From contig JABYQU010000009.1 of NCBI GenBank assembly GCA_022264855.1, positions 248,001 through 312,000 on the forward strand: a stretch of DNA of 64,000 nt, given 5' to 3'. Made by a program: the position numbers and the translations under genes. The notes under the pieces were generated by a model. It was given only the letters and a program-made list of their open reading frames with translations, did not search any database and was not told the DNA's origin. The number at the start of each line of letters is the position of its first letter. Position 1 is the first letter of the stretch. This document shows positions 1 through 64,000 of the stretch, one piece after another. Origin of the DNA: Lenzites betulinus. Taxonomy: Eukaryota; Basidiomycota; Agaricomycetes; Polyporales; Polyporaceae.

Positions 1-106
1 AGCTCGCCATACAATACTGCATACAGAGTCTCGACCAGCACGAACAACACCCCGAATCCGACGAAACTTACAGCCCCGATCACGACGGCTGACCACCACC
101 ACGGGC

Positions 107-113
107 ATAAAAA
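107..113 (+). promoter_or_regulatory. TATA-like box upstream of small ORF
   Basis: An ATAAAAA stretch lies about 76 nt before the ATG at 189, with a pyrimidine-rich leader between. The spacing suits a fungal core promoter. This is inferred from sequence only. Confidence 0.35.
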
Positions 114-188
114 CCCAGCCTCCCCCTCGTCCCTCCTCACCTACTCTTTCTTCCCATCGTCCATCATCTCCTCGCACCCCACCCCACA

Positions 189-443
189 ATGCCTTTCCCC
201 ACCCTCCTGAAGTTCTCCTCCGGGCGCCGGTCGCCCTCCTCCCGCAAGCCCTCTCTCGACAAGAAGACGATCTCCAAGCCCCGCGCATACGTGTGGCCGG
301 AGTTCGTCCCGCCCGCCCCCGCCCCTGCACCGGCGCCCCGCGAGGAAGTGGACTACGCCCCGGCGTACGGCTACCAGTCGCTCGGGTGCGCGCTGCTCTC
401 GCTCGAGGACGCGCAGCGGCGCACGGTGCGCGCGCGTCTTTGA
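189..443 (+). CDS. Small hypothetical protein, 84 aa
   Basis: This single-exon ORF has a TATA-like box and a pyrimidine-rich leader upstream. The protein is basic and serine/proline-rich at its start (FSSGRRSPSSRKPS). A run of Ala-Pro repeats follows at about residues 40-50, then a short C-terminal stretch reading YGYQSLGCALLSLEDAQRRT. There is no signal peptide, membrane segment or recognised domain. Similar short Ser/Pro-rich ORFs are common in mushroom genomes, but I do not recognise a family. It could instead be the first exon of a longer gene, because exon-like repeats follow at 480-870. Confidence 0.45.
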   Translation: MPFPTLLKFSSGRRSPSSRKPSLDKKTISKPRAYVWPEFVPPAPAPAPAPREEVDYAPAYGYQSLGCALLSLEDAQRRTVRARL

Positions 444-479
444 GGCGTTCGTGCTAGTCGGGCGTCGCTGCTCTTCTTT

Positions 480-870
480 TCCCCAGATATTTGTTTAGGT
501 GCTGCAACGATATGCAAGACCCCCAGGCCCAGGACGACATGCCCCAGGACAACACGGCGTCGGCGAGATTGACGGAGGGCTTGGATCACCCGACGATGTC
601 AGCCTCCCCGGCAGTGCCAGGGAGTATCCTGTTCTCGTTCCCTCTGCTGCTCGCGTCTATATTCCCGTCAGTTCGCTGCTGCACCGTCCTTTCTTCCCCA
701 GGTCTCTGTTTAGGTACCTCCACGACTCTCAAGTTGGCAAGACGGCCTCCACGCAAGACCCCCGGACCCAGGACATAGGACATGGACTCGGCGCTGGCGA
801 GGTTGACGGAGGGCTTGGATCACCCGTTGATGTTAGCCTCCCCGGCAGTGCCAGGAAGTATCCCTTTTTT
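480..870 (+). repeat. Degenerate tandem duplication, about 240-bp unit
   Basis: Two copies (about 480-635 and 694-870) share a block beginning TTCCCCAG, then TGTTTAGGT, then a GACGGAGGGCTTGGATCACCC core and an AGCCTCCCCGGCAGTGCCAGG tail with few changes. Both copies encode the same short peptide in one frame (ARLTEGLDHP...ASPAVPGS), each followed by a GTATCC that could be a splice donor. Whether this is a duplicated exon or noncoding repeat cannot be decided from sequence. Confidence 0.6.
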
Positions 871-1607
871 CTCTTTGTGTCTGCCTCGCGCGCTCCGGTG
901 TCTCTCTGCGTCTCTCTTGTTCGCTCTGGTGTCGCTTTGCGTCTGTGTCTTGCGCTCTGGTTTCTCGTCTCCTATTTCTGAGTCTCGTGTCCCCGCCCCC
1001 GTGTCCCTGTCTTCGTGCCCTCGCGTCTCGGTGTTCTCATCTAGGTCCTCAACCACACACCACGCAAACACAGCATGTCCAGGTACGCTTCACTTTGCCC
1101 TCCCTACTCCGCACATCCTTGCTCACCACATCTACTCAAAGCGCTCCGTCACGACTGAGTCTACCGGACACGGTGGACGACGTCCTGGTGGTCAGCGCAG
1201 TGTAGGGGATGGCGCCCCCTCCCCTGCGCTCCTGCCCCAGTCGTCGTCCTCCGTCGGAGCGGGGGAGGGGCAGACGTGCCCTTTCCCTCGCACCGCGAGT
1301 CCGCGCAGTGAGTATGCCCTCTCCTATTTCTTTTTCTCGGGGTCACATTCACGCCGTAGTATCCCCTTTGCAGAGTTCGCCTCGGTGTTCGGTCTGGTTT
1401 CCCGCTTTCTTCCAGGTCCTGCCTCGGTGTTCAGTCTCGCCTTGCCTCGCTTCGTTTCCCCCTCGCTCTGGTCTCTTAGGTCTCCCTTCTCTCCTCTTTC
1501 TCTTCCATTTCCTTTCGTTCCGACTCGATTCCAGTCTTTCTTCTTTCTTTTCTTCCGGGAGAGGGGAGGGAGGAGGAGGGTGTGCGGCGAGCGGGGAAGC
1601 ATCGGCG

Positions 1608-1835
1608 GCCTAGGCCTGGGCCGCTCTTGCTTCTTTCCTCGCTGTACTTCCTCCTCCGAGCTCTCACACCTGTTTCATGACTCGTATGGGGGAGCATGGA
1701 GAGCCGGGGAGTGGGGGCGGTCTAGGCCTGGACCGTTCCTGCTCCTTGTCTCGCCATTCGCTCTCTCAGTGTTCGATTTCCGGGTGAGGATGGGGAGGTG
1801 TGGTGCAGAAGTGGTCTAGGCCTGGGCCGCTGCTG
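1608..1835 (+). repeat. Three dispersed copies of a TCTAGGCCTGGGCCG motif
   Basis: Near-identical 20-nt blocks around TCTAGGCCTGGGCCGCT occur at about 1608, 1718 and 1813, roughly 95-110 nt apart in pyrimidine-rich sequence. They look like remnants of a tandem repeat. No function is evident. Confidence 0.45.
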
Positions 1836-2938
1836 CATCCTCAACCCTTCATTTGCTACCCCGTTGTGTACTTTTCGCGAATTATTGTCAAATTAGAAGG
1901 GGACGTAGCGGTAACGGGCGCCTATTTCGAATGTTTGACTCTGGCACTAGGGCTGGATAGCAACTTTGCCAGAGTACCTGCAGTATTAACGGCGGGATTA
2001 TTCGTCTATTCATTCCTGTGCAATAGTTCCTGTCCTGGGTCGTCGCGGAAACCTCAGCGTCGCTCGTGCCAAGCAATCGACGACGAACGAACCGCTTTCC
2101 CCGCCAATCATCAAGTGCGACGGCCAGACTCGGGTCCGACATTCAAATTTCAGAAAGTACTCGGACTTCAGAATTTAAGTTTCAGATGCGAGACGTGTGC
2201 GCAGGGCTGCAGGACTTGGGTCAAGTCCCGACTCGGAAAACGTACTGTCCCTCGATGAAACACAAGCAGCCATTGGCCCGTTCTCCACACCCGCGGCACC
2301 CGGTCTCAAGTGTCAAGACACGACTGCCAAGACTTTACACGGCTATACAGACGGTAGTGTGCACATCGTCAGGCTGCCAGTGAGCCTGAGCGAGCCCGGC
2401 CACGACTCGCGGGCGTCCACGTAGGCTTGTGCGCGCGAGCCAGCTGGTTTCTTTTTGATCGTCGAGGAGAAGCGACACGGCGGCGCCCGCCGCGGTTGTG
2501 TGCAATATGTAAGGATTGGGTAAGGAAGGCCCGCCGTTCGAGCCGTATCGGAGGAACGGTGTGCATTACCCATGCAACGGATGCAGCAATAAGCAAGCGC
2601 TGCTCACCATACACACCGTCGAGGCACTTGCTCTCGGAGACGTCGGTGGCCCCCGTGCATACGCGTGCCTATGCGCCGCCGAAGAATCGAAATCCAAAAA
2701 TACATTGCATAAAACCCTAGTGCGTACCATCAGCAGTGATGCTGTCTATGCCGAGATGAGGTGCAGACTCGCGTGCCCACGAATCCATCCCCACCGGCCG
2801 ATTAACCCGAATCTCTCCCAGCCAAAAGCTCATCATGATGGCGTGCCATTAACTGATCTACAAGGATATAAATACCAAACGTCATACAACCCCTGACTCC
2901 CGCTCTCATCTCAAGCGAATGAGAGATCATGCGGAAAT
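1836..2938. other. Intergenic, no gene seen
   Basis: No open frame here has gene-like composition or a recognisable domain. The last part (about 2870-2938) would be the 3' flank of the minus-strand CBM19-like gene. Confidence 0.5.
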
Positions 2939-4652
2939 CTACTGGACGGTGAAGCTAGTAGGAGAGCAGATGGGGCAATCAGCGGCGCGTCCTCCGGCAT
3001 CGGCGGCGTCTGATGACTTACTAGATCATGTCGTCGAGCGAGCCGTGCTGGGCGACGGCCACCAGCGCCGGCTGGTGGTTCGCCGCGGAGTTGATCGTCG
3101 CCATGCGGTACGCCCCCGCGGGGAGGCCGGTGACCTCCACGCTGAGCACGCCGTTCTGCGCGGGCGCGTTCAGGCCCTTGAAGAACACGAAGCCGTTCGG
3201 GTCCGTGGGCGTCGTCTGCTTGAGGCTCGTGAGCTTCTCGACGACGATGTGCGAGTGGCCCTGGATGTCGCCCGCCGCGTTCACGACCTGCGGCGCGGCG
3301 AAGTAGTTCGTCGCCGCGTTCACGAAGTGGCCCGTCTCGAGGTGGTTGATCGCGAGCTGCACGGTGAAGTTCTTGTTCGCGGGGATGGTGTCGAGGTTGG
3401 CCGGCTTCACGAACTTGGCGGACGGCATGTTCGTCTTCGCCGCGATCACGCCCATGGGCGCCGGGTTGCACGAGCCGCCGATGACCTGCTTGCCGTTGGT
3501 AATAGGCAGGTTCGAAACCGTGTCGCAGAAGTTGATGAAGTTGTTCGACGAGACCAGAGACGGCACCTGACCCGCTTCCTGACTGAAAGGACGGTGAGTG
3601 GTGTTCGTGGGGCTAAAGAAAGACATTGCTTACACTTCCTGGCCGTCTTGGGTGAAGCCATCAGCCACCAAATCGCCCAGCAATGTGAGAGACGTCTGGG
3701 GGTTTTCGGAGGCGTTGTTCCCAGCAGCACCTCCACTGTTGCTAACAGAGTTGTCGCTCGCAGCAGCGCTTGTGCTAGCAGCCTGTTCGCGGAAGGTTAA
3801 TACTGTACATGAGAGGCTGAACAATCTACTCACACTAGCTGCGCTGGAAGATGCGGAAGCCACCGCGCTGGAGGAGGCTGATCCCTCAGTGTTGCCCTTG
3901 TTCCCTGAGCTTTGGCTGGGCTTAGCAGCCGCGGACGCCTTAGCAGGAGCAGATGACTTGGCAGGAGCAGCCGACTTGGCGGGAGCAGCGGATTTGGCGG
4001 GAGCAGCTGGCTTCGCAGGCTTAGCAGGAGTAACAGGCTTCGCGGGCGTAGCAGGCTTCGCGGGAGTAACAGGCTTCGCAGGGGTAACAGGCTTCGCAGG
4101 AGTGACGGGCTTCGCGGGAGCAGCTGGCTTAGCGGGCTTAGCTGGCTTAGCGAAAGCAGCCGGCCCATGGTCGTCGCGTGCTTGAACGGTACTGGCACCT
4201 GTAGCAGCGATGCGCGCGTCGCGGTCGGCGGCGGTGGTGCAAGTGATGCTCGTTCCTGGGGAGTTGACCAAGGGCAGCGCAGCGCAACTAGATCAGAGAG
4301 AAGGTGTCAATCACATTTGTCCACCGGTCTCATGGGGATCATTTCGAGACGTACATGAGGCCGCCCCCGCAGGGCTGGAGCACGAACTGGCCGTTGACGC
4401 ACTGTGCGAACTCGCCATTGACACATGCGTTCTCTCCCGCCGTGCACGGGGAAGTTGCAGTCAACGACGCGAACTGTTGGCTGTAATACAGTTCGACATT
4501 AGCTTGAGTCGGAACGGCTGCCTTGAAAAAGCTTACTTCTGGGCAACAGCGGTCTGTCCATTCTTGAGGGTAAACTCTGCGCGCGAAATGTACCTTGGCC
4601 TCGCGGAGGCAGCAAGGGCCAAGGAGAGCGCAACAAAGATGGAGTACTGCAT
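2939..4652 (-). CDS. Secreted CBM19-like protein with Ala-Lys-Pro linker and conserved C-terminal domain
   Basis: Six exons join cleanly: 4652-4537, 4480-4355, 4287-3834, 3782-3634, 3582-3022 and 2954-2939, giving 473 aa. Residues 1-19 (MQYSIFVALSLALAASARP) form a signal peptide. A cysteine-rich module follows, with the CTAGENACVNGEFAQC and LQPCGGG signature of CBM19-like (chitin-binding type) domains in mushroom proteins. A low-complexity linker of repeated AKP/TPAKP units spans about residues 118-190, then comes an Ala/Ser-rich stretch. The last 180 residues (SNNFINFCDT...GSLDDMIYFTVQ) are a conserved Agaricomycete extracellular domain whose database name, ribosomal protein S17, is in my view a misannotation. 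The final exon is only 16 nt; without it a stop occurs in frame and the conserved YFTV ending is lost. The likely role is in the cell wall or secreted; its substrate is unknown. Confidence 0.88.
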
Positions 4653-4814
4653 GACGAAAGGAGAGAAATGTGTAATGGAAGAACTGAACGGATGGGACGC
4701 CGGGTCCTTCGTGAATCAAACAGAAAACAGGCGATACCTGACCGCGGCGAAGAAAGGCGAACGAATGACCAGGGGGGAGGGCTGGGTGAGGGTCGAAGAA
4801 AGGGCAGACTCGTC

Positions 4815-4821
4815 TTAAATA
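4815..4821 (-). promoter_or_regulatory. TATA-like box for the CBM19-like gene
   Basis: TATTTAA on the minus strand, about 165 nt upstream of the ATG at 4652, is the best core-promoter candidate for the secreted protein gene. Confidence 0.4.
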
Positions 4822-4822
4822 G

Positions 4823-6224
4823 GCCACTTGGGAAATCAACATCCCGACAATGACACAACCTGTGCCTACGGAGGTCCGGGTGCGTGGACTCTGATCTGCT
4901 GTGCCAGGTGGCGGTCGCCGCCGTAGACAACAGGGCAGGATGCCAACAGTTAGCCGGCGGCGGGCGCCCACGGCCTGATATCTGTGCGTTCTGAATCTAT
5001 GGGAACAACATAGTCACCCGGACGCTACACCGCCTCGCACCATCTGCAAGTTGTACGGTGTAGTCCCGAGCAACCGTATGTAACGTTGTAACCGCCGCGA
5101 CGCACCGTTAGTGAAGCTTTAGGCAACGCTCTGAGGCGAAGTATCCCCAAACAAGAAGCACCTACCCCAGAAGTGATCGAGAACGATTATTTCAACGAGT
5201 TTTGCGTACTCTCACGTACCTGACTTGGGGCGGTGAGTGACAGACCGCAGGGGTGGCCTATCCCCGCATTTGCACTTGTTCAGGGCGGCTGTTTAGGTGA
5301 CATCAGCCCTAAAGTCCAATCCATCCGATTCTGTGGTTGGCTATGTTGCAACCACAGGCGGTATGAGAAGATACGGAGGAATGGATGTCAGCTTTCGTTC
5401 GTGGACGGTCGCACACCGGATTGGACATTCGTCCGCCCGCCAAGTCGTAACACTCCCGCCCGTAAAGAGCGGCGCTGTTTGCCAATACTGCAATGGTTTC
5501 ATCACTACGACTACGCGACACAGCCAATCCGCCAAGGAGGCTGTCTTGTGCAGGACACCGCATGGGGAATCACTGTCATTCACCCAATGGAAATGGGATT
5601 CGTCGACTCTTGCAGGAGTGGCCATAGCAGCGGATGGGACCTTTGTTAGGCCATAAGATGCAGTTGGGGATGAAAGCAGCTGTTGAAGATGAGGATCAGA
5701 GTTATTGAGATGGAGGCTGCGTAAAGCTAGTCCTATAGGAGATACTGAAAAGTTCGGATTGTTAGGTGGCCGGTGAGCGCTACGGAGAAATCCGACGGTG
5801 TGGGCGCTACGCTTTGCAGTGTACTTCAGGTCCCTCAAGCTACAGTTGGACATAACATACGAAGTGCGGAGACAGACCTTCTGATCATGACATTTTGGCT
5901 GCACTATATCTGGATGGGCTCCGGAGCGGCCAACGCTAATATTGTTACGCTTTACTCCACCAGGATGGCCCTGTCCTGTGCTTGCGCGCTGATGACGACA
6001 TCCGAGTCTGCCTCGACCGTCTCATCAATTATAATACTCAGTACCGTAGCAGTTATCCTTGATCACTCCGGGATTGCCATTCCGTGCACTTTCAGCAAGA
6101 GCTCTCTTACTTAGTAGGTCTCTTATTGGACCTACCCTGCTAGTACTTGCGTCGCCTTCTCAGCAAGGCGTAGTCCGAGGGCCTTGATCATTCAAAATCA
6201 CGTTTTATCTGAAGCCGAAACATT
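4823..6224. other. Intergenic between divergent genes
   Basis: This is the shared upstream region of the minus-strand CBM19-like gene and plus-strand THI6. Open frames near 5230-5900 exist on both strands but show no domain or convincing splice pattern. I looked for a TPP riboswitch in the THI6 leader and did not see the conserved CTGAGA and GGATAA-type elements. Confidence 0.45.
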
Positions 6225-8404
6225 ATGTCTGTCAAACCTACAGTCGACTACTCCGTCTATCTCGTGACGGGTAGGGAGCTGCTCCCGCAAGGCAAAGTGA
6301 GCATCCTTATATTGACAAATGACGATCATACACCAGCGTCGTGTTCACATGCATCCGACTCGTCCATCTAGGATTATCTTCAATCTTTAGAAGAGGTAGC
6401 TACACTCACATCGCTCCCCATGGGCTGCTCATCATCATGGGGTCCTCGTAGTCTATCCAAGGGGGCGTGACGCTCGTTCAGATACGCGAGAAGAATGCCG
6501 ACACAGGAGAGGTACGTGGCTACGATTGTTTGCTATGAACTTTTCGTTCAATCAAACGCTGATTGCCCGCTCAGTTCCTCCGTATTGCCCAGGATTCCAA
6601 ATCTATATGCCGCAAATACAACGTTCCGATCCTTATCAACGATCGCATAGACATCGCACTTGCTATAGGTGCCGATGGCGTTCACATTGGCCAGACGGAC
6701 ATGCCTGTGGAGGTCGCCCGTAGGCTGCTTCCACAGAACGCAATTATCGGCATGACATGCAACACACTTGAGCATGTCAAGAAAGCGGTCGAGGACGGCG
6801 TGGACTATGTCGGCTTAGGGCCAGTATGGGCTACTCAAACAAAAAAGGTAGTACATCCGGTCGTCGGCGTTCGGGGTATCGGAGAACTATTGGATGCACT
6901 CGACGGCAGTAACGTGAAGGCCGTTGCTATAGGTAGGTCTCAACCATATGGTAGCCTCGCCCAAGTGAGCCGTCGGTTCTGACAGACGCAACATAGCTGG
7001 TATCAAGTCAACCAACGTCCTGCACTGTCTTCATGGATCTCTTTCCCCCGCTGGACGACCATTGGACGGTGTAGCCGTTGTCAGCGACATTGTGGCGTCT
7101 ACCGACCCACTCAACGCCGCCAAACGAATTGCGACAATCGTGCAAGCATTCAAGTCGGCTTCGGTTCCGACGTTCTCTCTTTCCGTGTCTTCGTATTCCC
7201 CGGATATTGTCAAGAAGCAAGTGGGCGAGCTCCTCTCCGCGGTGAAGACTTTCTCCCCATTGGCTCATCAGGTATGCAGTTTCAGGACGTCCGTTTTTTG
7301 GTCCGACGGATCACAACCAATGTGTCACACCATCCCGGCAGATCACCAATAACGTGGTCACCACTCAATCTGCCAATGCCACGCTTGCCCTGGGTGCCTC
7401 CCCCATCATGGCTACAGCGCCGGAGGAGATGCCTGATCTCAGCACCGCCGCAGGCGCGCTTCTCGTGAACTTCGGCACCATTCAAAACCTCGACGGCATG
7501 CTCGCGGCGGGCGAGTCATGTTTCCAACCTCGTGCATGACAGTTCGGAGATGCTGATGCGCACCCCCTTGCTCCCACCGCATAGGTTACCACTACAACCA
7601 GCGGCGCAAACCGGTGGTCTTCGACCCCGTTGGTGTGGGCGCGACCGCATATCGTCGGACGTCGGCCGCTGCGCTGCTGAACGCATGGCAACCAACCGTG
7701 ATTAAGGGAAACGCGGCAGAGCTGGGGGCACTCGCTAACTCAACTGAAGTGCGCTCCCATTCGGCGAATTCGGACATGCACAGCAAAGTTAACCTTCGCA
7801 CCCGGACTGACAGGTGCAGGCAAAAGGCGTGGACAGCGTCGGCACGGGGTTCGCTGACCCTGCGGCCTTCGTGCGCAACCTCGCACGGAAAGAGCGTACG
7901 TGCATAGCCCACCGTCGCCGCGGGAACTCCTGCGTTCAATTTGAGTTCGATTTTGACTGGGATCTAGGAGCTATAATCGTCCTGACTGGCGTCGTGGACT
8001 ACGTCTCTGACGGGACTACCGTTGTCCGTCTGTCGAACGGCCATCCACTCCTGGGAGAGATCACTGGCTCTGGTTGCATGGTCGGCACAGCCGTTACGGT
8101 CTTCTGCGGCGGCGCAAGCATGGCCGCAGCGGCGAAGCGCAGTGATGCTTCGCCTGAAGACGCAAAGCTTGTGCGCGGCGACATGCTCGTTGCTGCAATT
8201 GGAGGGTAAGATGGCGGTCTGACTCAACGTTTGTTTCCTTCTGAACGCGCCCGCAGCGTATTGGCCGTCACCATCGCGTCGGAGCTCGCGGCCGTCAGGT
8301 CTGACGTCAAGGGAAGCGGGACGTTCCTGCCTGCCTTCATCGATGAGCTGGGTGCCTTGACTCCCGAGAAGATCGCAACGTATGCGCAGGTCGAAGTGCT
8401 GTGA
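6225..8404 (+). CDS. THI6: Bifunctional thiamine biosynthesis protein: TMP synthase / hydroxyethylthiazole kinase
   Basis: Ten exons: 6225-6296, 6372-6395, 6452-6511, 6575-6932, 6997-7271, 7342-7510, 7585-7748, 7814-7895, 7968-8205 and 8257-8404, giving 529 aa. The N-terminal half is thiamine-phosphate synthase, which joins the pyrimidine and thiazole phosphates: it shows [42 protein letters not shown] and [12 protein letters not shown]. The C-terminal half is a ThiM-type thiazole kinase ([37 protein letters not shown]). This fused order is the usual fungal THI6 arrangement, at about the usual length. Exon 2 is only 24 nt. Intron 6 (7511-7584) uses a GC donor (GCGAGT) in place of GT; no GT site keeps the frame. 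The gene ends 147 nt from the convergent PhyH gene. Confidence 0.95.
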
Positions 8405-8551
8405 AGTTCTCAGGGTGCTGCGAAGTATAGAATGTGATCTATTCTGCTTGTAATCGTACACCTACTTGACTGTTGTACTTGAATATAGATCTCCTTCCGA
8501 TTTGGTTCGCTCGTACATGTGCAATCATCCTGGCCTCCAGAAAACACAGAC

Positions 8552-10050
8552 TCAAGCCCCGACTGAGACTACAGTGGGATTCGGCGTGTCAAGAATATGC
8601 GGGAACGGCGTCTCGGGCGTCGGCTGCAGCCAATTCTTCGCGTCGTACTCCGCGTGCGGGGGCGACTCGATCATGTGGAAAGTGTAAGCGAAACGGGTGT
8701 TCGGGCTCGTGTTGCGCTCTGACTTGTGCAAGACGCTTCCGTGGATGATCACGAGGTCCCCTGTGCGCGACCGCAGTGAGCCCAATCTCTAGCGAATTCT
8801 GGATCGCTCGAGTCGGACGTACCCGGCATGCAGGCCTCGAGAATGTACTTCCCTTCAGGGTTCTTCGGAGCCTCCTCAGGAGGGATCAGTGGTTCAAACC
8901 CGGTTCCACCGCTCGGCAGACGCACGAAGCGCTTGGTTATGGGTGCGGTGAGATGTGAGCCTGGGAGGAATGAGAGCGCTCCGTTCTCAGGTGTACACTT
9001 CTCCAGCGGTATCCAGAATCCAACCGCCGAAGGTGGGTTAGTATACTGAGACGGCATGAGTCTGAGTGGTCATGCATCAATGGATACCGATATGCCATTG
9101 GACGTACCAAAAAGGTTCTGTCAGTCGCAGTATATGTCAACGGTAGCATCGCCACGAGTCAAGGATACAATGCTTACGAGTCGTTGTGCTCGGGAACTAC
9201 GACACATATGTACATCAGTACAAGACATGGATGTTGGAGTTCCGAAGAGCGCCCACCTTCTCCGCCTATGTGCGGCTGCTTACAGATCACCATCGACTGC
9301 AGAGCTGCCATATCGACTTAAGCACTATATCCTGTAGCCATGCGACATTCTCAACGTACCAACAGGATCATGATGGTATTGTAGGTCCTTCACCACCGAC
9401 TTCATCTTGGCGTTCTCGAGAGTTACCGTCCGGAAGACGGCGTCCTGCTCATGGAGGCCTGGATAATCAATCGTGAACGTGACCAGTCGATTAGAGGCAG
9501 CGGAGAGGGGGTATACATACCATGCCCAATCTTGTTCACCGCCCTTTGCTTGGGCCTGTTCAGCTTCCCATCCTTATCCACGGCGTCCTCTTCCAAGAAG
9601 AAGCGGATCTTGTCGCCAGACGTCAAGAAGTACTCGTCGCCCACATGGTTATCGTCACCCGTCGTGAATTTAGTCTGTTTGCCATAAGCGTAGTAGAGAG
9701 TCAGCGTGCGCCTCTTGACTTAAGATGCCGAAGAACGCGCTGTTGATGAATGCGTACCAAGGGGTGTTCCTCAATGCTGAAGTTATCCAACAGCTGCTTG
9801 GAACGGGTCAGGAGGGCCTCTACTTCGTCCGGCTCGAGGAAGTTGGGCAGTCGGAGGTATCTGACATAGCACGAATCGCTAAGAAGGCGTATCTCGGGCA
9901 CTGAACAAGGTTCTCGCCTACCCGTCCGATCGAAACTACGAACGCGTCAGCATCGAGTTTGGCAGCTACAGAGATTGATGGGTAAACGCAATAATCTCTT
10001 ACCTGGTCGACCTGCTCTTTGGTAAGGTACTCGAGCTTTCCTTGGGTCAT
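8552..10050 (-). CDS. Phytanoyl-CoA dioxygenase (PhyH) family protein
   Basis: Ten exons: 10050-10003, 9935-9922, 9860-9758, 9674-9521, 9458-9360, 9304-9257, 9196-9178, 9117-9108, 9045-8823 and 8760-8552, giving 308 aa. The family uses Fe(II) and 2-oxoglutarate to hydroxylate lipid-like or other substrates. Visible landmarks are FRSDGYLRLPNFLEPDEVEA, the CKQPHIGGE stretch, the first iron-binding HND triad near residue 159, GFWIPLEKCTPENGALSFLP, and the distal histidine in DLVIIHGSVLHKSERN. It resembles the PHYHD1 subgroup; the substrate is unknown. Exons of 14, 19 and 10 nt encode the FRSDG start, the HND motif and the STFL that follows it, so simple gene finders would lose the active site. 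No peroxisomal targeting tail is evident (it ends VVSVGA). Confidence 0.92.
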
Positions 10051-10751
10051 GATGTGCTATGGAGTTGATGGCGATATATCTCCCCGTGAATGTCGAAGAA
10101 TGATAACTATACTGCTTATGTTGTGTTGCAGCGCGCGTCGTGCACAGACGTCAGTAACAATGATCAAATCTCGAGCAGCCAAGCCAAGTATCGAAGTCGG
10201 CGCGACACGGGAGGATGATAGTGACGGTGGCTATGCCTATCTACACTACTGCCACGCCAGCCAAGGCTCTCCCAGAAAGGAAGTCACGAACTTAGTTCGA
10301 GCTCTATATATTTAGCCCAGAGACTCATCCAGAGCGTCACCAGCTCTATGCTTTTCACAATCCACCCAGACGATAGCATGATGAGGGGGAGAGGACTTTG
10401 AACAAAGTTTTAATCATAGGTTGTTCGGTCAGCATGAGCGGCGGTAGTTCGATAAGTCGACATGATGACGGAGAGTCGGAAACATGAAACGTAAAAATGC
10501 TCACATGTCACATGGATGCGGAACGATACACCGCGAACCTGGCGACCTTGAAGCTTGATACCCTAGTCTAACTCTTGAATCCTGAGCAACGGATGTAAGA
10601 GAAACTTGCCAAACCGCAGATAGGAACTAGAGAAGCATTGGGTTGATTATCGTGCGTCGTTGATAATAACAATGGAACTGGCACAGCTCAACGAGAGCAT
10701 ATAATCGAATAACGAAGAATAACGATAGATGACAGCGTAACACAAAGCATA
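10051..10751. other. Intergenic, AT-richer, no gene seen
   Basis: This interval holds the promoter of the PhyH gene and the 3' flank of the Rap1-like gene. No coding frame or RNA gene was recognised. Confidence 0.5.
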
Positions 10752-13557
10752 CTAGTCCTCAGTGTCGTCGTCGATGCTCTCGCCTTGCGCAAGCCGCTGC
10801 ATCAGGTAGTCGATCTTCGCCTTATGTATGCGATGGTGCTCTTGCCACCCCTTCCAAGGATGATGGGGATGCTGCGCCCGACCGTCAGCCGACTGAGAAG
10901 TTATATAAGAAAGCCGGGCTTACTAGTCGGGCGAAGTTTTGGAAGATCTTGTCAGACGTTCCTTCGGGTTTGCTTATGAAGTGCTTCGCAAGCAAGACGT
11001 CGTCTTGGCGGCTGTACCGCATCTTCTTCTCTGGCGGCGCAGGCAAAGGCTCATCGCCCGGCGCGTGGTGAAGCTCGTGCTTATGTCGCCTATAGAATTT
11101 CATCCAGGACGCTCGCGAGTGGTGAGGGGCCTGCGAGAGGACCAACGTTAGCGCCCCGATGCAGCACCCCATCCAGACGAAGGTCTTACCTTCACAGCAA
11201 CGTCCTTCCAAAACGCAACCATATCGAGCTTGCCATCGTGCTGCCGACTTCGGTACTCCAGGAAGCGAACCAAGAAGATGACGTCCTCATCAGTAAAAGC
11301 CACGCCCTTGCCGGTGGTGCTTCTATACAGTGCACGTGGAGGTGTAGGCGAGCGTGCACGATGAATGTCGGCAGCGACAGCTCGGTAGGCTGCAGTGATA
11401 GCGCCAGGTCCATGACTGACGGGCGGTGGAGCCTCCTCCTGCCTCCCGTTATGCCCGCTAGGTCCGGGTTCGGGTTCCTGGGGGTCCGGAGGCATCGAAT
11501 CATCGCCGTCTTCTCCCAAGTCCATCGCGTATCCACCGAGACGGATCTTGTGCTTATTGCAATACCGACGCCACGAGTAGAACGTATGGTGTGGTGCCTG
11601 TGAAGCATATGTCATTAGCGGTGCTGCCGCGCTCAAGGTGTGATACCTACATACCTTGATTGCTATCCTTTCGCATATTTCGCGCAAGCTATTGACCGGT
11701 CAATCACCAAGACGCAATTAATAAAGTTGGAGTGTTACCTAAGAACGAGGCCTTGCTCTTGACAATAGTCTATGTACCGCTTCAAATACAAGATATCGTC
11801 GGATGTGAAGAGGTTCCCGCCATAAGTACTCTTGATGACACGATTTGGGGGTGTCGGCGAGCGCGCTGGGGGGTTGCGACGATTCGCAACCAAAGTTGAG
11901 GCAGGCGGTGCAGGTTGGGGCTGTAAGGACGACCTCGTGTTAGTGAGATGAGGGCTCTTCTCGCAATCGAGGTCTTACCTGCGTCTTCGTCCGTCTTCTC
12001 CCTCTGGGTTTCTCAGCCGATGGGTCGGCTGTGGCGGAGTCATCATTTACGTTAGATGGTCCCGCGTCTTCCATGTACTGGTCTGGCGCCGCAGGGTAGG
12101 GCTGCTCATACTGTGGAACGCAGGATCAACGACGGAAGTCATTGCAAATTAAAACGCCGTTCATACCTGCTGACCGTAATAGCCCTCTGGTACCCAGTTG
12201 GGAGGCTGATCCTCCCGATACCTGTACGCGTATTCTGGGGGCGGAGGTACCATGCCGGGCGGCGGAGGCTGCATGTGTTGATACGCCTGGTTCCACGCTT
12301 GCTGATCTTCTGTATAACCCGGATGGCGATCCATTATCGGGTGATCCGGCTGCCCTGGTTGCGCCGGAGGAGGAGGAGGGGGAGGTGCAATGTGAGTCTG
12401 AGCAGGAGCAATGCCATTCGCTGCCTGCCATGTTTGAGGGGGTCCAGACGTAGGAGGTTGCATGGGGGCACCGTATACTTGATACGGAAACTGTCCTGGA
12501 TGGGGGACCAAGTGACCTGGGTGAGGGATAGGAATGCTCCCCGGGGGCGGAGGCGCAGGATGAGTCTGCGGAGGGGCATGGGCCAAATGCTGTGGGTGAG
12601 GTTGAGGCGGCAGCGGAGGTGGTTGAGCAGCTTGCGCCGACGACCCAGGCGGAGGAGGCGGGGGCTGGGGTGGCTGCTGAGACGCGGAGGGTTGCTGATG
12701 CGGAACCTGCTCCGACTGAACCTGGTGCATTGCGCCCGGGATAGGCTGTGGGATGTGCTGTATCGAAGGACCCGCTTCTGTGTGCGGGGGAACAAGTTGC
12801 GGCGGATTTACTCTGAATGACAGGTTGAGTTTTGAGCATTCGGAATCGCTACTGGTGGCAGGAGTGCTACCCACTTTTCCGTGCCGGTGACTTTACATCC
12901 ACCGAAGTTGGTGTGGTAGGTTTGCAGCGCACCAGCCTCAACGCACCGGATGACCCATTGTGAGCTGAGGACAAGCTTCGCTTTCTTGCCAGCATACTGG
13001 CGGTACAGACTCTGTCCAGACTCCTTGTGTGGGTCAACTGGAAGGAAGTCAGGGGAAGATCACAAGACGTGGCGAAGCAATGTAATATGCTCCGCATACG
13101 ACCAGAGTGCGAACATACCTAGAATATAGGAAACACCGCTATAACTCGGAGACACGACACCGCCATGTTTCTGTGGTCACCGTGGAAGTAGTCAGAGTCA
13201 GTCAAAAACTACCGGTTCTCGTAATATGCTCAACGCGCTGCTCGTCGGTGGCACGGTCCCCTTGACAGGTTTACAGCAGTGAACGCTGTGATACGCATGT
13301 GTGCGCGAAAAACGCGTCGCGCGACCGAGAACACGCGTGGGGGGATGGGGACATACCACTACGAGCTCGACGATCTCATCGCGGTTCTCAACGTCTTTCT
13401 CCACGTATATGGCGAGCGGCGTGCCCATGAGCGGGTCGAGAAACAGCCCCTCGTCCATGTTGGACTCATCGAGGGGAGGAGATATATTCTGCGGTGGTGG
13501 TGCATGCGGGGCTTGGTCGCGGCGAGCGCGGTTGGCGGAAGAGCGTGCTGGTGCCAT
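10752..13557 (-). CDS. Rap1-like telomere protein: BRCT plus three Rap1-type Myb modules
   Basis: Ten exons: 13557-13357, 13170-13119, 13037-12875, 12812-12167, 12110-11979, 11920-11739, 11688-11655, 11597-11190, 11130-10924 and 10871-10752, giving 714 aa. Residues of about 40-140 form a BRCT-like domain (GTPLAIYVEKDVENRDEI, HGGVVSPSYSGVSYILV, SSQWVIRCVEAG). A proline/glutamine-rich region covers about 145-355. Three Rap1-type Myb modules follow at about 433-490 (LFTSDDILYLKRYI, ending HHTFYSWRRYCNKHK), 565-625 (AFTDEDVIFLVRFL, ending HHSRASWMKFYRRHK) and 640-700 (RYSRQDDVLLAKHF, ending HHPWKGWQEHHRIHK). The acidic tail ends ESIDDDTED. BRCT plus Rap1-type Myb marks the shelterin protein Rap1, which is recruited to telomeres. 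I do not see a separate C-terminal RCT domain. Each Myb module has an intron immediately before its PHH motif. Confidence 0.85.
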
Positions 13558-16500
13558 GGGTCTTGACCCGGGAGAGGTTTTGGGAAGGGAGTCTTCAGGG
13601 GGCTCGGCGCTCGTCTCCTCTCTTCCCGCGGAGTTTGAAACCGCTACTCAACGCCCTCCACCCGGCTGCATTCTTCCCTTCTGCACCCATGACCGGTTGA
13701 CTGCTCGCCCTTCGCTCTTTCTGCGCGCCCCAGCGTTTGCAGCGAGGGTGTTGTTCACTTCCCTTTATCCGGATATTTTCAAAACAGCCCACGCCACCAC
13801 ATATATTAATATTCGGGGGCGCTGCACCTTTACGGCCCAGCGCTGTTCAGCCCTACGGATTCCATCCTTTCCGTCGGGGCACTCGGTGTTTGGGGGTTAC
13901 GGTGAGATGTGTCAGTAAAATACGACAGATGACGTATGGGGTTTGCGCTGAAGCTTTTCCCGACGCCCATGGCGAAAGCGCATCATGTGGCTAGCCGTGG
14001 CACAGGACATCTCGATCATTTTACAGAGTTCGAAGTCGCAATTGGAACGAGACGGTATATCCGGGAGCCCCGCTGCGTTAGATCCATCAACCCAGTGCGT
14101 CGATTATTCGCCACCATTTATGCCACATACCAGTAGGAAGCCACTCATCATTCGGCGGACTAACTAATGTACACACTCGTGAATCGCTACTGGACCCGTC
14201 CTTGCTTTCGTCCAGTACACAGAGACCTGAAGGTCTGATGAACATACCAATCGCTCTGCAGAATATGTGAGTAGTGCTTTTCCAGCCTGAGCGTCGATCA
14301 TCGCGCTGGTATGATTACTGAGCTGAACCTTCGATGATGATACAACAGAGTCTTTCGTTACCGGGGAGCTACAAGCCATTGCTAGCACCATAGCGGTACC
14401 CACAACCCGAAAGGTCATATTATCTATCTGATTCCACCATGGGAAAACCCTGTACGGTGTCATTTGCAGATGCCCTAGGAGCACTCTGCACCATCCAAAG
14501 TCCTACAACTAATAAGATCAGACCGGCTTCTGCTGCATAGTCCTCTGCTTGCGCATGCCGAACGCCGTCTATATGCGTCTGACTGGTCGGGCCGACGACA
14601 CACGACACGACAGATACGCCACGAAGGCGATACGTCCGCATGAGCCCGCATCTCAGAACCGAAGCCTCGAACTCAAGCTCATCCAGCTCGTTACAGTAGT
14701 GCCTCTGCCGGCACCATTCAGGTCCCAGGGCACAAGATATCGACGTCTTCTTGGACCTGCCGGCGCCTGGCCGTCCTGTCCAGGATCTACCGTGTCCATT
14801 CAGTTGCCCCCGATTTAGCATCTGCACGGCGCGCACCATCACACATTGATCATCACTCATCCCCTCCCATCCCTCAGAAACTTTCCCCTCGCCTCTCTAA
14901 CAATCCCGACCACGGCGCAGACCCGCATGGGCACGTCAGCGCTGCTGCGTGTATCAGCTGTTGACAGTGCTGTATCACGGTGTTCCCCGGTGGGCAACTT
15001 AGAACCGGGGGAGCTTGCTATTCTCCGTCTCCGTCTCCTGTTCCGTGCCGGCATCGGGTTTGGGGTGAGACAGACACTGGCCAGCTTGTGTCTCTCTAAA
15101 TCTTCTCCTAGTGCGCCCGCTCCGAGGACGGGTCTCACTAGCACTCTGGCTCACTCAATACTACGATATCGCGAGAGTTGGTCGATCACAACTACGCCGA
15201 CGCACGGAACGCGTTGCAGATCCGCTCGAGGTGATCTTAGTCGGAGACAATAGAGAGATAGACAACAACAGCGCTAGCCTTCGAAAAGCCTCAACATGTA
15301 ACACAAGCGCACAAGTCGGAAGATGGTGGGTGTATCCCGGCTTCACACTGTTGATACTGTCCACGGTTAATTTCCTAGCACATCTTACAGTCCGCGACGC
15401 GATCGTTCCAAAATGAAAGTCCAACGCTCGAAGCACGAAGCCCTCACAAAGCCCCGCGGCGGCCCTCGACAGCCGTCAGGATTCATATATTGCCGTAACG
15501 TCATCATTAAACCTGCTGTCAAGATGCATGCGCACCGCTCTGATCCTCGCTCCCCAGTGATGAGACTGACGGCCGCGCGCTCTGCCACCCTCACCCGAGT
15601 CCCGACGTACCACGATATGCATGCACAAACACCGCCTCGGGGCCGACGTCTGTCACGCGCACATGGGAGGACAGACCAGTGCGCCACATAGACATAGACG
15701 TAGATCCACCGCGCCTAGCAGCGACGTGCTGCTCGACCCTGCTCCGTGCGCCGCCGATAGCCCGACAGCCCGACAGCACTCTTTGCACCCCGCGCCCCAC
15801 CTCCCCCCGCCCCGACATTCCAAGCCACTTGCATTCACCGCACGCCGACGTCTGAGCCGCATCGACGCCACCCCCGGCGTGCGTATGAATCGCATCGCCG
15901 CATCAGGGAACAGATGCCGATACCGACGGTGCCCCGAAAGGGAGCAATAGGCGACAGTGCGGGCGAAACGCATGCACGCACGCACGTCTCCCCTCTCCCG
16001 TCTTCGAGTTCCTGCGCCCACGCACGCACGATCGGACCTTGCCGCATCGACTTGCGCTTCCCCAGAGCTATCAGTGATGCGCGGCCCTCGCACAGGCCTT
16101 CGATTCTCTGGCTCTATCTCCGGAAGGCCGCTGTGCCTCTGCGCTCGCACGGCTGGAAATCCTCCGGGCTCCATGGTCGTGTTCTAGCTGAACCGAATTT
16201 GAGTGTCAGAAACTCTCTGTTCAGGTGTAGGTTGATGCCTGGTGCAGCTCCGGCAGGGCTATGATATATGAACGTTTGAACGCTGGGATCTGTTCTCATA
16301 TGCCTGTCAAGTAGCCGTCCGCACAAGACGCCGACGTCATCCCGCGATGAGTAGACCGTTTCCCAAAGCCGCGGCTTGCAATTGAATGCAACCTTGAGCT
16401 CAATTGCAAGCATGCGCTTGAGTTGCATGTGGCACCAGGTACTATAGAACTTCGACGCGGCCCTATGTACGCCCTTAGCTCAACCTTGCGCGGAAGCCTG

Positions 16501-18219
16501 GATTACAGGACCGGTGTGCCTTCCCCGGAATGAGACGAATGCTGCATCACTGCGAACGATGATATGATTCTGATGCAGGGCCAGCGCTCGGCGGGTACAG
16601 GTGATCTACGGTAAGGGTCTTCTACATGTGCTTGTGCTGACCCTAGCGTGCCTGTGGACGTTAGATGATTAGATCGGGCCATGGCTTGACCGACGACGTC
16701 GTGCCTCGCCGTGGATTACATACGTGCTTATGGTCGTCTACCCGGGTAAGTAATGTCGTTTACAAACCGTCACTCAGACGCGCAGTTACAGATCCTTACT
16801 GGCCGAAGTGTACAGTCAGGACGCCTTCAAACAAACTGTCAGCACCGCCCCGTAAGATCTCGCGTCCAACCTGGAGCTTCATTCTGTTCATGTGCCATGT
16901 GCACGCCCTGCGTGGGCCCGGGTACGAAACCCTCGAGTACGTCAGGACCGGGTTTCGTCAAAGTTAGAGTTCTGCCCGGCAGAACGCAGCCCTCGGGGAC
17001 AGCAGCGCCCGGCCGGACAGACAGTGCGCGAGGCTCGTCGTGTGGACGGAAATGAAGCACTGTCCGTACGAGCCCGAGGAGACCTCCCAAAAGATAGAAG
17101 ATAGCGCCACGGCCCCTCCCACAGCACGAACCTCCCGCTGGCAGATGGCCAGCAGGTGCGCGGCGCCACGAAGGCGTCGGCCGCGGTCTTCCTCGTCCTT
17201 CCACATCGGGAAGATGTTGGACACTGGACGGCGTCCCCATAGGGACTGCTGCGCTGCAGAGGCACCGAGCAGCCCGCGTTCACAGACGGAGGGCCGCGAA
17301 CGACGCCGCCCACAGCCACGACGTCCAGCTTGGGAAACCCGCGCCGTCGCGCACTGTGCACTACGCAGCGGCAGCTCGGAGCTCGAGGCAGCAGCGCGCC
17401 CTCCGCTGGCGGGAGGGCCCATGCTCCGAAGCGGGAGCGTGCGAGCCGCCGTGCATGGCTGCGTTCAGCTGAGGATCGTCATGCATCCGCGAGCCGGGTC
17501 CGCGGCGCGGGGTCTATGGCGGTCGGCACGGCAGTGCGCTATGCATGGGACTCTCGGGAGTTGCCTTCAAGGCCGGCGTCGCGGGCATCCACAGAAGCAG
17601 AAGGGAAGGCGGCGGTGGGAACGCGGTGGGCGCATAGTCGGTGAAAGTGTCTAAATCCTGCGTGGGACGCGCACGGATAAGGCGGGTGCGACCGGCGGAT
17701 ATGGAAACTGTGTTCACAGCCAACGGAGACAGCACGCGTTTTGAGTGAACGCAGGGGCATGCGCCGACGCCACGTCATCTGGGATAGACGGTGAAACGGG
17801 TATCGGCATAGGAAGGGAGCTTGCTGACTTACACATAGCGTGTACCTCCGAGGCAGGGTAATAACGAGGGGTAGGGGGCGGGAGGCAGGACACGGATGGG
17901 ATCATATACTAAATAGGTGATAGAGGCGATATGGACGCTCGGAGGACGCAGTGGTCGGAGGCGGATGGGCGCTGGGCCGGGCCGGGATCTGAGATGGGTG
18001 ATGGGGTGCAAACAGGGCCAAAGAGAGATCGGAGTTGGAGGATGTTTGTGGGAAGGAACGGGCGCCTGGCGAGCCCAGCCCTGGACGAAGAGCTTACCCG
18101 GCCGCTGCCTCTCCTCCGTCTCCTCCATCCTCCCATCTCTCAAGCAACCGCCCCCGTCCCCCCTCCTCCCGCCGCCGTCCTGCTTGCCATCGGCCTACCC
18201 GCCCCCTCCTTCGCCCCCA
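13558..18219. other. Long intergenic region, no confident gene
   Basis: These 4.7 kb between the Rap1-like gene and CDC24 contain many short overlapping ORFs on both strands, but none with a domain or clean splice-joined frame. A possible small secreted ORF at 14164-14418 is listed separately. The last few hundred bases (about 17900-18219) are pyrimidine-rich on the plus strand and are probably the CDC24 leader. I saw no tRNA. Confidence 0.4.
14164..14418 (-). CDS. Possible small secreted protein, 84 aa (weak)
   Basis: From the ATG at 14418 the frame starts MTFRVVGTAMVLAMACSSPV, which looks like a signal peptide with a cleavage site near residue 18. A short Ser/Lys-rich chain with only two further cysteines follows. 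It matches no family I know, and ORFs of this size occur by chance in GC-rich DNA. Confidence 0.22.
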   Translation of the reverse strand: MTFRVVGTAMVLAMACSSPVTKDSVVSSSKVQLSNHTSAMIDAQAGKALLTYSAERLVCSSDLQVSVYWTKARTGPVAIHECVH

Positions 18220-21200
18220 ATGGCCACTGTCGCGGCCCGCAAAAAGTCCATGGTTGGCTCAACCCCCCCCACTATCGATTCTCCGGTCGCCAATAATACC
18301 CTACTCAACAAAGCTGCATCCCAGTCTGCCTCTCTCTACCAGCAATGCTCCTCACTCCGCACTCGTCTGATGCATCTTCCTGGCTTCTCCGCTTGGTTTA
18401 CTGTCGCGGCCCCGCCTGACTCCTCTCGCCGGTCCACCGATCCCGTAACCCAACTATGGGATGTATTCGCCCTAGGCGTCCCCTTGTGCTACCTCTTCAA
18501 TCTCCTGCCCTCCGCACCCTCTCCTATCCAAGTGGATACCGCGGTCGAAAACTACGACCCCTCCAACGAGCGCACAAAGAAGCATGCGATCGCCCTCTTC
18601 GCCATGAACGTCAAGCAAGTCTCCAACAGCGACGGCTTCACTGTCAGGGACTTGTGGGACCGTAACTCTACTGATGGTTTCGTCAAGGTACGACGCTTGC
18701 TGTCCGCCACAGTTTTGTGATCCTCACCGGTCTCCAGGTTGTTGGCAATGTCATCAGCCTTGTAAGTCAACTCCCGGACGACTTGTTCACCGAGACGCCC
18801 CCCGCGTCTCCCAAGCTTTCTTCGGCCCTGGCATCCACAGAGTCTCTCACCTCGGACAACTCTCTCGCGACGTCGTCGGTAGAGCCCGGCGGTGCTCGCG
18901 CCAACATCATTAAGGAGCTCGTCGACACCGAGCGCAAGTACGTACAGGACCTGGAGGTCATGCAGGTGCGCGTGTCCGGCTGCTTCCGAAGGCCGCCCGG
19001 ATCTCATAATTGGCCCGGTTGCAGAAATATTGCGAGAACGCAGTAGCATACATCGACCGGGACACGCTCCATCTGCTCTTCCCGGGCCTCAACAAGCTGC
19101 TCAACTTTCAGAGAAAGTTCCTCATCAAGGTCGAGAGCATTGCCGAGTTGTCATGGAACGAGCAGCGATGGGGGGTTCTGTTCTCCGAGAACGTGAGTAG
19201 CTCCGAGCCATCGTCCACGGGCAGTGCTGATTATGGAATCGCCATTATCGACCTATTGTGTACGACGACAATCCAATGGCCGCAAACGGAACAATAGGAG
19301 GAAGAGTTCGCCGTGTACGAGCCGTACTGTGCCAACTACACGATGGCGTCGGAGATCATGCTCCAGGAGGAGAACAACCTCGCGGTATGTTTGTTTCCGC
19401 CGTCCCGAACGTCGTCCCCTTGGTTGCATCCAGGCGCTTACTGTGTCCGGCCAGGCGCTTAATCATGTCATCAATGTGAAGGGCGAGCTTCCCGCCTTCC
19501 TAATCAAGCCTGTTCAGCGCATCTGCAAATATCCGTTGCTGCTTGAGGTATGCGCCCGCTTCCATCTGTTTGCGCTGCGCTGCTCACGCGAGCCCGTGAT
19601 AGTCTCTCCTCAAGGCCGTGAACAACACCGACTACCCCTACATCGAGGAGCTCAAGGCCGGTGTCGGCGCAGCGAAGCGCATCACTGATAAGATCAACGA
19701 GGCGCAGCGACGGGCGGAGAACAACGCGACCGTGAAGAATCTGGAAGGCCGCGTTGAAGACTGGAAGGGCCACCACATCTCAAACTTTGGCGCCCTCCTC
19801 CTCGACGACATCTTCAGCGTCACCAAGTCCGAGGTCGACCGGGAATACCATGTCTTCCTCTTCGAGAAGATCATTCTCTGTTGCAAAGAGTACGTGCCCC
19901 AGCCGGGCAACGGCAAGAAGGTCGGCAAGAGCAACTCCATTCTCAAGAAGCCATCCTCTCCTTCGTCCACTCTGGGCCCCCCTGGCGCGGGCCCGTCAAG
20001 CAAGAAGAAGAACACGCCCCTCCTCCTCAAGGGTCGCATCTTCCTGAACAATGTCACCCAGGCGGTGCCCAAGGTCATCGCAGGTCAGTCCACAGTCTCA
20101 TCGTGGCTATCCCTGTCGCTGACATAGATGTCGTCAGGCCAATACTCGCTCGCAGTATGGTGGCGCGGCGACGACGACCTCGAGTTCTTCACGTTGCGCT
20201 GCCGCAATGAAGAACAGCTCAAGATGTGGGAAATGCAGCTGAACCGCCTCATCAAGGAGACCGCCAGTCGGCGCACGTCGGACCGCAACATGTCCCGTCT
20301 GGCGCAGATCGCGAACAGCACAAACCCATCTCCGCAGGTGCGGTCGGCGCACAACTCGTACGCGCAGGAGCGCAGCTCCATGTTCTCACAGTCTACTGGC
20401 TACTCGTCCGGCGTCCCGTACTCGGCCACGATCAGCGGTTCGCGCAGCATGCGGCACCCGTATGCTAACGAAGACAACAATGTCTCCTCGTCATCTGCGA
20501 ACGGTTACTCCGGCAACGGTTTCACGAACCCCCAAGGCTATCCTTCCAACGACGGGTTCGACCTAGATCCCGAAGACGACTACGAGGACTACCCGCTCAC
20601 TGGTGGGGGTCCTCACTCAGGGCGTGGGACGCCGATGGGCCAGCAGCGCAGGCCCGACTACCCGTACCCGCAGAGTGCGCGCAACAGCGGCCAGACATCG
20701 TCTCCCGTCCTTTCCAGCGGACTTGGCTCGTTCCAGCCGCCCTCATCTGCAAGGCCGGCGATGTCCCGCAATGGCAACGGCAGCTTTGTCTCGGAAGCGA
20801 GCTTCGGTCCAGGGGTACAGGGCCGCCCCAGCCTCCGCAGCAAGTTCAGCTCGACGCGCCTCGCTGCGGCGTACGATCAATCTGATTCGCGGGGAGCGAG
20901 CCCCATGCCGACGCCGACCATGCACCAGCCCATGCGCTCCCGCAGCGCCAGCCAGCCGAGCGCGTACCACCCCCCGCCACAGGCGCCGCCGCCACTACCG
21001 ACAGGGTGGGCGGAGCGGGCGCAGAGTGCGATCCAGGCGAGCAAGCGCGGGAGTGGCTCGAGTCAGTCTACGGGCGACAGCTCTGACTACTCGCCCCATA
21101 CGAGCAGCTCGCCCATCACGCCCTACGGCTCAAGCGAGTCGTCGCTGGCGGGCATCTCCACCGGCCGCTCCATCCGCTCGCACGTCGACCCGTCCATGGG

Positions 21201-21492
21201 CCACCCGCCGCTCAAGGACGAACTCCGCCTCACCCCGCCTGTGAAGATCAAGGTGCACTTCGGCGAAGACATCTTCGTGATCCAAGTGCCTCGATCGACA
21301 GAGTACTCGGAGCTTGTCGACAAGGTCGGCAAGAAGATCCGTCTCTGTGGGCCGAGGCGAGATGACGGCCCTCTGCGTGTGAAGTACAAGGACGAGGATG
21401 GCGACTTGGTGTCGTTGGGGTCGACGGAGGACGTCCAGATGGCGTTCGAGTCGTTCCGCCCGGGCAACCAGGTCACGCTCTACGTGCAGTGA
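18220..21492 (+). CDS. CDC24: Cdc24-type Rho guanine nucleotide exchange factor
   Basis: Seven exons: 18220-18687, 18738-18965, 19025-19192, 19298-19384, 19434-19547, 19603-20083 and 20138-21492, giving 966 aa. Domain order is an N-terminal Cdc24/calponin-like region (about 60-165, with LWDVFALGVPLCYLFNLLP), a DH (RhoGEF) domain (about 213-395, with IIKELVDTERKYVQDLEVM and FLIKPVQRICKYPLLLE), a PH domain (about 405-580, with DREYHVFLFEKIILCCKE), a long Ser/Pro/Gly-rich linker, and a C-terminal PB1 domain (about 883-964, with VKIKVHFGEDIFVIQVP). Cdc24 loads GTP on Cdc42 at growth sites, and its PB1 binds the scaffold Bem1/Scd2; this is family knowledge. Start choice: the next in-frame ATG upstream does not exist in the same exon. 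All splice phases are consistent. Confidence 0.96.
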
Positions 21493-22716
21493 GTCGTCTC
21501 CGACGCTCTCCTGCCCTCTCCGCCCTGCGTCACCCCAACCACCCCACCCCCCACAACCACACATGCACGATCTCCCTCCATCCCCCTCCGACTGCTCACG
21601 ACCGCACGGCCTCGTACCATACATCTGACCCTCGTCATGACTATCCTCCTTCGGCATTATCCTTATCTTTGGGGACCTTCACCACATATGCGCACATTCG
21701 TTTTTGAACTGTTTCTTGTTTCACCATAGTCTGTATCACGACCCGCACGATCCTTCCCGCGCTGTCTCTGGCCTACGCTCTGCCCCGACCCGCTTCCTCA
21801 CGCCGCTCCCCCCATACTCTACTGCATCTGATGCCGTGCGTACGCGCGCTGTTATTCGCCCGCCCCCTCCTCCTCCCCTCCCTCCACGTACCCTACCAGG
21901 ATGCGTATCCGTGTCTGCGTTCCGGGGCGCGAGGCACCACCGTCCGAGTCCGCTCCTTTCGTATTCGTGTCTACTTACGTCTACCCGCCCCCCATTCCCC
22001 GCGCGCACCCCGTTACCCATGTCCCCTCCGCTCCCCGTATCATCATCATCGTCATCATCTCTGCCATCTATTCCCGCGGCCGGTTTTTTCTCGTTCTCTC
22101 GCCGGCGGAGTGTGCATTGCGGACAGGCGGCGGGGTGTGGGACGGCGCCGACGCGGCGGCCCCATGTTGTGCAGGCTACTACTATGTGTATCATTTACTA
22201 GAGTCGTCGATCGTTTGCTCAGGCTGGCCTTCACGGAATATATTATCTTATTGAATCTCCCAACTCCTGGTCCGACGACGCCGACGTCCTGACTCCTCGG
22301 CATGCGTGTGTGCGCTCTCGAGTCTCGAAAGCGGACGACGGTTCTCAAGCGATGACAAACTGCACGTCCGCGTTGCTACGCGGGATTACTCAGAGTCACA
22401 TACACCCAACCCCGTCCGTCCAAGAAAGCGGCTCCTTGTCCGGCCGTCGTGGTATATTCGTACATGTGCAGGCTGTCTGAGGAAACCGGTGACAATGACA
22501 TGGGTATGATCATTATGGCGTCGCCTTAGCGAGCCCTGCTGCGCCCGCCGTACCTGGTCCTGCAGGTCGGGCTCAGGGCGACATGGTTGAGAGCGTCGAC
22601 CCTGCCCGCCGGCACGGCTTGCCCTGTCCAGTGTCAGCCGAGGGTACAACTTACGATGGGACTACAACGCAGACCAACGTCAGCCCGCGCCAACCTTGCA
22701 TCCCATGGCATGCCAG
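21493..22716. other. Intergenic between convergent genes
   Basis: This is the 3' flank of CDC24 and of the minus-strand lipocalin-like gene. It is pyrimidine-rich with several short ORFs, none credible. Confidence 0.5.
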
Positions 22717-23460
22717 TCAACACACACCTGGCCCCCGCTCGACCCCACTCCGCTCAACCTCAAAGAACCCGCCCGCGAGCGCGCCCGCCTCCCCGCCAAG
22801 CGCCGCCGCCCGCGCCACGATCTCCCTCACGAGCTCCGCGGGCAAGCCGCGCGGCGTGCGCGCGTACACGTCGAGCCCCGCGGGCGTGAACAGCGTCTTC
22901 GCGAAGTACGTGACCGCCCACGCGTGCGCGTTCGCGGGGGACGGGTCCGCGCTGCACCCGAGCACCGCCCAGCGCGAGGTCGCGACCGCGAGCCAGCCCT
23001 TTCCGCGCCACTTGTAGCGCGTCGGGGCGGGTGGGGTGCCCGCGGCGGCGGGGGAGGTGGGGGAGGTGACAAGGGTGTCGACGCCGGTGATGCGGCTGGG
23101 GGCGGACGTCGCGTCTGCGCCGTGCGCGCGGTACTCGACGGTGTCGTCGAACTGCACCTCCTTGCCGCCCGGCTTCAGGGCGTAGGTTATGGTGACATCC
23201 TTCTTGTCCTGTGTTAGGGTTAGTTACAGGGCGGCCTCCTTCGGCAAGCGTCCTCGAACGGACCTTCCAGAGTGGCAATGTGGAATAAGTGACGTGCCTA
23301 TTCAGATCCCAGGTATGGGTGGTCAGAGCGACCCTGAGGAAAGTAGGTACATGATCTATACATACCAGGTACCCATGAACGCCTCCAAGTCGAGATCTAC
23401 TGGAGGGTTGTGCACAGAGTCTGGGGTATGCAAAACGACGTCGCTCGAAGGTGTAGCCAT
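22717..23460 (-). CDS. Lipocalin-like (calycin fold) protein
   Basis: Three exons: 23460-23366, 23297-23264 and 23208-22717, giving 206 aa. The opening DLEAFMGTWHVTYSTLPLWK carries the G-x-W signature of the first strand of lipocalins. KKDVTITYALKPGGKEVQFD follows, like the early strands of a fatty-acid-binding or lipocalin barrel. Later SRWAVLGCSADP and AWAVTYFAKTLFTPAGLD fit the remaining strands. There is no signal peptide, so the protein is probably intracellular. The ligand is unknown. Exon 2 is only 34 nt. The 5' end and promoter of this gene are duplicated near the GH63 gene, where a KDZ transposon has inserted into intron 1 of the copy. Confidence 0.78.
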
Positions 23461-25028
23461 GGCTTTCAGAGTGTAACTTGCAACTGTGAGAGGATACCGG
23501 TCGAGGTGGGGCGCGTACATTTAGCCGCTGGAACGACGGCACACACGACGACGCACACGTCTATTCGGTATGTATCCCCTTCAAGCGTGGCACGCTACCG
23601 TTGAGGTCATGGTACAGAGCGACCACTGGATACACGTATATTGTTAACGAGAACGATGCTACAGAACCGATGCAGTGAATCCGAGTATATGCTGGGTTAC
23701 GGGGCGGGGCTATGCGATACATCTTCTAAAGTCGTATGGGAATATCGTCCGTGCCACACTGCTTGTATGGGCCTGGCCAACAACATACAGGCGCCGTGCG
23801 TTCTATCCTTTCCTTCTACAAAGCGTCTGGAGATATATCACCGAGAGTGTTCAGGTCGGCTGCACTGTACATCACAGAAAAGGCGTGGAAATTGCAAGAC
23901 GGATAATGATTCTTGCCGTGAGAAGGCGTTATAATCTGTTGTAAACTGACCATAATCTCGGGTTTGATAGCAAGCGCCGCGATCATTGGACTGGCTTGGA
24001 ACACGCTTGCAAGACACTTGCAACGATCTTGGAACCTGCGCAATCCTCCCGCCTGCTTTGCAATCCCCCTACAACCCGCGCGCTCGAATCTACTGACACT
24101 TCACGATGTCCTGTACAGTTCTTCGGCGGAGCTTAAATCCGTCTCCTAGCAATTGACATCTTTGCTCGCGCACAAGTCTTGTCTCTTTCCATCCTTCCAA
24201 CTCCTCCCACTTGCACACATCCCCCCATTTCCCCCTTTTTTGCTTGTGTATTAGTGTCACGACGGCATGTATCCCTACTGACCTTTTCATCCTACTATAG
24301 GGCCTAGTAGGCTTCCGCTATGGGTGTCGTACTACTGCTGGTGCTGCTGTGTGCTCGATTCCGCTGGGTCTTGAAGCTGTCTACGGCTACCGCACTCGTA
24401 CCTGGACTCTAGAGGCATCCTGACTGGTCGCTATACCTGGCGTTGCTCATGGCTGGGAGTATCTTTGGCTACTATCACCTGGTGTGCGCTGTACATGCTC
24501 GTTCAACCTGGGTGCTCTTTATCCGGCTACCCGACGCTACTGAGCGGCTACACTATCGAGGCCCTTTGTTCTGCACGGCGGGAGTTTCTCTGGTGTTTCG
24601 GTAGTGTATGTCCAGTAGTTGTAGTAATAGTACTGGTACAAGTATCGCTTCATGTACGTTCTCGGTGTTTATGAATATATCATATGTTTCCGCATCTACC
24701 GTGCATAGTGTGATCAGGATTTAGAAGCCCAAGAATATTATTATACTGGCATCGTACACCTTGCATGCATGTACAATGATTTGGAGAATTCGCAATATTG
24801 GGAAATCTTGCAATCTGGGCGGGTTCTTCTAACGGGCTCAACGCGATCGTAGTGGCATTATTACACGATCCGAGATAATATCAACTTGCCATCATTGTGG
24901 ACCTTATAACCGATTACAAGTCCATTATAGCTGGATTATATTGCATTGTAAGATCACGGACAAATCTGTGATGTATGCGCTATACAGCGACCGCGTTTCG
25001 TCGTCTACTGCCGACTGTGCATCAATGG
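23283..25028. repeat. Segmental duplication, copy A (interrupted by a 1.1-kb element)
   Basis: Bases 23283-23869 and 24974-25028 match 41556-41608 plus 54874-55463 at roughly 95% identity. The matching DNA holds the start of lipocalin exon 2, intron 1, exon 1 and about 400 bp of upstream sequence. In this copy an extra 1104 bp (23870-24973) separates the two parts. Confidence 0.85.
23870..24973. mobile_element. 1.1-kb non-autonomous DNA transposon, TA target site
   Basis: The insert begins CATCACAGA and ends TCTGTGATG, a perfect 9-bp terminal inverted repeat. It is flanked by TA on both sides (23868-23869 and 24974-24975). The second copy of this DNA has the uninterrupted sequence CACTGTATGCGC at 55404-55415, an empty site with a single TA. 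No transposase ORF is present inside, so it must have been moved by an enzyme encoded elsewhere. TA duplication suggests the Tc1/mariner group, but the terminal repeat is too short to assign a family. Confidence 0.82.
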
Positions 25029-25085
25029 CAGCCCTTCCCGCGCCACTTGTAGCGCGTCGGGGCGGGCGGGGCGCCGGAGGCGGGG
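25029..25085. repeat. Fragment duplicated from lipocalin-like exon 3
   Basis: Sequence starting CAGCCCTTCCCGCGCC and continuing through CTTGTAGCGCGTCGGGGCGG nearly repeats about 22994-23046, inside exon 3 of the lipocalin-like gene, in the same orientation. It lies immediately after the end of segmental duplication copy A. Confidence 0.7.
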
Positions 25086-27689
25086 GAGGCGCCACGCAAC
25101 GACTCGGTGGGCACTTGGATCTCACGCGCGGCATCAAGATTACCAGGGCATCAGTCCAAGGTAAGCGAGAATGCAGTCGGGTCCGAAGCTCTACGCGTAG
25201 GCTAGCGTACTGGAGTCTGCCGACCCCGGCGGAGGCAGAGCAGCTGGTAGACACGCACCACCGGCGCAGGAGACCCCCGCCGGGCCGGTGCGTCTTCGAG
25301 TCCTTCAACTTACGTGCAAGCAAGCACTAACATGTTTGCCACTTCATTTAGGGCACGAGACGTCTCTACGACGGAAGATGGAGAGCCATGAAGGCCCGGT
25401 TGCCGATGTCATGCAGTGGGACATTGTCTCCGTCTTGCTGGAGCCTGGAGGATCGGAACTCTTCGCAGCAGCGCCGATGGTATGTCTGTGCGCTGATTAT
25501 GCCAGGTCCGGTCTGTTGTCTGACGCCTATATAGTGGGACTCTCAATACGCATGTCGGTAGCTTGACCGCGCGAACACTGGAATCATGCACGTCTTGGCT
25601 GCGAGTCGGTTTCCCGGTGCTCAAAGCTGTCATGTAGTACGTCCGTGCCATGTTGCGTTTGTGCTAGTAGATAGCCTGTCCTGCCATTCACGTCCGCAGA
25701 GAATCTGCCATGCACCACGAAGCCTTTGGCGCTCGACATGCTCGACGGGCCACGGCGAGCACGAGGACGATCCCAGACGCACTGCGGCGACCTCTTGAAG
25801 GTGTCGCGGACTATCACCACACTCTATGGTGCGTGCGTGCGTGTGTGCGTGTGTACGGTGCTCGCGGATGTGGGTGTTCGGGTACGTCTCCGGATCCTTT
25901 CAATCTGGAACTACATACCGAGTCATGATGTCTAGTTTACAGATGCGCTGCACACTCCGAAACTGGCATGATCACTCCCGCGCTCGCACTCGGTATGTAC
26001 GGTGCGGTACGGTGCGATTCCATAACGGAGGAGATACGTACCTGACAGTCACAGGAGCCACGAGTACTACGCCCCGGGCGTCCCCAGCGTCCGGACTCCC
26101 GGGACGACCCCCACTCTGGCAAGCTGATTTTATCTCGCTCGTACGTCTCCGCGCTTCCATACACGATGCTGACGAAGTTAATGGCCTCCTCAGGCCACTC
26201 CATTGCGTACTAAAAGGCGCCACCGATGTCTCATATCCGGAATGCCGGCCATTCGTCAATGTCGGTACTATTCCGCGGGTTTTCGTGCGAACTACCTCCC
26301 ACACGCTTGTTACGCTTCTTGATGGGTTCTAGGCTTATGCATCTCGGTTCACGCCATCTATGAGTCGACTCAGGAGTGCTTCTAGCCCCTTCGCCGGCGA
26401 ACTACGCTGACAGTCTCATATTTAAAGATCGGCGAGCTTGGAAACCCAAGATTTGAAGCAGGCAACTCAGTACTCACGCTCGCACCCTCGTCGGTAAGTC
26501 GCACGGCTGCAACGCTTCCCTCGGACCGCCCGCAACCGCAGATATTTGTGTCCATCATATTGGGGACATCGCCGCATTGCGTACGGCGCGGCAATCGCCT
26601 GATTCGCGAGCTGCACTGACGTCTTTCTTCCCCCGTAGGTCCGTTTTGCGTCGGCTGTGGGCGAATGTACAGGGTTTTCCCTCTGGCGACTAGCTCGAGG
26701 CTTATTGTGGCTCGTACACCCAGAGTCCACACGAGCGACGCCGCGCTTCCTGCGCGTTCCCTATGAACTGGAACAGCCGCGTACGTATCGGGCACAGTCT
26801 CCGCAGGAGCCTGAGGTACGTCGTTGTTTAGTTGTCGTCTCCTCCGCCGCTTAACAGGCTTGGCAGTTGCAGGACTATGAGTCATTCGACTCCGCGCATG
26901 TCCATGGAAATCTCGACCGCGCAGGGCATGGTACGTTCGTGTGCGCAGAAGCGGATTTTCCGACTCGCTCGCTACGCTGATTAGATCCGAGGCGCGAGCT
27001 CGAGGGACATCTATACCCGGTTGCCAGGCTCCCAGGCTCGACTCGCGCACAGAATATGCACGTATCCTCGAGAACTGGAAGGATGATTTAGGCGCACTTC
27101 GCCCGTCGATTATTGAGGCACACGCGGGGTTGTCGATCGCTGTGTTGAGTGCACACGAAGGCGATGCGGGGTCGTGTCTGGCGAACGAGATTGTGTCTCA
27201 GCACGTTGGGTAGCGCATTTCGAGTCGTTCGAGCGGTCCCGACTCGCCTTCGAGCCGGCCGTATGTATTGCAGTCGTGTACTATGTATGTCGTAAAACCA
27301 TGTACCTGTATTCGGATACGAACCCTCTATCGAGACGCTGCGTGCGCCGGCCCCACGCAGCGAACCCACCTCTGCGGACATCGTCCGCAAGATCCTACCG
27401 GGTTTCCACACAATCCCCCCAGCCCGTGCGATCACCTCGCAACCTGTATGCGAGATATACACACGAGATAGACGTGCGACGTCGGACGGGACAAAAATGT
27501 CTCGGCAGGACCGTGCGGATTGCACGCCCGCCGAAACACCTTCGCGTGCGCCGGCGTGCCGCGCGCACCTCATGCGTGCGTCCGTCGTCGACGCAGCCAC
27601 GCTGATGCACGACTGGCTTGACCGCGCAGCTCATGGTGCAACGAGCACCGCCGCAGTCGCATGCCTCGTTCCGTTCCGTGAACCGGTCG
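25086..27689. other. Gene-poor region
   Basis: No complete gene is visible. Around 25367-25480 a plus-strand frame (MESHEGPVADVMQWD...) reads like an exon fragment with a possible donor at the following GTATGT, but I cannot extend it. The remainder is GC-rich with short overlapping ORFs and scattered CGA/TCG-rich words. Confidence 0.4.
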
Positions 27690-29500
27690 ACCTGAGCGCA
27701 AGTCGATGCGACGGGGCGAATGGCGTGTGTTGAACCGTCGCCGATGCGCACGAGTGGGGCTCAGGGCGACTCGCTCGCGCCGCCTGCGACCCCCAAGGCC
27801 CGAAATACGGTGTTTGCGCTAAGGAGGGCGACGGCGGCCGAGTGAACTCGGGCCTGTGCCGCGCCATCGCGGCGAGCGAATTCCTACACGCGGGATATCA
27901 GAACGGCGCCCCGAGTGGCCTCACGCGCACGCGAACTCCGTCCGATCCCCTGGTTGGTAGGCCAGGAGCAGATGTCGCCGCTAATCCGCCATGCATGGGC
28001 GGGCGACCCGTCTTGTCTTGTTGCGCAGATCAGACGACTTGAACACGAACGGGTGCGACGGAATGGATGGCGTATGTTGAACGCCGCCGGTACGCACAAA
28101 CGGGCCTCGGGGGGACTCACCAGCGCAGCCTGCTTCCGCCCAGGCCCAAAATACCGTGTTCGCGCTAGAGGGGACGACGGCGGCCAAGCGAACTCGGGCA
28201 CGCGCTCCGCCATCGCGGCGAGCGAATTTCGACGTACGGGATGTTGGAACGGCGCCCCGAGCGGTCTCATGCACACGCAAGTCCCGCCCTATCGCTTGGT
28301 TGGTAGGTCGGAAGCGGACTTTGCCTTGAATCCGCCGTGCACTCGGGCTTCGAGGCGGTGCTTGGGGCACAGGCGTAAACGACAGGCGGGGCGCGCGAGG
28401 CTTCTTGCGCGCGGGGGTGTCGCTGTTTCACGGCGTTTGTCCCGCATTTTCTTCCCACCTGGCGGTAACGTCAGTAGCAGAGGCGAGCGAGCACTCGCCC
28501 CACTGGTCCGGTGTGTGCATGAGTACGTCAGTTTACAGCGAGAGCAGCAGCGAGGGGCAGTCACGCATCGTGAATAGCCCGCTGTGGCATATCCCAGTGT
28601 CGGCGTTCGAGAACACGAGTCCGGCCGCCGCGAGCGCACCGACAGCGGCAGACTGAGCGCAGCCGCCATCCACTCACGACGTCACACGGCGCCGTCGAAA
28701 CGCATCCGCATCCACATCATCGTGAACCCGGAGCCACACGCCTTGAGCGCACGACGGCATCGGGAGCTCGGCGCCGCAGAGGGGTATGTTTGAGGGTGCT
28801 AAGAGCACAGACGCGCCCCACGATCACTGCGCGTGGACCCACAATTGCGGAAGCGACGGGCATCGTCTGAGGAGGGAGGGGGCGGCGGCCTCGTGAACTC
28901 GGGTGAATTCCGACGTGCGGAATGTTAGAACGCCGTCCTGGGTTGTCTCAAGCGTACGCGAGTCCCGATCTGGTTGATAGGCCGGGAGCGGATGTCGCCG
29001 CTCATCCGCCGTGCATTCGCGCGCAAGCGTAAACGACAGGCGGGGCGCGACGCTTCTTACACATGGGGGTGTCGTTGTTCCGCGGCGTTTGTCCCGGAAA
29101 TTCTGCTCTCCTGGCGACAGCATCCGCAACGAAGGCGAGCGAGCACTCCGGAGCGATGCTCTCCGCCAGACTGGTCCTTTGTGTGTGTAGATCAGTCGGC
29201 CTGCGGCATGAACAGTGGCGAGGGGCACTCACGCGCCGCAGATAGCTTGCTGTGGTCCGAAAAACGAGTCCGGTCGCCGCGGGCAGCAGCAGGCTCAGCG
29301 CAGCCGCCATCCACTGAAGACGCGGCACGGCGCCGTCGAAACGCATCCGTGTCATCGTACGCCCGCAGCGAGAAGCCCTGAGCGCAAGTCGGCATCAGAA
29401 GCTCGCACCGCAGAAGGATATGTTTGAGGACGCTAAGCGAGCACACACACGCCCCGCGGGCCCTGCGCGTGGGCCCGCAATTGCGGAAGCGACGGACGCC
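27690..29500. repeat. Decayed tandem repeat array (about 330-bp and 640-bp units)
   Basis: Blocks around 27759-27993, 28103-28340 and 28865-29015 share GGCGACGGCGGCC, CCATCGCGGCGAGCGAATT, AACGGCGCCCCGAG and TTGGTTGGTAGG-type words. A longer block at 28407-28862 recurs at 29059-29495 (GGGGGTGTCG, GGCGTTTGTCCCG, GGCGAGCGAGCACTC, GCGCAGCCGCCATCCACT, GGCGCCGTCGAAACGCATCC, GCAATTGCGGAAGCGACGG). Identity is roughly 75-80% by eye. On the minus strand both long copies begin a frame with MAAALSL, hinting at a duplicated small secreted-protein gene now broken in one copy. Confidence 0.75.
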
Positions 29501-30657
29501 GTATCGACACTGATGACAGTGATGTGCGCCGCGAACTACAACGGGCGCACGCAGGCGAGGCTGCGAAAGAATGCGCACTGCCTGCCGAGATCGCCTCGCT
29601 CGGAGGTCCGTGCGCCGCGCCGTGTGCCTGTAAATCATGGGTGTATCAGTGCCGTGCTGCACACCCACCTCCCTCGTACCCACTCTGCACTCACATTTCC
29701 GTTGCCGCCACTTGTCCGGGAGGGGCAGCGTCGACGCCATGCCCACAGCTCGTACGTCCGCCGTTCGGGCACATATCCGTCTATCGTCGTCGTTGCTGAT
29801 CCCCACTTGCAGAGACCTCGAGCCATTAGCAACGGCTGCACTCGCGGGCGTGCTCGTCGACCGTCAAGCATGCTCGCTTCCAAGCAGCGGACACATGCCC
29901 AGAACCTGCGCTCGCTGTGTGATCGTAAGCATCTTTTACGCTGTACCGAAATATCAAGCTCACGCTGATTGTATTTGTGCAGGCCGTCAGAGAGCGTGCA
30001 TGTTTGAGGAGGTGAGAATTCTGCGTGACTGGCGGGTCTGTTAGTATTTGTGTGTCAATGTATTACCATGACGCACGGAACGAGAAATGAAAATGCAGGC
30101 GTGTGAGGCGCTGCGTCGTTGCCTTGTGCCGCCGCCTTGACTATGTCCGCTGCGTGGTGCACGGGAAGACGAGGAAGGCGCGAGCGAGGACGAGGACGGG
30201 GAGAGAGGAGGAAGCTCAAGCAGCTGAGCCCTCCCAGTGGAGCCACCGGCGTCTACGCGGGACGCGTTCGAGCGCCCTCGACGTCTTCTCTCCCCCTGCG
30301 CCCACGCCACAACGCCGCCACTCAGTACTCAGACGTGGCCGCAGTAGCACTGTCCAGTTCTGCTCTTGCGCGTTAGTCCGCGAACCCCTTTGATTCGTTC
30401 ACGAGGCCATCGAGATCGCTCACACCTGCTCCACCATTAGGACATATCTACGGCCGGAACCTCCGGTGAACATCTCCTCCCACGTACTTATATAGCCTCC
30501 GCGATTGCGACTTACACGTCCTCGTGCACTGAAGCTGTCCCCAATCCGGTCTCTACCACCTGTCTGGCATCCCCGTGATCTCTGATATCGATAACGGCCA
30601 TAGCAAAAGGTATGCAGTCCGACTCGTCCTCCTCTTCGCCATCTTTCCGCAACACTC
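29501..30657. other. Intergenic, upstream of FunK1 gene
   Basis: Only short overlapping ORFs occur here. The interval from about 30400 to 30657 is the likely promoter and leader of the kinase gene. Confidence 0.45.
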
Positions 30658-33600
30658 ATGGCTAACCCTCCGGCGCAGACCTGGAGTCGCTTCCACAATC
30701 CTGTCCCAGCAAACTCCCCAATCAAGGACCTTCCATCCGTTGATAACACTTACACGCTTAGCGAACACCCTTTAACCAAGGACCAAATTCGCCAACACGC
30801 CATGAAAGACGTTGACCACATACGCATCGTACCCACGAGGGACTTCCTCGACAAAATCCTGCCCATCGATCACTCTGTCCTCAACAAAATCTATGCAAAT
30901 GTTTTGGAACTCGACTCGAAGCTCTATAATACTGAGAAGATGCTCTGGAAGGGTTTCCCACCCAGTGGGAAAGCGTTAAAAGAAGATCAACTCTATCCAC
31001 CATTCGTCGAGATCGCGAACAAGACTGCGAGCGAGGCGAGGAAGGTACACGAGGACAAAGACGATCAAGTCCGTGAAGCTATCTGGGTGGACTATCATTC
31101 TAACGCTCCGAAATCTCTCGAGCCCGACGCTGCGTGGATTCGACCCGATTGCGCACTAGCCATTGCTGGTCTGACAAGCTCGATCGAAGAAGGTTCTTCC
31201 ATTGCGGTAAGCTTCACTGGCATGTGATGAATATGCGTGAATCCCTCGCTCATGCCTTACAGGCGCAGGAGAAGAAGGCGCTTTGGTGGCTCCAGTTTGT
31301 GGTCGCAGTTGAGGCCAAGCGCAGCTACGACCAGAACGACAAAGATCTCATCACTCAACTTCTTGGTTATCTGCGCTTGGTCATGGTTGAGCAGAAGGAC
31401 CGACGTTTTGCTATCGGCCTCTTCCTAAGTCGCAATCAACTCTCCGTTTGGTGCCACGACAGGTCCGGAGTGCTAGGCATGGATGTACCGATCTTGATAC
31501 ATGAGGTGCGACTTGCGCTCTGTCGTGTGCGTTCACTCTGACTTGGAGTGATAGAACCCGAAGGAATTCGTTCACGTCATCGCCGCATTGGCCATCTTGC
31601 CTGCACATCGTCTCGGCTTTGACCCTAGCATGCAGCTCGCACGCGAGCCGCTGTCGCCCATTCACACGTACCGACTATCGTCACAAGGTCCGGATAGATT
31701 CGACGTCGCAATGTACAAGAAGAACAACTACGCAACACAATGGGTGATCACTACAGAGAACGGCGTCTTCTTGACCTTGAAGGCGCTGAGCGTCCTTCGC
31801 ACCGACGTGGTGATTGGTAGCGGCTGTATGGTGTGGGCGGTTGTTCGATATGATGAACGTCGCCAAAGTCCGGACACGCGTGCGGTACGGTCTCTAGTAG
31901 TGCAACTCTTTGCCATGTATGAGCTCATCTCCTGCCGCAGGTGTATGTGCTGAAGCAATGGTGGAAGTCTGAGGGTCAGGCAGACGAAGGCGCTATATAC
32001 GAGTACCTGCAGAAGATCAACGACGAGACGCCCGACCCAGATGCACAGTACATCGCCCGGATGCATCACCACGAGACTGTGAAGATTGGAGACGAGGTCG
32101 ACAGCACTGACAGTCTCATACAGAGGGGCCTCAAATCGGCGCCGGCACCTCCGAACACAAGCACTGCGGCCTCCAAGAAGAGAAATCGCGACATCGAGGC
32201 AGAGGCGGAGGAGCGACTTCATGTCTCCATCGTCACTGAAGACAACACTCCAATGGTGGCGCGATACGTCGTCGGGCCGAACGCGACAGCGCCCCGGAAG
32301 CGCACTCGTATGCGAGTCATCCTAGCGGTGTTCGGCTGTTCCATGAGGTTCTTCACCACCCTGCAGGAGCTAATTGAGCTTCTTCTGCACAGTGTTCGCG
32401 GTATGTGTCGGTCCCATACGTCAGTGTTGCACCCAAACTGAGCTACCGAAAGGACATCGGTTCGCTTACGTCCACGGCGTCCTCCAGCGCGACATCAGCC
32501 TCGCGAATCTGCTTATCACTCTGATGGATAATGGGGCTAGCTCGCAGCCCCAATCTCAGGGCACTCGAGGCTGCCTCATCGACTTCGACCACGCGAAAAG
32601 AATCCAAACCGTGTCGGAGCGCAATATCGATTTCGAAGAAGATGATACTCCCCTCCTTCCTATGTACCTTCAAGCAGAATGGGTGTCGACGCCGGGCCGA
32701 ATCAACGAGGCGGTGCTCCAGCGCGCTCTTCATTGCTTCAAGCTCCGGGACCCGAAACCTATACCACCGATTAACTACATAGGCACCATCGTGTTCTATA
32801 TCCACGCTGCGTTGCGCTATCACAAGAGTTCCGGGCTGACACCGCCGGTGGACAATGTCTTCACTCCAGAGGACTTCGGTTGGAACACGGCATTGCTGGT
32901 ATGTTATTGTTGTCCATTGCGTTGTTGTCAAAGGTTGATGGTACTCTAGACACCCCCTCGCGAGTCTGACACCACTCCGAACACCATCCCGAAACGAGAG
33001 CCCCGCTCCGTGAGTGACTGACCTACTACACCGTTGTCCTCGCTGACGTGTACTCTAGGGCACTCCCCCTTATGCTAGCGTCAAGATACTCAGCCCGGTC
33101 GAGGTCCGAGTCAGACGGCAGGACTCCGAGGTGAAAGGCGCTCTGCAATCTTATCCGGTCGTGCATGATGCAATCCACGACATGGAGTCCTTCTTCTGGG
33201 TCTTGCTCTACATATGCATCACACGCTCAGGACCAGGTGGCGATCGGCGGAAGGAACTCACCGAAGACTTCAACGCTGCTAGTGAGCCCAGACGCACACA
33301 GATCTTAGAACTGCGCCGGATGGTCCATTGCTTCTTCGATGGCGGCCTGGAGATCATCACGTGGAACAAGAAGGAGCTGCTCGAAACGCCCAGCGAGTTC
33401 GAGGCGCACCTCCTTCTCCACGTCCACAGCTACTTTGAGCCGCTCAAGCCCGTGTTGCGTCAATGGTGGGAACTGCTGTTGCTCGCATACGAGTTCGAGG
33501 GCTACGAGTACCACAACATCCACAAGTTTGTGATCGAGCTTCTGGAGAAGACGTTGGAGATGGTGCGCGGTCTCCCTGCCAACGAATCGACGGACGACGA

Positions 33601-33853
33601 GCAGCGAACCCGGGATGCGACAAAGAAGAGAGACGACTTCATGCACAAGGTCACCCATGCCGACTTGGTTGTTCGAACAGCGCAGGTCGGAACGGCTTCA
33701 CCCCCGTTGAGCCCCACTGGACTTCGAATGACGACCGCTCTATATGGCACCCCGGAGTCGCAGAAACAGCAGGCTGCCGGTGGGCGCGACGTCCCGCCTT
33801 CCCCGCCCTCTCCCACGCCTGCGCAGAAGAAGCAGAAGGGCAAGCATAACTAG
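30658..33853 (+). CDS. FunK1-type fungal protein kinase
   Basis: Seven exons: 30658-31206, 31263-31505, 31555-31884, 31941-32400, 32453-32898, 32950-33009 and 33059-33853, giving 960 aa. The N-terminal part is an unassigned region typical of FunK1 proteins (IWVDYHSNAPKSLEPDAAWI, DLITQLLGYLRLVMVEQ). The kinase core follows: VYVLKQWW (lysine strand), the catalytic loop LQRDISLANLLI, the LIDFDHAKR metal-binding segment, and the EPRSGTPPYASVKIL and VHDAIHDMESFFWVLLYICI helices. FunK1 kinases are a large family confined to multicellular fungi; substrates are unknown. The catalytic loop has Gln where most family members have His (HRD to QRD), while the catalytic Asp and the DFD aspartate are kept, so activity is possible but not certain. 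The C terminus is Pro/Lys-rich (PSPTPAQKKQKGKHN). Confidence 0.93.
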
Positions 33854-34621
33854 GTGTGGTATGTTCAACGATCCCTCACGCGCTGAAACCATTGACGCTC
33901 TATACACAGGATTGATCACCTCCCATGTCTTCGACACTGTCATGACATCGCCTGCCTCGCTTTCTCATTGTGTACAAGTGATGTGGATTCGCAGATATCG
34001 AATCTAGTGACCTCCGAGCGATCGCGAGTCGACGCCGTGTTTGCGGTGCCTCTGGGCCGACGGTTCAAAACTTAGACTCTGGCCGCGGCAGGCCCTAGTG
34101 CAAACTCCAAGTACTGCACCGCCCACTTGCCTCACTTGAGACCGTAAACTTGGACGAGTGGGTGCGCAAGTCTGCTTCGCACTGAGTGAGAAAGGAGGAT
34201 GACGTATGCGGCCGCGAACGAGGCGGTGGCTGAGAACTGGCAACGCTTCCTGCTTGTTCTCTTCAGTCTTACTTCGAGCTCGGCCTCTGCGCGCCGAGTG
34301 GTCGAGGAGCGGGACGGGCGAGAGTCACAGTGTCTCGAGGAGGCGGCTGTACACGTGGTCGTGATCGAGGATCGAGATTGGCTGGGCGGTGGTTGAGAAC
34401 GCCTCCGTCCTCCTCTGAGGCTCGGACAGGGTCGGCGCACGGGCGCGCGTTCTCCTCTGACCATTGCTCGCTGTGCATTCGTCACCCCTCGGGACGCTGG
34501 CCTGGCGCTGCCCTCTGCGGCAGACACGTCTGCCCACCCTCGACAGATCCTGTACCACCGTGAGCCTCCTAAACCCCGTTAGGTGCGCCTGTCAGTGTAT
34601 GCTCAACCCAACGTGCGGTAG
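33854..34621. other. Intergenic / missing 5' exon of CWH43
   Basis: CWH43 should begin with an N-terminal exon of about 60 residues ahead of 34622. I searched all three plus-strand frames here and could not find one that matches the family. A GTGAGC donor at 34560 could pair with the acceptor at 34621, but the frame before it (ending STDPVPP) is not family-like. Confidence 0.4.
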
Positions 34622-37600
34622 GATTGGCGACTGGTACCCCGAGAGAAATATCTTCCAAATACTGATCGCTATCAATTCTGGTAAGATATCCATGCAGCTA
34701 CGCCCTAGTAGAGAATTAAATTCACGAACTGGGCGCGTTCGCAGGCCCGCGCTTCGCTCTCGTTGCTCTGCAGTACTACCTGCACCGCAACCCGCACTCG
34801 AGCATCCCGGGATTCCTATTCCTCGTTGGTGTCCTCCGCACTCTCTCGTGCGGCGGCTGGGTGTATATTACGTCTTCCGACGACCATGATGCCCACGACG
34901 TCTTGATGATTGCATATATTGTGCTCAATATACCCTGGATGTTCGGCTCTACAGCTTGTACGCCCGTCAGTCATGTTGCATCTAGACGCAGAAGGTGAGC
35001 TCGTTAGTTTGTACATTCGGCGAACGCCTATTGACCTACCAAACAGGCGTTTGGCGTCATATACGTGAGCCCCTCATTCCTGGAAACTGTGGGACAAGTT
35101 ATTGATCCAGTTCCATCAGGTTCTTTGCAGCTCTCGTGCCCATGGTATATTTCTTTATACAGCACAAGGTTCACCGAGTCCCCGGAGGTGGGATCCGAGC
35201 TTGTTCTGAGACGTTTGCGGATGCGCTGACTAGCTTGCACTTGCAGCATACACCCGGTACAGTTTCTTCGAATGGAGCCTCATTTTCTTGGATGTGTTGT
35301 ACGATTCCTCGGCGGAGCTCGACTTCAAGGCAGCCGACCTGAAGGTGAGCGGGAATTCCCCTGCAATATGCGTCTATTACTAGTTCAATACGCACCCCTA
35401 GATCACAGTGGGCACGTTAGTTGGCGGGCAGTCAGAAGCAGATAAAATGTACCAGCAGCTTCGCCGTCTTGCATGAGTGTCACAAACTGAGACGTAGTCT
35501 GTAGAGTCGCATCAACGGCATCAGGCGCAGCATCCCCTCTGCCTCCGGTAAATGAGAAAGACGCAAAGCAAGCCGGCAGTAAGCCGGCGGACGCAGCACT
35601 CGTCCTCCCCACCGCCGTGCAGCCCCCGTCCGTGTTCATGCGTGCACGGCCGGCGATCGCCTTTGCCAGCGACGTGTATCTCTGTACGTCGTGCCCCGGC
35701 GCATCCGCCCTCCGCAGCCCGCTGACCCCTCCGCGCCCGGCGGCGCCGCAGCGTACATATTCTGGTCTGTGTACACCGCGCTCATGCCCACGCTCTTCTA
35801 CTTCTCCGTGTGGGAGCTCGGGTTCGCCGGACACAAGCTCGCGCTGCTCGCCACGCTCGCCCCAGCGGTGCTGGGAATCCCGCCCCTGTGGGGGTGGGCG
35901 GCGGTGCGCGAGGGACGCGCAATCCTGCACGGGCTCATGCTCGTCGGGCTCGCGGTGTACGTTGTGCCGAGCCCCCTTGGGAGGCTGTTCCTGGTCGCGT
36001 TTGCGAGCGCGAACGCGGTGGTCGGGGCGACAGTGGATTGGCTGGGGGGCGAGGGCAAGGACGTGGTGTACCAGGCGATAGGTGCGTGATCGCGCTCCGT
36101 TGTGGCGGGTGTATGTGGGCGCTGACGCGAGCGGTAGTGGCGGGTTTGGGCTTCCTCGTGTCGTCGCTGTCGAAGCACGCGAACCACACCAACAACCCAG
36201 GTGCGTTCGTGCGTGTCTTGCATCTGGCGTAGTAGCTGAATCGCCCCGACGCACGGCGCAGTGTGGCCATTTGTCGACGGCCGGTCGGGCGGGTATAACA
36301 AGACGGGCATTGCGCTCGCGCTACTCGCTATCCTCGAGTTTGCCTCGCGGCCCCCTCTCCCTCCCCCGCCCCCAAGTTGCATGCAACTAAGCCTCCTGCA
36401 TCTACATCATCCCACCACTGGCTCCCCGCATCCCTGGCGCTCGGCGCGCTCCTGTTCTCGTTGCACGCGCTCCTCGCGGACGCGAGCACGCTCATTGCGT
36501 GGTCCTGGACTGGATATCCTATCCGCGGGCCCGTGCCCGCCGTGCACGGCTCACTCACCCACGTCGCGCAGGTGCTCGGGCTGGGGCTCGCCGCGTGTCT
36601 CCCTAATGGCGCGCGCGGCCACCCGCTGTGGCTCGCTGGCGGGGCGCCAGTGCGTATGCGGTGTACGCGTACAGAGACTGGGCGGGGTATGCAGGCGGCC
36701 TGGGACTCGCGGCGTTCTTGATGGGCGCGATTCCGACGGTGTGGGCGCGCGCGGCGGAGGCGGGGAGGGGGCGGGAGGCGCGGACGATGGCTGTTGCGTG
36801 TCTGGTCGTCATTGTGTACGACGTCGCGAGCACGTTCACGGTCGCGTATGCGTTCGTGCCGGGCGGGGACATCTTCAGGGAGCGCACGGATCTGTGAGTG
36901 CACTCGATACGGCTGTGGTGATGCCGTGCTCACGATCGCTCTAGGGTGCTCATTTCACAAGTCGCACTCATCGCGCTCGCGTTCGACTGGCGCCTTCCCC
37001 GCCGCGTTGCCTCTCCCACCAGTGCTGCCGCCGCGAGCCTGTCCCGCGCGGCGCACTACAAGGTGCAGTATATGCTCGTGCTGCTGGCCGCGCTCTCGCT
37101 CCTTTCGTCGCTCTGGCGCGCGAGCTGGCCGGCGGTGGTGCCGCGGCCGCACCGCGAGGCGGCGCGGATCGTGCGCGCGGGCATCTGGAAGGTGCATTTC
37201 GGGATCGACAATGAGGAAAGGGACAGCCAGCGGCGGATGCGCGATCTGATCAAGTGCGTCTCTTGTTCGTCGGTTGGGGTGTGTTTGGAGCGGAACGCTG
37301 ACGAGGGGCAGGGATATGGAGCTCGACGTCGTGGGGCTGTTGGAGACGGACCTGCATGTGAGTGTCTGCACGAGATGAGCAGAGGATATGGGCTGATGAC
37401 TGGGCACTTGTAGCGGATTCCTTTCGGGAACAGGGATCTGTGAGTGTTGCTGTGTGTGCCGTTGGCGAGCGGACTGACCGTTGCCGCTTAGCACGCGCGT
37501 CATCGCGGAGGAACTTGGCTATGTACGTTTCTGACATCGCTCTGGCTCTCCGGCTCGAACCTGGGTCGCTTATATTCGACTTATCAACAGTACGTGGACA

Positions 37601-38481
37601 TTGGCCCTGGCACGAACCAACACACGTGGGGCACCGTCCTGCTGTCCAAGTTCCCGATCCTGAACTCGACGCACCACCTGCTCCCGTCCCCGGACGGCGA
37701 GCTTGCGCCCGCGATCGAGGCCGTGCTCGACATGTTCGGCACGGAGGTGACCGTCGTCGTGTCCCACAACGGCCAAGGCAAGCCTTGCCCAATGTCTTTG
37801 CCTCTGCGTCCGACGCTGATGTGGAGTCCTTCGCAGCCGCTCGACCGCGAGCTGCAGTCGACGGAGCTCGCGCGGATCATGGCCGAGGCGGACCCGCGCC
37901 CGGTCATCTTCCTCGGGTACGTCGTCACGAAGCCGCTCGCGCCGCGCCCGGCGCCGTACGAGATCATGGTCGCGGACGGGCGCGTGCACGACATCGACGC
38001 GGACGACTACGACCGGTGGTGCGTGATTCCCTTGCCCTCTCGTTTGATGTCTGCGGGCTCACCGAGGGGTCGCGGCGGCGCGCAGGTGCGAGTACATATT
38101 TTACCGCGGGCTCTACCGCACGGCGTACGCCCGGGTCTCGCGCAGCACGATCACGGACACGGAGATGCAGATTGGGCAGTTCGTCGTGCCCCGACGCGGC
38201 GCGGGCATCGTGGACGACAGCCAGGAGGCGCGCTACATGCGCGCGTGGAAGGAGGAGCTGCCTGTGGACCACGTAAGTGTGCACTCCTTATGCGTGTCTC
38301 ACCGACTGACAACGGCGGTAGTGGTTCCCGATGGAGTACTATGAGCAGAATGGCGGGATGAGAGGCCATTTCTACCATGTGTTCGGCACGGTGAGCGCAC
38401 CTTCTTGGTATCTACCTGACCGTGCACTGAATGCGTGTTCAGCCGCTGTATTACAAGATCCCCGAGGGGACGCAGGTGTAA
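34622..38481 (+). CDS. CWH43: Cwh43: multispanning N-terminal part plus exonuclease/endonucl./phosphatase-like C-terminal domain
   Basis: Recovered exons: 34622-34680, 34745-34994, 35047-35064, 35120-35187, 35247-35344, 35402-35415, 35505-35683, 35752-36081, 36138-36200, 36262-36893, 36945-37253, 37312-37357, 37414-37439, 37492-37522, 37591-38018, 38086-38272, 38322-38390 and 38443-38481. Cwh43 remodels GPI anchors to ceramide types in the ER/Golgi. Visible landmarks are [53 protein letters not shown], many hydrophobic spans, [16 protein letters not shown], and the C-terminal [20 protein letters not shown] and ELPVDHWFPMEYY. The first exon is not found. Exon 36262-36893 needs two one-base corrections, near 36345-36375 and 36640-36650, to keep the conserved frame; both lie in GC-rich tracts. 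Exons of 14, 18, 26 and 31 nt occur. Confidence 0.88.
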
Positions 38482-38544
38482 GCATAGCGGCAGCACGTTG
38501 CCTGTCCTGTAATGTCCTTTTGCTGTATATACTAGTGTTGTAAA

Positions 38545-41412
38545 CTACCTTGTTGTACCTTGTACGTGATTAAGCAGACCGTCACCCTCAGCGTCTTCGT
38601 TGTCATCACTCCCAGGCTCAGATTGGTCTTTGCCTTCTGTTGAGCCGCCGTCCTCGCCGCTTCCGCTCGCAGTGTCCTCTTCGCCTTCTTCCTCTTCGCT
38701 GTCGCTCTCGCTCTCGTCTTCCTCCTCGGCGTCTTCGTAAAACTTGTCCAGGTCCATGTACGCAGCCTTGCCGCCCTCCTGCCGCGTGATCGAGCCCGCG
38801 GGGGACACACCGCACGTGGGCGTGAGGACAACCGGCGACGCACGACTGGACGGGCCGATCGAACGAGCGGCAGAGGAGGACTGGGAGACGTACACCGGGG
38901 CCTGCGGCATGTCCGCCTCGGTATCCCGCAGGGACGAGTCGATGCCTTCCTCCAGCCAGTCCGGGAGGTACCCGTCACCGCCAGTCCAGCGTCCAGTGAG
39001 AGCAGCTAGGGAACCGAACCGTCCGTGGTCGTCCTCTGCGGATATATGTGAGCGAACGGTGCGGTAGAGCAGGCGCTGTAGAAGGAAAGCTTACCGCCCT
39101 TGGCGATGTCCTCATCTGGACTTGCCTTTCCTTCAAACAGAACGACCTTGATTTGCTCTCGGCGGAGGACGACGCCGCCGACGTCCTCGTGGTCCGAGTC
39201 GGCTTCGCCGTATAGACCAGCAGTCACGCTGGACAGGAGCGCCCGGTACATGCGCGCGCGGTCACGCACGTCGTAGTTGGGCTCATACTGCGCGAGTGAG
39301 CACACGTAACGATATAGAAGCCCGATCGTCCGGTTGGTCGGGCACAACACAAGGAGCTTCGCCGCAAGCGTGACAATTTGTAATTTTACGACGGGGGTCT
39401 GCTCGAGAGTCAGGGCGCGAAATGAAGAGCTAAAGGGGAAGGAAAGCTTCACCTCCTGGATGAATGACTTTGCCATCTTACGTAGAACATCTGGCGCCCA
39501 CGGAGCGATACCCTCGGGCCCTGCAGATGTAGTCCCGTTTTCTGCAGGAGCCGGGGAGGCGGCATACTGTCCTACCAACCAGACCACGCACGCTCGCGCT
39601 TTGGGGTGGCGAATGTCGTCGATTCGGCGGGCGAGACGGGAGATGATCTCCAGCGGAGAGAAGATTTGTGGTGGTAGCCCGCCGGCGGCGATGACATTCT
39701 GCTGCTGCTGTATGCGGATTTGTACGAGCGACTTCAAAACGAGGACGGCATTGGCAACGATCACATCTGTCGTACTAACGTGAGCGATGACGCAGAATGT
39801 GTACCGCGGTAATATTTACCATGCTTGCTCTGGATGAATGCCATTAGGGCCGTTAAGCATTGCTGTGTCACCTCTGGAATAATGCGCGCGATGTACCCAA
39901 TTGCTTGGATCGCTTCTGCAACCAAATCGTCGTCTGCATCGTCTGCGTAGCACTGCAGAATTCGTTAGTTTATCATAGGTTGTACTTGGACATGACTCAC
40001 GATAAACTCTCGGAGAAGAGATGGATAGTTCTCCACATTGATCACAAAGCGGAGAAAGTGCACTTTGTCCTTCTTCACTTGTCGTGGATCGTCTGCGCGT
40101 ACCAGGAACTGCGTGTAAGATTTCGCTAACACCTCCTAGAAATCGATGGGGCGCATACGGTGAGCACGCTACCACGCACACTATAAAGGCAACTCACAGA
40201 GTGACGAGGAAATCAAAACGAGGTTGGTGAGGACTACACGTTCAATCTCACGAGATACGTGCAGTAAGCGCAGCAGCGGCGGGACCATTTTTTGGCAGAT
40301 CAGACGGTGGTCCAAGGTAGTAGAATGCCCGTGCGACACCGAGGACAACCTGGAGAATCATGAATGAGGGCTCTGCTAGGTCGCTGTCCCCATTTACCTA
40401 CAGCCGGGTTTTGCGACTGAAACAGTGGCTCGACCGATGTCAGCAATAGCGTTAGGTCGCTGTCGACCTCGAATGGTGTCGTTGCATTCGCGTCCCTCGA
40501 GGGTATAGGTCGCGGCAGCATGACGCGTGTATACCGCACGAGTAGGTTGAGGAGGTCGACTTGGCCCCATTCGTCCATGTCGATGAGCGTTCTACATAGC
40601 CGCCGGTAATGTTGGTGCAGCAGGTCCAGCCGTGTCGGGCATACTGCATCCAATGCGATGGCCACACTGACGATGGAGAGCAGGGACTGGTCTTTCAGCA
40701 GCGTGGATATGATCCTGATGAGCTCGGGCTGGTGGGTGGAGTCTAAGCTGCGCCGAGTGAGCGTGCGTGCAAAGGATGGTGGGCACACGGCGGACTGACT
40801 GATATATCTTCGGGATGGCGAGCGCGGCTGCCTTGCGCACATACGGGCTGATGTCTGCCGCGCACTTCTTGATAGCGAGGACGACTATGCTGCCGATCAT
40901 GGGGACCTTAATGCCCGAGAGGACGCGGAGGGCCATGGCACGAATGAGCGGGTTGGGGTCGGACAAGTCTTTCTGGAAGGTGTTGATTGGGAGGAGCGCG
41001 AGGTCGGGCTCTTGTTCGGCGTAACGGAGGAGGTAGATGTACACGAGCTTGCGGATCTCGAGGTTGTGCGAAGCGACGTTCTTGACGACTTGCGCGAAAA
41101 ACTCGGAGACGTTGCGGCCTCTCGAGATGAGCTGCGGAGAGACCATGGATGTGAGCAGGGAATGTGTGCGTTCACATATGCTCGCGGACGTGCTGCAATG
41201 AGCCTCTTCATTGCCTCGAGCTTTTCCCTATCACTGCTAGAATCGAGCTGCTTTGCAATATTCTTCACTTTCTCCTCCGGGTTGTCGAGGAAGGCTGAGC
41301 CAGAGCCCCGTGCGATCGCGAGGTCCCTTGTGTGCTCCGAGAAAGTCTCCTGCAAGCGCATACCCAGTCTAGACGCGTTTTCAGCAAGCATGTTGAGATT
41401 CACCGCGGCCAT
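38545..41412 (-). CDS. APL6: AP-3 adaptor complex subunit beta
   Basis: Nine exons: 41412-41194, 41131-40800, 40747-40402, 40349-40198, 40135-40001, 39952-39820, 39766-39453, 39398-39095 and 39035-38545, giving about 808 aa. The N-terminal adaptin trunk is clear ([76 protein letters not shown]). After the trunk comes an acidic Ser/Glu-rich hinge ([19 protein letters not shown]), typical of AP-3 beta; there is no appended ear domain. AP-3 sorts cargo from endosome/Golgi to the vacuole. Intron 1 (41193-41132) uses a GC donor (GCACGT). Exon 4 contains a run of six A (plus-strand T at 40288-40293) where five restore the [20 protein letters not shown] frame, and its 3' splice phase is also off, so this exon is doubtful. 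The stop lies 63 nt from the CWH43 stop (convergent genes). Confidence 0.9.
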
Positions 41413-41555
41413 GATGTGTGGACGGTATCACAGGGAGTGTTATGGCGCATGAGATGGGCGTAGAGAGCAGACCGCGGAGAGCGCGTCCATCTCTCGAGCG
41501 CCCATAACGTAGTGTCTGCTACGGAGCTGGCGGGCCGTTCGGTCCGCACCCCTGT
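41413..41555. other. Upstream region of APL6
   Basis: Short leader/promoter of APL6, cut off by the start of the partial lipocalin-like copy. Confidence 0.4.
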
Positions 41556-41608
41556 AGAATGAGTGACGTGCCTATTCAGATCCCAAATATGTGTGGTCAG
41601 ATCGACCC
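41556..41608 (-). pseudogene. Partial lipocalin-like gene copy, part 1 (exon 2 start and intron 1)
   Basis: These bases match 23283-23334 (GTGACGTGCCTATTCAGATCCC and GGTCAG-ATCGACCC), the beginning of exon 2 and part of intron 1 of the lipocalin-like gene on the minus strand. The last 8 bases (41601-41608, ATCGACCC) are the left target duplication of the KDZ transposon. The rest of the copy resumes at 54866. Confidence 0.85.
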
Positions 41609-42104
41609 CACCTGATCATCACAGATAACCCGGCTAATACACTTGTCATAGTACCCCCCTTTGACAAGCTAATACGCTCCGAATGCCGTGCAGCGTCATA
41701 CTGCCAGTATAACGGCGTACTGCCGCCATCCCTTCCCTCGTTGAGTAATGTATCCCTCTCCCCAAATGCAGTAGTTTGGCATAGTGCCGCTGATTACTAG
41801 ATCTACTAGATCTCTGCTGATAAGATCATTCCCGCCGGCGTTGAGTACGCCACGCGCCTCTCCCCGCCGGCGCTACAGCTCCACGCGGCGCCGCCACTGT
41901 TGCTCACTGTTGCCGACGACGTCGGCGCTGTTCCCCCCGTCCCTCCCGCCCACCTTGTCCGTTCTGTCTCGTTCTTTTTCCATTGTAACGCTATAGTATG
42001 CGCGAGTAATAATGTACTATACATTGCGCTAACCGGGACACTCTATACGGTTCGCCTGCGACTTGTCTGTTTTGGGGGAACACGCGTCTATTAATATGTA
42101 ACCC
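41609..42104 (+). repeat. Left terminal inverted repeat of the KDZ transposon
   Basis: These 496 bp are matched by the reverse complement of 54370-54865, with only about half a dozen differences by eye. The repeat includes tandem TACTAGATC words near 41797-41815 and ends inward at GTAACCC. It contains CATCACAGA, the same 9-mer that forms the tips of the 1.1-kb element at 23870. Confidence 0.93.
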
Positions 42105-42195
42105 GCATTCACCCGCCCTTGCCCGACCTTGCCCGCCAGCCCGCCCTTGCCCGCCCCACTCCTGCCCCGCCGCCAGCCCGCCGCGTTGGTGCACA
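42105..42195 (+). repeat. GC-rich subterminal minisatellite, left side
   Basis: Degenerate CCCGCCCTTG / CCCGCCAG units directly follow the left terminal repeat. The right terminal repeat is bordered by a longer array of related CCCGCCTG units (as GGCGGGCAGGC on the plus strand), so the arrangement is symmetrical. Confidence 0.7.
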
Positions 42196-42459
42196 TTGAA
42201 CCCCTGCTCGCACATATCACGTCGCCCGACGCGTGGGGCGGCACGGCGGGAGACTCGCCAGGCACATCGAGCGGGCGGCAGATCGTAGCCTCGTGGAAGA
42301 CCGAAGTGCACGTGATGGGTTTGTTGTGAGAGTTTCTAGCGCCTATTGACTTGTCGTCTCATCGTGTCGTCCCTCTCCCAGCTCTACCCTACGGCTCTGC
42401 TAGTGCCCTTCACATCTACGCTACACTCATTTAATTCTAGGGTGACCTTCCCATCTCCC
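42196..42459. other. Leader region of the KDZ transposase gene
   Basis: Between the minisatellite and the transposase ATG I see no other gene. It presumably holds the transposase promoter. Confidence 0.4.
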
Positions 42460-45400
42460 ATGGGCAACTCACGAGCCCGCACGACGAAGGCTGTGCGAAC
42501 CGCGGGACCTGCACCATACCGTCGTACGGATGGAGACGGGGGTCCCACCCGCAAGACGTTCCGCTCCCAGGTCGTTCGCACAGATGAGATAGCCCGACGG
42601 CATACCAAGGCTCTTCAGCAGTACGAGTTAAACTTATCCGGTGAGTTCACACATGGCGAATATCTGGACCCTTCAGCTGATCGTGCATAGGACTGGATGA
42701 GCAAACACTACGGGTACTCTCCGCCGCCCGTGGGGATGCTCCTTCGGACATACCGGCATCAAGTAGCGGGCAAGACATCGATGAGGACGGTTACAAGGAC
42801 ACGGGTCCCACCGAGCATCATGACGACAACGACGATGCATGGGAAGATATGGAAGACGGCGTTGAAGTCGAGGACAAGGAAATGGAGCATCTCCTGGAGT
42901 TTGCGTGCGTACTCTCTCTGTGCGTGATTTTATTGATCTATATCCCTTGTTGTCGCAGACATCGCTACCGCAAACGCTCCGATAAACGGACGTGGCGTCA
43001 GCGCGTCCAACGGCAAGATCACCACTGGAATGCTGTCATGCCACGACTCGTCGACGCCTACATAGGCTGGCGTTACACCCCCTCCACTTCTTCCAAACCT
43101 CCCGCCCATGGATCACTTCATGATGATGTAAGTGCGCCCCCGCAGGAGGATCCACGTCTCTCAGGCCCATCAACACAGGGGAGCAGATGTTCCTCACCGG
43201 CTGGTCCCCAGGGGGATGCGTCTACGGGGTCTCCCGCACCCGCCAGCCCCTCAAACCCCCTCAACGCGCCACCTGCGTCGACAGGAGTCACGGGTGAGTG
43301 TCGACGCCTCCAGCACAGGTCTGGCACGCCCTTACATTATACGCTGCCATCAGATACAGCGCCGAACACCTCGCAGACATTCTCCTTCGACATCGATGTC
43401 TTCGACATCCTCTCAACCTCTTCTCAGGCATCCATATCTTCAGATTCCGCGCTGTCAGTGGCCGAAGCTCTCGTCTCCAACGGCTATCTTGGGTCCACCC
43501 CGGTCACGCCGTCTCTCGCGATCTCGCTACACACCCTGGAGCTCCTCCGGCGCATTCGCTTATTCAAAGCCTCCTTCAGTCTTGAAGCCTTCGCAAAGCT
43601 CGTGTGCTACTACTACAGTGTAGGTATGGTGATCTCATGAGCATCTCCTCATCTGACGCCCTGCAGGTCCCCTATCAAAGGACCGTCCGCAACGCGATCT
43701 CCGACTCCTTCGACATCTACCTCGCCATCTTGCGCGCAGTGAGAAAACGTGTCATGGGGGCCTTGGGACGGGAATCTCCCGACTGGAGAGTATGCAATGC
43801 CTGTCCAGCGTGCTGCTACAAGGTGAGTCATGACGCCATCATCCGACTTACTGAAAATACTAATCATATTGAACCAGCTTGAAGGGGAACCCGCACAGTC
43901 CTTCTCCCGTCTATTCTGCATGGACGGGAACAACTCTCTCAAGCGTATGCGTCCACTCGGGGGCCGCAAGGTCGGCGACGACAGGGTGTTCACTGACAGT
44001 GACTACTACCTCCCCCAGGGGTTTGTCGACGCATACGCAAATGAGGTTCATTCAAAGGCAAAGCAGGCAGACCCCCGTCCCTCGTCACCTCATGTCATGG
44101 AACCCGATATGTCAGAACCTCGTCTGGACGTCGACGTTGATATGTCCGATGACACCGAAGCGCTCCCCTTGGGCCGTCCGTGCCTAGATGCGCCTTCCGC
44201 CCGGGATCACGCCGACCCCTCTCCCCCTGACTCTGATGTCCCGAGCTCTGCCCCCGCTATGGCCGTCTCTGCTGATCCAGGTACAGTCCCCGCCGAACCC
44301 GCCGTCGAGCACTCCGTCAGTGGGCCGCTGGCAATATCAGAGGTCGAGGCCCCGGAAGGTGATCCTACCGACGGCGATCCAGCCGTCACGACGTGTACGA
44401 AGAACTGGAAGGCCGCTCAATCAGACGACAAGAAACGTTCCTGGGACGTTTTTGAAGAGACAGGAGTGTTCGTGAGCGCGTGCCGCCACGGCTTGATACT
44501 GTGGATAATCGACATGGTGCGAAGCGGGGAGTTGTAAGTTATCTTGTCGTTGCTCGTACACTTTACTGATCACTGTCTTCAGAGCTCGGTACCCTCTCGC
44601 TACAATCGCCAAGGCCCTGGACGTCTTTGAGCACTGTACGATGTGCGGCTATGACGTGGGGTGTTCATTCCTCGCGATGATCCAAAGGAGCTCCCTTGGC
44701 AAGCGATTCAATGACGCGGGGTGTCGGATGTGCGTGAACGCATTCCACGGGTACTCGCATGAGTACTCATGCCAGGTCCAACACCATCCAAACTGTATCG
44801 AGGGGATGGGCCTTGAAGATCTCGAGACCATGGAACGGATCTTCAGCGCCTCGAACCAGCTAGCGCCCGTGATCCGTTACGCTTCAGCCTACCGTCGTCG
44901 GGTCTTGATCGATGCATTCTACCAGCAGTGGGATGAAGAGAAGTACCTCAATCTTGGGAAGATGCTGTTTGACAACTATCGGCAGGCTCTGGGGATTATA
45001 CGCGAGCAGGGTATCGTCGTCGCCGAGGCGATGAAGTCGCTCGGTCTGACGCCAGAAGACCTCGTCAAGTTTGCGGTTGAGGAACGTGCGTACCTGCGCT
45101 CCCTTGGCAATGAATCATCGCAAGACTTACACCAAATCGCGTACGTCGAGGGGCTGGAGGAGTTGCGGGCTATTTCGTGAGCTGAACATGTACGAGTATG
45201 TGCTAGTACTAACTTCGCGCTTAGTACTCAACTTGCAAGGGCAACAAGAAGCTTCCTTGCCGCCGATGGGGCCCCCGATCTCACATTCCTACCGCCTCAT
45301 GCGGGGCCTACGAACTACGAGGACGAGACGTCCCGAACGCGCAAGATCGAGACTAATCGGCGGTATCTGGACGCCCGTCGCAAGGTTCTCATGCTTGAGG

Positions 45401-46320
45401 TCGCTGACCTCGAGGTGCACTTAGGCATCACCGCTTCATGGCAGCCAGGTGATGCGGAGTACATACGCGTTGCGCAGTACGTTGCAACTCGCAAGTACCA
45501 GCGCGCGCTGTCGAATCTCCAGCGCCTTGTCGTCCAACGTCTTTTCGAACTACACAAGATGAACATCTCACAAACTGGTACGTCCGTATGTCAATGTCTC
45601 AACAACTGTAGCTTTCACTTACGTCTATCAGGGTACCGTATGCGGCGTCATATCGCGAAAAATATGCAGACGCGGTCGCGCGCCCTCCGGAACGCGATCC
45701 AGACGTACAACTCCGCTGCTGCCGCCCTTGACCCGCCTAGACCCAAGCTGGACTGGGACACGGTGTCGCACTATCATCTCCTGCAAGAGTTCGAGCTGTT
45801 GAACGATACACGAGCTGACGTCCGTGACAAGCCGTGGGCCCAGCCAGCCGTCCGCGAAACTGTGCGACGGGCGCGACGCGTTGCACGTGCTCACGAGGAG
45901 ATCGCGTCTGTAAACCTCGAGGCACAGCGTGTGCACACATCGATCCATGACGAGGAGAGAATGTTTGCACGCATCCTTGAACAACTTCGCAGTACTAACG
46001 ACATCGCGTACGGTGCTGTGCTTGAGTACACGACTCGCCGGCGTGCAGCCAGCGCTCACGTCCTGACATCGCTCAAGAAACTGTATGCTCTGGAGGGTTT
46101 TTCTGGCAACCCCACACCCGGTCGGCGTATGGGCACGCCTCCCACGCCTCCATTCGGCGGACATGGAGGAGCTATGCGAGAGCCTCGCGACATTGCGATG
46201 TCGGAGGCAACGGGTCAGAGTAGTGGTGTCGATGAAGCCGAAGAGGAGGATCTTGAGGACGATGATGTCCAAGGGGAGCTAACCACGTTGACGGACTTCT
46301 ATGGCACTTTGAGTCTGTAG
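42460..46320 (+). CDS. KDZ (Kyakuja-Dileera-Zisupton) transposase, full length
   Basis: Nine exons: 42460-42640, 42691-42904, 42959-43293, 43354-43619, 43667-43822, 43878-44533, 44583-45176, 45225-45577 and 45632-46320, giving 1147 aa with all phases consistent and no internal stop. The N-terminal part is acidic, followed by an RYRKRSDKRTWRQRVQRQDH helix. FDIDVFDILSTSSQ, NGYLGSTPVTPSLAISLHTL and ALGRESPDWRVCNACPACCY follow, with a CxxC pair. The RNase H-like core shows the conserved MDGNNSLKR (Asp near 400), GYDVGCSFL (near 622), HHPNCIEGMGLEDLE (catalytic Glu region near 667) and VIRYASAYRRRVLIDAFYQQ. The C terminus is a long helical region (VRETVRRARRVARAHEEIAS) and an acidic tail. It should catalyse cut-and-paste movement of the 41609-54865 element. 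Confidence 0.96.
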
Positions 46321-47493
46321 CTGCTTGTATCCATGTTATGTATACCTGTGAATGTGTCATTTGATCAATACTAGTACTTCGCTGCTGTCTCATATTCTGT
46401 TCTCGAAGCTGTGAAGCTTGAGTGAAGCCTGAAACATAACATAAAGCTCGACTCTGACTCAGAGTTTTATATACATGTTACGGATTATGCCTCTCCACAG
46501 GTAGGATAGGATTGGGAGACGTTGTTTGTAGTTCTCGAGATGTCATGAGATCGAGTTGTAGCATGTGTTTGCAGTCGGGTTGAGTTCGAGTCGAGTTCGG
46601 TTGTGTTTCCGTAGTTCACGTTCTAGGTTTTGGCCACAGTCGGCCGCTTTAAATTTACATAGCAGTGGCATCATAACGAGAACGTTCGAGGTACTTGATT
46701 ATACCGGCGGGACTAATGTGCGCTGAGTCGCCGAGGGTGAAACTTGCATATTCAGTGTGAGGCGGGTGGCGCCACCCGAGTTGCTGAATATCGTAGGATC
46801 GCGCTCGTGTGCGCATACATATCTACTTAACACACTGGTATGATAGAGTGTATAATACCTATCCTATACAGCGTCAAGCCCGACTACAGGTATCAGGCTG
46901 AAAATGGTGAGCGCCGCCGCTCGGAGGTGTGCGCGGGGAGATGGCAGTGGTTGCAACGTTCAAACGTTCAAGTCTGAGCCCAATACCTGTACTACATGCC
47001 AGTCGCAGGCCGACGACATTTTACATCGCTCGCGAGTCCGGATTATTAAGCAGAACTCATAGTCCACCAATGTGTGATCATACCATGTGGAATAGTCTGG
47101 TCTTCTCCAGTTACATGACTTAACGCACAGTTGAGGACGCAAGGTCAAGCCCGGCGTACTGATGTACAGCGCTACCGAGCTTGATCGAGAAGTGAATGCG
47201 CTTCTCCCGCTTTCCCTCCCACACGCCAAAGCATTATGTAAGTCCTTGACGTTCTTCCTGTCTGCCACGTCGCCTCTCTACCACACCCCTCAAGCTTGAG
47301 TAGAATGCCCCGCCGCAAACTTGATGCGCTGCAAGCACCTTTAGTACAGACCACTGGCAGGCAAGAATGCGGGGTAGCTCGATCGTGGATCTAGCGCTCG
47401 CGGTGAGTACCACGTTAGTATTGATCACTCAGTATCATTATCTTCGCCTTCATCTCATCCACTTCCATCGACCCACACTGCTGCCTCTCACCT
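46321..47493. other. Spacer inside the KDZ transposon
   Basis: No credible coding frame. Contains the 3' flank of the transposase gene and the presumed promoter of the next gene. A short near-palindrome (CTCGACTCTGACTCAGAG) lies near 46448. Confidence 0.45.
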
Positions 47494-48823
47494 ATGGCAC
47501 GCTATGCAGACGCCGCGGTCAAAGAAGAATACGAGGACCCTGCGGCAGATGAGGAGCACGCTGATGCGTTCTACCTGGCGGGAGCATACTACGTTGTCGT
47601 GGACCGGGCCAATCCGGGGATTTACGAGACTCGGTATGTAGTATGTACTTATTGCTACTCGTTCTGTGCTCACATGGTGGTGTCGCATATGTCAGTCCGC
47701 CCGGAATCGCGCTCGGCAAGCACATCGACTTGCTTCCCATTGTTATAGTCTGCCGGGACAAGACAATGGCGGAGCAAGTTTATCGGCTCAACGACATTCT
47801 TCAGGATATCGAGGGTCCCGACAACGCTAATGTCCTTCGCAATGCATTCGCCAACTCCCCGTACGTCAAGCGGCACTTCATGCAGCCCTTCGAGCACAAG
47901 TTCTATGCTATGAAAGTGGCTACGCAAACAGGCATATACTACGGGTTTGATTGGTACGCCGCCCCTCCTGTGCGCTATCGCCATATAACATTCTACCGCT
48001 AACTTCTCCTTCTTGCCATAGGGCCGTTTATGTACGCCCGCTCACCCGATGCAAAATGGCGGAGTACAGAGGGTTCCATATGCTTGGGAACACCCTCGTC
48101 TGGATGCTCGAAAAGCGCCATCTGCAGCCGGTGTTCAAGGAGAGCGGCGAGAGCAGCGCGGGCCGCGGCGCACTCAGAGTTACCAGCCCTCCGATTCCCA
48201 GCGATGCACCGACCCCAGGGGATGGCCCACACGCCGTCGATGGACCCACCGTGCAGTCGCTTCGCGCGCCACCCAACAGCCCTCAGAAGGCCCGGACCCG
48301 ACTCCCTGCGCCCGACTTTGCGAACGTCAACACCAAGATGCGCTCCCCTGCCGGCCCCGCGTTGCCCATAAAGACGAGTGCATCCCGCCCGGCCTCCCCT
48401 GTGAAGATGAGCACATCCCGCCCTGGCTCACCTGTGAAGCGCAGCGGGTCGCCTGTCAAGATCGGCTCTTCGATGCCCTTTACGCCATCGACGATACCCG
48501 GGCCTCCTCTCTCACCGCGGAACCTTCAGGGCAACTTTCCCCCACTTGCCTCGCCGTCGTTTGCCCAGGTGCGCAGGGTGTCTCCGACGCGCGCATACGA
48601 TGAGTATGCCCAAACGTCCCGCGACATGTACTGTGAGTCAGCCCATCTTGATTGTGTATCGAGCTAACATGTTTACCCAGCCGTCCATGTTTCCGATGAC
48701 GAAAGTGAGGCTGGCACTGAGGATGACCCGCCGCACTCCATCTTCCATCAGCTCCGCCGTATCATCCGCCCCGCCAGCAGCCTCCCGGCCTCCGATATGA
48801 TCCACCAGCTGATGTACTCCTGA
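47494..48823 (+). CDS. Unrecognised KDZ-transposon cargo gene, truncated by a nested element
   Basis: Four exons: 47494-47633, 47696-47953, 48022-48632 and 48681-48823, giving 383 aa. The first half is a folded-looking domain: AFYLAGAYYVVVDRANPGIY, GKHIDLLPIVIVCRDKTMAE, SPYVKRHFMQPFEHKFYAMK and GFHMLGNTLVWMLEKRHLQP. The YYVVVDRANPGIY stretch resembles the small RNA:DNA-binding domain at the N terminus of RNase H1, but this is a weak likeness. The second half is a Ser/Pro/Lys-rich repeat (SRPASPVKMSTSRPGSPVKR). The last native codons are ATG ATC CAC CAG CTG; the frame then enters the foldback element and stops after four more codons. The original C terminus probably lies at 51350-51833. The role in transposition is unknown; it shows no TET/JBP dioxygenase motif. 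Confidence 0.75.
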
Positions 48824-49681
48824 TGTATCAGGAACCGTTTGGGACTCCGCGCCGCTTTACATCAGGAACAGGAAGCGTTCCTGATGTATCACGGGCGGCC
48901 GGGGGCGCCAGCGCTGCCCTCCGGGACCTGCCTTATATGGTAGGCAGGCCCGGGAGACAGCGCTAGCGCCCCCGGGAGTCTCTGATCTGTTATCTAATGT
49001 AGATTGTGAGCTTATCTCATCTCCCTGTGCTTTCCTGCGCGCGCCTCTGTCTCCCTCTCAGCCACTTCCGGATTAGGCAGGTCTGCCTCAGCCAGCCACC
49101 CCCTGCTTGCTCCCACCCTACCTCGATCAAATCTCGTCCGATTCGCTTCAAACCTAGCGCATCTTACTCGGGTGTACCTACGCTACAATCGCGCGCAGAC
49201 GGAACGGGAATCGGGTAAGTACTGATTGCGCTACAGTGGATACAGTAACAGGGTAAAAGAGGCGGCAAAGAACGGGCGATATCTCGTCCGTTCTTTGTCG
49301 CCTCAGCGCGCGAATTGTTTTCCCATCAAGAGGGATTTCTGCGCGTTCGAACGAGCCCGCACAAGCGCAAATCGGCCGACGGACGGTGGAGCTGCGCTCC
49401 GCCCACCCCGGGGGGAGTGCAGCTCCACTTCCTGTGCTCATTTTTCGTTCGTTTTGGCTAGTCTTTGTTTCTTTTGGTTACTACTACATTGTAAGACACA
49501 GGTAGTACGTTTTACGAACAAACTAGGGCCCAGAAATGCGTCGAGGAGGGTGGGTAATAGTGAAATACTACCCACCTTCCTCGACCCATAGCGCTGCCGT
49601 TTCGGCGCGTATCGCCGCGCAAAAGGCAACGCCAGAAAGCGGCGGAATGCAGCTTTCTAGCGTTTCCTTTTGCGCGGCGAT
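48812..49681 (+). repeat. Left arm of foldback element, with seven internal hairpins
   Basis: Hairpins in order: 48818-48833 (TCCTGA stem), 48858-48888 (12-bp perfect stem TACATCAGGAAC), 48899-48975 (stem beginning CCGGGGGCGC, long with few mismatches), 49259-49304 (17-bp stem GAGGCGGCAAAGAACGG with one mismatch), 49386-49428 (stem GTGGAGCTGC), 49540-49585 (17-bp stem GTCGAGGAGGGTGGGTA with one mismatch) and 49611-49681 (30-bp stem starting ATCGCCGCGCAAAAGG with two mismatches). Confidence 0.9.
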
Positions 49682-50036
49682 CGGACCGCAGGAACCCGCC
49701 CAATACATCAATTTATGTCTCATACACAGTCAGCTACAGTTTCGTGTATAGCCCCATGTAAACCACATAAAGTCTCATTCTGACTTCTGCCATGTATGTA
49801 TATAGGTTTCCTCCATGTGAATATCAACTTACAGCACCATCGCCCTTGGTGTGCATGTATAATCTACTTATCTATAGTACGAATATATGTCCTCGCCGCA
49901 TGTGATCCGCGAAACCGATCGTAATATAAATTGGCAGGATTGGTACGCTATGGAACCGCTAGCAGCACACCAAAGTACAGAGGAAACAGAAAAGAAGTGA
50001 CCGAGATAGCATGCGATTACTGCAGACATGCAGGTA

Positions 50037-50069
50037 GCCGCCCACCGTCTTAAGACGGTCTCGGGCGGC
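50037..50069. repeat. Central hairpin in the foldback element
   Basis: GCCGCCC and GGGCGGC pair around the 16-bp perfect palindrome ACCGTCTTAAGACGGT, with a 3-nt bulge. It lies near the middle of the spacer between the two arms. Confidence 0.8.
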
Positions 50070-50473
50070 TTCAGCAGGTCTGTATGTACAGCACAGTACC
50101 TACAGACCCTGTAGAACACTTTGTAAGACAGTAATTCGAGTTTTCCGCCGATTTACATGTATTTGGGCTCGTTTGAAAGCTGTATACGACTGCTATCTAG
50201 CCACTTACTCTATGAATATATTTGTGCTCTCAGTAGCTATGTATCAGCCAACTTAGTGTGCACTAGTCGCAGTTTTTGAGTTTTCAATGACTTCCTGTGT
50301 TTATTGGGGACAGATGAATCTACATTGTTATTTAGGAGGTAGCTATAGTACATTAGGTATCAAGTAACATGTATGCAGTGTTCTAGAGTACCTGTGAAGA
50401 GATGGAAGGGGGCTGAGCAGCTGAGGGGGGGGAGGAGGAGCAGAGAGGGATAGCGAAGCGATACGTGGTCGTA

Positions 50474-51343
50474 TCGCCGCGCAAAAGGCAACACTAGAAA
50501 GCTGCATTCCGCCGCTTTCTGGCGTTGCCTTTTGCGCGGCGATACGCGCCGAAATGGCAGCGCTATGGGTCGAGGAAGGTGGGTACTAGCCCCACTACTA
50601 CCCACCCTCCTCGACATGTTTCTGGGGCGTTTTTTGGCTGTTCTACGTACTACCTGTGCGGCTCAATGTATTAGTAACTAAACACAATAGGTGCGAGCCA
50701 AAACGAACGAAAAATGAGCACAGGAAGTGGAGCTGCACTCCCCCCGGGGTGGGCGGAGCGCAGCTCCACCGTCCGTCGGCCGATTTGCGCTTGTGCGGGC
50801 TCGTTCGAACGCGCAGAAATCCCTCTTGATGGGAAAACAATTCGCGCGCTGAGGCGACAAAGAACGGACGAGATATCGCCCGTTCTTTGCCGCCTCTTTT
50901 ACCCTGTTACTGTATCCACTGTAGCGCAATCAGTACTTACCCGATTCCCGTTCCGTCTGCGCGCGATTGTAGCGTAGGTACACCCGAGTAAGATGCGCTA
51001 GGTTTGAAGCGAATCGGACGAGATTTGATCGAGGTAGGGTGGGAGCAAGCAGGGGGTGGCTGGCTGAGGCAGACCTGCCTAATCCGGAAGTGGCTGAGAG
51101 GGAGACAGAGGCGCGCGCAGGAAAGCACAGGGAGATGAGATAAGCTCACAATCTACATTAGATAACAGATCAGAGACTCCCGGGGGCGCTAGCGCTGTCT
51201 CCCGGGCCTGCCTACCATATAAGGCAGGTCCCGGAGGGCAGCGCTGGCGCCCCCGGCCGCCCGTGATACATCAGGAACGCTTCCTGTTCCTGATGTAAAG
51301 CGGCGCGGAGTCCCAAACGGTTCCTGATACATCAGGAGTACAT
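50474..51343 (-). repeat. Right arm of foldback element
   Basis: Reverse complement of the left arm. The inner hairpins recur at 50473-50543 (ATCGCCGCGCAAAAGG stem) and 50569-50615 (GTCGAGGAAGGTGGGTA stem), with mutations that differ from those in the left arm yet keep the stems paired. The outer 649 nt (50695-51343) match the left arm without differences that I could find. Confidence 0.9.
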
Positions 51344-51349
51344 CAGCTG

Positions 51350-51833
51350 GTGACCTCTCGCCGCAGATGCTGTCGCCATCTCGACCGACATCCTCTCGAC
51401 CAATGCCACCTTGACCGCCGCCGCCACCTCGACCGACACCGGCTCGACCAACGCCACCGCCGCCGCCTCGACCGACACCAGCTCGACCAACGCTACCTCG
51501 ACCGCCGCCGCCATTCCCACTACGACGGCCTCGATACCAGTGCCTACTACTGCCATCAGCACAGGCGGTGTCGCTGCGCCAGTACCTACTTCGACCGGCA
51601 ATGCTCACCCTCCTACCACGTCGACAGGTTCTGCCCGCGCTCAAGCCCGCGCAGGCATGACATTCATCGCCATGGATGTCGTCACCAATGCAAGCGGTCG
51701 GTCTGTCGCTGTTGGGAAGCGTCCGCGCAAGCCGCGCAAAGGAAAGACGACCGATGGAGCAGCCGAGGGAACTGAAGGCCCCCGTAAGCGCAAGAAATCG
51801 AAGGCGGGCGATGGCCAGTCCACAGGGGCGTAG
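51350..51833 (+). pseudogene. Probable detached C-terminal part of the KDZ cargo gene
   Basis: Directly after the foldback element one frame encodes a Thr/Ala/Ser-rich repeat (ATSTDTGSTNATAAAS), then a basic tail (VGKRPRKPRKGK, GPRKRKKSKAGD) with nuclear-localisation character and a stop at 51833. Removing the foldback element and one CAGCTG would join it to the 47494 gene, but one base out of frame, so either a small intron or an extra indel is also involved. The first clear codons are DAVAISTDI from 51367. Confidence 0.55.
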
Positions 51834-52047
51834 GTCTCTACTACAGTACGACAACGCTGCTATAACGACGTGTTAATGTAGCTACATCCTGGCTACGGTC
51901 TCTCGGCACTTCACTTGTATGCAAAGCCTCGTCTCGCTTTAGTTTACAACTATGTATCGCCTTGTTATGCTAGTGTTCCTAATGATTGATAGCCCACTCT
52001 TGCTCTTGTGTATGCATGTACACGGCCAACGGGCATTTCTAAACATT
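51834..52047. other. Spacer, no gene seen
   Basis: 3' flank of the cargo gene remnant; no coding or repeat signal recognised. Confidence 0.4.
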
Positions 52048-53231
52048 CTTAAGGGAGAGCGCTCTTAAAATGATTTGAGATGGAAATCTTGTGATGCGGT
52101 TAAGGTGCAAGTGAGATGCTCTTCAGGGAAATTTCTCTTAAGATACTTTGAGATTGATCTGCGTTGCCCTTAAGATGATGCCGCCCAGGGGCTCGTTGCC
52201 GGGGGCGCTTGCGTGACCCCAACCCAGACTGCAAATGCTTCAGGAAGTTAGCTCCCACGATGGCGCTGAGCATCAGTGCCGCCGTGCCGTCGGCCGATGA
52301 TGCCGTTCACGTGAACGGGCGTCTCGTACTTGTCGTTTCTGACGAGGGCCACGTCAGCTCCCTCTCTCTTGTCTTCCACCACCTGCCCTCTGGCCGACCC
52401 TCCCTCTGCTGTCTCCATCCGCCAATCTATGGACCAAGCTCCATAAAAACGTCAATACGGCGACCTAAATACATCTGGTATATATAGTATTAGCCATTAA
52501 CTCAACGTCGTCCCCATGTAGCGGCCACGTCAGCTGCAAGCAACCGTCGAGCTCGCTGCTATCGGCATTGGGCGCCGAGTTTACCACTGCAAATATGTAA
52601 GTACTCGCTCTCTCGATGTCCATTCTTGTTCGCTGAGTAGAATTTTACCGATTACAGCGAATAACGACATGCAAGGGCATCTATAACAGCGGGGGCCAAT
52701 CCCCCACTGCAGCCAGGTAAGTGTCTGCCTTCTTGTCAGACGGTCTCTGGCATGCTCACGTCAAGCTACAGTATCACGAAATTGTGTGCAAGGTAAGCAA
52801 TGACGGGCCCACGCTCTGGGTGCATGAGCAGCCCAGGGTGATTGGCAACGCCTCAGTATTCCCGCTATCCATCGCCGTCTGCACCTGTTCGTCAGCAGCT
52901 GGGGCGCCGTCGCTGGCGCCTGTAAACATTTTGTACAAGTCATGTATCATAGATTAGTTCAGATAATATAATGGTTGTTGCCGGGCCTGTTCAGTATCTT
53001 CTGGCCGGTGCTGCAACGGATGGAAATTACCACAAAAGGCATCGGGAGTGCCCGGAACCTGCTCAATCCGGCCCAACCCCGGCCGTTGCTTCGGCCAAAT
53101 ATAGCGAGATCTCGCGATCCGACCTTAAGGTGGTCTTAAGAATCGGCCGCTCTTAAGATCCTCTCCAGGGCCTCCAAACGTGATCGTCTTACAAATTCCT
53201 TGGGGGTATCTCAAAGGTCTGATCTCTTAAG
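52048..53231. other. CTTAAG-bordered segment of the KDZ transposon
   Basis: CTTAAG occurs at 52048, 52137 and 52169 on one side and at 53124, 53135, 53152 and 53226 on the other, with TTTGAGAT-type words close by in inverted orientation (for example 52054-52160 and about 53208-53231). The interior has exon-like pieces with good splice sites (GTAAGTACTCG near 52598, GTAAGTGTCTG near 52716, GTAAGCAATGA near 52793), but I could not assemble a recognisable protein. It may be a decayed gene or a small nested element with subterminal repeats. Confidence 0.4.
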
Positions 53232-53934
53232 AAAATTCATAGATTTCACTCTGCCCGTGTATGGCTTGGTGTTATGAGCACCCCAATCGTAGTGCCTGAG
53301 TCGTGATGATCTCACTGATCTCGTGTGCATTCTCGCGCGTTGGAGGATCCCGATCATACCAAAGGCTTGGCACATCTTAAAGCACCTCAAGTTCAGGTGT
53401 AGCACCCAGTAGAACATTAGAACATTGTACAATACTGTCTGGCATGTCCAAATTACTGTACATCGAGTCTATACAGCCTGAGTGTGCATGCAAGCTATCT
53501 AATACATATGTTTGTACACCGTCGACACTGGGGAGAGCCAGTGCGCCAAGTGTCCGCTTGTCGGACATATGGCGACATTTGATGGGAACGTTACTTATCT
53601 GTTAGCTTGCATCAATTCATACATTGATCCAGAAGAGTCACGCTGCAACGAATACCTTCAGCTATGCTACTGTACACTTGTATTACACCCTGTACACTTG
53701 TATGAGACGGTATATGACCTGGCTGGTTGGACACACATTGAGTGCTTGCAGGGGCTTGCAGAGGCTCGACGAAGTCGCGGACGTCGGGACGTGGCGGGTG
53801 GCGCGGATAACAGATAGGTCGGGTACTTGGCACTTGGTGCCTGAGTGTTGATACCATCGATCGCGCGCCCCCGAGGGCTAGCCTGCGCACGAACGTTAGT
53901 AACGTGTAACTGATGCACCAATGAATGTTTACTG
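53232..53934. other. Spacer, no gene seen
   Basis: AT-richer sequence with short ORFs only. Around 53665-53705 TGTACACTTGTAT is directly repeated. Confidence 0.4.
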
Positions 53935-54369
53935 CAACATGCTGCAGGGCGGGATGACAGGTAGGCGAGCAGGCGGGCAGGGAGGCGGCGGGTAAGAGGG
54001 CGGGCAAGAGGCGGGCGAGAGGGCGGGGAACAGGCGGACACAGCGGAGGAGAGCGCAGCGGGTCCTCGTGGCGCAATGTGCCTGGAGATGATCGTACCCG
54101 GCAAGCCTCATGCCGCACCCGAACCTCCTGCATCACAAGCAAGCGCCAGGCCACCCAGTAGCTATGGGCGGAGTCGGCGGGCACAAGCGGGGGGCAAGGA
54201 GCGGGCAGGCTGCGGGGCAGGGGTTGCAGGTGGGCGGATGAGAAAAGGCGGGCAGGCAGGCAGGCGGGCAGGCGGGCAGGCGGGCGGGCAGGCGGGCGGG
54301 CGGGCGGGCGGGCGGGCAGGCGGGAGGTCGGGCGTAGGCGGGCATAGGCGGGCATAGGCGGGAGGACTC
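53935..54369. repeat. GGCGGGCAGGC minisatellite, right side
   Basis: Simple GC-rich units of 4-11 bp (GGCGGGCAGGCGGGC and variants) dominate 54240-54365, with a looser array at 53940-54050. The array abuts the right terminal repeat of the KDZ transposon, mirroring the shorter array inside the left one. The long Pro/Ala/Arg frame on the minus strand is a by-product of the repeat. Confidence 0.85.
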
Positions 54370-54865
54370 GGGTTACCTATTATTAGGCGCGTGTTCCCCC
54401 AAAACAGACAAGTCGCAGGCGAACCGTATAGAGTGTCCCGGTTAGCGCAATGTATAGTACATTATTACTCGCGCATACTATAGCGTTACAATGGAAAAAG
54501 AACGAGACAGAACGGACAAGGTGGGCGGGAGGGACGGGGGGAACAGCGCCGACGTCGTCGGCAACAGTGAGCAACAGTGGCGGCGCCGCGTGGAGCTGTA
54601 GCGCCGGCGGGGAGAGGCGCGTGGCGTACTCAACGCCGGCGGGAATGATCTTATCAGCAGAGATCTAGTAGATCTAGTAATCAGCGGCACCATGCCAAAC
54701 TACTGCATTTGGGGAGAGGGATACATTACTCAACGAGGGAAGGGATGGCGGCAGTACGCCGTTATACTGGCAGTATGACGCTGCACGGCATTCGGAGCGT
54801 ATTAGCTTGTCAAAGGGGGGTACTATGACAAGTCTATTAGCCGGGTTATCTGTGATGATCAGGTG
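54370..54865 (-). repeat. Right terminal inverted repeat of the KDZ transposon
   Basis: Reverse complement of 41609-42104. It ends GATCAGGTG, followed immediately by the right copy of the ATCGACCC target duplication (54866-54873). Confidence 0.93.
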
Positions 54866-55463
54866 ATCGACCCTGAGGAAAGTAGGTACATGATCTATAC
54901 ATACCAGGTACTCATGAACGTCTCCAAGTCGAGGTCCACTGGAGGGTTGTGCACAGAGTCTGGGGTGTGCAAAACGACATCGCTCGAAGGTGTAGCCATG
55001 TCTTTCAGAGTGTAACTTGCAACTGTGAGAGGATACCGGTCGAGGTGGGGCGTCTACATTTAGCCGCTGGAACGACGGCACACACGACGACGCACACGTC
55101 TATTCGGTATGTATCCCCTTCAAGCGTGGCACGCTACCGCTGATGTCATGGTACAGAGCGACCACTGGAAAACACGTATATTGTTAACGAGAACGATGCT
55201 ACAGAACCGATGCAGTGAATCCGAGTATATGCTGGGTTACGGGGCGGGGCTATGCGATACATCTTCTAAAGTCGTATGGGAATATCGTCCGTGCCACACT
55301 GCTTGTATGAGTCTGACCAACAACATAAAGGCGCCGTGCGTTCTATCCTTTCCTTCTACAAAGCGTCGGGGGATATGTCACCGAGAGTGTTCAGGTCGGC
55401 TGCACTGTATGCGCTATACAGCGACCGCGTTTCGTCGTCTACTGCCGACTGTGCATCAATGGT
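54866..55463 (-). pseudogene. Partial lipocalin-like gene copy, part 2 (intron 1, exon 1, promoter)
   Basis: Bases 54874-55409 match 23335-23869 and 55410-55463 match 24976-25028. The frame of exon 1 is preserved (MATPSSDVVLHTPDSVHNPP on the minus strand, ATG at 55000) with a few substitutions, but exons 2 and 3 are missing and intron 1 holds the 13-kb transposon. This is a promoter-plus-first-exon duplicate. Confidence 0.85.
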
Positions 55464-55518
55464 TTCCTGTGGATATCGTTATTAGCGTACTTCCCTAGGT
55501 CTGCATCGAAGATATCAC

Positions 55519-58500
55519 TTACGTCAAAGTAATGGTGGGCCAGGCTACGGGGAGCTGTTGGAAAACAACGATCAGCTCTCGTAACAAACTATGCAGGAGC
55601 AGTCCCTTACTCTTCGGAGTCTTCGGCAACCTGCAGTTTGCACCGCTCTGCAAGATATGGTAGGCCACCAAGCCCGACCTGTCATGGGTGTCAGCAACAG
55701 GAGCAGCCCGTGGAGACAAACAGACGTACCATCCCGTCTGATGAGAGGCTCCTAAACCCCGACCATCATCTGCATGGAAGAACTACATTGCCCCTTAAGT
55801 TTGACTGTTCAATCGGAATATGATATCAACTAACCTCATGGAACCAGACGTAGTCACGGAAGTGCGGGTCGTGGTCGAGCTTTGGGTTCCCGCCGTTAGT
55901 GGCGCGCTTCCCCTCCGTGTCTCTGCCGAAGATATGGATGATGCGGTGCTGGATCTCCTCTGCCACCTGAACGAGGTTCATGTAATCCCCGCTACCGGTG
56001 GGACACTCAACCTTTATTCCATGTCAGGAAGCTATTCGTGAAACGCCGTCCACCGCCGCTTACCTGAACCTCGTCCCCATAGAACTGGTAGAAGCGCTGA
56101 AGACTCTCAATGAGGATGAAGTTGACGGCGAGCCCTACACGGGGCATCAGTATGAGATACCCTGACGTTGTTGTTGAAGACGCGACACTTACAGATGGGG
56201 CCGCGCCAGTTCGAGTTGCCGCCGAACATGCCCGATCTAGAGTCGCCCGGCCAGTAATTGACCTCGTACCGCTCGCCGTTCACGTCAATGCCCCAAGGCT
56301 GGTCCTTGTGCTTCTTGGATAGTCTATTTTGGACGCTCAGTGATGTCCCGATCGAAATAAAGTGATTTGGGCTCACGACCGGATGCCATGCTCGCTCAAG
56401 AACTCGTCTTCGTCGAGCATCTTCTCGAGGATGCGAACAAGCCTTTCCTTGCTCGCCAGCCCCAACAGACGACGTTCACCGCGGCCCTTCGCTGTATGAT
56501 GACGGTTCAGCAACAAGGTCGCTTATCTTCGATGCGGCCGGCGTACCTTTCATGTTGGCCATGTTGCGCTCGGACATTCCTGGTCGGTTGTCCATGAACC
56601 ACTCCATGCGCTTCTTGAAGCCGGGGAAGCGATTGACGGTGGCTGGCTCGAGCACTAGGGTAGCGTAAAGAGGGATGAGCCCGACGAGACTACGGACGGG
56701 AAGTTGCATTGTATGCCCATCGTCGAATTGAACGGCGTCGTAGTACATTCCGTCTTCCTCGTTCCACAGGCTGAGTTCATTGTCGCCTTCTCCACGGAAC
56801 GTCATTGCATCAGCGATGAAGATGAAGTGCTTGATGTAGAAAAGGTACATGAGAGGTCGTCATACGATAAAGGTTGCGCAAGGCGTACCTCAAAGAACTT
56901 GGACGCAATATCCTCATACGTCGGGTTGTGCTTCGCCAGCTCCAGTGCGATGTTCAGCCTGGTAAGATCGTGAGCACTTTAATGTATAGGAGGAAATGAT
57001 GATCTTTACATGTTCAGGCAGTAGAATGCCATCCATGCCGTGCCGTCCGCTTGACGTAGGGTACCGCCAGTGGGCAAAGGTTCAGAACGGTTGAATACAC
57101 CAATGTTGTCAAGGCCCAGGAATCCTCCTTCGAAGACGTTGTTCCCCCCTTGATCCTTGCGGTTGACCCACCTGTAGCGCCAGGTTAGTATATCGCTGAC
57201 AACCCCCAAAAGAATGGCATACCAAGTAAAGTTAAGCAACAACTTCTGGAAGACACGCTCAAGGAACTGCAGATCTTCGTGTCCGTGTAGCTTGCGCTCG
57301 ATCTTGAATACACGGAAAGTAGCCCTGAGATTCACAGCGTCAAAATACGTGGATTCGGGAAATCGGAGACAATTTACCAAGCATGTACAGGCGGGTTGAC
57401 ATCACCGAAGTTCCATTCGTACGCCGGGATTTGACCATCAGGCTTCATGTACCACTCACGCGTCAACAGGTCCAGCTGCTTCTTTGCAAATGCGGGGTCA
57501 ACCACGGCGAGCGGGATACAATGGAACGCGGTATCCCAAGCTGCAAAGAATGGGTATTCCCATCTGCTCTCTGTCAGACAACAGTGACAGATAGAAACGG
57601 CGAAATTCGTACTTGTCTGGCATGGACAAAACGTCGGCGATATGAAGATGCCTCCAATCCTGCGCAGCGTTCAGCCCGTATTCGAGTTCGGAAATAGGTG
57701 ACGCATACCTTGTTTCGGATCCCTTTGCGCTCCGGGGGAGGAGGCGGCTGAGCGGGGTCGCCCTTGATCCACTCCTTCTGAATGAACTGATAATACTGCT
57801 TGGTCCAGAGCATCCCGCCGAGAGCTTGACGCATGATCTGCTTGAGGTCGTCGCTGATAGGGCCCATGACGAGCCCAGAGTAGAACTCGTTCGCCTCTTC
57901 TCTGCGTTCCTCCACTGTGTCGTCGAAGATCCCCTCGTCCTCGATACTTGGATCCTGAGCGGGCGTGCGCGGAGTGAGCTTCAAGCGAACGACAGAACAC
58001 CCGCCACGAGGAGGGACGTTCTCGAAGACGTAGTGAGCAGCAGACTTCGTCCCCCTCTTGGCAGGGTTCACGAAGGAGGGGGTGGCCGGGAAAGGCGTGC
58101 GTGGGCCCAACTCCTCCTCGGAGCTGGGGGTATTGTCCTCGCCGCCATGCGTAGTGTATCCGGTGTGGATCTTGGTGGAGAAGAAACCAGGATGTCCTTC
58201 GTCGGTAGGAGGGGGACGATGGGAGGGTACAATATGGTCATGGAACGCGTCTTTGACATACGGCGTCTCGTTCTGACCTCCGTAGAGGCGATGGAAGTTC
58301 GTGTTGTTCTCCGTGAAGAGAAGATCGGCATCTACCGCTTCTGGCTCTCCACTCTCGCCAACGACAAGCTGACCTTGGTTGTCAACTGGGGGTGGAGAAG
58401 GGAGACAATACAGGTTATATTTGCCGAGGCTTGGATGAACAGCAGTGATGATTCCGTCGCCAGAGGCCCACATCGACGGCCTGGTAGGAGGATTGTCGGA

Positions 58501-59536
58501 CCAAGACCACGTGTTGGGGAACCAGAATTGTGGGATGATATGAAGAGTAGCGGGGTCCGGGCCTCTGTTGTACGCGGTGATTCGAACATAAATGCCTTCG
58601 GGATCCTGCTCATCTTTGGCGTACTGAAGATTCGCTGAGTATATGCGCGTTTATAAACACTAAATGACGCACCTCCATAAAGACATCCCAGTAGCGGTCG
58701 TCATCGAACACGTCTGTGTCGAGGATCTCAAATTCAGAGACGTTCCGATCGCGGTGCTGGTTCTCGCGCACGAGCTCTTCGTACGGGAACGCTTTCTGCG
58801 GATACTTGTACAGGAACTTCATGTAGGAGTGCGTCGGGGTAGAGTCAAGGTAGTAGTAGAGCTCCTTCACATCTTCGCCATGGTTCCCCTGGTGGCCCGT
58901 GACACCGAATAGACGTTCCTTAAGGATGCGATCCTCGCCATTCCAAAGAGAGAGCGAGAGACAAAGGCGCTGGTGATTGTCAGATATGCCGCCGAGACCG
59001 TCTTCGCCCCATCGATACACGCGCGACCGAGCATGTTCATGAGGGAAATGGCTCCAAGCGTCCCCGTTCGCCGAGTAATCTTCACGAACGGTGGCCTATA
59101 TGCGCGTCATGCACAGTCAGTTGACGCACATACCCCAGCCGATGAGAAAAGCGCATCGCACCCATTGCCGGTCGCTAAGATAAGGACCCCATCTCTTCCA
59201 GTGCAGCTTTTTCTCCTCGTCCTGGTCCAGACGGAAGCGTTCCGCGCCGTGGTACTTTGAGCCCATCTTCTCGATGAGCCGCTGGCGGAAGGGGTCGGTA
59301 GGGGGAGCCTCGTTCGCGTCCTTCGGCGACGACGACTCGGTCTTGGTCATCTTGGGGGGATGGTGGCCCGGCTGAGCCGTGTCGGTGAGGACGGGATTGG
59401 GGATGTTGATGGTGAGGGATGGATCCGACGTCGAACGCGTCGGCTTGGACTCCTTCGGCGCATCGTTCTTGCCGTCCTCGCCATTCTGCCCGCGAAAGAT
59501 CTTCGCCTGCAGCTTCTTGAGCGGGGTCTGGGACAT
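55519..59536 (-). CDS. GH63-like (MGH1-type) glycoside hydrolase
   Basis: Fifteen exons: 59536-59162, 59095-58673, 58623-57709, 57659-57613, 57563-57378, 57324-57223, 57171-57010, 56958-56889, 56829-56547, 56491-56377, 56323-56193, 56134-56064, 56011-55835, 55782-55730 and 55678-55519, giving 1089 aa. After a Ser/Pro/Lys-rich cytosolic-looking start, the family blocks appear: [129 protein letters not shown] and [20 protein letters not shown], ending [15 protein letters not shown]. These are the hallmarks of the (alpha/alpha)6-barrel proteins listed as GH63 in fungi and bacteria. No signal peptide is seen, so this is not the ER processing glucosidase; the natural substrate is unknown. The transposon-bearing lipocalin copy ends just 56 nt beyond its stop. 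Confidence 0.92.
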
Positions 59537-60154
59537 CGCGCAGGACGGGGCGGGCGGGGATGATGGGGGGAGGAGAAAGAGGAAGGGCGGAGGGCTGCTT
59601 CATGTTGACCTGCCCGGGCGTCTTCGATCTGCTCTTTCGCTGCAGACGCGTCGCGTCCTGATCAGGCTCGACGTCATGACGTCATCCTCCGTTCCAGGTT
59701 GTGGGGCCCCGTTCGACTGTGATGAGCGCGGAACAACCGAGACTCCTAGTCCGACGTCGGCGCGCCTCAGCGCCTCAGGATACCAGAGAGCACAACAGCG
59801 AATGGATTGCAGTAGGATGTAATAGAATTACTGTCATAAGCTGGACGTGTGGGATGCGACGACACAGGCGTTACGATACGCTAGGTAAATGATAATGCGA
59901 CGGGATGCGTGGTGGGGAACCATGGGTGTAAGAGACAGCGTGAGGAACAACAAGACGACACGAGAGAGTACTGATCGTGCTAAGCAAACGAAGGATGCGT
60001 CCATGTTCAACCGGGACATATGGAAGTTGGGGGAATGCGGTGTGAGAAACACTGGCCTGTCGGAACGCACCCAGCCGACGCCGGCGACGGCGACGATAGC
60101 ATATCCAGCCGCAAGCCAGACTACGTGCAGCCTACAGCCTGCTGGAGGGGAACT
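59537..60154. other. Promoter region of GH63-like gene / 3' flank of RhoGAP gene
   Basis: No coding frame of interest. It separates two minus-strand genes. Confidence 0.5.
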
Positions 60155-63100
60155 TCACGACTTCGGACTGCCCCCAGCCTGTGCGGCAAGGAGGACGCTC
60201 CGCATCCAGTCGTCCTGCTGCGTTTCGGCGACGCTGATCCTGAGAGAGGGAGTCTCGGACACCTGGGTCGCAGACCGCGCGCGAGCTGGCAGCGAGACCT
60301 CGCCGGAGGTCTCAGGGAAGAAGAGCGACGTCGTGCGACCGCGATAGAAGTCGGCGATAGGCGTCGATTGAGCTGTGGTGAAGATCGAGGAGCCACCGGA
60401 GTCCGAGCGTGTGTCCAGAGACGGGGCTTCCAGGCTCGCCTCGGGTACCGTGGGAGGGGCAGAGCGAGCAATGTCCCGGCTCTTCGAGTGGGAACTGGGA
60501 TCCTCGAAGCCTAAGGTGATGGGCGAGGACGAAATTGTCGTGTCGAGCCGCGGCGGCGTGCTGGCAATGTGGATGACAGGCCGGGGCATGCTGATGTAGG
60601 AATTCCCACTGGTGGGACAAGCCTCGGGGATGGACGTGTTTGCCGCATCGGATGCCGATGGAAGTGACGCGCTTGACTTCTTAGAGAAGAGCAGGTGAAG
60701 CGAGGGACGTTTAGGCCGTTTCCCTTGTGCATTGACAAGCACGTCGGGACTAGACTCTGAACGGAGATGAGGGAAGGAGAGCAGGGTATAAGACTTGCGG
60801 TGAGCGAGCGGGGCATGGCCCGAGGGTGTGGTTGGAACGCTACCACCCCCGGAGGGAAAGGGGACCGGGACGTCGGTGACAAGGCGGGGTGTAGCGGGGG
60901 GGAGATCGGCTGTGTCAGGAATCGCGAGCGAGGTTGCCGAGGCAGCTGCCGACTTGCGGTCGCCAGTAGTCTTGCACCATGGTGGCTCGGGAGATAGCAA
61001 CTCATCTGAGAATGATGACGAAGCTAAGGAGTCGGAAGAGGAGAGAGGTGGGATGGGGGTGCCGTACACTGCAGGGCTCGGGGAACGCGTGGATCCGCTT
61101 GTACAGGGGTCCAGCGCTGAGACGAAGGAGGCGGCGTCGTCTGCAGGACTTTCGTCCTGGGGACTGGGGGCAGCGTCGTCGGCTTCGACGATTGGGAAGC
61201 GCAGGTCGACCGTCGGAGGCAATGGCTGCGAGACATTTTCGTCCGCCCTTTCGGCTGTTACCAAGCGCACCGTTTGCTGGGGTTCCTGCACGGGTTGCTC
61301 GGGAGGGCCGTTCCAGATAGAGTCAGCCTCACAAAGCACTCGCAACAAGGAAGGGCTCATGCTCAGACTAGGGCAGAACACGAGCAGTAGGTTGCCAAGC
61401 GGCATCTTGGTGTCTTGTTTGTGAGCCGCGGTGGCCTTGATGAGCTCGACGACAGTGCACAGCAGGTCGCGGTTCTCCGTAGGAAGCCTGGAGATTAAGA
61501 ACGACAACGCGTTAATCTGAGCACCCGAGAGAGGACGCGCTCCCGCGAATGAAGGCATTGCAAGCGTCGAGAGCGACGGAGGCTTTCTCAGCGCCAAGTT
61601 CGACGAATTCCTGGACGAAATCGAAGATTGGGTGTGTTGCGAGGAGCTGGTGCCGTTCTCGTTGCTACCCTGGTCTTCTGTGAGAGCAGACTCGAAGTAG
61701 GACAGGAGTGCGCTTGTCAACAACGGTTCTGGCACTGCCATGGTTGTCAATATCAATATATAGCATAACCACGAGAAAGAAGACTGACATTCGCGGAGGA
61801 AGGTCTTGAAGATAGACGCAACAGCATGGGGATCCAGATCTCCTGGCTCGCATTGGGTAAGGTCATAGTCAGAGCCGGCGTCGAACTCCGAGCGCAGTTT
61901 GGCCACATGCGACGAACGTCCACTGACCCTGTTCGATCATCAGCGACGAAGATGGACATGTACACGTCTATGACTACTTACCGGAATAGACCCTCCTCTT
62001 GAACACCCCAACGGAGGATGTGCTGCGCACAGCGCACGACAAGAGCAGGCACCAGACGCGATTCCAAAGGCCTGAACCCGACATGGGATGTCACGTCCCG
62101 ATCACCGCTGGCCAGTAGTATCTGAACCTCCTCGATCGCCGTCTCGCGAACACATGTCGGCAGGTCCCGTTTGAACACAAGACCACCTGCAACGCTCATG
62201 CCAGAATTCAACAGCTTAGGACCACGCAGTCGGCGTCCCAGTTGCGGGCCGGTAGGCGTGTAGTGATCCTCAGAGGACGCATTCGAGGTGAACGACGATA
62301 TACTCGACCCCGCTGAGAATCCGTGCGGCGCTTTCCGTCTCGCACGCCAGCCCGACGGACCGGACTGGGGAGAGGAAGCATATCCCGAAGCAGCGTCGGA
62401 GGCCTTAACGCTGGATGTAGAGCCTGCACCAGTTGAGGAAGACGATGAGTAGCCAGAGTGATTCGACGGACTGGAACCGAAGCCGCCCCAGGCACGTCCG
62501 ACCTTCTCGACGGCCCGTTTACCGAAACCCATAGCAAAGCCAGCAGCCGGTGCGAGACTGCCGGTCATACTGACGGCGGTCTGGCGGAATGTCGGATTGA
62601 CAGGTGGAGGTTGTGGGGAGCCCGGTGGACGGCGAAGTTGTGGTGGTGGAGGTGCAGGAAGAGGGCGCTCAGCACGAACAAGAGGGGTAGGGTTGGAGGC
62701 CGCGGTCCAAGCTGCGAGGCGGCCACGAATGTTGTTGCCAGTGGCCTCAGCTGAGTCGCCGGTATGGACAGGAGCTATGATCCCAGCAGCCGCAGTACGA
62801 GTGAGGGTCGGCGTATCGCGAGAGGACGAGACCATTGGACTATCACTCAAGATTCGACCCGGCGAGTGCGGACCAGGTGGTTTGGTTGGTGTTTCGTGAT
62901 ACGCCGCCTTGCGCAGATTGCCCAGGTTGAGCGAAGCAGACCGCCGGTTGCGCGCTTTCATAGAGCCAGTAGGGGAGGGGCGACCGGACGGAGGGGGACG
63001 AGGAGTAGCGTCGTCGAGGGTGCCGTTATCAGCTTCCTCGAACATGGTGAACTCTGCGTCGGTGATCAGCGCGCTCAGACGCTTGTTGACAGGGGCGACG

Positions 63101-64000
63101 ATGGTGGTCGCAGAATGCGACGACTCTGCCAGAGAAACTGGTCGAGGAGACCGGTTACCCGAGAGCGCACCAGGGCGGATGGTAATGTGGCTAGCCATCG
63201 TCGCGTCGCTCTTCCGCCAATCCTCCTTCGTTTTCTCCTTCTCCTTCTCTGCCGCAGTAACAACCTTCTCCGTGACGACCGCCCCGTTAGGCTCGCGTCC
63301 TTCTAGAAAGTGTCTGGGTTCTGGAGGGGTTCGAGAGGACACAGAAGACCTGGGCACAGGGGCTGCGGAAGGAAACTGCGCATTCCTGGCTGGCGTCGAC
63401 GGCGGGGACAGCGACGGACCACGCTGTCCTACATACACGGGCTTGGGCGGGGGAGGCGGAGGGCCAGGTGATGAGGACTTGCCTGCCTTCGGCTGCTGGG
63501 CCGCCCTTTTGCCGCTGAACACATTCTGGAGGTTCAGAAGCTTCGGGCCACCTGCACCACGAGATGGAGGTCGCTCAAATCTCGGTTCGGTAAGATCCAT
63601 CATGGCGGACGGCGGTGGTGGTGCCGGTGCATCGTACTCATGGCCCCTCCCCTTCTCCGACCGCTGCGAGCCAGTGAACAATGCAGTGATGTCCTCAGAC
63701 TTCTTTCTGCGTCCGGCAAAAGCGCGCTTGAACCGACCCCCAGTGCTCGACGACGTACTCGGTGCTGGAGACAGCGGTGGAGCGCTGGGGGTCGGCGGCG
63801 GGCGGGAAGGGCCCTGGCCCATATTGGCGAGGGAGGCAGAGCGTGGGGGAGCAGACGTAAGGACGAGGGGGAAGAACCGGGGCTTTGAGGACGAGTGCAG
63901 CGAGGACACGGAGCGATCGGAGACTGCGATATCGGATTGGCTGGAGTTGGAAGGCGGTGCTGCGGGGAGGAGGTCGGACGAAGCTCTGGAAGAAGAGAGC
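60155..64000 (-). CDS. RhoGAP-domain protein (5' end beyond the window)
   Basis: Three exons are visible: beyond 64000 to 61982, 61928-61789 and 61734-60155, about 1245 aa. The frame is open to the window edge, so the true start lies outside. The first 600 or so residues are low-complexity, rich in Pro/Ser/Arg. The RhoGAP domain begins near LNSGMSVAGGLVFKRDLPTC and holds GVQEEGLFRVSGRSSHVAKL (with the catalytic arginine finger in LFR), HAVASIFKTFLRELPEPLLT, and SFLISRLPTENRDLLCTVVE with KMPLGNLLLVFCPSLSMSPS. It should switch off a Rho-family GTPase; which one cannot be told. The C-terminal 300 residues are again Ser/Pro-rich and probably regulatory. Confidence 0.93.

Follow-up and report, generated by a model that had tools for sequence, protein, structure and literature searches.

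The window analyzed here, 64,000 nucleotides of the genome of the wood-decaying polypore Lenzites betulinus, contains a foldback element whose arms are strings of hairpins. What kind of element is this, and is there any reason for the hairpins to be there? The usual view of non-autonomous DNA transposons is of two ends with little besides filler between them.

Extent and Copies of the Element

Comparison of copies places the whole foldback element at 48803-51352 (2550 bp), with the features listed below.

48796..48802, no strand: left flanking 7-mer TATGATC, no matching 7-mer on the right side
48803..51352, no strand: whole foldback element, window copy; A-type end on both sides, no target-site duplication
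48803..49687, plus: left arm (terminal inverted repeat, ~885 nt)
48803..48897, plus: terminal module of ~95 bp, left; begins CACCAGCTG
48858..48888, plus: hairpin H0, left arm
48899..48975, plus: hairpin H1, left arm; stem of ~34 pairs in the arm consensus, almost without variation
49259..49304, plus: hairpin H2, left arm; 21 pairs; between clades, changes on both stem sides
49386..49428, plus: hairpin H3, left arm
49536..49590, plus: hairpin H4, left arm; some copies have the apex inverted
49609..49683, plus: hairpin H5, left arm; 34 pairs counted, strongest covariation
50036..50070, plus: central hairpin, GTCTTAAGAC apex
50467..51352, minus: right arm; identical to the left arm over the outer 600 alignment columns
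50470..50546, minus: hairpin H5, right arm
50569..50615, minus: hairpin H4, right arm
50727..50769, minus: hairpin H3, right arm
50851..50896, minus: hairpin H2, right arm
51180..51256, minus: hairpin H1, right arm; mirrors left H1
51258..51352, minus: terminal module, right end, mirrored
51267..51297, minus: hairpin H0, right arm
51353..51359, no strand: right flanking 7-mer ACCTCTC

The initial annotation had recognized a foldback element and inverted arms are indeed found at both sides (760 nt at 96% for 48803-49562/50593-51352 and 122 nt at 95% for 49566-49687/50467-50588), but its limits of 48812 and 51343 fall 9 bp short at each end, CACCAGCTG being part of the element in the copy comparison. 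It had counted at least seven hairpins per arm and a central palindrome; we find six strong hairpins per arm and the central one.

The genome search with one arm that had been suggested returns many copies, with matches across the whole genome, and we have read 20 complete copies of the window element's clade (clade 1) and a further 10 that belong to two diverged clades whose ends are similar, where "clade" denotes a grouping by pairwise identity, not a tree, and the copy numbers are lower bounds from a search that scores best candidates only. The clades are ~50% identical overall; the non-coding elements are 2.4-2.56 kb long, with arms of ~610-960 nt (~885 in clade 1). Their termini are of the form 5'-CA..TG-3' (CACCAGCTG / CAGCCCCTG and variants), and while the end-search patterns themselves began with CA, the support for these termini comes from exact 7-bp target-site duplications that directly abut them in 25 of the 30 two-ended elements. 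In L033 the duplication is offset by one base, and L064, with two alike ends and no duplication, is the sole such case among the 30 besides the window copy. Four pairs of copies (L015/16, L018/19, L026/27 and L031/32) round to 100% identity although their duplications differ; the copies have jumped recently. An assembly or chance artefact is ruled out by the exact duplications together with shuffled controls.

That no protein is encoded, as first proposed, is borne out by the lack of a conserved open reading frame. In 4 of 20 elements (L024, L025, L061, L063) the longest frame does surpass every frame of 50 simple shuffles. The longest in clade 1, 206 aa on the minus strand of L031, is intact in that copy and its sister L032 but in no other of the 20 in the clade, and its differences in six copies (478, 511 and 408 at codon positions 1, 2 and 3) are not in excess at third positions; neither this frame nor that of L063 matches a Pfam family, and a coding element is thus ruled out. 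A known RNA family is likewise ruled out, since Rfam gives only sub-threshold matches, weakly like microRNA precursors and all far below the gathering score.

Relation to KDZ Transposons

A search for autonomous relatives by terminus, also suggested initially, yields two large elements with KDZ (Kyakuja-Dileera-Zisupton) and CxC2 domains inside. One (C79:19016-31641, 12,626 bp) is flanked by the duplication GCTGTAT, has inverted ends that are 98.8% identical over 344 bp and contains KDZ (E 3e-27) and CxC2 (E 1e-39) matches; its first ~100 bp are 92-96% like the clade-3 copies L062, L066 and L070, with no match to a fourth, L064. The other (C22:87335-101694, 14,360 bp, duplication CACAAGA) has inverted ends of at least 389 bp, 98.2% identical over that length, and its first 92 bp are 97.8% like the clade-1 copy L029. 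A scan of ten C79 reading frames, which falls short of a full test, showed no TET/JBP match.

Because these two elements share ends and 7-bp duplications with the short copies and carry KDZ and CxC2 domains, we place the short copies in the KDZ superfamily as non-coding members that are presumably mobilized in trans. The duplication length and the CA..TG ends make them Kyakuja-like, and the inverted ends in the 30 copies and in both coding partners make them Kyakuja-like rather than Kyakuja. To the full explanation, including mobilization in trans and a recombinant origin of the window copy, we assign a probability of roughly 85%. The initial statement that no named fungal element with this nested design was known does not hold as far as relatives are concerned, the ends and 7-bp duplications being common to KDZ-coding elements. 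The terminal module is common to the window element and the large KDZ-coding elements and has a 13-bp repeat that recurs loosely at positions 21, 55 and 82 of the element; it presumably comprises transposase-binding sites. The transposase of the large relatives would bind these short repeats of the module and, judging from the common ends, would move the non-coding copies in trans. Against this placement, the element itself holds no transposase.

A foldback element of another superfamily, of P/Galileo, hAT7 or Mutator type, is very improbable. Mutator (MULE) elements make duplications of 8-11 bp, a length that is not found here (7 bp). Excerpts of the literature do describe 7-bp duplications, long ends and chimeric copies for Galileo and 7-bp duplications for hAT7 families, but the two large elements bearing the same ends as ours carry KDZ and CxC2 domains. 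A scan for the P family (PF21787) gave 0 matches, as it also did in the control genomes.

The Window Copy as a Probable Recombinant

The copy in the window has two A-type ends and no target-site duplication, a resemblance to a recombinant that the initial annotation had left out. Its arms show 0 differences over the outer ~600 bp, an identity that reaches the terminus and stops there. The left flank TATGATC sits inside an accessory gene of a KDZ-type locus, and the two flanks are ~1.9 kb apart in an uninterrupted relative (C33), where the right flank, from 27 bases past ACCTCTC, matches a place ~1.9 kb downstream; the missing ~1.9 kb starts at the element edge on the left. These features fit a deletion by arm-with-arm recombination, as opposed to a simple insertion: two inverted sister copies would have exchanged arm with arm, deleting the ~1.9 kb between them, and long inverted arms also undergo recombination and conversion with each other. 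The copies read include no reciprocal recombinant. C42, which is the nearest relative over the middle part (93%), was considered and rejected as the reciprocal product, because by eye the flank at its one intact end does not match.

It is unlikely that there was instead one insertion only, in which the near arm converted the far arm, next to a flanking deletion of unrelated origin. Arm-to-arm identity tracts do occur in other copies, some with intact duplications; here, however, identity runs through the very terminus and ends there, both ends are A-type, the missing DNA begins at the left element edge, and L064, the other element with alike ends, also has no duplication.

Hairpins and Their Conservation

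Six stretches, of which five lie in the left arm and one is central, have DNA-fold z-scores between -6.3 and -10.3, and the left arm folded as RNA gives z = -23 (20 shuffles). A hairpin scan, in which H1 goes unlisted at the score limit, reports 10 hairpins in the window copy versus an average of 0.0 over 10 dinucleotide shuffles, and only 1 in the 48.7 kb preceding the element. Scans took in 17 of the 30 elements. An absence of hairpins from copies elsewhere, which the initial annotation had set against its own reading, is not what is seen in clade 1, where 10/10 copies scanned have 6-12 hairpins (shuffles ~0) that occupy the same places wherever found; outside clade 1 it is seen in part, with 2-6 hairpins in clade 2 (four copies) and 0-2 in clade 3 (three copies). 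H1 was not seen as a stand-alone hairpin among the 67 matches listed (40 of 52 candidates scored), all of which lie at known element arms or adjoin element ends. The large relatives are poor in hairpins, with one palindrome, internal, and no hairpin string in C79, scanned whole, and one weak hairpin (score 10) in the 1528 and 394 bp of C22 ends scanned; as read, they indicate that hairpins are unnecessary for KDZ transposition as such.

To quantify constraint we have compared 26 arms of 13 lineages, leaving out the window copy and near-duplicates and using as stem mask the fold of the arm consensus (42 arms). Nucleotide diversity (pi) is 0.080 in stems and 0.218 between hairpins, with 0/797 rotations as low, so that stems are 2.7x less variable than inter-hairpin sequence, which is true for each of the four bases.

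Covariation was evaluated against shuffles, controls that ignore the kinship of copies. For H5 we could use 39 of 46 distinct aligned segments, the 7 of clade 3 being left out as not alignable; these segments were centered on the best palindrome, inflating the paired percentage, which a slide control offsets in part. In clades 1 and 2 together, 20 of 34 H5 pairs changed on both sides (shuffled 15.5, 2/500 as high), the cells number 103 versus 41.3, and the covariation score is 0.252 with slid controls at most 0.090. For H2, where the search covered clades other than clade 3, 7 of 21 pairs changed on both sides (shuffled 4.8, 23/500 as high) and 30 cells compare with 8.4 (0/500 as high), while pair types are not above shuffles (15 vs 16.6). 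Within clade 1 alone H5 gives 8 both-side pairs versus 6.6 (142/500 as high) and 22 pair types versus 24.0 (449/500 as high); clade 2 alone, with 25 pair types versus 23.6 (155/500), is not clearly above the shuffles either.

Two hairpins, H2 and H5, stay paired by changing on both stem sides, a pattern that is clear between clades and weak within clade 1. The proposal that structure is under selection gains from both the stem constraint and these changes in other copies. The covariation between copies that had been called for is present between clades for H5 and H2 and modest in clade 1 alone; likewise, the claim that stems are kept where arms differ finds support in other copies, but not in its own example (49611-49681 vs 50473-50543), where the arms differ at two positions, each on one stem side. 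Strict arm-to-arm pairing was rejected as the conserved unit, since median arm identity within an element, 83.7% (19 elements), barely exceeds the 81.2% between elements (421 comparisons).

Role of the Hairpins

Our best guess, at about even odds, is that the hairpins act as DNA structures, that is, as hairpins or cruciforms during replication, repair or after cleavage; it is based on the lack of a consistent RNA-strand signature and on apices that are inverted between copies, three apex pairs being reverse complements (the H4 apices are only 5 nt and their inversion could be chance). Selection of the hairpins as RNA, with a read-through transcript forming hairpins and a long duplex that would feed or decoy the RNA-silencing machinery, is an unlikely alternative to which the stability of the arm as RNA, the faint Rfam likeness to microRNA precursors and the stem constraint nevertheless lend some weight. 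A count of cells has more G-U than A-C (90/68 for A arms, 86/47 for B arms), but this excess arises with a fold that was chosen with RNA energies, which favors G-U, and that holds fixed G-U pairs. Distinct mismatch states, whose count uses those pairs too, are about even (G-U 28/A-C 31 for A arms, 21/24 for B arms). G-U and A-C are also nearly even on H5 (58/69) and H2 (31/36), and A-C outnumbers G-U at pairs that are normally Watson-Crick (174/92). The counts are mixed, and selection on an RNA strand was set aside for want of a consistent signal.

Somewhat less probable still are paired stems that are a by-product, imperfect palindromes self-corrected by template switching with no selection at all. 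Apex inversions and arm-to-arm identity tracts suggest that such DNA exchange does take place here; in theory, however, self-correction should not slow change, and the stems are markedly less variable than their surroundings, with the clade-1 hairpins at the same places in the scanned copies.

Inward of the terminal module, each arm has a constrained hairpin string whose pairing is retained by both-side changes. We tentatively suggest, at somewhat less than even odds, that these non-coding KDZ satellites depend for mobility or survival on this selected string, keeping only the ~95-bp recognition module from their partner and otherwise possessing an architecture of their own with compensatory change between clades. 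A 2.55-kb non-coding element in which length and hairpin places are fixed as the letters change is a testable sign of selected structure.

Comparison with Known Systems

MITEs and other non-autonomous DNA transposons have only ends in common with their coding partners, and they are usually far shorter than 2.4-2.56 kb, without a conserved internal hairpin string. Hairpin-rich non-coding partners are now described for KDZ transposons of a mushroom-forming fungus; our literature search found no such elements in its listings.

The closest likeness is to Kyakuja of the KDZ superfamily, for which 7-bp duplications, 5'-CA..TG-3' ends and occurrence in Polyporales are reported (Kojima 2025, PMC12730594), all shared here along with the KDZ transposase of the large relatives. 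The two Laccaria Kyakuja families are coding and were reported without terminal inverted repeats (Kojima 2025, PMC12730594), in contrast to the non-coding copies with long hairpin arms and the coding copies found here, whose inverted ends measure 344 and at least 389 bp. KDZ1-3 of Cryptococcus neoformans are also large (9-11 kb) with inverted ends (139-241 bp) but differ in duplication length (8 bp for KDZ1, 4-8 bp for KDZ2 and KDZ3) and in having a CxC1 domain, and the excerpted account describes no hairpin-rich non-coding partner (PMC12810828). Galileo of Drosophila belongs to the P superfamily and is associated with inversions, as opposed to the deletion here, and hairpin strings go unmentioned in the excerpt; it nevertheless has 7-bp duplications, long inverted ends and chimeric copies from ectopic recombination (PMC2775673), and the window element, which borders what looks like a genomic deletion, is comparable to Galileo at Drosophila inversions.

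The Foldback Element and Its Family

The window (C98:248001-312000 of a 37.4 Mb genome) contains a foldback element with two arms of ~885 nt each that are 96% complementary, with six strong hairpins per arm and one in the center. The hairpin-string arms and central palindrome described in the initial annotation hold, while its termini do not, comparison of copies placing each 9 bp further out, at 48803 and 51352. A scan returned 10 hairpins in this copy, with shuffle means of 0.0-0.1 for the 17 elements scanned, and one in the 48.7 kb of window preceding it. Directly to the left lies the annotated gene C2E23DRAFT_883154 (Lenzites betulinus, a polypore), whose protein C-terminus, HQLMYS, is translated from the foldback's own end (48803-48820) and is an annotation artefact caused by the insertion.

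The arm of the window copy has matches throughout the genome, and two terminal motifs gave overlapping lists of 100 and 35 ends. Besides partial copies, 30 complete ones were read, in three clades:

Clade 1: 20 complete copies, 2548-2564 bp
Clade 2: six complete copies, 2448-2468 bp
Clade 3: four complete copies, 2391-2397 bp

Identity is 76-100% among clade-1 copies and 44-54% between clades in global alignment, with local matches between clades 1 and 2 at ~64-80%, higher over short stretches. One A end (CACC.. or CACA..) is paired with one B end (CAGC..) in 28 of 30 elements, the two with alike ends being L035 (the window copy) and L064. Exact 7-bp target-site duplications surround 25 of the 30, the others being L009, L033 (one base off), L035, L064 and L069. 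Recent movement is shown by copies whose identity rounds to 100% but which sit at sites with different duplications.

The A and B ends of one clade-1 element (L045 and L013, C19:21130-28798) lie 7.7 kb apart, probably split by another insertion of ~5 kb. Facing end pairs 29-33 kb apart (C98:53666-82686 and C87:1688-35024, the latter enclosing two KDZ/CxC2 genes) may each be one giant element or two separate ones. On C50, C64, C65 and C99 the contig stops inside a copy, several copies being truncated in this way, so that the assembly is probably broken by the long inverted repeats.

Insertion Site and Probable Arm Exchange

The element sits in an accessory gene. Relatives of this gene on C33, C18, C20, C62, C90, C63, C1 and C64 are found no more than ~3 kb from KDZ places. 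The window has a KDZ gene of its own, at 43902-44934.

42681-46320, + strand: KDZ transposase gene (KDZ E 1e-40; CxC1 match under its cut-off)

This gene is part of a second KDZ-type locus, the foldback element being inserted in its downstream gene.

The window copy is A-type at both ends and without duplication. Its left flank matches the uninterrupted C33 relative at 80% over 145 bp, reaching the last base before the element. Compared with C33, the right flank shows no continuation of that gene; from its base 28 it matches C33 ~1.9 kb further on, at 72%. Because the uninterrupted relative has it, the missing ~1.9-kb stretch was presumably once present in the window lineage. The two arms are identical across the outer 600 columns; further in, successive blocks of 60 columns hold 2, 20, 13, 1 and 11 differences. 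Such a copy is what would be left if two sister copies in inverted orientation had recombined, A arm of one with B arm of the other, and the DNA separating them had been lost. L064 has near-identical outer arms and is likewise without duplication. Arm conversion combined with a separate deletion is a possible alternative, as L061, L065 and L070 also have near-identical outer arms but keep unlike termini and intact duplications, and arm conversion without DNA loss therefore also occurs. Tracts of perfect or near-perfect arm identity flanked by normal divergence, in L024, L025, L033, L061, L065 and L070, point to such conversion.

The closest relative of the window copy, L053 (C42:336268-340042), is 93% identical in its middle part and truncated on the left, and its right arm is interrupted by an insertion of ~650 bp; by eye, a zinc-knuckle-like frame adjoins it.

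Constraint on the Hairpins

Over 26 arms from 13 lineages pi is 0.080 in stems, 0.208 in apices and bulges and 0.218 between hairpins; when the stem mask was rotated, 0 of 797 positions gave a value as low, and the lower stem variation is seen for each of the four bases. In clades 1 and 2 together, both-side changes in H5 (hairpins being numbered inward, H0-H5) affect 20 of 34 pairs against 15.5 in shuffles (2/500 as high) and 103 cells against 41.3 (0/500). For H2 the values are 7 of 21 pairs against 4.8 (23/500) and 30 cells against 8.4 (0/500), with no excess of pair types over shuffles. Speaking against covariation, clade 1 alone shows no excess of covarying pairs (8 against 6.6, 142/500), though its cells do exceed shuffles (21 against 10.4, 0/500); in clade 2 alone there are 12 such pairs, compared with 8.8 in shuffles (9/500). 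By eye, the CTTAAG apex of the central hairpin is kept in the 20 clade-1 and six clade-2 copies listed, and the central stem of L061 is unlike that of clade 1. Three pairs of H4 and H5 apices are exact reverse complements between different copies.

We favor, at about even odds, a role for the hairpins as DNA structure. Action as RNA seems unlikely: G-U and A-C are about equal among distinct mismatch states in both arms, G-U exceeds A-C when counted by cell and A-C exceeds G-U at Watson-Crick positions, so that mismatch types are read as carrying no consistent RNA signal. That the hairpins, with their low stem pi, are a neutral by-product we consider improbable.

Coding Partners and Relation to Known Elements

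Two large coding elements have ends like those of foldback copies:

C79:19016-31641: ends like clade-3 L062, L066 and L070; inverted repeats 344 bp, 98.8%; duplication GCTGTAT; reading frames KDZ E 3e-27, CxC2 E 1e-39
C22:87335-101694: clade-1 ends, 92 bp at 97.8% to L029; inverted repeats at least 389 bp, 98.2%; duplication CACAAGA; KDZ and CxC2 places within

The terminal ~92-100 bp are common to coding and non-coding elements, and past ~100 bp none of the matches listed joins the C22 ends to foldback copies. A 13-bp repeat, loosely matched with as many as 4 mismatches, occurs at positions 21 and 81-82 in 11 of 11 ends compared and at 55 in 6 of 11. No hairpin string is present in C79 (whole element) or in the 1528 and 394 bp of C22 ends. 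The KDZ transposase of these partners would mobilize the non-coding copies in trans, and movement driven by it is the best-supported step of what the foldback element does.

Since coding partners share their ends and the 7-bp duplications and CA..TG termini are as in Kyakuja, we place the foldback elements in the KDZ superfamily as Kyakuja-like and non-autonomous. As far as the description in Kojima (2025) goes, Zisupton and a Dileera family have 8-bp duplications, and Kyakuja has 7-bp duplications, CA..TG ends and no inverted ends; the foldback elements are thus like Kyakuja in duplication length but differ in having the inverted ends reported there as absent.
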